Positions 1 to 48,156 of a stretch of 48,156 nt of DNA are shown piece by piece. Below the pieces are notes generated by a model. It made no database searches. It was given only the letters and a program-made list of their open reading frames with translations, and had not been told where the DNA came from. Source of the DNA: Bacteroidota bacterium (GTDB lineage: Bacteria > Bacteroidota > Bacteroidia > JABEUT01); assembly GCA_013285805.1 (NCBI GenBank), contig JABDGY010000012.1:1-48156 (forward strand), in the 5' to 3' direction. How positions within the stretch are numbered: position 1 is the first letter of the stretch; the number at the start of each line of letters is the position of its first letter. A program made the translations under genes and the position numbers.

Positions 1-3000
1 ATGAAGCCGTGTTTGTACAGCCGCTTGCATTAGTACCTGTTACTGTATATGTGGTGGTGGTTGGAGGCGTGGCAATAACGTGTACCCCTGTTGTAGCATT
101 AAGGCCTGTTGCAGGGCTCCATGTATAGGTTACTGCCCCGCTGGCTATCATACCCATTGTATCTCCGCTGCAAACGGTAGGCCCTGCGCCTGTAATGGCA
201 ATACTCACAACAGGTGTCGGGTTAACAGTTACGGTAACTTTTGCAGAATCTGTACAACCACCGCTGGCTCCGTAAACTGTGTAGGTAGTAGTTGTAGTGG
301 GGTTCGCAGTAGGATTAGGGCAATTTGTGCAACTTAATCCCGTTCCCGATTTCCATGTATATGTAGCTGCACCGCCCGCATTAAGCACTATGCTGCTGCC
401 GTTGCAAATTGAAGGATTGGCCGGAACCACTGTTACGTTAAGTGATGCTGCAACCGTTACGGTTACTGTTTGTGTACTGGTACATCCCAATGAAGTACCT
501 GTTACTGTATATGTTGTTGTTGTTGCCGGGCTTGCTGTTACACTGGCTCCTGTTGTTGCAGAAAGTCCCGTAGCCGGAGACCATGAATAGGTTGTTCCAC
601 CGGAAGCAATAAGTACTACGTTACCGCTTGGGCAAATAGTAGGCGCAGCCGGAGCAACAGTTACTGTAGGAGTTGGGTTAACAGTGAGTGTTACAGTTTG
701 AGTTCCACTGCAACCTGTTGTTGTGCCGGTAACAGTATAAGTTTGCGTTGTACCCGGGTTAGCCGTTACGCTGGCACCGGTAGTTGCGCTTAATCCTGTT
801 GCAGGGCTCCAGGTATATGTTGTGCCTCCGCTGGCAGTAAAGCCAACTGAGCTACCCGAACATATGGTAGATGTAGGCGGCACTACTGTTACTGTGGGTG
901 TGGCGTTCACAGTTATAGTTACTGTTGCCGTATTCGAACAAGCGCCTGTGGTTCCTGTTACAGTATAGGTTGTTGTAGAACCCGGGCCTGCTGTTACACT
1001 GGCTCCTGTTGTAGCGCTCAATCCTGTTGCAGGGCTCCATGTATATGTAGTTCCACCACCTGCTGTTAAAACAGTTGTGTTTCCTGAACATATAGTTGCA
1101 GGTGGAGTAATAGTTACTGTCGGTGTAGGGTTCACAGTTATAGTAACTGTTGCTGTACTTGAGCAAGGGCCTATTGTTCCGGTTACTGTATAGGTTGTTG
1201 TTGCTCCTGGCGTGGCTGTTACATTTGAACCTGTTGTGGCGCTAAGGCCTGCAGCAGGCGACCATGTATAAGTAGTACCTCCGCCTGCTACCAATGGGGT
1301 TGAATTACCTGAGCATATTGAACTCGATGGTGTGACTGTTACCGTTGGTGTAGGGTTCACGGTTATAGTAACTGTTGCATTAGCTGAACATGTTCCCGTT
1401 GTGCCGGTTACTGTATACGTAGTTGTTGCTCCGGGGGTAGCTGTTACATTGCTTCCGGTAGTGGCGCTAAGGCCTGTTCCCGGAGACCATGTATATGTTG
1501 TTGCTCCGCCTGCCACCAATGGTGCCGAATTACCAGAACATATAGCCGATGATGATGTAAGGGTAAGTGTAGGTGTAGGATTAACAGTAATTGTTACCGT
1601 TGCTGTACTTGTGCATGTTCCTGTTGTTCCGGTTACTGTATAAGTTGTAGTTGAAGAAGGGCCTGCAGTAACATTAGTTCCTGTAGTGGCGCTAAGGCCT
1701 GTTCCCGGAGACCATGTATATGTTGTTGCTCCGCCTGCCACCAATGGTGTTGTATTACCGGAACATATTGAACTGGACGGTGTAACCGTTACTGTAGGTG
1801 TCGGGCTCACAGTTATAGTAACTGTATTTGTAGCCGAACATGAACCTGTGGTGCCCGTTACCGTATAGGTTGTAGTTGAAGCAGGTGTTGAGGTTACATT
1901 GCTTCCGGTGGTTGCACTTAGGCCCGTACCCGGAGACCATGTATACGTTGTTGCTCCACCTGCCACTAAAGGCACTGAACCACCCGTACATATAGTTGAA
2001 GACGAGGTGAGCGTAACAGTAGGTGTAGTATTGACAGTGATAGTTACCGTTGCCGTACTTGAGCATGCACCGGTGGTGCCTGTTACAGTATACGTTGTAG
2101 TAGCACCGGGTGTGGCTGTAACATTTGAACCTGTTGTAGCACTTAACCCTCCTGCAGGAGACCATGTATATGTTGTTGCACCACCTGCAACCAATGGGGT
2201 TGAATTACCTGAGCATATTGAACTTGATGGTGTGACTGTTACCGTTGGTGTAGGGTTTACGGTTATAGTAACCGTAGCTGTATTACTACAAGCACCCGTT
2301 GTTCCTGTTACTGTGTATGTTGTTGTTGATGCAGCACTGCTTATAACACTTGTACCCGTCGTTTGGTTCAAACCGGTTGCAGGAGACCAGGTGTAACTGG
2401 TAGCTCCACCTGCTGTAAGTGTTGTAGAACCACCTGAACATATGGAAGTGGATGGTGAAACTGTAACAACCGGCAGAGGTGTTATTGTTATAACAACTGT
2501 TTGTGTTGAGCTGCAAGTGCCTGTTGTTCCCGTTACCGTATAGGTTGTTGAAGAACCAGGGCTTGCTGTTGGGTTAGGACAATTGGTACATGTAAGTGAA
2601 GTGGTCGGCGACCATGTGTAGCTTGTCGCGCCGCTGGCTGTAAGGCCTACAGAACCACCCGCGCAGAATGAAGCCGAAGGAGGTGCAACCGTTACAGTAG
2701 GTGTTGGGTTCACTGTTACGGTTACCGTAGCTGTATTTGTACATCCGCCGGCTGTTCCGGTAACGGTATATGTTGTTGTAGATGTTGCACTGCTTATAAC
2801 ACTTGCACCGGTTGTTTGGTTCAACCCTGTGGCAGGGCTCCATGAATATGTTGTGGCTCCGCCTGCTGTAAGTGTTGTAGAACTACCCGAACATATAGCA
2901 GTAGAAGGTGAAACCGTAACAGTAGGGGGCGCAGTTACTGTTATTACTACTGTTTGTGTAGCGCTGCAACTGCCTGTAGTTCCGGTAACTGTATATGTTG

Positions 3001-3345
3001 TTGTAGAACCGGGGCTTGCAGTTGGATTAGGACAATTAGTACATGTTAATGATGTAGTTGGCGACCATGTATAACTTGAGGCGCCACTGGCTGTAAGGGC
3101 TACTGAGCCTCCCGAACAGTATGAAGCAGATGGAGGAGCGACTGTAACAGTTGGTGTGGTATTCACAGTAACCGTTACGGTGGCGTTATTAGTACATCCT
3201 GCAGTGGTTCCTGAAACCGTATATGTTGTAGTTGAAGCCGGAGATGCTGTTACACTCGCCCCGGTTGTCTGGTTAAGTCCTGTCGCAGGGCTCCATGAAT
3301 AAGTAGTGGCCCCGCCTGCAGTTAATACTGTTGAACCTCCGGAGC
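1..3345 (-). repeat. Array of 15 Ig/PKD-like coding repeats in protein A
   Basis: The core coding YTWSP (seen on the + strand as CCATGTAT or variants) recurs near 120, 349, 580, 808, 1037, 1261, 1486, 1710, 1938, 2160, 2387, 2610, 2840, 3063 and 3291, a spacing of 222-231 bp. Each unit encodes a beta-sandwich-like domain with the pattern xICSGxS, LTAGGATTYTWSP, STTTYTVTGT, GCxxTxTVTVTVNPTPTV. The array continues past the left edge. Confidence 0.9.
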
Positions 3346-5785
3346 AGATAGATGTGGAAGATGAAACGGTTGTGGTTACAGGAGAAGATGCACCCACGGT
3401 ACATGTAGCTGTATAAACTTCACCGCAACCAATATTCATACTTACTGTATATGTACCGGCACTAAGGCCTGTTGCTGTTTGTGTCGCTTGTCCACCGGGG
3501 CTCCATGAATAAGTTACACCTCCCTGAACTGTACCGCAAAGGCTTAAACTTGCCGTTGCTGAACCATTATTTGATCCACATGTTGTATTTGTAGGAGTAG
3601 CTGTTGCCGTAACAGTAGAATTAGGATTGGTAAAGGCTTCAACAAAACCATCGCCTGAATATCCCAGCCAGTAAACCGGCCCGCCGCAAACATATATTGT
3701 TGAATTATTTTGTCCCAGTACCACATCAAAAGGCCATGCAGGTAGCGCTGTACTTGAAAGCAAGCTGAGTGAAGAATTGTAAATATTTAAATAACCGGGG
3801 AAGGCACCGCCTTCCGTAACGGTTCCCACGTATACATTATCGCAAGCATCTGCATCCAATCCGCCCCAATATGTATTAGTTTCATTATAACCGAAATAGT
3901 TACTATAATACCCATTAATAGCTAACGAAGTAATAACAGCCCCTGTTGTTTTACTTTGGCGGTTCAAGGTATATCCATTCCAGGTATATAACCAGTTAGG
4001 ACTGGCTGCCATACCATTCAAACCGTTTGCCGTTGTTTCATCGCCTGCACCCGGGTTAATATAACCCGGACCCACGTACATTATACTGGCAACTTCGAGG
4101 TAAGCACTTCCTGTAGGCTCAACTTTAAAATTATATGGTGTAAGGGCAGGAACAGGAACACTCATTAAAATATTATCAGCGCTTCCGGCATTGCTTCCGT
4201 TATTTACGGTTGCCATATCGAAAAATGCTGTAGCGCCGGTTGGGTCGGTAGCAATACGGTTAACGTCGTGGCAACAAGAGCCTGTACCCAATGGGTTTTC
4301 AGGAACAATAGCTGCCATATTGGTGTCAAGCATGGCCACCTGTCCGCTTGGTACATTTGTTCCACCGCCGCCAATTACTACCTGCGCGGTACAACCATTA
4401 TATGTCATTCGCCACATTTCACGCATGCTATTGGCACCCGGCCATGTAGCAAGTAGTGCACCATTGGTATTTATTTTAATAGCACGCGCACCTGTATTAT
4501 TGTCAAGCCCTTCGCCCACATAGCAGGTGCCTGTTTTCTTATCAACCGCAAAGTCACCATACGTATAGGCCCCGAGCCAGGTAGTTGACCAGCTGGTTGT
4601 ATATGTCCACACTACTGTTCCCGATGAATTTAATTTTGATACCTGGAATTGATCATAGCCACCGTAAACATAAACGTTACCATTGTAATCGTAGTCGAGG
4701 TCATAAGCTGCATCGTACCCGCCGCTAAATGTAATGCTGGTAGTCCAGGGGTCAATTACAAGTGTTTTGCTATTGTCGTATCCTTCTGCATTGAATGACT
4801 CAGTTCTTCCGTTAACAGCATAATTAACCTTTACATCACCACCTTCTTCATAATAGCTTACAGGAGTATGGTCGGTCATGTCGTACAAAGCGCTATCACT
4901 ATGTTCTGTAACGTTGCCACCTTCATCAAGGTGCAAATCTTCCGAACCACTATATTTTAATTTTAGCTGGGAAATATCGGCGCCGGGATGCACAATGATA
5001 TTGTATTTTATGCCTCCCTGCCCTTTTTTGAAACTGTATTCAAGGTCAATTCCGGGATAAATATTGTGGTACACTAATTTCCTGAAAACACTGGCTTGAA
5101 TGGTCTGATTCCTGCCTACGCCATATGTATAATAAAATGTTTCTTCATTCTCACCACTGAGCGTCACATTTGTATTGGCTCCCTGCCACACAGCGTCGAC
5201 AAAATGCGAGTTAACAGTAGCTGTAACATTTTTATCAGGGTCATCGTCTCCGTCTCCTTTTTCTCTGTTAAACTTTACAGCATCGTTACGGTAAATAACT
5301 CCTTCAGGTGTAAAATAGGCATTCGTTTTTCCTATTTTGGCATAGAATAAAACCTGGTGGTGTCCGGGTATATCATTATTATATTGCCCCTTATTCTCAA
5401 CAAATATCTGGTGGTCAAACGGGGTGGACTTCCACTTAAGTTGTGGTTTCTCATGGCTCTCCCCGCTTCCCTGTGAAGTTTGGCCTTTAATATCCTTATT
5501 GAACTTCGTCTCATTAGCAATTTTTGATACATTGCCTTGTCCAGCTACAGCAACATGCTGATTTGATACATTGCCTTTTCCTGCAACCTCAACATGCTGT
5601 GCCGATGGGGATTGATTGCCTACCTGTTCAAGCGGAGGGGGAGTACTATTTGGGTATGGCGCATTCTGTGCTGTACTGTTAACAGCAAAACAACAGAAGA
5701 TCAATGGCATTACTACTGAAAGTAATGAAGCGGATACTTGGAATTTTCTGCAAGGAAGAAAATGTCCAGGGTATTTTTTCGTCAT
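1..5785 (-). CDS. Giant T9SS-type repeat surface protein A (partial, C-terminus beyond left edge)
   Basis: The frame is open from an ATG at 5785 to the window edge, at least 1928 codons with no stop, so the C-terminus lies outside. An N-terminal hydrophobic segment ending near TAQ (about residue 40) looks like a signal peptide. A low-complexity linker with a 13-aa tandem repeat follows (about 60-90). Next comes a DUF7948-like head (about 110-345, with the motifs FVENKGQ, YPGID, VHPGAD and LVIDPW), a predicted beta-propeller (about 345-720), one SprB-like unit, and 15 visible Ig/PKD-like units of about 75 aa. Each unit typically carries one Cys near its start (xICSG) and one near its end (GxC). 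The head matches protein C region by region, so A and C are paralogues. By analogy with B and C it probably ends in a type B sorting domain and is an adhesin or sheath protein; this is inference. Very high Thr/Ser/Gly/Val and few charged residues in the array. Confidence 0.88.
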   Translation of the reverse strand, partial: MTKKYPGHFLPCRKFQVSASLLSVVMPLIFCCFAVNSTAQNAPYPNSTPPPLEQVGNQSPSAQHVEVAGKGNVSNQHVAVAGQGNVSKIANETKFNKDIKGQTSQGSGESHEKPQLKWKSTPFDHQIFVENKGQYNNDIPGHHQVLFYAKIGKTNAYFTPEGVIYRNDAVKFNREKGDGDDDPDKNVTATVNSHFVDAVWQGANTNVTLSGENEETFYYTYGVGRNQTIQASVFRKLVYHNIYPGIDLEYSFKKGQGGIKYNIIVHPGADISQLKLKYSGSEDLHLDEGGNVTEHSDSALYDMTDHTPVSYYEEGGDVKVNYAVNGRTESFNAEGYDNSKTLVIDPWTTSITFSGGYDAAYDLDYDYNGNVYVYGGYDQFQVSKLNSSGTVVWTYTTSWSTTWLGAYTYGDFAVDKKTGTCYVGEGLDNNTGARAIKINTNGALLATWPGANSMREMWRMTYNGCTAQVVIGGGGTNVPSGQVAMLDTNMAAIVPENPLGTGSCCHDVNRIATDPTGATAFFDMATVNNGSNAGSADNILMSVPVPALTPYNFKVEPTGSAYLEVASIMYVGPGYINPGAGDETTANGLNGMAASPNWLYTWNGYTLNRQSKTTGAVITSLAINGYYSNYFGYNETNTYWGGLDADACDNVYVGTVTEGGAFPGYLNIYNSSLSLLSSTALPAWPFDVVLGQNNSTIYVCGGPVYWLGYSGDGFVEAFTNPNSTVTATATPTNTTCGSNNGSATASLSLCGTVQGGVTYSWSPGGQATQTATGLSAGTYTVSMNIGCGEVYTATCTVGASSPVTTTVSSSTSICSGGSTVLTAGGATTYSWSPATGLNQTTGASVTASPASTTTYTVSGTTAGCTNNATVTVTVNTTPTVTVAPPSASYCSGGSVALTASGASSYTWSPTTSLTCTNCPNPTASPGSTTTYTVTGTTGSCSATQTVVITVTAPPTVTVSPSTAICSGSSTTLTAGGATTYSWSPATGLNQTTGASVISSATSTTTYTVTGTAGGCTNTATVTVTVNPTPTVTVAPPSASFCAGGSVGLTASGATSYTWSPTTSLTCTNCPNPTASPGSSTTYTVTGTTGTCSSTQTVVITITPLPVVTVSPSTSICSGGSTTLTAGGATSYTWSPATGLNQTTGTSVISSAASTTTYTVTGTTGACSNTATVTITVNPTPTVTVTPSSSICSGNSTPLVAGGATTYTWSPAGGLSATTGSNVTATPGATTTYTVTGTTGACSSTATVTITVNTTPTVTLTSSSTICTGGSVPLVAGGATTYTWSPGTGLSATTGSNVTSTPASTTTYTVTGTTGSCSATNTVTITVSPTPTVTVTPSSSICSGNTTPLVAGGATTYTWSPGTGLSATTGTNVTAGPSSTTTYTVTGTTGTCTSTATVTITVNPTPTLTLTSSSAICSGNSAPLVAGGATTYTWSPGTGLSATTGSNVTATPGATTTYTVTGTTGTCSANATVTITVNPTPTVTVTPSSSICSGNSTPLVAGGGTTYTWSPAAGLSATTGSNVTATPGATTTYTVTGTIGPCSSTATVTITVNPTPTVTITPPATICSGNTTVLTAGGGTTYTWSPATGLSATTGASVTAGPGSTTTYTVTGTTGACSNTATVTITVNATPTVTVVPPTSTICSGSSVGFTASGGTTYTWSPATGLSATTGASVTANPGTTQTYTVTGTTTGCSGTQTVTLTVNPTPTVTVAPAAPTICPSGNVVLIASGGTTYSWSPATGLSATTGASVTASPATTTTYTVTGTSLGCTSTQTVTVTVAASLNVTVVPANPSICNGSSIVLNAGGAATYTWKSGTGLSCTNCPNPTANPTTTTTYTVYGASGGCTDSAKVTVTVNPTPVVSIAITGAGPTVCSGDTMGMIASGAVTYTWSPATGLNATTGVHVIATPPTTTTYTVTGTNASGCTNTAS
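2345..3340 (-). repeat. Dimeric higher-order repeat (period about 452 bp) inside array A
   Basis: Units with cores at 2387, 2840 and 3291 are of one subtype (GLNQTTG), and the intervening units at 2610 and 3063 are of another (SLTCTNCPNP). Like pairs are spaced 451-453 bp and share long near-identical stretches (for example the GTTKGGTTMA segment and the GGRTTAGGACAATT segment). This is an A-B-A-B-A order and indicates amplification of a two-domain block. Confidence 0.8.
5525..5602 (-). repeat. Two-copy 39-bp tandem repeat in the linker of protein A
   Basis: TGATACATTGCC recurs at 5525 and 5564, 39 bp apart, with the following bases also matching. It encodes two 13-aa copies, approximately HVEVAGKGNVSNQ and HVAVAGQGNVSK, between signal peptide and head domain. 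The length is a multiple of three, so copy number can change without breaking the frame. Confidence 0.8.
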
Positions 5786-5913
5786 TTATCGATTAAATAT
5801 TTGTGATTAAATTACGAAATTATACGATAGGAAATCAAAAAAGTTCCATATAATTATTAAAAATCACATGCTAAATCGTATTAGAAAAGGGGAAGAAAAT
5901 TATTTAAAAAGCT

Positions 5914-5953
5914 AAAAAACAGGGGCATTTTCGGGGTAAAACCCCTGTTTTTT
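5914..5953 (-). terminator. Intrinsic terminator of protein B gene
   Basis: A 12-bp perfect inverted repeat, AAAAAACAGGGG (5914-5925) and CCCCTGTTTTTT (5942-5953), with a 16-nt loop. On the minus strand it overlaps the B stop codon and ends in a T-run. It separates transcription of B from the A gene that follows, whose start is at 5785. Confidence 0.75.
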
Positions 5954-8900
5954 ACTCTCTTATGAGTTGCAGCGGACCATCATATGTCGTTTGCTTTCCT
6001 GTTTCGTCTGTCAATTTTATAACATAATAATATGTTCCAGTTGATTCTTCTACACCCGACATACTTCTTCCTGTCCAGTCAATGTTCGGAGAATCAGTTT
6101 GGAATAAGCGCTCACCCCAACGGTTGTATATCTCTATACTATATGCTTTAAACCCGCTTACCGTAACATGGAACACATCATTGTAACCGTCGCCGTTAGG
6201 TGTAAACACATTAGGTATCATTATCTTCTGAACCACATATATAGTATCGGCAACTGAATCACGGCAACCGCCGTTACTTGCTATAAGATACACCACGTAA
6301 TCACCAGGTAAATCATATTGCGTATAAAGTGTGCTATCAGTAGATGTTGTACCATTTCCCAGGTTCCACAAATAAGATGTTGCACCCGTGCTAAGGTTTA
6401 CAAAGGAAACAAACTGGCCTGTAAGGGCTGTATCGGGAACCGGTGTAAATAAAGCTTTTGGCGAAACGAAATTAAATACAAGCGCAGAGTCCTTTATTAT
6501 CGTTCCACAACCATCGGTAACCGTGCAGGAATAATAACCTGCACCCGTAGTAACCGTAACAGGGCCCGGGCCGCTACCCAAACCATTACTCCAATTATAT
6601 ATATATGAAGACTTACCGCCTGAAACCAATAAGGTAACCACAGCATTTTTTCCCGCGCAGACAGAATCTCCCAACATACCTACTGTTAACGGAGGGTATA
6701 AGTAAACCGCTTGTGTCAGGCTATCGGAGCATGTTCCATTTGAACCAACTACTGTATATATAACTGGCGATGTAGAAGGTAATGCAGTAACTGAAGCGCC
6801 GGTTGTAGCGCTAAGGCCTGTTGCAGGGCTCCACGTATAATTAGTTGCACCCCCGGCCGTCATAGTTAATGACTGGCCCGGGCAAAGTGAATCGCTGCCG
6901 GAAAGAACAATATTAAGCACAGGGTTAGGATTAACTGTAATGCTAACCATTGCACTGTCCATACAGCCCGCTGCCGATGTGCCATACACAGTATACGTAA
7001 GGCTAACTGCAGGTGTTGCTGTTACGGGTGAGCCTGTGGTTGCACTTAAATCTGTAGCAGGGGTCCATGTATACGTGCTTGCACCGCTGGCAGTAAGTAC
7101 GGTAGCATTGCCTGCGCAAACTGTAGGGTTTGAGGCGCTGGCAGTTATGGTTGGTAATGCATTAACTGTAATAGTAACCTTGGCGCTGTCTACACAACCT
7201 GCTGCCGAAGTACCTATAACAGTATAAATTGTTGTGCCTGCCGGGTTGGCTGTTACACTGGCACCTGTAGTAGCACTTAAGCCTGCAGCAGGGCTCCATG
7301 TATAGGTTGCCCCACCACCTGCGTTTATAACACTGCTGCCACCTGCACAAATTGCAGGGGTAACTGCTGTAGCAGTTACTGTAATATTTCCAACATTAAT
7401 GCTGACAGATGCTGTTGAACTGCAACCTCCGGTTGTACCTGTAACCACGTAAGTAGTTGAAGACCCCGGGGTGGCTTCAGGATTGGGGCAATTACTGCAA
7501 CTGAGGCCCGTTGCCGGGCTCCAGCTATATGTTGTTGCACCACTTGCTGAAAGCGCCACAGAATCGCCGTTACATATAGAAGGTGCTGCCGGTGCAATGC
7601 TAACAGTAGGAGTCGGGTTAACTGTTATAGTAATGGTAGTACTGTCTTTACAATTCGCGCCTGAAGAGCCCACAATAGAGTATACGGTGGTAACAGCAGG
7701 ATTGGCAGTTACTGTATTTCCTGTAGTCGCACTCAGGCCGGTTGCAGGGCTCCACGTATAATTCACCGCACCTGTGGCTGTAATATTTGTAGACGTGCCC
7801 GAACATATTGTAGGACTAACCGCGGTTGCAGTTACAACTAATGAACCCACTGTAATAGGCACAGATGCTGTAGCGCTGCAGGCCCCATTCATAGCCGTTA
7901 CCGTATATGTGGTATTGGTTGCAGGTATAGCTAAAACACTATCTCCTGTTGTTACATTCAATCCGGTTGAAGGAGACCATGAATATGTTGTTCCTCCGCT
8001 GGCGACAAGTGTAACCGAATCGCCTGTACATATTCCCGCAGAAGGAGGAGTAACTGTAACGGTTGGTGTTGGTGTTACCGTTACTGTAACACTGTCTTTA
8101 GCTATACAGCCACCGCCGTTGGTTCCTACTACTGTATATGTAATAGTACTTCCCGGGCCTGCATTAACTACTGCACCTGTGGTTGTATTTAAACCTGTTG
8201 ATGGGCTCCATGAATATGTATTCGCACCGCTTGCTGTTAACGTTACACTATCGCCTGAACATACAGATGTTGCTGAAGGTGTAACTGTAACTGTTGGTGA
8301 AGGGAATACACTTATAACAACTGAATCGGTGCTGGAACAACCATTCGCATTAGTACCTGTTACAGTATATGTTGTAGTTGAGCCTGGTGTAGCAATAACA
8401 TAAGAACCTGTAGTAACGCTAAGGCCGGTTGATGGCGACCATGTATAGGTACCACCCACTCCCGCTCCGTTGGCTATCATGCCCATTGTATCGCCGGCAC
8501 AAATAGATGAAGAAATACCCGTGATTGCCGCTGTTATTACCGGTGGGGTATTAACCGATATTGTAATAGTTGTTGTATCCGTACATCCAGAACCATTTGT
8601 TCCCACAACAGTATATGTTGTATTTGACGCAGGTGTAGCGGTTACGCCGGAACCTGTAGTAGCGCTCAGGCCTGTAGCAGGTGTCCATGAATATGTTGTC
8701 GCTCCCGATGCTGTTAAACTAACATTACTTCCCTGGCACACAGATGGTGCAGGAGGAGCAACCGTTACGGTAGGTACAGGATTAACTGCAACCGTTACAA
8801 TAGCTGAATCGGTACATGTTCCGCTTGAACCGACAACGGTGTATGTTGTCGCAGATGTAATTGTCACGATCGGATTAGGACAATTTGTACAGCTTAATCC

Positions 8901-11900
8901 TGTTGCCGGCGACCAGCTATAAACAGCCGCGCCATTTGCGCTGAGTGCCATACTAGAACCTGTACACAATGCAGGCGCCGGAGGTGTTACTGTTACGCTT
9001 AATGATGAAGCCACTGTTACCGTAACTGTTTGGGTTGAAGTACATCCGCCGCCATTATCACCTGTTACAGTATATGTTGTAGTCGCCACAGGATTAGCCG
9101 TTACAGTTGCTCCCGTTGTAGCGCTTAATCCCGCAGCAGGGCTCCATGTATATGTTGCTGCTCCGCTGGCTATAAGGTTTACATTTCCGCCAGGGCAAAT
9201 AGTTGGCGCTGAAGGTGCCACAGTAACTGTTGGTGTAGGCGTTATAGTAATAGTAGTATTTACAGTGTCTTTACATCCGCCTGCGGCTGTACCCACAACT
9301 GTATATGTTGTAGTAGAGCCGGGGTTAGCTGTTACACTGGCGCCCGTTGTAGCGCTGAGGCCCGCACCGGGGCTCCATGTATACGTAGCGGCTCCGCTGG
9401 CCGTTAATCCCACATTGTTACCCGAACATAATGAAGAACTTGGCGGTGTTACGGTAACTGTAGGTGTAGGGAATACATTAATTGTCATGGTGGCAGTATT
9501 GCTGCATCCATTGCTATTTGTACCTGTAACTGTATATGTTGTTGTCCCTGCCGGGCTGGCTATTACATAGCTGCCGGTTGTCATATTAAGGCCTGCGGCA
9601 GGGCTCCATGTATAAGTGCCTCCGGCTCCTGCACCGCTTGCTATTATACCTATTGTATCGCCACCGCATATAGCAGGCGAAATTCCTGTTATTATTATTG
9701 AAACCGTTGGAAGCGGGTTTACGGTTATAGTCACCGTTTGTGTTCCCACACATCCTGCTGATGTAGTTCCGGTTACCGTGTAGGTTGTAGTACTGGTAGG
9801 ATTAGCCGTTACCGTTGCTCCTGTAGTTGCACTCAATCCTGTTGCGGGACTCCATGAATATGTTCCGCCTGCTCCTGCACCTCCGGCTGTAAGCGATACA
9901 GAACTGCCTGTGCAATAAGTTGTAGGGCCTCCGGGAGTTATAGTTATGGTAGGGAGCGGATTTACAGTAACTGTAACATTTGCTGAATCGGAACAACCTC
10001 CGCTTGTTCCTACAACAGTGTATGTTGTAGTAGAAACTATTGTAGCATTCGGGCTGGGGCATGTAGTGCAGCTTAATCCGGTGGCAGGTTTCCAGTTGTA
10101 TACGGCGGCGCCGTTCGCATTCAATGTTATGCTTGAACCATTACATACTGCTGGTACGGCCGGTGTAACAGTTACATTTAATGTAGCTGCAACAGTTACC
10201 GTTACAGTTTGTGTAGATGTACAAGCTCCATTAGTACCTGTTACTGTATAAGTAGTTGTTGTTGCAGGATTAGCAGTTACCGTCGCTCCGGTAGTCGCGC
10301 TCAATCCTGTTGAAGGGCTCCATGTATAGGTTGTTCCCCCGCTGGCTGTAAGGCTTACATTTCCACCCGGGCATATAGCAGGAGCCGCAGGGCCTACTGT
10401 TACTGTTGGCGTAGGGGTAATACTTATAAGTACTGTTTGTGTGGCGCTACAACCTGACGATGTTGTGCCCGTTACTGTGTAGGTTGTTGTGCTGCCCGGG
10501 GTAGCTGTTACTGAAGCAGTATTCGTTGCACTAAGTCCTGTGCCGGGCGACCATGAATATGTTCCGCCCACGCCTGCTCCACTGGCAGTAAGTGTTACAG
10601 AACCACCACTACAGAAACTTGTAGGGCCTCCCGGTGTAATTACTACAGCAGGGGTTGGATTTACAGTTATGGTTACAGTTTGTGTTGCGCTGCAACCTGA
10701 AGAGGTAGTTCCGGTTACCGTATATGTTGTTGTACTACCAGGGTTGGCTGTTACGGCTGCTGTATTCGTTGCACTCAATCCTGCGGCGGGCGACCATGAA
10801 TATGTTCCGCCCACGCCTGCACCGCTGGCCGTAAGCGATACAGAACTTCCGCTACAGAATGTAGTTGGGCCACCAGGTGTAATAATTATTGTCGGGTTTG
10901 GATTAACTGTTATAGTTACTGTTTGCGTATTGCTGCAACCTGCAGATGTTGTTCCTGTTACAGTATAGGTAGTTGTGCTTGCAGGATTAGCTGTTACTGC
11001 TGCTGTATTAGTCGCACTCAGGCCTGCCGCAGGGCTCCATGAATATGCTCCGCCTACTCCCGCTCCGCTAGCTGTAAGTGCAACAGAACCTCCGTTACAG
11101 AAAGTTGTAGGGCCGCCAGGTGTTATTACGATAGTCGGGTTCGGATTAACTGTTACTGTTACCGTTTGTGTATTGCTGCAGCCATTCGTATTAGTTCCGG
11201 TTACTGTATAGGTTGTTGTACTTGCAGGAGTAGCTGTTACAACTGCTGTATTAGTGGCGCTCAATCCTGCCGCCGGGCTCCATGAATAGGTTCCGCCTAC
11301 GCCTGCTCCGCTAGCTGTAAGTGTTACGTTACCTCCGTTACAGAACGTTGTAGCGCCACCGGGAGTAATAGTTATTGTAGGATTAGGATTAATTGTTACA
11401 GTGACCTGTTGTGTTGCACTGCAACCATTCGTATTCGTTCCGGTAACTGTATATGTTGTAGTGCCTCCGGGGGTGGCCGTTACAGCCGCTGTATTCGTGG
11501 CGCTTAAGCCTGTAGCAGGACTCCATGAATAGGTTCCGCCTACTCCTGCTCCGCTGGCTGTAAGTATTACTGACCCACCGCTACAGAATGTTGTGGGCCC
11601 GCCGGGTGTTATAGTAATTGTTGGGTTAGGATTTACCGTTACGGTAACTTGTTGTGTTGCCGAACAACCTGATGATGTTGTTCCGGTTACAGTGTATGTT
11701 GTTGTACTGCCCGGAGTGGCAGTTACAGCCGCTGTATTAGTAGCGCTCAATCCTCCTGCGGGGCTCCATGAATAGGTTCCGCCTACACCCGCACCGCTGG
11801 CTGTGAGCAGTACCGAACTTCCGCTACAGAGTGTGGTTGAACCAGTAGGTGTTATAGTAATAGTAGGATTAGGGTTAACTGTTATCGGAAGAGTAATTGG

Positions 11901-14519
11901 AGCACTGGTACACCCATTTGTTGTTCCGGTAACTGAATACGTTGTTGAGCTTGCAGGGCTGGCTGTTACCGGTGTACCGGTTGTAGCGCTTAATCCTGCT
12001 GCAGGCGACCAGTCATAGGTTGTTGCTCCACTCGCACTTAAACTTGTTGAACCACCCGCGCATATTGATGATGATGTTGCAGAGGCTGTTATAGTAGGAG
12101 TTACATTTACCGTTATTGACAACGTTTGCGGCCCGCTTGTACATCCGCCTGTTGTACCGGTTATTGTATACGTAGTTGTCCCTATAGGAGGAGATGCTGT
12201 AACGGGCGAGCCTGTTGTGGCACTAAGACCTGTTGCAGGCGTCCATGAATATGTTGTCGCGCCTATGGCATTCAATACATCGGTATTGCCCGAACAAATA
12301 GTAGGTGATGTGGCGGACACAGAAATAGTTGGTGTGGCATTTACAGTTACCGCTACAGTTTGTGTTCCGGGGCATCCGGCGGAATTTGTTCCTGTAACAG
12401 TATACGTCTGAGAACTTGTAGGATTAGCTGTTACCGAAGCGGTATTCGTAGCGCTCAGGCCCGTTGCAGGGCTCCATGAATATGTTCCTCCCACTCCTGC
12501 TCCGCTGGCTGTAAGTGTTACAGAACCACCGCTGCAGAAAGTTGTTGAACCACCCGGTGTTATTACAACACTTGGGGCCGGGCTAACCGTTACCGTAACT
12601 GTTGCTGTACCCGGTGTGCAGCCGGCTGCACCTGACCCTGTAACGGTATATGTAGTAGTTGAACCCGGAGCTGCATTTACTGTAGCGCCTGTTGTAGCAC
12701 TTAATCCGGTTGAAGGTGACCATGAGTATGTAGTAGCTCCACTGGCTGTTATATTTGTATTGCCCCCATTACAAATGGTAGGTGTAGTAGCTGAAGCCGA
12801 CACACTAATAGCCGCGCACATGCAATTAATAGTAGGAGCAAAAGCCGTAACTGCCGATACGGTTGGAGTAATGGCTGTCATAGTTGCTCCACCCCTTACT
12901 TCATAAATTACAGGTACCCTGCAAATAACAGGATTCCCTGTAATGAGGCTACGGGGAGTTACAGTTGCGGTAACCGGAAACTGGTATGTAGCACAACCGG
13001 TGCTATTATACAACCTGTTAATTTTAGCTACCAATGACCCATTATTATTCCCACCAGTATAAGGTGTATTTTGCGAAATGAAATACGAACCTGTGCCGGC
13101 CTGGTCAACATCGGGGCTATAATTGGGGCCATCCTGGGGGTTCATGCCTTCACCTATTTCACTTAGTAAATTTCCCTTGTCATCTATAACCAGCATAGCC
13201 ATGTCATACGAGCCCGGGGCACCCGGAAAATTAACACCAATAACACCAACAAGATATTCATTGTAGCCTGTAATAGGGGTTTTGTTTGTTGTCAGGTGTA
13301 TTCCCCATGGCCATGTCTGGGTTCCGAAACTGTATGAATTGGCCCACACTATATTACCCGTAGCGTTCGACACACGCATTAATTCAGTGTTATCGCTCTG
13401 GTACGACTGCATTGTACAGATGATATCGTTTGAACCATCCTCTGTAACAAAAGCCATATTGATTATTTCTTCATAAGCTGTAGCCGTAGCATTTAAATAA
13501 AATGTGTGGCACCATTGCGTTGCACCGGAAGAGTTCACCTTAAGAATAAATCCCTCATAGTCGTTGTTGCTGCTGTAGTTGTAAGTATAACCACAGATAA
13601 ACATATTGTGATTCGCATCCTCCACTACTGATTGGGGATAGTCTTGCCTGGTTGAATCTCCAACCCAGCTTGGGTTCGATATATAGTTAAATGTTCCTGT
13701 TGTATGGGCTACAGGAGTTGGCTGTACGGGGCCCGGATAACCACAACCAACACCTCCTGAATATGCAAGGCTGTATTTTTTTACAAACCCATCGCCTCCA
13801 CTGGCTGTAGCAGTGTCTCCGTTTGCACCTGCCCGTATTAAACAAATATCATTGCCTCTTTCATAGCTCCCTGTGCCAAAAAACATATCGAGATACCCCA
13901 CGCCGCCTGAACCTATGGGTGCACCACAGTTGTAAGTACCAAGGGTCGAAGCACCAAGACAACATGTTACGGTCTGGTCCATATTACCTACCGCGCCAAT
14001 ATCGCCATTTGCCAGGCCTATACCGTCAGTAAACGTACAAAGGCCATTACAGAACCCGCCCAGCTGGGCCATATCGTTGTAATTATAACCACCGTTCCAG
14101 GTTCCTGTTGTATAATTAAATGAACCAATAAAACCATCGCCGCTAACGCCGCACGAACTACCCATAGTTCCGGTAACAATACAATCATTGGCATCCTGTG
14201 CACGGCAACGGTATAGCTCAATACTCGGCGCAGTGAGCATCCACATTCTTTCAAAGTTTCCGTTTGTATCGGTCTCCATAACCGTAGCCGCCTGTGTGGT
14301 TACAGCAAACATATTACCACCAATAATCATATTGGGGTTATTTATATACATGGTTTGCTGGCTGTACTGCTGCAGGTTGGGAATGTATTCATTAAAGAAC
14401 CCTGTATTCTGCGACCTGGCAACGAATGCAGACAGTATGAAACAAACCAAAAGAACAGCTTTTACAACACCGGCATGCTTGCCGGAAGTAGTATAACTTT
14501 TTTCTAAACTAATTTTCAT
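5952..14519 (-). CDS. Giant repeat surface protein B with T9SS type B sorting domain (2855 aa)
   Basis: The signal peptide spans about residues 1-36 (hydrophobic core VLLVCFILSAFVA, then RSQ). The head at about 38-550 is Gly/aromatic-rich and propeller-like (SBBP/delta-60-like), with no DUF7948-like section. Residues about 555-2590 hold 26 Ig/PKD-like units of 74-82 aa. These are followed by one SprB-like domain, a PKD domain (about 2690-2765, ATSYLWNLGNGTTS) and a type B (gliding-motility-associated) C-terminal domain at about 2768-2855, with IPNVFTPNGDGYNDVF and FNRWGE/YNRWGE-like motifs. This domain class directs export through the type IX system and attachment at or release from the outer membrane. 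The role is probably adhesion or motility surface structure, by analogy. The start is chosen because the ATG immediately precedes the signal peptide. The gene is monocistronic: own terminator, and 500 bp of leader DNA upstream. Confidence 0.93.
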   Translation of the reverse strand: MKISLEKSYTTSGKHAGVVKAVLLVCFILSAFVARSQNTGFFNEYIPNLQQYSQQTMYINNPNMIIGGNMFAVTTQAATVMETDTNGNFERMWMLTAPSIELYRCRAQDANDCIVTGTMGSSCGVSGDGFIGSFNYTTGTWNGGYNYNDMAQLGGFCNGLCTFTDGIGLANGDIGAVGNMDQTVTCCLGASTLGTYNCGAPIGSGGVGYLDMFFGTGSYERGNDICLIRAGANGDTATASGGDGFVKKYSLAYSGGVGCGYPGPVQPTPVAHTTGTFNYISNPSWVGDSTRQDYPQSVVEDANHNMFICGYTYNYSSNNDYEGFILKVNSSGATQWCHTFYLNATATAYEEIINMAFVTEDGSNDIICTMQSYQSDNTELMRVSNATGNIVWANSYSFGTQTWPWGIHLTTNKTPITGYNEYLVGVIGVNFPGAPGSYDMAMLVIDDKGNLLSEIGEGMNPQDGPNYSPDVDQAGTGSYFISQNTPYTGGNNNGSLVAKINRLYNSTGCATYQFPVTATVTPRSLITGNPVICRVPVIYEVRGGATMTAITPTVSAVTAFAPTINCMCAAISVSASATTPTICNGGNTNITASGATTYSWSPSTGLSATTGATVNAAPGSTTTYTVTGSGAAGCTPGTATVTVTVSPAPSVVITPGGSTTFCSGGSVTLTASGAGVGGTYSWSPATGLSATNTASVTANPTSSQTYTVTGTNSAGCPGTQTVAVTVNATPTISVSATSPTICSGNTDVLNAIGATTYSWTPATGLSATTGSPVTASPPIGTTTYTITGTTGGCTSGPQTLSITVNVTPTITASATSSSICAGGSTSLSASGATTYDWSPAAGLSATTGTPVTASPASSTTYSVTGTTNGCTSAPITLPITVNPNPTITITPTGSTTLCSGSSVLLTASGAGVGGTYSWSPAGGLSATNTAAVTATPGSTTTYTVTGTTSSGCSATQQVTVTVNPNPTITITPGGPTTFCSGGSVILTASGAGVGGTYSWSPATGLSATNTAAVTATPGGTTTYTVTGTNTNGCSATQQVTVTINPNPTITITPGGATTFCNGGNVTLTASGAGVGGTYSWSPAAGLSATNTAVVTATPASTTTYTVTGTNTNGCSNTQTVTVTVNPNPTIVITPGGPTTFCNGGSVALTASGAGVGGAYSWSPAAGLSATNTAAVTANPASTTTYTVTGTTSAGCSNTQTVTITVNPNPTIIITPGGPTTFCSGSSVSLTASGAGVGGTYSWSPAAGLSATNTAAVTANPGSTTTYTVTGTTSSGCSATQTVTITVNPTPAVVITPGGPTSFCSGGSVTLTASGAGVGGTYSWSPGTGLSATNTASVTATPGSTTTYTVTGTTSSGCSATQTVLISITPTPTVTVGPAAPAICPGGNVSLTASGGTTYTWSPSTGLSATTGATVTANPATTTTYTVTGTNGACTSTQTVTVTVAATLNVTVTPAVPAVCNGSSITLNANGAAVYNWKPATGLSCTTCPSPNATIVSTTTYTVVGTSGGCSDSANVTVTVNPLPTITITPGGPTTYCTGSSVSLTAGGAGAGGTYSWSPATGLSATTGATVTANPTSTTTYTVTGTTSAGCVGTQTVTITVNPLPTVSIIITGISPAICGGDTIGIIASGAGAGGTYTWSPAAGLNMTTGSYVIASPAGTTTYTVTGTNSNGCSNTATMTINVFPTPTVTVTPPSSSLCSGNNVGLTASGAATYTWSPGAGLSATTGASVTANPGSTTTYTVVGTAAGGCKDTVNTTITITPTPTVTVAPSAPTICPGGNVNLIASGAATYTWSPAAGLSATTGATVTANPVATTTYTVTGDNGGGCTSTQTVTVTVASSLSVTVTPPAPALCTGSSMALSANGAAVYSWSPATGLSCTNCPNPIVTITSATTYTVVGSSGTCTDSAIVTVAVNPVPTVTVAPPAPSVCQGSNVSLTASGATTYSWTPATGLSATTGSGVTATPASNTTYTVVGTNGSGCTDTTTITISVNTPPVITAAITGISSSICAGDTMGMIANGAGVGGTYTWSPSTGLSVTTGSYVIATPGSTTTYTVTGTNANGCSSTDSVVISVFPSPTVTVTPSATSVCSGDSVTLTASGANTYSWSPSTGLNTTTGAVVNAGPGSTITYTVVGTNGGGCIAKDSVTVTVTPTPTVTVTPPSAGICTGDSVTLVASGGTTYSWSPSTGLNVTTGDSVLAIPATNTTYTVTAMNGACSATASVPITVGSLVVTATAVSPTICSGTSTNITATGAVNYTWSPATGLSATTGNTVTANPAVTTVYSIVGSSGANCKDSTTITITVNPTPTVSIAPAAPSICNGDSVALSASGATTYSWSPATGLSCSNCPNPEATPGSSTTYVVTGTTGGCSSTASVSINVGNITVTATAVTPAICAGGSSVINAGGGATYTWSPAAGLSATTGASVTANPAGTTIYTVIGTSAAGCVDSAKVTITVNALPTITASASNPTVCAGNATVLTASGASTYTWTPATDLSATTGSPVTATPAVSLTYTVYGTSAAGCMDSAMVSITVNPNPVLNIVLSGSDSLCPGQSLTMTAGGATNYTWSPATGLSATTGASVTALPSTSPVIYTVVGSNGTCSDSLTQAVYLYPPLTVGMLGDSVCAGKNAVVTLLVSGGKSSYIYNWSNGLGSGPGPVTVTTGAGYYSCTVTDGCGTIIKDSALVFNFVSPKALFTPVPDTALTGQFVSFVNLSTGATSYLWNLGNGTTSTDSTLYTQYDLPGDYVVYLIASNGGCRDSVADTIYVVQKIMIPNVFTPNGDGYNDVFHVTVSGFKAYSIEIYNRWGERLFQTDSPNIDWTGRSMSGVEESTGTYYYVIKLTDETGKQTTYDGPLQLIRE
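8180..10330 (-). repeat. Five-unit higher-order block duplicated within array B
   Basis: Units with cores 10320, 10088, 9850, 9606 and 9375 correspond in order and subtype to units 9144, 8909, 8683, 8439 and 8208. The subtypes are CPGGN/CTSTQT; LSCTxCPxP; plain; ITGIS-GDTxGxIA; VFPxPTVTVTP. Offsets are about 1167-1179 bp. The first two subtypes followed directly by the GDTMGMIA subtype also appear at the left end of protein A. Confidence 0.7.
10400..12100 (-). repeat. Exact 243-bp tandem block in array B
   Basis: Seven consecutive cores start at 10551, 10794, 11037, 11280, 11523, 11766 and 12009. All six intervals are exactly 243 bp (81 codons). Most of the units encode ITPGGxTTFCxGGSVxLTASGAG-type sequence. 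Neighbouring units outside the block have spacings of 231-234 bp, so this is a distinct, more homogeneous expansion. Confidence 0.88.
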
Positions 14520-15022
14520 TGCAGTAACCTTTATTTTAATGGAGTTCTATAAATAGTTAACACAGGGGAGTTAGACTGTGTGTTTTGTAAATACAATAGC
14601 CTTAACACAGTTTGCAGGGCGCCAACCGGAATGTCGATTAATGTAAAAAGCTTTATGCCGGGAAGTATTGCTTTTTTCAATTTCTTTAATTTATGTTTCT
14701 AAAACTAACTGTTTGTTTTACTACTTAATACCCTGATTGGCTTTATTTTCCGTTACTATTAACTTTTATACTTTTCGCGTAACTATTTCTATTTCTCTTC
14801 CGTAGAAACCGTCCTTCAACTTACTGTACAGTTCATATTTTGCTTTCCCAATTTATTCTATCTAAGCCTTTCATAACTAACAGAATTTAATTATAATCCC
14901 TTTTCTGTTAAATCACCATGGTCATTTATAGCCGGAAATAACTATTGACAGGGAAACAGGCATTATTCAAAAAAGGAGGATTATCCTTTTTCTGACATTT
15001 GCGACTTTGTACTAAATAGCAT
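14520..15022. other. Intergenic leader upstream of gene B
   Basis: About 500 bp of AT-rich DNA without a convincing ORF on either strand. It should contain the promoter and 5' leader of gene B (minus strand), but no TAnnTTTG box with a good upstream element stands out. A weak hairpin (AAAAAGGA, then TCCTTTTT) lies near 14970-14992. Nothing else is recognised. Confidence 0.5.
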
Positions 15023-15024
15023 AA

Positions 15025-15055
15025 AAAAAGCCGCCCGGGTTCCCGGGCGGCTTTT
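15025..15055 (-). terminator. Strong intrinsic terminator of protein C gene
   Basis: Perfect inverted repeat AAAAAGCCGCCCGGG / CCCGGGCGGCTTTTT with a 2-nt nominal loop (functionally about 4 nt), followed by T-runs on both strands, so it could act in both directions. It lies about 20 bp past the C stop codon. Confidence 0.92.
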
Positions 15056-15074
15056 TCAATTGAATAACGTTTTC

Positions 15075-18000
15075 TTAATTACCCGATCCTCTTATAAGTT
15101 GCAGGTAGCCCTGCAGGTTATAATTTTTATTATCGTAGTCGGTAGCTTTCAGTATATAATAATATGTACCATCTGATTCTTCAACACCCGACTGGCTCTT
15201 ACCTGTCCAGTCTATGTTAGGAGAATTGGCTTCGAACACCTTTTCTCCCCAGCGGTTGAATATTTCAATGTCATATTCTTTCATGCCGCCCGCCGTAACG
15301 TGAAACACATCGTTCTTACCGTCGCCATTAGGTGTAAATACATTAGGCACAGTTATAGCTTCTGTTACATGTATGGTGTCAGAAGAGCTGTCAACACATC
15401 CGAACTGGTTCTTAACAACAAGTGTCGCCAGGTAACTTCCCGGAATATCGTATTGATAGTATGGGAATGAATCTACTGAAGTTGTTCCGTTACCGAAAGT
15501 CCAGAGCCAGCTAGTAGCACCTGAATGACTGTTAACAAAGGCAACATATTCTCCGCCAAGCACCGGGTTGGGTGAAGCTGTAAATAAAGCGCTGGGTGAA
15601 GGATATACAAACACCAGGGCTGAATCTTTTAGTGTTCCGCAGGCATCAGTTACGGTGCAGGCATAATAGGTGGACGATGTGGGAGAAACCACAAACGGCC
15701 CTGCTCCTGTGCCCAGGCCATTATCCCATGAATAGGTATAAACGGGTTTGCCACCTGCAACAACAGCACTTACTGTCACTGATTTACCTGAACATATGGA
15801 ATCATATTTCATAGTTAACGTTAACGGCGCATAAATAAACACAGAATCTTTAACTGTGTCTGTACATGTACCATTTACTCCCACAACAGTATAAACAGTA
15901 GGATTGGTTCCCGGTATTACCGTTACACTTGAGGTTGTAGCTCCTGTACTCCACACATAGTTAGCGGCACCATTGGCTGTAAGTGTAGCCGAGGCTCCGT
16001 TACATACTGTATCATTTCCGGAAGGTGTTACTGTAATGGTAGGTGAAGGATTAACTGTTACTGATACCATAACTGAATCCGGGCAACCTGCCGCGCTGGT
16101 ACCTATCACTGTATAGGTAGTGTTAGTAGACGGACTGGCGGTAACAGGGCTACCTGTAGTAGGCGTAGTACCTCCAAGCCAGGTATAGGTGCTTGCACCC
16201 GATGCAGTTAACGTATCTGCCATGCCACTGCATATTGCACCGCCGCTCGATGCAGAAGCAGTTACAACTGGAGTAGCGTTAACAGTTAATGTTACAAAAG
16301 CAGAATCAACGCATGTGCCGCTTGTGCCCACCACTGTATATGTAGTTGAGCCAACAGGCGGAGAAGCATCAGCAGGATTGTCTGAAACATTGTTCAGGCC
16401 GGTTCCAGGTTTCCATGTATAATTAGTCGCACCACTTGCATTTAATTGTGTTGAATCTCCTGTACATATTGACGGGCTTGCAGCGGTAGCTGTAACAGTT
16501 ATTGTTTTAACAGGTATGGTTACACTTGCGGTTGAAGAGCAACCATTGGCATCGGTAATGGTTACGGTATAACTACCGGGGCCCATATAAGCCGAATCGT
16601 ACGTACCGCCAGTTGTCCACGAATACGTATAAGGTGGCGTACCTGAACCCGTAACACTTACGATCGAATGTGTTGTATCGCCGGGGCACAATGAACCTGC
16701 ACCTGAAATGGCAGAAATAGTTGGCGTAGGGTTAACAGTAATTGTTATGCTATCCTTGGCAGAACATCCCGATCCTGAAGTACCGGTTACCGTATAGGTA
16801 GTGGTTACTGCAGGCGTTACTACCACGCTTGCACCCGATAATGCACCGGGGTTCCATGTATATGTAGCCGCGCCGGCACCATTAAGTGTTGTGCTTCCAC
16901 CTGTACATAGAGCTGAAGAAGTTGCTGTGGCGGTAACGGTAAGCGCCCCGACACTAACGGTAACTATAGCCTGCGCAGAGCATCCGGTGTTTGTACCGGT
17001 AACAGTGTATGTTGTGGTAGATGCAGGGCCTACTGTCAATGTATCATTAGTTTGTCCCGTATTCCATGAATATGTTCCTCCCACCCCTGCGCCACTTGCT
17101 GTCAAAAGCACATCGCCTCCCGGGCAAATACCAGGGCTTGCCGGGGTAACTGAAATTACAGGCGTTGGGTTAACAGTTATCATATACGTAACTGTATCGT
17201 TACAACCGCCGTTGCTTCCCACTACAGTGTATGTTGTGTTTGAGCCCGGTGAAACAGTAATGCTTGCACCTGATAATGCACCCGGTTGCCATGTATAACT
17301 AGCTGCACCGCTTGCCGTAAGTGTTGCCGAATTACCCGAACATATTGTTGATGTGGGCGGCGCAACCGTTACAACTGGTGTTGGGTTAACTGTAATAGTT
17401 GCCGAAGCTGTATTGGTACATCCGTTAGCATCTGTTCCGGTCACAGTATATGAAGTTGTTGATGCAGGTGAAACCGTTATACTAGTTGTAGTTGCACCTG
17501 TGTTCCATGAATACGTTACAGCGCCGCCCGCATTAAGTGTGGCGCTTTGTCCAGAACAAATTGATGTTGAAGGCGAAACAGTAACTACAGGTAGTGGGTT
17601 TACATTCACCGTAGCGGTAGCGGTATTGATACAACCGTTTCCATCGGTACCGGTAACTGTATATGTTGTATTTCCACCCGGTGAAACTGTTACACTCGAA
17701 CCCGATAAAGCACCGGGTTGCCACGTATATGTAACTGCTCCGCCTGCAGTTAATGTTGTTGAACTGCCTGTACATATGGTTGATGTTGGCGGTGCTGCTG
17801 TAACGGTTGGCAACGGATTTACGGTAACTGTTACAGTGGCCTGGCTGTTACATCCGCCCGGGTCAGTACCTACAACAGTATATGTTTGTGTGCTTGCAGG
17901 ATTTGCAGTTACACTTGTACCGGTAGTTGCACTCAGCCCGATATTTGGTGCCCATGTATATGTTGATGCACCGCCGGCTGTTAATACAGTTGAACCACCC

Positions 18001-20243
18001 GAGCAAATTGATGTAGAAGGTGAAACAGTTGTTACAGGAGGGCTTGAAGGAGGTATAACAGCCGTAGCCTGGTAAACCTCGCCGCAACCAACACTCATAC
18101 TTACAGTGTATGTGCCGGCGCATAGGCCCGTAGCCGTTTGTGTCGTTTGTCCTCCCGGCTGCCAGTTATATGAAATTCCCCCTGGTGTGCTTCCGCATAC
18201 TAAAAGACTTGCCTGAGCTGAGCCATTGCATAATCCGCAAGTGGCATTTGTTATTATAGTAGTTGAAACCACAGTGCTTATAGGATTTGTAAGTTCTTCC
18301 ACAAAGCCATCACCACAAACATACAAACTGGCATCATTCAGGCCAAGCTTAATAGCATATACTGTACCTGAAACAGCGGTATTTGAAGTATTTGTTAATG
18401 CAGGATTGAATGTACTTATATTAGCCCCATTACCCACATAAATATTATCGCAGCCATCAGCAGCCAACCCGCCATGCGTATAACTTGAGCCCCCTACAGC
18501 AACACTACCGCTGAGCGCCAGTGTAGCTTTATTGCGCTTCTGTAAAGTTGCGCCATCATATAAGTACAGCCAGTTAGGGCTGGCTGCCATACCATTCATT
18601 CCATTGGCATCTTCTTTACCGGCACCAACATAGGTAACTGAATTATCTTCCTGGAAATTATATCCATCGGCAACAGGTCCTTCATTTACAGGGGTTAGCC
18701 CGGGAAGCGGGACACCGAAAACCACATTATCATCGAAACTTGATTGTCCTGAAAACGAAGACTCAACCACAGCCATATACACTTCGCTACCCACAGGGTC
18801 CATAGCCATAATGCATACATCGTGTCCTGCACCGGTTACTCCCAGTGGGTTCTGTGGTGTTAAGGTTGCCATTGTAGTGTCGAGCACTGCCACCTGCGAG
18901 TTGGTACCTGTATTTGTTCCGCCGCCGCCAATAGCAATCTGGTCCTTACAAGCGTTGAACTCCATCCTCCATATTTCACGGAAGGTATTGGTTCCGCCAT
19001 AGGTTCCTAATTTAACAGCATTAGTATTGTACTTTTCCGCCCATGCACCAGCAACATTAAAGCCTTCACCCGCATAGCAGGTTCCGGTATTATGGTCTAC
19101 TGCAAAATCACCCCAAACCGTTTTATCGTAACCACTGTTAGTATTATCGGTAGAGAAAACCGCTGTTGTCCATATGTGGGTGCCTGCCGCATTAAATTTT
19201 GCTATTTCATAGGGGTCGTAACTTCCGGCAACATATACGTTGCCTGCATTATCATAATCTATATCGTATCCACTATTGGCATAAGCAAAATCAGCGTTTA
19301 TACCTGTTGTTGTCCATGGGTCTATAACAAGCGTTTTGCTTTTATCATAATCTCCTTTTATAACAAACGATTCTTCATTACCACTAACTGAATAAACCAC
19401 CTGTGCATTTCCACCTTCACTATATGAACTTATGGGTTTATGGTCAGTAAAATCATCACTCAACTGGCAGTTTACTTTTACGTTACCCAATTCAGTTACC
19501 TTCATGTTGGTTGCACCAAGGTATTTCAGCTTAACCTGCGAAAGGTCGGCGCCGGGGTGAACAATAACAGTATACTTAATACCTACTTTTTTATCATCGC
19601 CCGGGAATTCATAAACCACATCAATCCCGGGATATAAGTTTTTATAAGTAAGTTTTTTAAATAAATTAACTTTTATACTTCCTGCTTGCCCAGCCATACC
19701 ATATGATTCAAAATAACTTTGCTCCTGGCCTGCTTCAATAGTAACATCAGGGTTTGAATTCTCCCATAGTACTCCCATTCTGTGCACAACCGGTGTAAGC
19801 TCCTCATCCGGGTCCATGCCCTTTTTCTTTTTATCTTTTTCACCTTCTACCTCTTTTCCCTCGGCATTTACAAAATCTATTTTCCGGTAAAACACGCCAT
19901 TCGGCATAAAATATGCTTTCACATCACCCTCAAGCGTTGCCTGGAAGAGAACCTTCTGCTTATTTTTATTCTTCAGGCCTTCCAGTTCAGCGTCGAACTG
20001 TCCTTTGTTCTCAATAAAAACTTTATGGTCGAAAGGTTGTGCTTTCCACTTAGCTTTCATAGTGCCCTGTTCATTACCACTTCCTTGTTTAGGAAGCGAT
20101 GAACTAACCCAGCCAGGCTCCTTAGCCTGTGCATTGGAAATAGAAGGAGAAAAGCAAGCTATACTTAAAACCGCGCCAGTAAAAATTCTGATGAAACCCG
20201 ATTTTGTAGAGTTTCCACCAAGGGTAGTAATACTCATAGTCAT
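15075..20243 (-). CDS. Giant repeat surface protein C with T9SS type B sorting domain (1722 aa)
   Basis: The signal peptide lies in residues about 1-40 (hydrophobic IRIFTGAVLSIACF, then NAQA). A DUF7948-like head covers about 70-315 (FIENKGQ, YPGIDVVYEF, VHPGADLSQ, LVIDPWTT). A predicted beta-propeller follows at about 318-650 (YVAGSYDPYEIAKF) and a SprB-like unit at about 655-715. Then come about 10 Ig/PKD-like units (720-1460), another SprB-like unit, a PKD domain (about 1545-1625, WLWTFGNGTTS) and a type B sorting domain (about 1630-1722, VPNVFTPNGDGKNDVF). It is a paralogue of A in its head and close to B in its tail. Its repeats are more diverged from each other than those of B, including WQPGALSG and WNTGATT variants. 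Predicted to be exported by the type IX system to the cell surface. A second ATG two codons in is an alternative start. Confidence 0.93.
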   Translation of the reverse strand: MTMSITTLGGNSTKSGFIRIFTGAVLSIACFSPSISNAQAKEPGWVSSSLPKQGSGNEQGTMKAKWKAQPFDHKVFIENKGQFDAELEGLKNKNKQKVLFQATLEGDVKAYFMPNGVFYRKIDFVNAEGKEVEGEKDKKKKGMDPDEELTPVVHRMGVLWENSNPDVTIEAGQEQSYFESYGMAGQAGSIKVNLFKKLTYKNLYPGIDVVYEFPGDDKKVGIKYTVIVHPGADLSQVKLKYLGATNMKVTELGNVKVNCQLSDDFTDHKPISSYSEGGNAQVVYSVSGNEESFVIKGDYDKSKTLVIDPWTTTGINADFAYANSGYDIDYDNAGNVYVAGSYDPYEIAKFNAAGTHIWTTAVFSTDNTNSGYDKTVWGDFAVDHNTGTCYAGEGFNVAGAWAEKYNTNAVKLGTYGGTNTFREIWRMEFNACKDQIAIGGGGTNTGTNSQVAVLDTTMATLTPQNPLGVTGAGHDVCIMAMDPVGSEVYMAVVESSFSGQSSFDDNVVFGVPLPGLTPVNEGPVADGYNFQEDNSVTYVGAGKEDANGMNGMAASPNWLYLYDGATLQKRNKATLALSGSVAVGGSSYTHGGLAADGCDNIYVGNGANISTFNPALTNTSNTAVSGTVYAIKLGLNDASLYVCGDGFVEELTNPISTVVSTTIITNATCGLCNGSAQASLLVCGSTPGGISYNWQPGGQTTQTATGLCAGTYTVSMSVGCGEVYQATAVIPPSSPPVTTVSPSTSICSGGSTVLTAGGASTYTWAPNIGLSATTGTSVTANPASTQTYTVVGTDPGGCNSQATVTVTVNPLPTVTAAPPTSTICTGSSTTLTAGGAVTYTWQPGALSGSSVTVSPGGNTTYTVTGTDGNGCINTATATVNVNPLPVVTVSPSTSICSGQSATLNAGGAVTYSWNTGATTTSITVSPASTTSYTVTGTDANGCTNTASATITVNPTPVVTVAPPTSTICSGNSATLTASGAASYTWQPGALSGASITVSPGSNTTYTVVGSNGGCNDTVTYMITVNPTPVISVTPASPGICPGGDVLLTASGAGVGGTYSWNTGQTNDTLTVGPASTTTYTVTGTNTGCSAQAIVTVSVGALTVTATATSSALCTGGSTTLNGAGAATYTWNPGALSGASVVVTPAVTTTYTVTGTSGSGCSAKDSITITVNPTPTISAISGAGSLCPGDTTHSIVSVTGSGTPPYTYSWTTGGTYDSAYMGPGSYTVTITDANGCSSTASVTIPVKTITVTATAASPSICTGDSTQLNASGATNYTWKPGTGLNNVSDNPADASPPVGSTTYTVVGTSGTCVDSAFVTLTVNATPVVTASASSGGAICSGMADTLTASGASTYTWLGGTTPTTGSPVTASPSTNTTYTVIGTSAAGCPDSVMVSVTVNPSPTITVTPSGNDTVCNGASATLTANGAANYVWSTGATTSSVTVIPGTNPTVYTVVGVNGTCTDTVKDSVFIYAPLTLTMKYDSICSGKSVTVSAVVAGGKPVYTYSWDNGLGTGAGPFVVSPTSSTYYACTVTDACGTLKDSALVFVYPSPSALFTASPNPVLGGEYVAFVNSHSGATSWLWTFGNGTTSVDSFPYYQYDIPGSYLATLVVKNQFGCVDSSSDTIHVTEAITVPNVFTPNGDGKNDVFHVTAGGMKEYDIEIFNRWGEKVFEANSPNIDWTGKSQSGVEESDGTYYYILKATDYDNKNYNLQGYLQLIRGSGN
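15850..18050 (-). repeat. Array of about 10 diverged Ig/PKD-like repeats in protein C
   Basis: About ten units of 70-76 aa share the xICSGxS...LTAxGAxxYxW...TTYTVTGT...GCxxxxxVTVNPxP frame, with much more variation than in A or B. One unit (around 16560-16700) is SprB-like (GTPPYTYSW) and interrupts the series. Confidence 0.8.
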
Positions 20244-20585
20244 TCAGATAGGGATTATTATTTAATTCAAGACATAAAAATAAAGCATTTTTTTTCAAAA
20301 AACAAACCATTATCCCCTTTTTGTCAACAAATAATCAACACCGGTAAACGTTTCTTACTGTATTTCTGGCAGATAGGGCACTTTCCCTCTTAACAAAAAA
20401 CCTCATAAAATGGGCATTTAAACCGATTTTGGTACTAAAAAAGGAATTATACGTAAATACTTTTCGATTTTCACTCTTCTGTATAGCATGTTTGAAATTG
20501 TCTCTTCCATACAGCGTATTTTTATTTTCATTACGTCCTTCTCTTTGATATATTTGCGCTCCCTTAAAAAAGGGACTTGAATTTT
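20244..20585. other. Divergent intergenic region between protein C and yidC
   Basis: About 340 bp of AT-rich DNA between two divergent starts, so it must hold the promoters of both. The yidC-side -7 box is described separately. No ORF or RNA gene was recognised. Confidence 0.5.
20549..20556 (+). promoter_or_regulatory. Candidate Bacteroidota -7 box for yidC
   Basis: TATATTTG matches the Bacteroidota -7 consensus TAnnTTTG and lies 29 bp before the yidC ATG. A clear -33 TTG element is not visible at the expected distance. Confidence 0.5.
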
Positions 20586-22487
20586 ATGCAAAAAGACAAA
20601 ACGTCATACGTAGGCCTCTTCCTTATAGCTTTAATATTTTTCGCCTGGATGTTCTGGAACAAGCCAACGGAAAAACAGCTGGCCCGGGAAAAAGCAATAC
20701 ACGATTCAATAACTAATGTTCAGCAAAAAACTGATTCCGTAAAAAATAAAGCGGCTGCGCTTGCTGCCTTACCTAAAGCGCCATTAACCGATTCAGCACG
20801 CATAGCCGATTCATCGTTGGCACTTACCAGGGCACGAACTGAATCAGGCATATTTTACCCTGCGCTTAAAGGAACAGACGAAAATTTTATTCTTGAAAAT
20901 GATTTGCTTAAAGCAACGGTTTCAACCAAAGGCGGCAAAATAAATTCGGTAGAACTGAAAGATTACAAAACCAGCGCAGGGCAGCCGCTCATGCTGTTTT
21001 TCCCTGACCATACACACTTCGGGCTGGTATTAAATGCCTATTCAAAATTCTTCAATACCGACTCATTATATTTTTCGCCTGTAGGGCAACCTGTAACCAG
21101 GGGCGACTCCACTATGTTAACCATGCAGATTAACACCACCGACCCCGGCAAGTACCTGCAATTTATTTACACTGTAAAGAAAGGCAGTTATATGGTGGGC
21201 TGCAAACTGAAAACAGTGGGCATGCAAGGCATTATTCCTTCAAACACCCAACAGATAAGCCTGGAATGGGCAATGCTTACGCCTCAACAGGAAGCCGATA
21301 TTAAAAACGAGCGCGCTAAGGCAACCGTATATTTCAAGTATCACGGCAGCGATGTTGATTTTATAAACCCTGTAAAGGAAGAAAAGAAAGCATTGGCAAC
21401 CGACGTAAGCTGGGTGGCGTTTAAAGAACAGTTCTTCGCATCTATTCTTTCTACCAATGGCCAGTTTGGCAGCCCTGAAGTTAGTTCGTTCAATGCAAAA
21501 GATAACACTCATGTAAAAGAAATGACAGCTTCGGTTACCGTGCCATACACGCATCAGCCAAGCGAATCGTTTGATATGCAGTTTTATTTCGGGCCCAATA
21601 ACTATAAACTGCTGAAAAAATATTCCGATGATAACGATATGCAATATGAAAACCTTATTTACCTGGGCTGGGGTATTTTCAGTTGGGTGAATAAATTTAT
21701 TGTTATTCCTTTATTTAGCTTCCTTAACCAGTTCAACCTTAATTACGGTATAGTTATTCTTATTCTTACCATTGTTATTAAGGCCCTCCTCTTCCCTATT
21801 GCTTTCCGAACCTATGTATCATCGGCTAAAATGCGCATACTGAAACCCGAGCTTGACGAAATAAATAAAAAATTCCCGAAAACGGAAGATGCCATGAAGA
21901 AGCAGCAATCTATTATGGCGCTGTATAAAAAAGCGGGCGTTAACCCTATGGCGGGTTGCTTGCCCATGCTTTTCCAGATACCTATATTATACGCGCTGTT
22001 CAGTTTCTTCCCTGCTTCCATTGAATTGCGCCAGCAGCATTTCCTTTGGGCAACCGACCTTTCCACATACGACTCTGTTTATACATTCCCGAATCACTTC
22101 TCCATTCCTTTATATGGAGACCACATAAGCGTTTTCGCACTGCTTATGACATTGTCGCAATACCTTTACCTTACCGCCAACCAGCAACTGATGGGCAACC
22201 CAGCCACCACCGACCAGATGGGCAAAATGATGAAGTGGATGATGTACCTTATGCCAATTATATTCCTCAACTTCCTTAACAGGTATTCGGCAGCGCTCAG
22301 CTACTACTATTTCCTTGCTAACCTTATTACTTTCGGGCAAACATTCCTGGCACGCAGGTTTATTAACGAAACCGAACTGCACCGCAAAATGCAGGAGAAC
22401 AAAGCCAAGCCTATTAAGCAATCCAAGTTCCAGGCCCGACTCGACCAGATGATGAAGGAACAACAGGCTGCAAGAAGGAAAAAGTAA
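20586..22487 (+). CDS. yidC: Membrane protein insertase YidC (633 aa)
   Basis: Inserts and folds inner-membrane proteins, alone or with SecYEG. Residues about 7-24 form the N-terminal transmembrane helix (LFLIALIFFAWMFW). About 80-350 is the large periplasmic beta-sandwich domain typical of Gram-negative YidC. The conserved 60-kDa insertase core follows (from about 375), with VSSAKMRILKPELDEINKKF and PMAGCLPMLFQIPILYALF. The tail is strongly basic (ending QAARRKK), as in forms that contact the ribosome. A Lys (VIKALLFP) appears to sit where the hydrophilic-groove Arg lies in E. coli. Length is normal for the phylum. The ATG at 20586 is preferred; an in-frame TTG at 20577 is too weak a candidate. 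Confidence 0.97.
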   Translation: MQKDKTSYVGLFLIALIFFAWMFWNKPTEKQLAREKAIHDSITNVQQKTDSVKNKAAALAALPKAPLTDSARIADSSLALTRARTESGIFYPALKGTDENFILENDLLKATVSTKGGKINSVELKDYKTSAGQPLMLFFPDHTHFGLVLNAYSKFFNTDSLYFSPVGQPVTRGDSTMLTMQINTTDPGKYLQFIYTVKKGSYMVGCKLKTVGMQGIIPSNTQQISLEWAMLTPQQEADIKNERAKATVYFKYHGSDVDFINPVKEEKKALATDVSWVAFKEQFFASILSTNGQFGSPEVSSFNAKDNTHVKEMTASVTVPYTHQPSESFDMQFYFGPNNYKLLKKYSDDNDMQYENLIYLGWGIFSWVNKFIVIPLFSFLNQFNLNYGIVILILTIVIKALLFPIAFRTYVSSAKMRILKPELDEINKKFPKTEDAMKKQQSIMALYKKAGVNPMAGCLPMLFQIPILYALFSFFPASIELRQQHFLWATDLSTYDSVYTFPNHFSIPLYGDHISVFALLMTLSQYLYLTANQQLMGNPATTDQMGKMMKWMMYLMPIIFLNFLNRYSAALSYYYFLANLITFGQTFLARRFINETELHRKMQENKAKPIKQSKFQARLDQMMKEQQAARRKK

Positions 22488-22571
22488 TATCCCGCTGTTT
22501 TACGTCTTGTTTTCGACTGATATTTACGTATCGGATAAATCCATATAATTGCAAAAAAATTACTACTTGTT

Positions 22572-23105
22572 ATGAAAAAGGTATTATTACTTACCACCTT
22601 GATAATTTCATGCCATTTATTTGCTAAGCAAAAAAACGATACTATTATTTCTGCCTCCAAAGGCACAATAATATGTAAAATAAAAACCGTTGAAAATGAA
22701 AACATCTATTACTATGTAGGCGATGTTTGCAAATTTATTTCGCTTAGCGATGTAAGCTATTATAGCGGCCACGGAAAGGTTAACCATAATTTTGACAGTA
22801 AACATACTCCCCAATGGCAATATAAACCCGACAGCAATAAATATACTGAACTTGTGTGCATACCACATTTAAGTATAGCAGGTGTATTGTTAGCCGGAGA
22901 AGTAAATCCGGCCCAGCGATTCTTTATTTATGTAAATGCAAATTCAGACTCGGCCACCAATAAAAGCCTTACACCTTTTATTTATCCGATCGACGCGCTT
23001 AATTTCTTTGCAAAAAAAGGATTTGACCTGAAATATATCTACTCCGTTTATGAGGGTACAAGTAAAGACCTTGAAATAAGGCACTATATTCTTGAAAAGA
23101 ATTAG
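22572..23105 (+). CDS. Small exported protein of unknown function (177 aa)
   Basis: Not recognised. The first 18 residues (MKKVLLLTTLIISCHLFA) look like a signal peptide; the Cys at 14 is not in a convincing lipobox. The body has short beta-prone strands (GTIICKIKTVENENIYY), a pattern common in small Bacteroidota envelope proteins, with no catalytic motif evident. It lies 84 bp after yidC on the same strand, and its stop overlaps the end of the convergent DedA gene by 4 bp. It could be co-transcribed with yidC; no terminator was seen between them. Confidence 0.75.
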   Translation: MKKVLLLTTLIISCHLFAKQKNDTIISASKGTIICKIKTVENENIYYYVGDVCKFISLSDVSYYSGHGKVNHNFDSKHTPQWQYKPDSNKYTELVCIPHLSIAGVLLAGEVNPAQRFFIYVNANSDSATNKSLTPFIYPIDALNFFAKKGFDLKYIYSVYEGTSKDLEIRHYILEKN

Positions 23106-23707
23106 TTTTCTTTGAGTTGTCTGCGCCTGAAGTAGCGGCCAACAAAAATAATTCCAACCAGCAGAACTGCTGCAACAATTATATGTTCAACGGCCCCTGC
23201 ATCTTTCATGGCTATGCTCCAGTAAGGGCCAAGCAAATAACCAAGCAGAACAAGGCCACTGTTCCATGTAATGGAAGTAATAATGATTGCCGTAAGCATT
23301 TTTTTGCGGTCGAGACCAACCATTCCTGCCACTACCGGTACATAGCCACGAATAAAAGGAGTATAACGCGCAATGTAAATACCTACCATTCCGCGTTTGT
23401 TCATGCGGTTTTTCATTCGTTCAATATTTTCGCCCTTTAGTGGTATCCAGCGCGGGCTGTGCTCGGTAATCCATTTGCTGAATGAATAAAAAAGGAAATA
23501 GATAAGCGACGATCCCAGAATATCGGCCACTATGGAAGAACCTGCCGACTGAAAAAAACCGAAAATGCCTGTATATGAAAGATACCCGCAGAAAATAAGC
23601 ATCAGTTCATTGGTGGCAGGATTGGGTATGCCTATCTGCTGCAGGAAAACCAGCAGGAATATGGCCATGTAGCCATGTTCGTTTAAAAATTGTGATACTT
23701 GCTCCAT
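23102..23707 (-). CDS. DedA family membrane protein 1 (201 aa)
   Basis: DedA/SNARE-associated family (PF09335-type): polytopic inner-membrane proteins, some of which flip lipid carriers such as undecaprenyl phosphate or phosphatidylethanolamine, and which affect envelope integrity. Visible signatures are an N-terminal helix with FLQQIGIPNPATNEL (re-entrant loop), GSSLIYFLFY, the conserved segment ARYTPFIRGYVPVVAG carrying the functionally important Arg, and a C-terminal helix followed by a basic tail (RYFRRRQLKEN). Its substrate cannot be told from sequence. The paralogue immediately upstream shares the same layout, so this is a tandem duplication. Confidence 0.92.
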   Translation of the reverse strand: MEQVSQFLNEHGYMAIFLLVFLQQIGIPNPATNELMLIFCGYLSYTGIFGFFQSAGSSIVADILGSSLIYFLFYSFSKWITEHSPRWIPLKGENIERMKNRMNKRGMVGIYIARYTPFIRGYVPVVAGMVGLDRKKMLTAIIITSITWNSGLVLLGYLLGPYWSIAMKDAGAVEHIIVAAVLLVGIIFVGRYFRRRQLKEN

Positions 23708-23778
23708 CCCTCTGATTTTTTTTTGGGGATAGCGAATATATTAAATTATTGTTACGTTGGTGTTAACGGAGGGTTAAA

Positions 23779-24396
23779 TCACTTATCTTCCTCTAATTGC
23801 CTGCGTGTAAAATACCTGCCTACAACAATGAACAAAATTGAAACCACTACTAAAACTATAACATTTTCAACCGCGCCTGCATCCTTAATAACCTTGTTCC
23901 AGTAAGGGCCGAGCAGCATGCCAACCAGTACAAGCCCTCCGCTCCATGTTACAGCCGATATAATTACCGTGCTTAAGAATTTTTTGCGCTCCATGTGTAT
24001 CATGCCGGCCACTACCGACACATAGCCCCGCAGAAAGGGAGTGAGCCTGCCTATGTATATGCTCCACAATCCGCGTTTCAATACATGCTTTTTCAATCGC
24101 TCTATTGTTTTTCCTGTAAATGGTATCCACTTGGGGCTATGTTCAAGTATCCATTTACTAAAGGAAAAGAAAACAAAATATAAAATGGAAGTACCAATAA
24201 AATCGGCTGAAATGGAGATAACAACTACTTTATAGAAATTGAGTACTCCTGTGTAACACAGGTAGCCGCTGAATAATAAAACAAGTTCGTTGGTTATAGG
24301 GTTGGGAATCCCGAGCTCCTGCAGAAAGACAAAAGCAAAAATTGCATAATACCCGTACCTGGAAAGGAAATCGGCTAGTTCCGGTAATTTATCCAT
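23779..24396 (-). CDS. DedA family membrane protein 2 (205 aa)
   Basis: Same family as the neighbour at 23102-23707, with matching motifs: FLQELGIPNPITNEL, GTSILYFVFFSFSKWILEHSPKWIPF, GRLTPFLRGYVSVVAG and the tail RYFTRRQLEEDK. Gene order and a 71-bp gap on the same strand suggest the two are co-transcribed, this one first. Conservation is highest in the loop and Arg motifs and lower in the second and last helices. Whether the two proteins form a heteromer or handle different lipids is unknown. Confidence 0.92.
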   Translation of the reverse strand: MDKLPELADFLSRYGYYAIFAFVFLQELGIPNPITNELVLLFSGYLCYTGVLNFYKVVVISISADFIGTSILYFVFFSFSKWILEHSPKWIPFTGKTIERLKKHVLKRGLWSIYIGRLTPFLRGYVSVVAGMIHMERKKFLSTVIISAVTWSGGLVLVGMLLGPYWNKVIKDAGAVENVIVLVVVSILFIVVGRYFTRRQLEEDK

Positions 24397-24409
24397 TAAC
24401 TAAAGACAG

Positions 24410-24515
24410 ATTTGACGATTTGTTAATTTGATGATTTGATAATTATTTAAGGCATCATGTTTTTCATTATCAAATGGGCACATCATCAAATTATCAAATT
24501 GGTTTTTTGGTTTGT
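24410..24515. repeat. Intergenic imperfect inverted repeat built from TTTGATGATTTGATAAT
   Basis: AATTTGATGATTTGATAAT (24425-24443) faces ATTATCAAAT, then an 8-nt interruption, then CATCAAATTATCAAATT (about 24475-24511). The left arm is itself a run of related short words (ATTTGACG, ATTTGTTA, ATTTGATG, ATTTGATA). It lies between the DedA start and the glycosyltransferase stop and could fold into a long AT-rich hairpin. Confidence 0.65.
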
Positions 24516-24559
24516 CTAAAATAGATATTTTATCTAACCAGTACGTTAACAGCTATATT

Positions 24560-25717
24560 TCATTGGGCAGCTTCCCTGTAAGGGCCTTTCTGCCCGCTAA
24601 GTTGTTTTACATTATCAACTTGCAGCACACTTTTAATTTGCTTTATAATTAGCCTTGAAGATTGGTCGGCCCAGTTACGGAACACCTGCCCGTCTTTAGT
24701 ATAGGTTGAAAGAAATTGCAGGAACTTATCGATATTGAATGCGCTGTCGTAAATGCCATTTCCGGTTTTAGCCGCGTCGCGCGAATTGCAAAACTGCTCG
24801 TAATGATTTTCAACAGGCACCATAAATACGGGCTTGCCCATATACATGGCCTCGCAAACCGACTCAAATCCTGCGGTGCTTACAACACCTTTGGCATTCG
24901 CCATCATATCTAAAAACAGCTTGTCGTTCAATGCATGAAAAGTCAGGGTATCGTCGTATTTATACACTTCGCCCATATCTTTTTTATCGGTAAAGCAGTG
25001 AAGTACAACGCCCGGGTTTGATTGGTGCCATTTAATAATATCCTCCATGTAACCGCTGTTCAGTATGTATATAAGCAGGTAATTATCCTTACCCACGGGG
25101 TGAGATACGGCCTCGTGCCTCAGCAATGGAGGAACCACATATATTGAGTTTTCCACGTTATCGGGGAAAGGATAAAAAGACAGCGCCAGTTTTTTAGTAG
25201 CGCGCGCTGCAGTAAACCTTGTGTATTGTTTAAGAATTACTGCGCCTAGCTTATCTTCACTCGGCATTATAAAGCCTTCATGCAAAAACATAAACTGATG
25301 CCCGATTGCAACCATAGGCACCGCAGGCTTATGCAGCAAATAATATAACCCGCATAGCGGTTCGTAAAAATTAATAATTATATCGGGCTTATGCTCCTCT
25401 ATCTTCTCACCAATTACTTTCAGGCTTTTAATAAAGCGCGGTACGTAGCTAAGGTTTTTCAGGAAAGTGGTAAACGACTTTATCTTTTTCCCTTGTTTAC
25501 CCGATGTCATATTCGGGCTGTCGATTCCGGTTACGGGTACGCCTATTTTCTCAAAATAAAAATCGGGGATTTTTCTGTATTTGCTTTTCCCAATCAGCAC
25601 TTCGCAAACTTCTATCCCGGCAGCCTCAAGAATCTGTTTCATTGAAATAGACTGTGTCATATGGCCGCGGCCCTCGCCTTGAACAAAAAACAGGCATTTT
25701 TTACGGTGTACTATCAT
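24560..25717 (-). CDS. MurG-like glycosyltransferase (385 aa)
   Basis: GT-B fold glycosyltransferase of the Glyco_trans_1_3/MurG-like type. The N-terminal Rossmann half begins with FVQGEGRGHMTQ (residues 11-22), the glycine loop of this superfamily. The C-terminal half carries VSTAGFESVCEAMYMGKP and PVENHYEQFCN, the usual nucleotide-sugar site region. The acceptor may be a lipid or an undecaprenyl-linked intermediate; the exact substrate is unknown. No transmembrane helix, so cytoplasmic or peripheral. It is followed on the same strand by the two DedA genes, after a 160-bp spacer holding an inverted repeat, so shared transcription is uncertain. Confidence 0.85.
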   Translation of the reverse strand: MIVHRKKCLFFVQGEGRGHMTQSISMKQILEAAGIEVCEVLIGKSKYRKIPDFYFEKIGVPVTGIDSPNMTSGKQGKKIKSFTTFLKNLSYVPRFIKSLKVIGEKIEEHKPDIIINFYEPLCGLYYLLHKPAVPMVAIGHQFMFLHEGFIMPSEDKLGAVILKQYTRFTAARATKKLALSFYPFPDNVENSIYVVPPLLRHEAVSHPVGKDNYLLIYILNSGYMEDIIKWHQSNPGVVLHCFTDKKDMGEVYKYDDTLTFHALNDKLFLDMMANAKGVVSTAGFESVCEAMYMGKPVFMVPVENHYEQFCNSRDAAKTGNGIYDSAFNIDKFLQFLSTYTKDGQVFRNWADQSSRLIIKQIKSVLQVDNVKQLSGQKGPYREAAQ

Positions 25718-25832
25718 GGTGCCCTTTTTTGGTTAGACTACTAAACTTTCAATTGGATTAATTATTGCCTTCTACTATATAGATGACCCGGTGACGTATA
25801 TGGTTGGGAGGGTGTTTATAATAAGTGAAGCT

Positions 25833-25850
25833 GAATGACAAATGTCATTC
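25833..25850. promoter_or_regulatory. Palindromic operator, TGAC-N4-GTCA type
   Basis: GAATGACAAATGTCATTC is an 8-bp inverted repeat around a 2-nt spacer. The TGAC-N4-GTCA core resembles half-sites of CRP/FNR-family regulators (consensus TTGAC-N4-GTCAA for DNR/HcpR-like members). It is centred about 86 bp before the lipoprotein ATG, compatible with an upstream activator site. A near-match -7 box, TAACATTG, lies at 25893. Confidence 0.6.
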
Positions 25851-25927
25851 CCCATTATGATGGTTATCAGGGCAAGGGCAAAGCTTGTATTGTAACATTG
25901 TAGTAAATATTTAAACGAACAAAACCC

Positions 25928-26314
25928 ATGAAAACTACACTGAAACTCACCCTACTCATAGCCGTTATCTCCCTGGCAAGTTGTGCTAAAAAACAAAGTG
26001 CCCGGGAATTGCTGAAAGATGACAACATGCGGGGCGATATTATGACTGCCATTTGTAACGACAGCAATATGACAAACGAAATGATTAACCGCATGAGCAC
26101 CACAGGTGCATCGCAAAAAATGCTGCCCATGAGTTGCAATATGCTGGGTAAAATTATGAGCAGCGATATAATGCGGAAGGACACTATGTTGCAGAATACG
26201 GTAATGAGCGGTATGCTGAACCTTATTGCAAAAGATTCGATACTGTGCGACAAAACTTGCGACCAGATGAACCAGACCCCAAGCATTAAACGAATACTTG
26301 AAAAGAAACACTAA
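25928..26314 (+). CDS. Met/Cys-rich small lipoprotein of unknown function (128 aa)
   Basis: The signal peptide ends in a lipobox (ISLASC, Cys at residue 19), so the protein is an envelope lipoprotein. The mature part is predicted helical, with 14 methionines and 4 further cysteines in about 110 residues, spaced as xxM repeats (DNM, DIM, SNM, NEM, NRM, KIM, DTM). Such composition can reflect soft-metal binding (Cu or Ag), but no known copper motif is recognised, so this is a hypothesis. It lies 19 bp before the universal stress protein and is very likely co-transcribed with it. The palindromic operator upstream suggests redox- or stress-linked control. Confidence 0.8.
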   Translation: MKTTLKLTLLIAVISLASCAKKQSARELLKDDNMRGDIMTAICNDSNMTNEMINRMSTTGASQKMLPMSCNMLGKIMSSDIMRKDTMLQNTVMSGMLNLIAKDSILCDKTCDQMNQTPSIKRILEKKH

Positions 26315-26333
26315 TTATTAAACCTTAAACACT

Positions 26334-27254
26334 ATGAGCTCTCTGAATTTCAAAAAAACCCTCGTTCCAATCGACTTTTCCGAAACCGCATTGCGGGCTG
26401 TTGAACATGCCACCTTACTGGCAAAAAAGAACAACGCGGAAATTACATTCATACACGTGGAAGAACCAAAGAGCATGAACTTCGCGCATACCGCAAGTAA
26501 TTTTAACATGCCCGTTGACACCGACTTTGTGCACAGGCAGAAAATAGCCGATGCGGAAGAACGTGTTGAAGAAGAAATGACAGAAGCGCTGAAGGGCCTT
26601 GAAAACAAAATAAAAAGGCAGAAAATTGCCGTAGCTGACTCAATAATTGAGACAGGCAAAATATCGAAAAAAATTGCCGCAACCGCAAAAAAAATACAGG
26701 CCGATATTATTGTTATGGGTACCCACGGAGCAAGCGGGATGCGTGAATTTATGGTGGGCAGCAACACCTATAAGGTAATAAGCGAGTCACATATTCCCGT
26801 ATTATCTATACGCGAGGAATTTATTGTACCGGGCTTTAAAAACATTCTGCTACCCTTTATTGATGCCCCACACATGCGCGAACATGTTGACTATGCTATA
26901 AAGCTGGCAAAAATATATGGCGCTACGCTTAATATACTTGGCATTGATAATGAAAGGAATCCTGACCATTTCAGAAAAGTGCGCCGCGAAGCTGAGCAGA
27001 TTAAGGGATTTGCCGACAAGGCAAACGTTAAATCGACTATTGATGTATTTCCCTCTTCATATATGAATGAGTTTATTATGGGCTATGGCGAAAAGAAAAA
27101 AGTAGATTTGATTGTTATTATGGCTGATATCAATAAAGTGGGGGTTATGCAATATTTAACCGGCCCTGTGGTGCAGCAAATTGTAAATCATTCGCCAATA
27201 CCTGTACTCAGCATTCCTATGCACTTTAACCCGAAATTATCGCCTTATGCGTAA
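26334..27254 (+). CDS. Tandem universal stress protein (UspA family, 306 aa)
   Basis: Two Usp domains in tandem. Domain 1 (about 5-160) keeps the ATP-binding signature G-x2-G-x9-G-S (GTHGASG...VGS) and ends IPVLSI. Domain 2 (about 165-300) ends IPVLSI as well but has MADINKVG where the glycine loop should be, so it probably does not bind ATP in the same way. An extra helical segment within domain 1 (AEERVEEEMTEALKGLENKIK) lengthens it. Cytoplasmic stress-response protein; two-domain forms of about 280-310 aa are common in Bacteroidota. Second gene of a two-gene operon with the Met-rich lipoprotein. Confidence 0.93.
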   Translation: MSSLNFKKTLVPIDFSETALRAVEHATLLAKKNNAEITFIHVEEPKSMNFAHTASNFNMPVDTDFVHRQKIADAEERVEEEMTEALKGLENKIKRQKIAVADSIIETGKISKKIAATAKKIQADIIVMGTHGASGMREFMVGSNTYKVISESHIPVLSIREEFIVPGFKNILLPFIDAPHMREHVDYAIKLAKIYGATLNILGIDNERNPDHFRKVRREAEQIKGFADKANVKSTIDVFPSSYMNEFIMGYGEKKKVDLIVIMADINKVGVMQYLTGPVVQQIVNHSPIPVLSIPMHFNPKLSPYA

Positions 27255-27314
27255 GTATTAAAACGACTAAAGGCATTATAATAATTATGCAGAAGAAAAT
27301 GCAATTCAGGCCTT

Positions 27315-28028
27315 CTACTTAAAGAATATTTTCTTTGAAAGTTCTTCTTTAAAAGTTGTACTTAGGGTAACCTCGGCGGGCAGTTCTTTGCAGATTTCAG
27401 TGTTTAATACAACACTATCATGCCCCACTGAATTTATGCAATCTATGGCTACCATGTTACTCCTGTTTACCTGTATCAGTTGAGGTGCCCTTACTTTCAG
27501 TTCGTTAAAGGTATAGTCCATAAAAGTAAATCTTATTCCCCCTTTTAAAATCACCTGCTTATTGCGCGGGTCAACTTCATCAACATTTACAAATAATATA
27601 TCAGCCAACTGTATTTTGACTTTCTTCCTGCACTCCGCCACATTAAAAAGGGCATATTCAACTTGGCTCAGTATAAGTCTCGCCGCCTTTTCCAATGCCT
27701 GGTCAAGTCTTTTTTTAAGAAAAGGCTTCGTAACCACATCAATAGGGTTCAGGCCCAGGGCTTCTGCAAGTTTATCTTCACTGGCCGTAAGAAAAATTAC
27801 AGGTTTTTTACCGATTAATTGCGCTACCGAAATACCGTTCAGGCCCGGCATATTTATATCGAGTATACACAGGTCGAAATCAAGGGTATATAAGGTCTTA
27901 ATAAACTCGTTTGAGCTTCTGAAGTTGTACTTTATTTCTACTGTAGGCGAATCAATGTAATATTCCTTTAGGTCATCGTGAATATGTAAATCGTCGTCAA
28001 CTACAGCAATTTTTATCCTGCTATGCAT
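27315..28028 (-). CDS. LytTR-family response regulator 1 (237 aa)
   Basis: N-terminal receiver domain (about 5-120): acidic cluster DDD at 11-13, phospho-acceptor Asp57 in LCILDINMPG, Thr81 and Lys101 (VTKPF). C-terminal LytTR DNA-binding domain (about 135-230) with QVNRSNMVAIDCIN. The linker resembles that of PypR/LytT regulators. No histidine kinase lies beside it, so the partner must be elsewhere. Transcribed alone, toward the convergent usp gene. Confidence 0.92.
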   Translation of the reverse strand: MHSRIKIAVVDDDLHIHDDLKEYYIDSPTVEIKYNFRSSNEFIKTLYTLDFDLCILDINMPGLNGISVAQLIGKKPVIFLTASEDKLAEALGLNPIDVVTKPFLKKRLDQALEKAARLILSQVEYALFNVAECRKKVKIQLADILFVNVDEVDPRNKQVILKGGIRFTFMDYTFNELKVRAPQLIQVNRSNMVAIDCINSVGHDSVVLNTEICKELPAEVTLSTTFKEELSKKIFFK

Positions 28029-28682
28029 GGAGTTTCATAGAATTTAAATTGTGGTAACCAATACTAATCGCGCAGCTAAATTCATCAAAACATAGTACCC
28101 TTTGCAGCGCCATAATAGCAAAAGTAGCTATACACCTAAGGAACACCATGTTGTATTTACTACTATGTAATGAACTGCATTTAGGCATGTTTCTGGGGTT
28201 TCGGAGTTTAGTTTTAATTGGTATTATAAAAAACGCAATTACTTGCTATTTTTCGGTTTTAAAATAGTGGCACAAAAAGTTATATATTATGAATAGAGAT
28301 AGAACAGGATTAATCTTCATCATTTTCAGCACAATTCGGTACAAAAGCCCTTAAACACCCACCTGTATGAGTATTCTGCGCTTATATACGTAGCATTTCT
28401 ACTTAACACGAAACTATAATTTCTTCTCTTACCATGTATTTAAAAAACTAATATATGTAACGAGTTGGCAATTTCATGTAATGAAATTTATTTGTAAGAA
28501 AACCAAATATACCTGTGTGACTACTGACAAATCCTTTAGAAAAGCACTAAGTACGCCTTTGGGTTAATGTAATGACATTAGAACTTTCTAATGTATTAAG
28601 ATACAACAGGTTGTAATTACGCATAGGTTATATAAGCAATGTGTTACTTCAGAGGGTACTATTTTCTTTCTGCTGAAAAGTA
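28029..28682. other. 650-bp gap between LytTR regulator 1 and the 134-aa unknown
   Basis: AT-rich, no ORF above about 25 codons with a plausible start, no tRNA-like fold or clear terminator. The part nearest 28029 must carry the promoter of the regulator (minus strand). The rest is unexplained and is unusually long compared with neighbouring gaps. Confidence 0.45.
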
Positions 28683-29087
28683 CTATGTTATAGTTACTGC
28701 CTGTTTATCATTTAAGTTATGCTTCCCTAATAGTATTGATTTTACTTTATCATATTGCCAGTTACAATCACTTCCTATTATTGTATACCTATTAATTTCT
28801 TTCAAAAATTGAGCAAACATTCTTTCGTTCTTAAGATTTTCATCTTCGCTGCCTATAACATCCACTCCTTCAATAAGGAATATTAATCCCTGGTTTTCTG
28901 CCAGATCAATCCTGTGCTGCAATATTATCAGTGTGGCACTTATAAGATTCAGTCCGGGTTGTTGTTTCATTAACACATTTTGAAAATGCGATAATTGCTG
29001 GGAGTCGAAAGAAATTTCCTCCCATTTTGTATTTATGTTGTCTCCATTTATACTTACAATACCGGTAAGTACTCTTTTTCTTTCCAT
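28683..29087 (-). CDS. Unknown cytoplasmic protein between two LytTR regulators (134 aa)
   Basis: Not recognised. The start is taken at MERKRVLTG; an in-frame ATG 14 codons upstream (29129) would give 148 aa with an odd extension. There is no signal peptide and no membrane helix. The middle alternates helix and strand (LNLISATLIILQHRIDL, LIFLIEGVDVIG, RYTIIGSDCNW), suggesting a small alpha/beta domain. The position between two orphan response regulators raises the possibility of a signalling partner, but no domain supports this directly. Confidence 0.6.
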   Translation of the reverse strand: MERKRVLTGIVSINGDNINTKWEEISFDSQQLSHFQNVLMKQQPGLNLISATLIILQHRIDLAENQGLIFLIEGVDVIGSEDENLKNERMFAQFLKEINRYTIIGSDCNWQYDKVKSILLGKHNLNDKQAVTIT

Positions 29088-29287
29088 ACTGTAGTATTGA
29101 TTTTTTATCGCTTGAACGTGAAAATACACTGAAAGGTTTTAGTTTCCCGGATAGATTCGGTAAGCCCATCCAAACTATCGTTTAACCTGTTTTATTCGTT
29201 GGTAGAAAAATACACTTTTCATACCAATCAAAGCCTCCCTGTAACAGACAGGTTTAAGCATAATGGAAAACCCTTAATTGCAACTTT

Positions 29288-29974
29288 TTATTGCAGGGTA
29301 TTTATTTGCTTAATGAAGTTTTCCTTGTATAGCGCCCCAACAGGAATGGAGGTATCATTTATAAAAATAGTAGTGTCTTCTACTTCCTTTATATTCTCTA
29401 TTTGAACAATATAAGAACGGTGTACACGTACAAACTTAGTTGTTTGCAATTTTGTTTCAAGTGATTTAAGTGTGGCATGTATAATAAACCGCTCGTCTTT
29501 AGTATGTACCGTAATATAATCACCCAGTGCTTCTATCCACAAAATATCCTTAACAGGTACTTTATGGAGAACAGAATTTTTCTTAATAAAAAACCAATCA
29601 CGGCTCATGTTAACCTGGTCTTCAGTAGCTGAGGCTTTTACTTTAGCCAGCGCTTTAAGAAAGCGAGGAAGGGTTATGGGTTTTATAAGATAATCGGCCA
29701 CATTAAGGTCGAATGCATCAAGTGCATATTCTGTATGCGAAGTAATGAGTATTACCTGGGGCTTGTTGTCAAGTGCCTTAAGCATTTCCATGCCGTTCAT
29801 TTCAGGCATTTCTATGTCAAGGAAAAGTAAATCAATGTTTTCTTTACGTAAGGTATTTATGGCCTCTACCGGAGTAGAGCAGGTTTTGATTACATTAAGA
29901 TACTCTACTTGCTTTACCATCTGTGTTATAACAGCTCTTGAAGCGTCGTCGTCGTCTACAATAATACAGTTCAT
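29288..29974 (-). CDS. LytTR-family response regulator 2 (228 aa)
   Basis: Receiver domain (about 1-118): DDDD at 7-10, phospho-acceptor Asp53 in LLFLDIEMPEMNG, and DYLIKPITL carrying the conserved Lys. The C-terminal LytTR domain (about 130-225) has FFIKKNSVLHKV, ILWIEALGDYITVHT and FVRVHRSYIV. This is the classic Bacteroidota LytT/BtrR arrangement that normally pairs with a LytS/YpdA-type kinase, none of which is in the window. It lies directly downstream of the T9SS cargo gene D on the same strand but behind a hairpin, so it is probably separately transcribed. Confidence 0.94.
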   Translation of the reverse strand: MNCIIVDDDDASRAVITQMVKQVEYLNVIKTCSTPVEAINTLRKENIDLLFLDIEMPEMNGMEMLKALDNKPQVILITSHTEYALDAFDLNVADYLIKPITLPRFLKALAKVKASATEDQVNMSRDWFFIKKNSVLHKVPVKDILWIEALGDYITVHTKDERFIIHATLKSLETKLQTTKFVRVHRSYIVQIENIKEVEDTTIFINDTSIPVGALYKENFIKQINTLQ

Positions 29975-30101
29975 ATTATTTGGGTTTTATATTGATTTGT
30001 ACTACCAATACTACAAAAATGTTACACAAAAAACACATTGTTTATTTCGGCTATTTCACGGCATAGTTCACCGATAATTTTATTGTGTTAGCCGAAACAC
30101 C

Positions 30102-30132
30102 CGGAAGCGCCAAATTATATTTGGCGCTTCCG
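30102..30132 (-). terminator. Perfect 13-bp hairpin downstream of T9SS cargo gene D
   Basis: CGGAAGCGCCAAA (30102-30114) and TTTGGCGCTTCCG (30120-30132) around a 5-nt loop, 60 bp past the stop of gene D. The stem is strong but the U-tract is poor, so termination is plausible, not certain. Confidence 0.6.
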
Positions 30133-30191
30133 TATCATTTAAATTATGCTTAAATCTTTCGTGGTTTTAACTTTCATTACTGATACAGTTT

Positions 30192-31748
30192 CTATTTATC
30201 CCTTAAAACCATAAACCTTCGGGTTTCTATTCCATCATCGGTAAGTAATTTTAATGAATATAAACCTTCTTCCACATTTGCAATATTCAGGACTTGCTCA
30301 TGCACTCCGGCATCGCTGTTATTAAATTGCTGCTCGTATACCAGGCGTCCAAACTCATCAATTACAGTCATATTTACGTTTTCATTTCTTACTAAACTAT
30401 ACGATATGGTGAATATTCCGTTACCGGGATTGGGATATATTGACAACGCACTTAAATCAGGCATTAACGTTTTTAAGCCTGTAGGTTCAGATACATGAAT
30501 TGTTACTGTATCTGTTATATAGCCGCAGGAGGAAGAAGCCGTAACCGTATATATTGTTGTAACCATAGGATGGGCATACGTAGCTAATGAATCGGGATTG
30601 GTGACAGATGATGATGGCATCCATGAATATGTGTGTGAAGAAGAAGCCGAGTCATTAATTACGGTATAAAAAAACACGCTGTCACCGGGCTTTAGACTGT
30701 AATTACTGGCATATATTGCAATAGCCATTAATGATGAATCAATTTTAGCGGAGGCATAGGTACTGCAGCCGTATGAGTCCTTTACTGTTAATGAATACGT
30801 TCCTGTACTCAACCCCGTAATTCTTGCCGATGTTTGTCCATTTGACCAGGAATAGGCATAAGGCGGTACACCGGTTGACACATTAGATGCAGCTATACCA
30901 CCATCGGCAGTACAGTAAAATGGCGTGGTTGCAATACTGGCAGTTACCGAACAGCCTGTATGAACAGTTACAGTATCGGTGAATGTGCCGCATGGGGTGT
31001 TCATGGTAACTGTATACGTTGTAGATACAGTAGGGCTTGCATACGTATAAATAGCTTTCGGTTTTCTGACAGAAGATGACGGAGCCCATGAAACAGTATA
31101 TGACAATCCGGGTTCATTTGCAGCCGCGCCTAATAAAGTACTATCACCGGGTTCAATTGTTAATAATGTTGCCGATGCCGTTGCAGTAATTGGTTTAGTT
31201 GTAATAGCGAATGTATCTGAAACGCTGCATTGGTCGGAATCCTTTACTGTCACCCAATATTTCCCCGGGGTCAATCCGTTCACTTTAGTTGTTGTTTGCC
31301 CGGCGCTCCAACTGTAATAGTAAGGGGCTAATCCCTGCCATGCCACTGCTTCTGCGGTGCCGGCATCTGCCGGGCAATAACTTGGCGTGGTAATCAGATT
31401 CACCGCTACCATACATTGTATAAACACCGTTACCGTATCAGTAAACGCCCCGCATGATGTTGTACCCGTAACTGTGTAGGTTGTTGTAACACCGGGATGG
31501 GCAAAGGTTACCACCGAATCGGGGTTTGTAAGCGAGGCGGCAGGCGACCAGGAAATAGTGAATACGGTATCGCTTGTTAAAAACTGCAAGGTTGTGTTTA
31601 AACCCGCTTCTATGGCTGAAGGCGTAGCATACACATTGTTTATGCACCCTGATTCATTTTGCACTTTATGTGCATTCTTTTTCTGTGCCCATACCTGGCA
31701 GGCAAGTATTAATGCAGAGAAAACTATAAGTATCTTTTTGAGTTTCAT
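30192..31748 (-). CDS. T9SS type A sorted repeat protein D (518 aa)
   Basis: The signal peptide starts at MKLKKILIV and ends CQVWAQ (residues 1-22); a 20-codon upstream extension (ATG at 31808) precedes it and is unlikely. The mature part alternates three Ig/PKD-like units (WSPAASLTNPDSVVT, WAPSSSVRKPKA, WMPSSSVTNPDS, each followed by TTxYTVTxxxxCGxxTDTVTV) with two SprB-like units (YYYSWSAGQTTTKVNGL, YAYSWSNGQTSARITGL). The final 80 residues are a type A sorting domain (LSIYPNPGNGIF, then VEEGLYSLKL, then RRFMVLRDK). Exported by the type IX system and surface-attached or released. Its units resemble those of the A-B-C cluster only distantly. Confidence 0.92.
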   Translation of the reverse strand: MKLKKILIVFSALILACQVWAQKKNAHKVQNESGCINNVYATPSAIEAGLNTTLQFLTSDTVFTISWSPAASLTNPDSVVTFAHPGVTTTYTVTGTTSCGAFTDTVTVFIQCMVAVNLITTPSYCPADAGTAEAVAWQGLAPYYYSWSAGQTTTKVNGLTPGKYWVTVKDSDQCSVSDTFAITTKPITATASATLLTIEPGDSTLLGAAANEPGLSYTVSWAPSSSVRKPKAIYTYASPTVSTTYTVTMNTPCGTFTDTVTVHTGCSVTASIATTPFYCTADGGIAASNVSTGVPPYAYSWSNGQTSARITGLSTGTYSLTVKDSYGCSTYASAKIDSSLMAIAIYASNYSLKPGDSVFFYTVINDSASSSHTYSWMPSSSVTNPDSLATYAHPMVTTIYTVTASSSCGYITDTVTIHVSEPTGLKTLMPDLSALSIYPNPGNGIFTISYSLVRNENVNMTVIDEFGRLVYEQQFNNSDAGVHEQVLNIANVEEGLYSLKLLTDDGIETRRFMVLRDK

Positions 31749-32054
31749 GGCCGGAGTATTTATTGTTACACATTTCAGAGATATTTGTTTGATAATGCTC
31801 AGGAACAAATTTAAATACCACCAGTGCCCCTTTTCAGTTACTTTTCGATAAGGTCAGATTTTTATTGTTTAAATTCTAAAATTGATAATTCAAGATAAGT
31901 GCGTGTTTATTTTAAAGGGGGGGGTGTTGAAAACAACAACAGGTTTCTCTTTTATACACTAATTACTCGCTATATCTTTACATTATAGTGCATGTACTTT
32001 GACAAGCATTTACCACTGAATTATAAAAAAATGATGACCAAAGAAATTAATAAA

Positions 32055-32268
32055 CGGGGTAACACGGGGTAACAGATTTTGAGGGGTTACAACAGCTCAA
32101 AATGCTGAATATCAATAATATTACATTTCAAATGGGCTGAAAAGTGTTACCTCGTTTAAAAATAATGAAAATCAATAACTTCTGTAAAACCGCAACTTCA
32201 CCCCCTATGCAATCTGTCGTAGCACCACAATTTTAAGGTAAGCAATATACTCCCCATACGTTACCCTC
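32055..32268. repeat. Cluster of GGGGTAACA-like words upstream of gldD
   Basis: CGGGGTAACA occurs twice in perfect tandem (32055-32064 and 32065-32074), followed by GGGGTTACA (32083-32091), the inverted TGTTACC (32145-32151) and the inverted GTTACCCTC (32260-32268). The last copy lies just upstream of the putative gldD -7 box. Could be a binding-site cluster; identity unknown. Confidence 0.6.
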
Positions 32269-32287
32269 AATAACTATATAAAATGCT

Positions 32288-32295
32288 TAAGTTTG
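32288..32295 (+). promoter_or_regulatory. Candidate -7 box for the gldD operon
   Basis: TAAGTTTG matches TAnnTTTG and lies 28 bp before the gldD ATG at 32324. No matching -33 element is obvious, which would fit a promoter that needs an activator. Confidence 0.45.
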
Positions 32296-32323
32296 CGCCT
32301 TGCCTTAAAGAGGGGTTTTGTAT

Positions 32324-32908
32324 ATGAGGATAATGACTACAGTATTTATTATGTTATGCCTTGCCGGTTGTATGGATAACGATAACTATACGCCCAAGCG
32401 AAGGGGTTACTTCCGCATTACCCTACCCGATAAGCAATATGTAAAGTATTACGCCGAATGCCCCTTTACCTTTGAATATCCGGGTTATGCCCAGGTTATA
32501 AGGGATACTGAACCTTCAGCAGAGCCCTGCTGGCTGAATATTTACTTCCCGCGTTTTAAGGCCAATATCAACTTCACCTATAAAGTAGTCAACAACAACC
32601 TCACCCAATATATTGCTGAATCGCAGGAATTTGTAACTCACCACGAGGTAAAAGCATCGGGAATTAATGAGCAGGCCGTGTCAAATCTCAAAGAGCATGT
32701 TTTCGGCAATATATACGATATTGAAGGCAATGCCGCGTCGAATATGCAGTTTTACCTTACCGACAGTTCTAAGAATTTTATCCGTGGGGCGCTCTACTTC
32801 TACTCTGTCCCTAACAAGGATTCCATTGAGCCGGTGCTGAAATTTGTAAAGGAGGATGTATACCACCTTGTACAAAGCCTGAGGTGGAAAAACGATACAG
32901 CTAAATAA
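32324..32908 (+). CDS. gldD: Gliding motility lipoprotein GldD (194 aa)
   Basis: GldD is an envelope lipoprotein required for gliding and T9SS function in Flavobacterium. The lipobox is LAGC (Cys at about 16). Family landmarks are YFRITLPDKQYVKY, CPFTFEYPGYA, CWLNIYFPRFKANINFTYK, YDIEGNAASNMQFYLTDSSKNFIRGALYF and PNKDSIEPVLKFVKEDV, along the full usual length. The ATG at 32324 is preferred over a TTG at 32318. In many relatives gldD follows gldE; here it heads a run with the acyl hydrolase 6 bp downstream. Supports gliding or T9SS competence of the host, consistent with the many T9SS cargos nearby. Confidence 0.93.
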   Translation: MRIMTTVFIMLCLAGCMDNDNYTPKRRGYFRITLPDKQYVKYYAECPFTFEYPGYAQVIRDTEPSAEPCWLNIYFPRFKANINFTYKVVNNNLTQYIAESQEFVTHHEVKASGINEQAVSNLKEHVFGNIYDIEGNAASNMQFYLTDSSKNFIRGALYFYSVPNKDSIEPVLKFVKEDVYHLVQSLRWKNDTAK

Positions 32909-32914
32909 TCAGGC

Positions 32915-34018
32915 ATGATGAAGTTAAAAACCACACTCATAGGTTTGGCTTGCCTGCTTGCCGTATACACCCGTGGTAACCCGAAAGATAGTGTACGCTG
33001 CGGCACATGGCTCACTGCCAACTTTCATTATGGCTTTATTATACCGGCCTATAACAGTAGTATGTTATATCTTTTAAAGGGCCATTGCCCCGGGGCTGAA
33101 TTCGACTGGCTCCTAAAATCAACTCCCGACCGCCAATGGGTTTGTACCTACCACTATCCTGAAATGGGAGTAGCCTTTTTCTTTTCATCGCTGGGCAACC
33201 CCACGGAACTAGGCAATATGTATGGGGTTTACCCTTTTATAAATTTTCACCTTAACCGCAATTGCCGCGAAAGGTTTTATTTGAGGGTGGGCATAGGGCT
33301 TGGCTACATACCCATAAACTTTAACCAGCAAACAAACCATAAGGATGAGCTGATAGGGTCTCATCTTAACGCCATGATAAACTTTCGCCTGACGAAGCAT
33401 TTTTATCTTTCCGATAAAATAAGGCTCGAACTCGGGCTGGGCGCTACCCATTGTTCCGACGGAACATTTAAAACCCCCAACCTTGGCATTAACCTGGCTA
33501 CGGCCAATACAGGCCTGTCGTACTGCATTAATAATAACAAAATGCTGCCTGCAACATTCGATAATGATACTTCTTTTCATAAAGGTTTCTCGCATGAATT
33601 CTTCCTTGCCGGCGGGCTTTCAGAAGTGGAACCTCCGGGTGGCCCGAAATACGGGGCGGGTACACTTATGTATACTTTTTACAGGGTTAAAAATAAAAAA
33701 AACCGTTTGGGATTAGGAACGGATGTGTTTTATAATCAAACCAATATTGTTCATATGGACGGATACAATGTAAACATTGCACCTTTGCAGAACATACAGC
33801 TGGGACTGAAAGCCGCCTATGAATTAACTGTTGGCAAGGTTGCAATGCCAATTGAATTCGGCGGTTACCTATACTCTAAAAGTACTTATTCCGGCTGGGA
33901 ATATAACCGTATTGGCCTGCGTTATTATGCTACAAGGCATTTTATAGTAAGCCTTACTTTACTGGCGCATTTCGCTACGGCAGACTATATTGAATGGGGA
34001 TTTGGTTACAGGTTATAA
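32915..34018 (+). CDS. PagL-like lipid A acyloxyacyl hydrolase (367 aa)
   Basis: Outer-membrane beta-barrel of the PagL/acyloxyacyl hydrolase family. The signal peptide is about residues 1-22. The catalytic signature H-x-S-x-G...PNLGIN is seen as ATHCSDGTFKTPNLGIN, with His179 and Ser181; PagL uses a His-Ser-Glu triad on the barrel face to remove a 3-O acyl chain from lipid A. The protein is longer than PagL (about 180 aa); long forms are usual in Bacteroidota. It follows gldD by 6 bp and overlaps the next gene (TAATG), so it is an operon member. Probably tunes lipid A or related surface lipids; activity untested. Confidence 0.85.
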   Translation: MMKLKTTLIGLACLLAVYTRGNPKDSVRCGTWLTANFHYGFIIPAYNSSMLYLLKGHCPGAEFDWLLKSTPDRQWVCTYHYPEMGVAFFFSSLGNPTELGNMYGVYPFINFHLNRNCRERFYLRVGIGLGYIPINFNQQTNHKDELIGSHLNAMINFRLTKHFYLSDKIRLELGLGATHCSDGTFKTPNLGINLATANTGLSYCINNNKMLPATFDNDTSFHKGFSHEFFLAGGLSEVEPPGGPKYGAGTLMYTFYRVKNKKNRLGLGTDVFYNQTNIVHMDGYNVNIAPLQNIQLGLKAAYELTVGKVAMPIEFGGYLYSKSTYSGWEYNRIGLRYYATRHFIVSLTLLAHFATADYIEWGFGYRL

Positions 34019-34755
34019 TGAAAAAATATATTAAAATACCCGCTTTGATTTTCCTTATCACTTCCATGTGGTCGTGTACAAAAACTCCGCTGTGTGATTG
34101 CTTCGATTCAGCGGGCTCGCCCACTGAGATAACCCGTTCAGTACCCTTCTTTAACCAGGTATATGTAAAGGATAATATAAACGTATTCATTTCCATTGGC
34201 CCTACCCAGCAGGTAACCTTGCAGGGCGGTGGAAACCTGTTGCAGAACATAGGCACCGACGTATCGAACAATTGCCTTACCCTGTCGAACAATAACATAT
34301 GCAACTGGCTTAGGAGTTACAAAAAGAGCGTTTTAAATGTGTATATAACTGTACCGAGCTTTAACTACCTTACCAATGCGGGTGTAGGAACCATTCAAAG
34401 CCTGGATACACTTAATGTGGATACCTTCCAGGTAAAAATAAACAATGCCGGCGACATAAACCTGGTAGTGAAATCGAACCAGATACAAGGGCATCTTTTC
34501 GGCAGTGGCGATTTGACTTTATCAGGCAGCAGCCAGCAATTTCTGAGCACCTACTATGGCGGCACGGGTTATATGTATTGCAGTAACTTAACTACCGGTT
34601 ATAGCTATATTTCAAACTCAAGCACAGGCGATTCTTATGTAAATGCCAGTGGATTGCTCATAGCTCTTATATACGGGCGCGGGAATATTTATTATACAGG
34701 AAACCCTTCTATTACCCTAACTTCAGTGGGTTCAGGGCAGCTAATACATGAATAA
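34018..34755 (+). CDS. Head-GIN domain lipoprotein (DUF2807 family, 245 aa)
   Basis: The start is the ATG overlapping the previous stop (TAATG at 34016-34020), giving a clean lipoprotein signal ending MWSC (Cys20). The remainder is a right-handed beta-helix-like DUF2807/putative auto-transporter adhesin domain (about 45-240), with the usual opening VPFFNQVYVKDNINVFISIG and Gly/Ser-rich turns with GSGDLTLSG. Function is not established for the family; members sit in the outer membrane or periplasm. Translational coupling with the acyl hydrolase suggests the products act in the same envelope process. Confidence 0.87.
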   Translation: MKKYIKIPALIFLITSMWSCTKTPLCDCFDSAGSPTEITRSVPFFNQVYVKDNINVFISIGPTQQVTLQGGGNLLQNIGTDVSNNCLTLSNNNICNWLRSYKKSVLNVYITVPSFNYLTNAGVGTIQSLDTLNVDTFQVKINNAGDINLVVKSNQIQGHLFGSGDLTLSGSSQQFLSTYYGGTGYMYCSNLTTGYSYISNSSTGDSYVNASGLLIALIYGRGNIYYTGNPSITLTSVGSGQLIHE

Positions 34756-34842
34756 CATTGCCGGGTTTATCTTCTTCATCTTAACTTCATATTATTACTT
34801 TATTTTTGCTGTCAATAATTAATATATAAAATATTCTACGTC

Positions 34843-35019
34843 ATGAAAAAACTGAGTGTAATACTTGCCTCGCTGGTGCTTTTTACCGGTATTTCTTTTG
34901 CAAGCCCTATACAAAAAGCTGAAAAGAAAGAAACCACCAAGAAAGACGACAAAAAAGCCGTTAAGAAAGTTCCTGCCAAGAAGAAAGCTGAAAAGAAAGA
35001 CGATAAGGCTGCTAAATAA
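34843..35019 (+). CDS. Lysine-rich exported mini-protein (58 aa)
   Basis: The ORF begins MKKLSVILASLVLFTGISFA, a typical signal peptide with cleavage near residue 20. The mature 38 residues are almost only Lys, Asp, Glu, Ala and Thr, in KKxEKK-like blocks. Such charged, disordered exported peptides recur in Bacteroidota, but no function is known to me. A strong terminator follows 28 bp downstream, supporting a real transcript. It lies 87 bp after the head-GIN gene and before the two-component system. Confidence 0.75.
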   Translation: MKKLSVILASLVLFTGISFASPIQKAEKKETTKKDDKKAVKKVPAKKKAEKKDDKAAK

Positions 35020-35046
35020 GGAGACCTTTTTACTGCATGAAAACGT

Positions 35047-35077
35047 AAAAAACCGTTGCCTTGGCAGCGGTTTTTTA
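35047..35077 (+). terminator. Intrinsic terminator after the lysine-rich mini-protein
   Basis: AAAAAACCGTTGCC faces GGCAGCGGTTTTTT (one T-G wobble, short loop), followed by ATTT. It ends the gldD-to-mini-protein transcription unit and separates it from the regulator gene. Confidence 0.85.
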
Positions 35078-35223
35078 TTTGCATTAACATTATTTAACTC
35101 TGTTTCTTCCCCTCATGTGGGTACATCAAAAGCTATTAAACAGGGCATTTAGCGCCTTACCAGAGCTACTTTTCACAAGCAATTAGATTTTCTTAATACT
35201 GCTGAATCATTGGTACTAAGCAC

Positions 35224-35231
35224 TAACTTTG
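35224..35231 (+). promoter_or_regulatory. Candidate -7 box for the two-component regulator genes
   Basis: TAACTTTG fits TAnnTTTG and lies 18 bp before the response regulator ATG. An ATTAGA (reverse of TCTAAT) at 35182-35187 echoes the motif upstream of the efflux operon and may mark autoregulation. Confidence 0.45.
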
Positions 35232-35248
35232 TACTATAAAGTACCTCC

Positions 35249-35920
35249 ATGAATATTTTACTTGTTGAAGACGAACCTAAGGTAGCCGCTTTTATAAAGA
35301 AAGGGCTTGAAGAGCAGCAATACAATGTTACCGCAGCCTACGACGGCCATACGGGCCAGAATATAGCATCGGGGCAGGATTTTGATGTTATTATACTCGA
35401 CCTTATGTTACCGGGAATAAACGGGCTTGAACTATGTAAAACCCTTCGTGATAAAAAGAAAGATACGCCCATACTTATGCTTACTGCCATGAGCACTGTG
35501 AATGATAAGGTAAGGGGGCTGGAAAGCGGAGCAGATGACTACCTTACCAAACCATTTCATTTCGAGGAACTGCTGGCCCGCATTAAGGCACTTACACGCA
35601 GGAAATCGAGGGCTGTACCCGGGCAAACACTTACTATTGACGACCTTGAGATGGACTGTTATAAACGAACCGTAACCAGGGGCGGGAAAGAAGTTATACT
35701 TACTGTAAAAGAGTTTGCACTGCTGGAACTGTTACTGCAGAACAAAAACAGTGTTCTTTCGCGCACCCATATTGCAGAAGAAGTGTGGGGTATAAATTTT
35801 GACCGTAACACTAACCTTATTGACGTTTATATAAATTACCTGAGAACTAAAATAGATAAAGACCACCCTAAAAAACTTGTCCATACTGTTATTGGCATGG
35901 GCTATGTTATAAAAGACTAA
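35249..35920 (+). CDS. OmpR/CusR-type response regulator (223 aa)
   Basis: Receiver domain (about 1-115) with acidic pair E7/D8, phospho-acceptor Asp51 (VIILDLMLPG), Thr79 and Lys101 (LTKPF). Winged-helix trans_reg_C domain (about 130-222) with LTVKEFALLELLL, VWGINFDRNTNLIDVYINYLRTKID and the terminal VIGMGYVI. The cognate kinase begins 4 bp downstream. The following efflux operon and the repeated TCTAAT motifs in its leader make it the likely metal-responsive regulator, as in CusRS or CzcRS systems; this is inference from context. Confidence 0.95.
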   Translation: MNILLVEDEPKVAAFIKKGLEEQQYNVTAAYDGHTGQNIASGQDFDVIILDLMLPGINGLELCKTLRDKKKDTPILMLTAMSTVNDKVRGLESGADDYLTKPFHFEELLARIKALTRRKSRAVPGQTLTIDDLEMDCYKRTVTRGGKEVILTVKEFALLELLLQNKNSVLSRTHIAEEVWGINFDRNTNLIDVYINYLRTKIDKDHPKKLVHTVIGMGYVIKD

Positions 35921-35924
35921 CCCT

Positions 35925-37271
35925 ATGAAGGTTAAAGACAGGTTATCGTTACAGTTTACATTCATGTTCGCGGTATTATTAATAGTAGTGCTTAGCGGTA
36001 TTTATGTATTAGCCGCAGGTAACCGGAGCCAGACCTTTTTTGACAAACTGGAAGACCGCGCCCTTACTGCCGGACAACTCTACCTGGCACAGGATAATAT
36101 GTCAGAAGAAAGCTTCAGCAAGGTTATAAAGAAATACCCCCAATCGCTGTCGCATGAAGTTATCCGCATTTATAATGATAAGAACGAACCCGTGTTTATA
36201 AAGGAAGATTCTGTTCACTGGTCTGAATCTGTAATTAAAAGGGTGGTGCAGGAAAAGAAAGTGCGCTTTACCAATGGCGATAAACAAGTGGCTGGGCTTT
36301 ATTATATCGATAACTCAGGCAATTTCGTGGTTATAGCCTCTGCTATTGACGATGCAGGGTTCCAGAATTTGAAGCAACTACTATGGATAATGATATTTTT
36401 CTTCGTTATATCATTACTTATAACGTTTTTCCTTGGCCGGTTTTTTGCTACAATAGCGTTGCAACCTATAGCGCAGATAATAGGTAAAATGAAAATAATA
36501 CGTGCCACAAGTCTTGATAAACGGTTGCCTGTAAATACATATCGCAACGATGAAATTAACCAGCTTTCCCTTACCATAAATGAATTATTGGAGCACCTTG
36601 AGCAATCGTTCAGTGCACAGCAGTCGTTTATTGCTAATGCCTCACATGAGCTTAGAACACCCCTTACAACTATTATGGGTAATGCTGAAATAACCTTGAG
36701 AACAGACAGGGAAAAGGAAGATTATAAAAATACGCTGCGCGAAATCATTAAAGAAGTTGAAGAACTGAACAAGATAATCAACAGCCTTTTTGAGCTAAGC
36801 CAGGCCAATATGGATAGTTTTACAGTGGAAACCGTAAGGCTCGATGAACTGCTTTGGGAAGCGGTTGACGAATGCGGGCATAAATTAAAAAACAATCCTA
36901 TAAAATATTCTGTTCCTGCTTATGGAGAAAAATGCACAATACAGGGTAGCCGCAGGTTATTATTTATTGCATTCAGTAACATTCTCAACAATGCTGTAAA
37001 GTTCTCAAACAACTCAGAAGTCACCTGTGCTTTAGAGCTTAATGAAACTTCGGTTTCTGTAATTATAGCGGATAAAGGTATTGGCATAACCACTGCAGAC
37101 TTGCAGAAAATATTCCAGCCTTTTTACAGGGCGCCCAATTCGCAGGGGTTCCAGGGCTCAGGGATAGGCTTATCACTGGCTGATAAGATAATAAAACTGC
37201 ATAATGGCACTATTCAAGTTAAATCTGAAATAAATGCAGGTACTGAGTTTAAAATAATATTCAGCAGATAA
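35925..37271 (+). CDS. Sensor histidine kinase, partner of the OmpR-type regulator (448 aa)
   Basis: Two transmembrane helices (about 12-31 and 152-170) bracket a periplasmic sensor of about 120 residues. A HAMP-like segment (about 171-225), a HisKA domain with His241 in NASHELRTPL, and a HATPase domain follow; the latter has the N box NILNNAVKF, the G1 box DKGIGI and the G2 box GSGIGLSLADKI. The sensor domain shows no obvious Cys/His metal site, so the ligand cannot be named. Transcribed with the regulator. Confidence 0.95.
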   Translation: MKVKDRLSLQFTFMFAVLLIVVLSGIYVLAAGNRSQTFFDKLEDRALTAGQLYLAQDNMSEESFSKVIKKYPQSLSHEVIRIYNDKNEPVFIKEDSVHWSESVIKRVVQEKKVRFTNGDKQVAGLYYIDNSGNFVVIASAIDDAGFQNLKQLLWIMIFFFVISLLITFFLGRFFATIALQPIAQIIGKMKIIRATSLDKRLPVNTYRNDEINQLSLTINELLEHLEQSFSAQQSFIANASHELRTPLTTIMGNAEITLRTDREKEDYKNTLREIIKEVEELNKIINSLFELSQANMDSFTVETVRLDELLWEAVDECGHKLKNNPIKYSVPAYGEKCTIQGSRRLLFIAFSNILNNAVKFSNNSEVTCALELNETSVSVIIADKGIGITTADLQKIFQPFYRAPNSQGFQGSGIGLSLADKIIKLHNGTIQVKSEINAGTEFKIIFSR

Positions 37272-37315
37272 TACTAATAGATTATGCCACATACAGGTTT
37301 CAGCAGCTTTTATCG

Positions 37316-37355
37316 TCTAATTTTAAATAATTTAAAATTCTAATCTCTTTCTAAT
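37316..37355 (+). promoter_or_regulatory. Candidate operator of three TCTAAT motifs
   Basis: TCTAAT occurs at 37316-37321, 37339-37344 and 37350-37355, the last two spaced 11 bp and the first 23 bp away. Direct repeats at about one helical turn are typical sites for OmpR-family regulators. They end 32 bp before the -7 box of the efflux operon. Confidence 0.5.
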
Positions 37356-37387
37356 TCATTCAAAGTGGTTAATTTAAGTCTTGTATG

Positions 37388-37395
37388 TATTTTTG
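37388..37395 (+). promoter_or_regulatory. Candidate -7 box for the efflux operon
   Basis: TATTTTTG matches TAnnTTTG, 26 bp before the outer membrane factor ATG. No -33 TTG is seen at the expected distance, consistent with dependence on an activator bound at the TCTAAT repeats. Confidence 0.5.
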
Positions 37396-37421
37396 TACGC
37401 CTTAAGAAATTGCGGTAAGAA

Positions 37422-38702
37422 ATGAAGAACAGGATATTGAGTGTAATATGTCTATTATTTATTTTGTCTGCGAAGCCTGGAATGACACAGTCCTTTTCGC
37501 AGGATACTGTTACTATATCTGTTCCAGATGCTGAACAACGGTTTGTAAGCAAGAACCTGAGCCTGCTTATGTCTCAATACGATGTGAAAATTGCCGATGC
37601 CAGCTACTTGCAGGCAAAGCTATGGTATAACCCAAACCTGTATTACGGTACAACGCTCTATAACCAGGAAAGCAAGAAGTTTCTTGATAACCAGTACCCT
37701 GCTTATGGTGAAACCGATAATACCTTCCAGCTACAGCAATTGTTAACCATTGGTGGAAGACATAGTGCTACTGCTAAACTGGCTAAAGTGGGTGTTAAAC
37801 AGGCCCAATACCAGCTAGCCGACCTTTTACGTAGCCTGAAGTACCAGATGTATAGCGACATGTCGGACCTATACGAAAACCAGCAACTTATTAAAATGTA
37901 TAAGCTGGAAGAGGCCAAGATAGATCACCTTGTTGATATTACACAGCAACTATACAGCAAAGGAAATGCTGCCGGAGATGATGTGATAAGATTACAGGCC
38001 CAATACCAGGATGTGGTGGCACAGGAAGTTACAAGTGAACAATCAGTTTACAATGATGAGCAAGATTTGCGCATTTTACTTGCATACCCCGGCAAAATAT
38101 ACATTGTTCCTAAAATAACTATACCGGAATCGGTAACTATTCCTGCATATACAGCCATGCAGGATAGCGCAATGAGAAACCGCCCTGACCTGATGCTTGC
38201 CAATGCGGGTGTAGAATACAACGATAAAAATCTTACCCTGCAGCACGCAACCCAGGTACCTGACCTTACACTGGGCGTAACCAATATAGGAGCAGGTTCA
38301 GTTATTCCATCTTACTGGGGCATTTCTGCCAGTATGGATTTACCCCTTTTTAACCGCAACCAGTGGAACGTTGCTGCTGCCAAATATGGAAAATCGCAGG
38401 CGGAATTGAACGACAGTCTTAGCTCCTATACTGTTCAGAGCCAGGTTACCACAGCCTTTTGCAAGCTGTTGAGTATTAATGAACAACTTCAGAAAATTAA
38501 TAAAGACTACGAACAAAACTTGCAGGACATGATGGATAATGCCTTCAAAAACTACGAAAAACGCTACATAAGCCTGCTTGATTACCTGAGCCAGGCGGGT
38601 ACCTATATTGATGGCATGACAAACCTCATTAACCTTCGTATACAATACTTTAATGCTATTCATAACCTTAACTATACCGTTGGTATTGATATTATAAAAT
38701 AA
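37422..38702 (+). CDS. TolC/CzcC-like outer membrane efflux factor (426 aa)
   Basis: Outer-membrane channel of a tripartite efflux pump. The signal peptide spans about 1-22 (ending MTQ). Two outer-membrane efflux protein repeats follow, with long coiled helices (ADLLRSLKYQMYSDMSDLYENQQLIKMYKLEEAKIDHLVDI) and the beta-barrel motif WGISASMDLPLFNRNQWNVAAAK of the CzcC branch. Length is usual for the family. First gene of a three-gene operon; the adaptor begins 7 bp downstream. Confidence 0.94.
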   Translation: MKNRILSVICLLFILSAKPGMTQSFSQDTVTISVPDAEQRFVSKNLSLLMSQYDVKIADASYLQAKLWYNPNLYYGTTLYNQESKKFLDNQYPAYGETDNTFQLQQLLTIGGRHSATAKLAKVGVKQAQYQLADLLRSLKYQMYSDMSDLYENQQLIKMYKLEEAKIDHLVDITQQLYSKGNAAGDDVIRLQAQYQDVVAQEVTSEQSVYNDEQDLRILLAYPGKIYIVPKITIPESVTIPAYTAMQDSAMRNRPDLMLANAGVEYNDKNLTLQHATQVPDLTLGVTNIGAGSVIPSYWGISASMDLPLFNRNQWNVAAAKYGKSQAELNDSLSSYTVQSQVTTAFCKLLSINEQLQKINKDYEQNLQDMMDNAFKNYEKRYISLLDYLSQAGTYIDGMTNLINLRIQYFNAIHNLNYTVGIDIIK

Positions 38703-38709
38703 CTGTATT

Positions 38710-39807
38710 ATGCGCATATCACATTTAATTCTTGTTGTATTTTCCGTTCTATTGTTGGGAAGCTGTAAAAAAGCCGCACCGGCTGGCGAGGAGCAGGAAA
38801 CTGATTCAAACGTGGTAGAACTTAACTCTATCCAGATGAAACAGATTACTACAGATACAGTTCGTGTACGGGAAGAAAAAACCGACCTGGTGCTTAGTGG
38901 CAAAGTAACTTTCGATGGCGACTTTGTTACCGGAGTATATTCTTTTGTTAGCGGTAATGTTGTAAAGGTTAACGTATCACTAGGAGATCATGTAACTAAA
39001 GGGCAGGTTCTTGCCACGTTGCGCAGCGGCGAAATAAGCGACTACGAAGGCCAGTTATCAGTGGCCGAAGCACAGGTAAAAACCGCAAAACGTAACCTCG
39101 ATGTAGCCAATGAATTGTACCAGACAAAAGTATATTCTCAAAGAGATGTAATGCAGGCTCAAAATGACTATAAGGCAGCAACCACCAATCTTTATAAAGT
39201 TCAGACCTATCTTAAAACATACGGAGTTAATGATACTAATGAAAACCCGCAATACAATCTTATTTCTCCTATCGATGGATATGTAGTTTCGAAAAACATT
39301 AATGAAGGCATGAACGTTCGTCCCGATAATACTTCCAGCGTTTTTACCATATCATCATTAAAAACAGTATGGGTGCAGGCCAATGTATATGAAACCGACA
39401 TTGCACAGGTAAGCCAGGGCGATTCAGCTGATATAACTACTGTAGCTTATCCTGACAAAAAATTCAAAGGTGTAATTTCCAAAATATCCAATGTGCTGGA
39501 TTCTTCCGCCAGCACTATGCAGGCGCGAATTGTGTTAGATAATACCGAAGGGCAGTTGAAGGCAGGCATGTTCTCATCTGTAATTGTACACCTCGATAAA
39601 CATAAGCAAGCCGCTGCGGTACCTAAAGAATCACTGGTATTTTACGATAATGACTACTATGTAATGGTAGCTAAAGGAAAGGACAAATTCGAAAAAAGGA
39701 AGATTACTATTGAAGGCACAAATAACGAAGTTGCATATGTAACACAGGGGTTAAAACCCGGTGAAGTAGTGGTTTGCAAGAACAGTCTTTATGTGTATGG
39801 GCAATAA
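38710..39807 (+). CDS. RND efflux periplasmic adaptor, CzcB/CusB-like lipoprotein (365 aa)
   Basis: Membrane fusion protein joining the inner-membrane pump to the outer channel. The lipobox is LLGSC (Cys19). Barrel-sandwich/lipoyl halves are at about 80-110 (VSGNVVKVNVSLGDHVTKGQ) and about 180-215 (ISPIDGYVVSKNINEGMNV). An alpha-hairpin lies between them (AEAQVKTAKRNLDVANELYQ), then a beta-barrel domain (TVWVQANVYETDIAQVSQGD) and a membrane-proximal domain. The CzcB N-terminal metal-binding Met or His cluster is not evident. Gaps of 7 and 11 bp to its neighbours mark a single operon. Confidence 0.94.
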   Translation: MRISHLILVVFSVLLLGSCKKAAPAGEEQETDSNVVELNSIQMKQITTDTVRVREEKTDLVLSGKVTFDGDFVTGVYSFVSGNVVKVNVSLGDHVTKGQVLATLRSGEISDYEGQLSVAEAQVKTAKRNLDVANELYQTKVYSQRDVMQAQNDYKAATTNLYKVQTYLKTYGVNDTNENPQYNLISPIDGYVVSKNINEGMNVRPDNTSSVFTISSLKTVWVQANVYETDIAQVSQGDSADITTVAYPDKKFKGVISKISNVLDSSASTMQARIVLDNTEGQLKAGMFSSVIVHLDKHKQAAAVPKESLVFYDNDYYVMVAKGKDKFEKRKITIEGTNNEVAYVTQGLKPGEVVVCKNSLYVYGQ

Positions 39808-39818
39808 GTAAGTAATCT

Positions 39819-42800
39819 ATGAACAAAATAATTAAAAGCATAGTTTCATTTTCGCTGAAGAATAAAGTCTTTATTCTTTTCGCTACGCTTGTAATAGGCA
39901 TTATGGGCGCTATTGCTTATAGCAAAACTCCCATTGAAGCTTATCCTGATATTACCAATACCCAGATAATTATTATAACCCAATGGCAGGGCCGTGGCGC
40001 ACAGGAAGTTGAACGCCAGGTTACAATACCTATAGAGCTTGCCATGAATTCGGTGCAGGAGAAAGCTTCTATTCACTCTGTTACCATGTTCGGCCTATCG
40101 CAGATAACTATAATTTTTAAAGACGGGGTTGATGATTACCATGCCCGGGCGCAGGTAATGAATTTGCTTGGTAATGTTAACCTGCCTACCGGTATTCAAC
40201 CTGAAGTGGAGCCTCCATATGGCCCTACCGATGAAATTTTCCGCTTTACTGTTCAAAGCAAGGATAAATCTGTAATGGAATTAAAAACCATTGAAACATG
40301 GGTGATTGAACGAAACCTTCATGCCGTAGAAGGTGTGGCAGATGTAAACACCTATGGCGGCCCGACCAAAGACTATGAAATTGATGTTGACCCTAACCTA
40401 TTGCGCAAATACAATATAACAGCGTTAGATGTATATACGGCTGTTTCAAACAGTAACATTAATGCAGGCGGCGATGTAATTAACCAGGGTGAAGAATCGT
40501 TTGTTGTTCGTGGAATTGGACTTATAAATAACGTTGACGAAATAAAGAACATCATAGTTAAAAACATGAATGGCGTTCCCCTCCTGGTAAAGAATGTAGC
40601 AGAAGTATCGGTTAATAATATGCCTCGCCTTGGCCGTGTAGGTATGGATACTGCTAATGATGTGGTAGAGGGTGTAGTGGTTATGCGTAAAGGCCAGAAC
40701 CCTCAAGAAGTGCTAACGCTAGTGCGCGCTAAGATTGATGAGCTAAACACTTCCATACTTCCTTCAGATGTTAAAATAGTTCCTTTCTACGACCGAAACA
40801 CTCTTATTACCTATTGTACGGATACTGTTTTGCATAATCTTTTAGAAGGTATAATATTTGTAATTGCGTTGGTATTCCTGTTTATGCTCGATTGGAGGGC
40901 TACTCTCATAGTGGGCCTTGTAATTCCACTTTCCTTATTATTTGCCTTTATCTGCATGCAGATAAAAGGCATGCCGGTAAATCTGCTTTCACTTGGTGCA
41001 GTTGATTTTGGTATAATAATAGATGGGGCCGTCGTTTTAGTGGAAGGATGCTTTGTGGTATTCGACAGATACTATCGCGAACTGGGCGCCGAAAGGTTCA
41101 ACAAGCGGGCTAAAATGGGCTGGGTAAAAAACACCACTATGGATATGGGTAAGGCCATATTCTTTGCTAAACTTATTATTATTACCGCCCTTATACCTAT
41201 TTTCTCGTTTGAAGATGTTGAAGGCAAAATCTTTTCCCCTCTTGCATATACCTTAGGATTTGCATTGCTGGGTGCGCTGATATTTACCCTTACACTTGTG
41301 CCTGTACTGATACATGTTCTGTTGAAGAAGAATGTTTATGAAAAACACAACCCTGTTGTAATTGGGCTCGAAAGGGGATACATGAAATTATTTCACTTTA
41401 CATTCAGGCATAAGCGGGCCAGCCTTGCTGTGGCAGTTGGTATTCTCGGCGGAAGCCTTTACATAGCTTCATTTCTGGGATCGGAGTTTCTACCCCACCT
41501 CGACGAAGGTGCGCTTTGGGTAAAGGCGCAAACCCCGCTTGGCATTTCGCTCCCTAATTCATCGGCGCTGGCAGATAGCATGCGGAAAGAATTAGGCGCC
41601 TTTAAAGAAGTAAAGACTGTTGTTTCTCAAACCGGCAGGCCCGATGACGGAACAGACCCTGAAGCATTCTCGGATATACAATGCGACGTAGTACTTTACC
41701 CTAAAGAAGAGTGGAAAAGGAATATAAGTAAAGACTCATTGATTGATGAAATGAATTCAGTGCTTACCAGCAAACATGAGGGAGTAGTATTCAACTTCTC
41801 GCAACCCATTCGCGATAATGTTGAGCAGGCGGTATCAGGCATGAATGCTGCACTGGGCTGCCAGATAACCGGCGAAGATTTCACTGTTTTGAACGAAAAT
41901 GCGGCTCAAGTTCTTGACACGTTAAAAAAAATCAGGGGCATTGAGGACCTTGGGGTGTTAAAAAATCTTGGGCAACCCGAACTTGACATAGACCTTGAAC
42001 AGAATAAAATGGCACTGTATGGAGTAAGCACTGTTAATGCAAATACCATAGTGCAAATGGCAGTAGGCGGGCAAGCAGCCACACAAGTATTTGAGGGAGA
42101 ACGCCTGTTTGACCTGAGGATACGTTACATGCCGCAATATCGCCAAACGGTTGAAGAGTTGGGAAATCTTATGGTGCCCACGCTGAATGGCGGCCAAGTA
42201 CCATTAAAACAGATATCGACCATTACTGAAAAAACGGGTATCTCATCTATTTACCGCGCCAGCAGCCACCGGGTAATAGCCGTTAAATTCTCGGTACGTG
42301 ACAGAGATATGGGTAGCACTATTGCAGAAGCGCAGGCCAGAACAGCTAAAATAAAGAATAGCCTTCCTAAAGGTTATAAAATGGAATTTATTGGCGAATT
42401 CCAAAGCCAGGTAAGGGCAGTGGGTAGGTTGAAACAGGTAGTGCCTCTAAGTTTATTGCTCATTTTTGTAATTTTGTTCGCCAGTTTTGGCAATTTTCGC
42501 GATTCTACAATAATATTACTTAACGTGCCATTTGCCTTAATTGGTGGCATATTCGCATTACTGCTTACCAGTACAAACTTCAGCATCTCTGCAGGTATTG
42601 GTTTCATAGCCCTGTTTGGTGTCTGTATACAGAACGGGGTAATATTACTGGTAGAGTTCAAGCACAATCTTACTAAGAAACAGAACCTGATAGAGGCTAT
42701 TATAAATGGTGTAAGAAACAGGGTACGACCTGTTGTAATGACTGCACTTATTGATATGGTAGGTTTGTTTCCTGCTGCAATAAGCACAGGAATAGGCTCT

Positions 42801-42944
42801 GAGGCTCAAAAACCACTAGCCATTGTAATGATTGGAGGGCTTGTTTCAGCAACCGTACTGGTGCTGCTCATACTACCTATTATTTACTACATGGTATATG
42901 CGCCACGGCACCCGCACCATCCTGCTCAACCAAGTGAAGCGTAA
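39819..42944 (+). CDS. CzcA/CusA family heavy-metal RND efflux pump (1041 aa)
   Basis: Inner-membrane proton-driven pump, about 12 transmembrane helices and two large periplasmic loops, full length for the HME-RND family. The N-terminal signature ITNTQIIIITQWQGRGAQEVE is present. The fourth-helix motif reads DFGIIIDGAVVLVEG (Asp396, Asp402, Glu409), matching the DFG-x3-DGA-x3-VE pattern of divalent-cation (Zn/Co/Cd/Ni) pumps and not the CusA copper/silver type; the usual final Asn is Gly. The second half repeats the fold (FGVCIQNGVILLVEF). The predicted substrate is therefore a divalent metal, by motif only. The last 19 bp overlap the convergent glycosyltransferase gene. Confidence 0.95.
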   Translation: MNKIIKSIVSFSLKNKVFILFATLVIGIMGAIAYSKTPIEAYPDITNTQIIIITQWQGRGAQEVERQVTIPIELAMNSVQEKASIHSVTMFGLSQITIIFKDGVDDYHARAQVMNLLGNVNLPTGIQPEVEPPYGPTDEIFRFTVQSKDKSVMELKTIETWVIERNLHAVEGVADVNTYGGPTKDYEIDVDPNLLRKYNITALDVYTAVSNSNINAGGDVINQGEESFVVRGIGLINNVDEIKNIIVKNMNGVPLLVKNVAEVSVNNMPRLGRVGMDTANDVVEGVVVMRKGQNPQEVLTLVRAKIDELNTSILPSDVKIVPFYDRNTLITYCTDTVLHNLLEGIIFVIALVFLFMLDWRATLIVGLVIPLSLLFAFICMQIKGMPVNLLSLGAVDFGIIIDGAVVLVEGCFVVFDRYYRELGAERFNKRAKMGWVKNTTMDMGKAIFFAKLIIITALIPIFSFEDVEGKIFSPLAYTLGFALLGALIFTLTLVPVLIHVLLKKNVYEKHNPVVIGLERGYMKLFHFTFRHKRASLAVAVGILGGSLYIASFLGSEFLPHLDEGALWVKAQTPLGISLPNSSALADSMRKELGAFKEVKTVVSQTGRPDDGTDPEAFSDIQCDVVLYPKEEWKRNISKDSLIDEMNSVLTSKHEGVVFNFSQPIRDNVEQAVSGMNAALGCQITGEDFTVLNENAAQVLDTLKKIRGIEDLGVLKNLGQPELDIDLEQNKMALYGVSTVNANTIVQMAVGGQAATQVFEGERLFDLRIRYMPQYRQTVEELGNLMVPTLNGGQVPLKQISTITEKTGISSIYRASSHRVIAVKFSVRDRDMGSTIAEAQARTAKIKNSLPKGYKMEFIGEFQSQVRAVGRLKQVVPLSLLLIFVILFASFGNFRDSTIILLNVPFALIGGIFALLLTSTNFSISAGIGFIALFGVCIQNGVILLVEFKHNLTKKQNLIEAIINGVRNRVRPVVMTALIDMVGLFPAAISTGIGSEAQKPLAIVMIGGLVSATVLVLLILPIIYYMVYAPRHPHHPAQPSEA

Positions 42945-44137
42945 ACCTCACCGTAAACCTTTTCAGCTATAGTGAAATTGCGGTACTTTTCGGCCAAAGG
43001 GCGTATTTGAGCATATATTTCGGCCCTGCTCTTTCCTGATATTATGGAATCGATTTTCTCTATTGCTTTCATATATCCTTTATCATCAAGCGTTTCAACA
43101 ATGGCGCCGGCATTATGTTTCTCAATAACTTCAGAATCATTGCTGATATTTGGTGTAATTACAACTGGTAGTCCCAACGCCCAATACTCACCATTTTTAA
43201 TAGGTGTTGCATATCTCTTCGAAGGGATAGGCTTAAACGGGCATATAGCAAAGTCAGCAAGTCCCATATATTCGGGTACATCTTTGTGGGGAACAAAAAG
43301 CCTTAAAACAGCTTCTTTACTAAGCCCTGTTTTTTTTACTTTCTGCTTTACATATTCATCATCGATATTACTCAAGATAAGAAACCGGAATTTGCCGCTA
43401 CCCCAAAAATCTTCGCATTTCTTCATAAATACAAAAACCTCATCTTCCATGTAAAAACCTCCGAACTTACCTGCATATACACAGGTTACTTTATCGGCCA
43501 GGTTATACTTTGCCATCAGGTCGGGATTCTGAATCTTTCCGAAGGAAAACTCATTCAAATCAACGCAGGCAGGCTTGGTGCTGAAATCTTTTACTGTTAC
43601 TCCATATTTATTTAAAATATACTTATCCATTCCTTCGGCGGCCATAATAAACCGATCAGCCATTTTAAACTGCTTTTTCTCCATATACCAAAGCAATTTG
43701 AATTTAATGCCCGACGTGCTCCAGGTTTTACTTTCTACCATTGATTCAGCATGCGGTTCAACACTATCGAGTACCAGTACACGCTTTTTATTCATCATCT
43801 TAAGTAAAGCACCAATAGCCCCCGCAGGGGTACAAAAAGTATGTACTATGGGTATATTCTTCTTTGTGGATATTCTTACTAAAGCAATAATGTTCAACAA
43901 CCATTGTAATAAAAGAGGCTTTCTCCTTAACGGAAGTTCAATAAGCGCAATATTACCCCGCTTACTGATTTTTATTTTTTCACTTCTGTCGCTAACGGCA
44001 ATAAGGTAAAAGTAACCGGGAGTAATATTCCTGATTATACGAATATAGGGAAGAGTGTAGGTCTGTATCAGCGCGTCATTATAACGCCATTGAGTAATGA
44101 ATAATACCCTTCTCGTCTTATTACTAATCACGCTCAA
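42926..44137 (-). CDS. GT4-like glycosyltransferase (403 aa)
   Basis: GT-B fold, group 1/GT4 style. The N-terminal half contains VLFITQWRYNDAL and a HTFCTPAGAIGALL acceptor-side loop. The C-terminal half contains VYAGKFGG, the catalytic-domain segment LFVPHKDVPEYMGLADFAICPFKP and the donor-site region GLPVVITPNISNDSEVIEKHNAGAIVE. Acceptor and sugar cannot be inferred. It is divergent from the GT2 gene at 44213, with 75 bp between, suggesting shared control of a small glycan locus. Confidence 0.88.
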   Translation of the reverse strand: MSVISNKTRRVLFITQWRYNDALIQTYTLPYIRIIRNITPGYFYLIAVSDRSEKIKISKRGNIALIELPLRRKPLLLQWLLNIIALVRISTKKNIPIVHTFCTPAGAIGALLKMMNKKRVLVLDSVEPHAESMVESKTWSTSGIKFKLLWYMEKKQFKMADRFIMAAEGMDKYILNKYGVTVKDFSTKPACVDLNEFSFGKIQNPDLMAKYNLADKVTCVYAGKFGGFYMEDEVFVFMKKCEDFWGSGKFRFLILSNIDDEYVKQKVKKTGLSKEAVLRLFVPHKDVPEYMGLADFAICPFKPIPSKRYATPIKNGEYWALGLPVVITPNISNDSEVIEKHNAGAIVETLDDKGYMKAIEKIDSIISGKSRAEIYAQIRPLAEKYRNFTIAEKVYGEVYASLG

Positions 44138-44185
44138 ATGTTTATAATCTTTGGTGAAGATACATAATTATACAGGGTGCTTTAA

Positions 44186-44193
44186 TACTTTTG
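44186..44193 (+). promoter_or_regulatory. Candidate -7 box for the first GT2 gene
   Basis: TACTTTTG fits TAnnTTTG and lies 19 bp before the ATG at 44213, in the 75-bp divergent gap. Confidence 0.4.
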
Positions 44194-44212
44194 TCAATGT
44201 AAGTTCAAATAT

Positions 44213-45103
44213 ATGGCTCCTGAAATTACAGTCGTAATACCTGCCTACAATGCGTCGCTTTATTTAGCGGAGGCCATACAATCTGTGAAACAACAGACAT
44301 TTGCAGGCTGGGAGCTTCTTATTGTAAACGATGGCTCAACTGACAATACTGAAGAAGTAATAAAAGGCTTTCTCAGTGATTCGCGGATAAAATTAATATC
44401 GCAGCAAAATAAGGGAGTATCGGCAGCCCGAAACATAGGAATAAAGGCAGCTTCAGGCAAGTATATTGCTTTCCTGGATGCTGACGACTACCTTCTCCCT
44501 GATGATTTGCAGGTTAAATATGATATACTGAATGAAAACAACCTGATTGATTTCGTATACAGCGATGTAATGAATTGTGACAATAAGTTACATGACAAAG
44601 CAATACATACGGGTGTTCACCCTGGTGAGCTTTTACGTGAGGCTTTACTATGGCAAAAGGAAGTTATTCCCATTCTACCATCAAATGTTGTGGTTAAAAA
44701 GTCAATTTTAACAGGCGATTTGCTTTTTGATGAAAACCTTTCAAATTGCGCAGACAGGTATATGAAAATTATGCTGGCCATGAAGGCAACAGGGGCATAC
44801 ATTCCTCAAATTCTTGTTAAATACAGGGACACCCCTGGGAGCATGAGTAAAAAAGTATGGTTGCTGGAACATGATGAGAAGTACATTATTCAAAAAATTA
44901 TTGCGAACAATATTGTACCCAAAGGTATGTTCAGGCAAAGGGTAATAGCCAATATTTATTTTACTCTTTCAGGTAGCTGGTATAAGGATGCCCGTAACAC
45001 ATCAAGCGCCATAAAGTACGCCATAAAATCGGTATACACCTATCCCCCTTTTATAGTAAAACTTCTGTGGAAGGCTATAAAACTAGGGGCAGGAAGTAAA
45101 TAG
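44213..45103 (+). CDS. GT2 family glycosyltransferase 1 (296 aa)
   Basis: GT-A fold. The N-terminal nucleotide-binding part is VVIPAYNASLYLAEAIQSV with LLIVNDGSTDNT; the metal-binding DxD motif is FLDADDY (Asp89, Asp91). About residues 95-215 are the acceptor domain, with a basic tail and no membrane helices. Typical of enzymes building O-antigen, exopolysaccharide or protein-linked glycans; the exact role is unknown. A second GT2 gene follows on the same strand after 78 bp. Confidence 0.93.
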   Translation: MAPEITVVIPAYNASLYLAEAIQSVKQQTFAGWELLIVNDGSTDNTEEVIKGFLSDSRIKLISQQNKGVSAARNIGIKAASGKYIAFLDADDYLLPDDLQVKYDILNENNLIDFVYSDVMNCDNKLHDKAIHTGVHPGELLREALLWQKEVIPILPSNVVVKKSILTGDLLFDENLSNCADRYMKIMLAMKATGAYIPQILVKYRDTPGSMSKKVWLLEHDEKYIIQKIIANNIVPKGMFRQRVIANIYFTLSGSWYKDARNTSSAIKYAIKSVYTYPPFIVKLLWKAIKLGAGSK

Positions 45104-45138
45104 ATTCCCTTTAAGGGGTAGAATTATGTTGGATTCAA

Positions 45139-45150
45139 CGCCCCGGGGCG
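45139..45150. repeat. GC-rich perfect palindrome CGCCCCGGGGCG between the GT2 genes
   Basis: A 12-bp self-complementary sequence in otherwise AT-rich spacer DNA, preceded by TTGGATTCAA. A second short imperfect palindrome (CCCTTTAAGGG) lies at 45107-45117. Function unknown; without a loop it is unlikely to be a terminator. Confidence 0.4.
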
Positions 45151-45181
45151 ACTTAGTGTATAATTTTATAATTTAGCAATT

Positions 45182-46171
45182 ATGAATGTCAGTATAATAA
45201 TACCTACCAAAAACCGCACCCAAATTCTTGAAGAAACCGTTTCTGTTATATTTAATAACCAGGCATATCCCCATGACCAATTTGAGGTAATTATAGTTAA
45301 TGACGGCACCGGGCAAATTGACTACCTGCAACAAAAATATGCCAATGTTAAAATAGTAAAGAACAGTAAACCCGGAGCCGCTTCTGCAAGGAACACAGGC
45401 GTCAATATATCCTCAAATGAACTCCTGTTGTTTATAGATGACGATATGCTTATTGCTCCCGATTGCATACAAAGGCACATTGAACTGCACCAAAAATACG
45501 CACGTACTATTGTTTCAGGTTCATGGGAATATGACGATAAAATGCTGGCTATACTTAACTCTTCGCCTTTCGGGAGGTATAAACTTCAGTATGATTATAA
45601 ATCACTGGAAGCAGAAGAGAAGAATATTCTTGAAAATGGCATTTACACCTGTAGGTTGCTTGCAAGTTTTAACCTGAGTATTTTAAGAAAAGATTTTATT
45701 GAACTAGGTGGATTCGACATTACATTTCCTTACGCCGGTTGTGAAGACCAGGAATTAACCATGCGAGCCAAAGAAAAAGGGTTTGAACTATTGCTTGACC
45801 AGAATAACAAAAGTATACACAATGAACACGACAGGGCCGATATGGAAAAATGGCTTACCAGGCAATATACAGGAATGCAGGGCTATATATTACTATTCGA
45901 TTTATTTCCATACCGGAAACAACAGGCGTTATATATTGAAAATGGCATTATAAGGAAAGGCGATAGCTTAAAAGTAATATTAAAAAAATCCATGAAATAT
46001 CTAATGGCGCTTCCCCCTGGTTTATGGACCATTAAAACTTTTATATACATTTTTGAAAAGTTAAACGTACCAGACAAAATATTATTCAGGCTATATAATG
46101 GCCTGTGCGGTTTATATATTTATAAAGGCATCCGTTACGCAGAAATTCACCTTATGAAAAAGTCTGCCTGA
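45182..46171 (+). CDS. GT2 family glycosyltransferase 2 (329 aa)
   Basis: GT-A fold opening IIIPTKNRTQILEETV and VIIVNDGTG. The divalent-metal motif is FIDDDML (Asp86-88), and a galactosyltransferase-7C-like segment, GGFDITFPYAGCEDQELTMRAKEKG, marks the second half. This is the chondroitin polymerase/GT2 sub-type with an added C-terminal region (about 220-329) including one possible amphipathic or membrane-associated stretch. Its stop codon is immediately followed by the stop of the convergent protein E gene, with no spacer. Confidence 0.92.
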   Translation: MNVSIIIPTKNRTQILEETVSVIFNNQAYPHDQFEVIIVNDGTGQIDYLQQKYANVKIVKNSKPGAASARNTGVNISSNELLLFIDDDMLIAPDCIQRHIELHQKYARTIVSGSWEYDDKMLAILNSSPFGRYKLQYDYKSLEAEEKNILENGIYTCRLLASFNLSILRKDFIELGGFDITFPYAGCEDQELTMRAKEKGFELLLDQNNKSIHNEHDRADMEKWLTRQYTGMQGYILLFDLFPYRKQQALYIENGIIRKGDSLKVILKKSMKYLMALPPGLWTIKTFIYIFEKLNVPDKILFRLYNGLCGLYIYKGIRYAEIHLMKKSA

Positions 46172-48156
46172 TTACTTCTGTAGTACTATTTTCTTTGTAA
46201 TTACTCCTTTTTCAGTAACAAACCGGGCAATATAAACTCCGTCAGGTAATCCCTCAAGGCTAATAGTATTAGTACTATTCAACGATTCAGCACTAATGTT
46301 GCTTGAATACACTACCGAACCAATTTCATTTGTTATACTCAGGTCTACAGCATGTAATTGGGGTAGAACTATATAAACAATCCCTTTGCTGGGCACTGGG
46401 TACATTTCTATGTCATTATCAGCATTTGAAACATTTTGCAGGCCTGCAATTACATTGGCAATAACACTTGAATCTGTACCACATGGAGTGGAAATATCAA
46501 CCGTGTATGTGCCTATGGCAAGATTACTGTCATATGTAATAGTATCGGTTGTAGGTGACGTAGTTGTTCCCCAGAAGTATATATAATCCAACGAATCGCC
46601 TGGCGGTACTCCACCCGATACTATTACTTTTATCCATCCATCTGTACAACCTCCACATGAGGTTGGATGAGAAACTATTGAATCTATCTTAAGGGGAATA
46701 CCAGCTAAAACATTACATGCTTCAATAACGCTACAGGTGTCACTATCGGTTACGGTACAAAAGTAAGAACCGATACTTAAGTTACTAATTGACGTAGTAG
46801 TTGCAGAATTACTCCAGCTATAAGTATACGGCGGATACCCGCCACTCACATTAATTACAGCTGACCCACCTATAGTTTGACCATAACAAACACCAACGGT
46901 TTTTATTACAGGAATTATTTTAGTAGGTTGGGTTATAGTAACAGTATCCTGCCCTGTACAGCCGGTAGAATCTGTAATAGTACAGGTATATGTACCTGCA
47001 CCCAGGTTAAATGCAAAGCTATTAGTGCCTCCGGAAGGGGACCAGGAAAACGTGTAGGCTCCCTGGGCCGAAATTTCTTTTGCAATTATTGACCCGTTTT
47101 TATCTCCATTACAAGGCCCAACATTAGCTGACGAGGTTATAGTATCTCTTGGCCCGCCCTTATTAGGTACTACAATGGCTAATGTATCTCTGCATTTAAA
47201 AGTATCTGTAACTATACAGGTATAGGTACCGCCAAAAACATTTGAAATAGATGAAGATGTTTTGCCTCCCGGTGCCCAGGCATATGAATACGGAGCTGTA
47301 CCGCCATTTGCAACTACTGTAGCTGAACCATTATTAAATCCGCAATTATTAGCAACCTTACTGCCTGTTAAACTTATAGGCGAAGGGCTGGTAATAGTAA
47401 CCGTTGTCGAATCATTGCAGTGGTTGCTGTCGATCACAACTACAGTATATACGCCTGCAATTAAGGAAGTAACCGAGCTGCTTGTCTTAGCTATGCCTGA
47501 CCAGAAATAGGTATATGGCGCTGTTCCACCTGAAACTCCAACAATAGCACTACCACTACTATCGCCAAAGCATGGCACGTTAGTAAATTTTACAATGCTA
47601 TCGACTAATTTTAATGGTTGGCTTATCGCGACTGTTGCAGTCCCCACGCAACCTATACTATCAGTTGTGGTAAATGTATATGTACCGGCCTTAAGGCCTG
47701 CAGCAGTTGTTGCTGTTCCACCCGATGGAAACCATGAATAGGTATATGGAGGTTTACCCTTTGCGGCTAAACCTGATGCACTGCCATTGCTGTCGCCATA
47801 ACAAGTAATATTCTTTAAAGACGTTATTGAATCATGCGGGCCTCCTGTATTCGGTACATATACGGTAGCCATTACCTTGCATGATAAAGAATCTGTTACA
47901 ATACACGTATAGGAGCCAGCAGATAGGGCAGTATCGTTAGCGTTTTTTACTGAATCGGGCATCCATAAATAACTGTAAGGGCCTACCCCGCCTGAAACAC
48001 TTACTATGCTAACGGCACCATTGCTTTTGCTGCACGGGGTTGTTGTATATGAAATTATGGGTTTAATTTGTTTTGGTGAAGTTATGGTAACAGTATCAAA
48101 TGTTACGCAGCCATTAGAATCCTTAACAGTACATGTATAGTTCCCTGCAACAAGGT
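46172..48156 (-). CDS. SprB-repeat T9SS type A sorted protein E (partial, N-terminus beyond right edge)
   Basis: The frame stays open from the stop at 46172-46174 to the right edge (at least 661 codons); an internal Met at 47962 is not the start. It consists of successive SprB-like repeats of about 75 aa (GGTAPYTYFW, GKPPYTYSW, GGYPPYTYSW, each followed by a GxYTCTVTDSxxC strand). A type A sorting domain ends the protein (DIEMYPVPSKGIVYI, LPDGVYIARFV, terminal KKIVLQK). SprB is a motility adhesin exported by the T9SS; repeat content suggests a related surface or sheath protein. In contrast to A-C it carries no Ig/PKD-like units in the visible part. Confidence 0.9.
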   Translation of the reverse strand, partial: LVAGNYTCTVKDSNGCVTFDTVTITSPKQIKPIISYTTTPCSKSNGAVSIVSVSGGVGPYSYLWMPDSVKNANDTALSAGSYTCIVTDSLSCKVMATVYVPNTGGPHDSITSLKNITCYGDSNGSASGLAAKGKPPYTYSWFPSGGTATTAAGLKAGTYTFTTTDSIGCVGTATVAISQPLKLVDSIVKFTNVPCFGDSSGSAIVGVSGGTAPYTYFWSGIAKTSSSVTSLIAGVYTVVVIDSNHCNDSTTVTITSPSPISLTGSKVANNCGFNNGSATVVANGGTAPYSYAWAPGGKTSSSISNVFGGTYTCIVTDTFKCRDTLAIVVPNKGGPRDTITSSANVGPCNGDKNGSIIAKEISAQGAYTFSWSPSGGTNSFAFNLGAGTYTCTITDSTGCTGQDTVTITQPTKIIPVIKTVGVCYGQTIGGSAVINVSGGYPPYTYSWSNSATTTSISNLSIGSYFCTVTDSDTCSVIEACNVLAGIPLKIDSIVSHPTSCGGCTDGWIKVIVSGGVPPGDSLDYIYFWGTTTSPTTDTITYDSNLAIGTYTVDISTPCGTDSSVIANVIAGLQNVSNADNDIEMYPVPSKGIVYIVLPQLHAVDLSITNEIGSVVYSSNISAESLNSTNTISLEGLPDGVYIARFVTEKGVITKKIVLQK

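Follow-up and report, generated by a model that had tools for sequence, protein, structure and literature searches.

A Met/Cys-rich lipoprotein and a universal stress protein behind the tandem operator of a candidate Crp-type stress regulon in Bacteroidia

Results

A lipoprotein gene and a Usp gene behind paired palindromes

The stretch analyzed (the window; 48,156 nucleotides) corresponds to contig C12 in G000, a fragmented genome of 2.05 Mb at 60% completeness. It contains two adjoining genes preceded by a pair of palindromic sites and a putative promoter element (Table 1). The product of the first gene has a signal peptide followed by a lipobox ending at Cys19, and its mature chain of 110 residues includes 14 Met and 5 Cys, counting the lipid-bearing Cys. 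A sequence-only reading of this DNA had described it as an unrecognised, Met/Cys-rich envelope lipoprotein; both parts of that description stand, and neither Pfam nor NCBIfam has a model for the family. The second gene, which the same reading called a universal stress protein (Usp), lies 19 bp downstream and matches PF00582 with an E value of 3.6e-36 (125.2 bits, where the cut-off is 24). The nucleotide-binding motif of Usps is G-2x-G-9x-G-S/T. Its presence here as GTHGASGMREFMVGS (G-2x-G-9x-G-S, residue 129), together with the PF00582 match, confirms the assignment. Judged by the short gap, the two genes are probably co-transcribed.

Table 1. Features of the lipoprotein-Usp locus (positions in the window)
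Feature	Position	Strand	Remarks
Distal half-operator TGACAAATGTCA	25836-25847		Member of the tandem pattern; predicted centre -63.5; matched in both genus orthologues
Proximal half-operator TGATGGTTATCA	25858-25869		In 22-bp register with the distal site; predicted centre -41.5
Putative sigma-A -7 box TAACATTG	25893-25900	+	5/6 of TAnnTTTG; +29 from the proximal centre
Met/Cys-rich lipoprotein ORF	25928-26314	+	128 aa; no matching Pfam or NCBIfam family
Tandem-domain Usp	26334-27254	+	306 aa; PF00582, two domains

Two other features of the neighborhood were recorded. On the minus strand, two response-regulator genes lie close together (27315-28028 and 29288-29974); the former has Response_reg and LytTR domains, the latter is similar by eye, and no kinase was recognised beside them. 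At 23102-24396, two adjoining and similar membrane proteins, named DedA-like by eye, appear to be a tandem duplication.

The palindrome is half of a tandem operator

The TGAC-N4-GTCA palindrome that the sequence-only reading had noted upstream of the pair is present at the distal site, within GAATGACA-AA-TGTCATTC (25833-25850). A second palindrome, TGATGGTTATCA, was overlooked by that reading and stands in exact 22-bp register with the first. Thus, the window carries TGA-N6-TCA twice (25836-25869), an arrangement that occurred once in the window vs not at all in 100 Markov-1 control windows. Calling the palindrome CRP/FNR-like was right, but it is one half of a tandem operator common to many genes. 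Taken singly, TGAC-N4-GTCA was at chance level in the window (1 observed vs 0.41 expected), and the genome search that had been proposed for it found 11 places across G000 vs 28 for a mirrored control, so we rejected enrichment of the single palindrome. The operator is conserved: the tandem stands at -92/-70 from the start codon in the window and upstream of the lipoprotein gene in both genus orthologues, at -91/-69 in G006 and at -96/-74 in G007.

The genus, the family, and the order comprise the same 11 genomes, and a search at the level of the order therefore added nothing. Across these genomes, the tandem with 22-bp register (tandem-22) had 67 sites vs 2 for the mirrored control, with none in G003 and G004. 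When any of 31 spacings was allowed, 80 places matched in the genus; the spacing was 22 bp in 46 of them and 23 bp in 11. The stretches fetched for inspection held 57 of the 67 sites, 52 of them intergenic by our own ORF calls. Among 395 sampled Bacteroidia genomes, 228 had at least one tandem-22 match, while the mirrored control was non-zero in 8. One genome, G318, had 109 tandem matches (e.g., L220) vs 63 for the control, which is probably a repeat, and it was left out of the regulator counts.

A fixed distance to the -7 box

The -7 box TAnnTTTG was absent from every tandem-site query. Beside 60 tandems (120 windows of 110 bp each), 23 of 35 occurrences of the box begin at +29 from the proximal centre, and the box takes this same position in the window, G006, and G007. 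With at least five of six positions matched, at +28 to +30 and in one direction, it accompanied 49 of the 57 examined tandems vs 5% of random places. Among sites lacking an upstream partner, a +29 box was found in only 4 of 358 windows; these sites peak at +51 (27 cases), which reflects the distal halves of the tandems just described. Outside the genus, at 30 loci in 30 genomes that include other families, 9 of 22 boxes were at +29. According to PMC9723704, the TAnnTTTG box of Flavobacterium psychrophilum spans -12 to -5, which by transfer puts the proximal site at a deduced -41.5 and the distal site at -63.5. Such positions would constitute class II activator geometry, with a predicted transcript start for the lipoprotein operon at about 25905. 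In our judgement, the tandem operator and its promoter geometry almost certainly hold, and it is very probable that the operon in the window belongs to the tandem-22 regulon.

A receiver-containing Crp-type protein as candidate regulator

A candidate for reading the tandem is RR-Crp, a response regulator with a receiver, a cNMP-binding fold, and HTH_Crp. In G000, its gene (C7:26745-27797; Response_reg, cNMP_binding, and HTH_Crp_2 in Pfam) directly follows that of a PAS-HisKA-HATPase kinase (C7:25087-26733, by Pfam), on a contig that also holds a Usp cluster and six tandem sites. In G016, a member of another family, genes named by eye as Usp, kinase, and RR-Crp follow one another as in G000, flanked on the far side by DoxX-like and Usp-like genes, likewise named by eye. 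Relatives of RR-Crp at E <= 1e-40 were found in 198 of 395 Bacteroidia genomes. Tandem sites occurred in 160 of the 198 genomes with RR-Crp vs 67 of 196 without it (G318 left out), and their mean number per genome was 3.06 vs 0.80. The Fisher test gave p = 2.6e-21, a value that ignores kinship and overstates independence because the genomes share descent. The two are also linked in position: among the sites and genes listed, an RR-Crp gene is no more than 15 kb away from 22 of 70 sites, which are spread over 11 of 18 genomes, where random placement in 4 Mb would give about 0.5. This count draws on 75 listed tandem sites, of which 70 fall in the 18 genomes with a listed regulator position, at least one regulator per genome.

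The match between regulator and tandem is not one-to-one, since 38 of the 198 RR-Crp genomes have no tandem-22 (the congeners G003 and G004 among them) and 24 of the 196 genomes without an RR-Crp match have at least three sites. Examples of the latter are G048 and G151, of family f39, which have six tandem-22 sites each and no RR-Crp match at E <= 1e-40; another Crp-type protein may therefore use the operator there. G006 (52% complete) has tandem sites and no Crp-type HTH match. One paralogue of RR-Crp (L109, on G009:C122) has a receiver that appears degenerate by eye, which hints at a phosphorylation-independent copy. Among 60 listed chains of solved structures (of 135 matched), none spans both the receiver and the Crp parts. 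Given co-occurrence and linkage, RR-Crp is probably the regulator that reads the tandem.

Genes facing tandem sites

The genes that face tandem sites include, by Pfam, Ferritin/Dps, BON, DoxX, two P-type ATPases, and a di-haem cytochrome c peroxidase. For another target, the best NCBIfam match was cytochrome c oxidase subunit II, under the model cut-off. Further targets, named by eye, are Usps, DnaJ, PPDK-like, alcohol dehydrogenase-like, and nitroreductase-like proteins, and cytochrome c proteins. This set resembles low-oxygen and dormancy regulons such as that of DosR, a likeness of content and not of homology.

Relatives of the lipoprotein

Of the 10 other genomes of the genus, two have an orthologue, G006 (57% identity) and G007 (43%). 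All three proteins share Cys70, Cys107, and Cys111, together with 5 of the 14 mature Met. A profile search matched 20 of 395 Bacteroidia genomes, some matches being weak and put aside, and a broader profile matched 13 of 395 genomes of the phylum. Three candidates (L083, L085, L086) were put aside after their translations were read, and two weak ones (G374, G178) were left out of the alignment of 16 members (A2) but kept in a neighbor count of 25 loci. No member of A2 matched a named copper-protein family in Pfam or NCBIfam. A peptide-pattern search of GTDB contigs and a search of plasmids yielded no relatives. AlphaFold gave a poor model with 3 alignment rows (pLDDT 54.7) and an all-helical one with 16 rows (pLDDT 73.0, pTM 0.41). 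With Foldseek against the PDB there were only two matches, both with E >= 9, and a profile search of solved structures turned up helical proteins that were either designed or unrelated (best E 0.006).

Several relatives have copper-related neighbors. An HMA-type P-type ATPase lies within three genes of the relatives in G502, G682, and G149, and a multicopper oxidase within three genes of those in G171, G141, and the second copy in G315. The G225 relative adjoins DUF326, which we take to be a copper-storage family. At the window locus, no copper gene was recognised beside the lipoprotein. The tandem was sought upstream of the 16 A2 members, a set to which the copper-linked G502, G682, G171, and second G315 relatives do not belong; it is absent upstream of the copper-linked G149, G225, and G141 members. 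In G224 and G373, both with RR-Crp, a tandem match of 11/12 stands at -98 with 22-bp spacing and at -95 with 23-bp spacing, respectively, making 2 of the 13 non-genus members examined. With copper-linked loci on the one hand and tandem-bearing loci on the other, the lipoprotein family therefore occurs in two settings, copper clusters and a stress regulon.

Found next to an HMA P-type ATPase, a multicopper oxidase, or DUF326, the Met-rich relatives L247, L248, L094, L250, L246, L100, and L098 (up to about 40 Met) have no model in Pfam or NCBIfam and likely represent an undescribed copper-linked lipoprotein family.

Discussion

The control of transcription is sparsely mapped in most Bacteroidota. 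Our analysis points to an element that, by sequence, is a tandem with fixed spacing and a fixed distance to the -7 box, mostly intergenic, conserved at the lipoprotein orthologues, and associated with a regulator gene. The best explanation, in which we place moderate confidence, is that the lipoprotein and Usp genes together make up one operon, which belongs to a Crp-type, two-component stress regulon of Bacteroidia with DosR-like content. In the open-access literature searched, which leaves aside most subscription journals, we recognised no description of the tandem operator or of an RR-Crp regulon. The main text of PMC8510549 predicts Crp/Fnr homologues of Flavobacteriales and Saprospiraceae to be MalR-like, and the word "receiver" is absent from it.

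The sequence-only reading had suggested a small redox- or metal-stress module in the gene pair, that is, two dedicated proteins under a palindrome of their own. The 19-bp gap favors such a module, and in G225 and G502, too, a Met-rich relative has a Usp as its neighbor. Yet these two genomes belong to one genus, and together with the window they account for all the adjoining Usps at the 25 loci (adjacency was judged by eye and with phmmer, and in G225 and G502 also with Pfam; the G225 Usp escaped phmmer; the two G315 loci were counted separately). The other 22 loci, among them both genus orthologues, have no Usp next to the lipoprotein, so conservation of the pair, which had been proposed as a check, was not borne out, and the operator serves many unrelated genes. 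A dedicated module is thus highly improbable, and the rarity of the pairing together with the shared operator supports reading the locus as an output of a stress regulon instead. The identity of the reader is a separate matter. It could be an FNR-like protein of 235-250 residues, with N-terminal Cys and no receiver, in which case the regulon would sense oxygen directly through an iron-sulfur center and RR-Crp would be a co-travelling target or neighbor. Genomes of the genus do carry FNR-like genes whose products could bind TGA-N6-TCA; the one in G000 (C7:2577-3284) has an N-terminal CxxC, finds its best model in PRK11161 (Fnr) at 104.5 of 228 bits, i.e., under the cut-off, and shares its contig with the Usp cluster. 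Tandem sites also exist in some genomes without an RR-Crp match. Enriched single sites of the TTGAT-N4-ATCAA type, as an FNR regulon should have, were nevertheless not found in the 11 genomes, where TTGAY-N4-RTCAA counted 85 vs 149 for the control, and in distant genomes the tandem sites cluster close to RR-Crp genes. We consider an FNR-like reader unlikely and retain RR-Crp as the favored regulator.

For the lipoprotein, the leading function, which we put forward tentatively from the neighbors of distant members, would be that of an envelope Cu(I)/thiol buffer. Metal stress, which the sequence-only reading had raised, is backed indirectly for the wider family by those copper-gene neighbors, and not at the window locus. 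The main alternative, which we regard as plausible but short of an even chance, is a structural or adaptor protein of the envelope that binds no metal and owes its Met to helix packing. The all-helical model fits such a role, the invariant Met among the three orthologues are few, and the G258 and G342 members near the clade of the window have few Met. Against it speak the three Cys that are invariant among the three orthologues and the genomic neighbors of the relatives: HMA-type P-type ATPases or multicopper oxidases no more than three genes away from six of them, and DUF326 next to another.

These elements can be assembled into a mechanism. The PAS kinase encoded beside RR-Crp in the Usp cluster would phosphorylate the regulator and trigger the response. 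RR-Crp would then occupy, as two dimers, both TGA-N6-TCA sites, which lie 22 bp apart with predicted centres at -63.5 and -41.5, and may switch on a sigma-A promoter whose -7 box is of the TAnnTTTG type. The trigger suggested by the target genes, low oxygen or respiratory/redox stress, is an evenly balanced proposition. Among the products, the lipoprotein, anchored in the membrane, may use its Met and Cys to buffer Cu(I) or oxidants in the envelope, and the Usp would act in the cytoplasm. In its widest form, the proposal is a Bacteroidia-wide, two-component dormancy or low-oxygen switch that deploys Usps, Dps, an oxidase, cation pumps, chaperones, and a new Met/Cys lipoprotein family; such a Bacteroidota counterpart of DosR is plausible, short of an even chance. 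The paired site marks a switch common to many Bacteroidota, so the lipoprotein and Usp genes appear to be one of its outputs and no isolated module. If this is true, an operator rule (a 22-bp tandem with the -7 box at +29), combined with a candidate regulator, would let a stress regulon be read directly off a sequence and would offer testable roles for unannotated genes such as those of the Met/Cys lipoprotein family.

Parts of this proposal have counterparts in known systems. Met-rich periplasmic copper proteins and the Csp/DUF326 copper storage proteins are known, and the lipoprotein is like them in being small, Met/Cys-rich, and located in the envelope, with relatives near copper genes. It is unlike them in having no profile match to a named family and no fold match, and in standing behind a stress operator at the window locus. 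CRP and FNR of Escherichia coli exemplify class II activation by Crp/Fnr proteins. The tandem shares with their class II sites the TGA-N6-TCA half-sites and a proximal centre deduced at -41.5; it differs in that two sites at a constant 22-bp spacing precede a Bacteroidota TAnnTTTG box, that single sites are not enriched, and that the candidate regulator has a receiver domain. With respect to gene content, there is a likeness to DosR/DevR of Mycobacterium and OsdR of Streptomyces (PMC5069765), which likewise exert two-component control over a stress set. Their output is of the LuxR type, whereas that of RR-Crp is of the Crp type, and phylum and operator differ as well. Nevertheless, the set described here shares with theirs Usps, nitroreductase-like proteins, P-type ATPases, PPDK-like proteins, and chaperones, several of them named by eye in our case.
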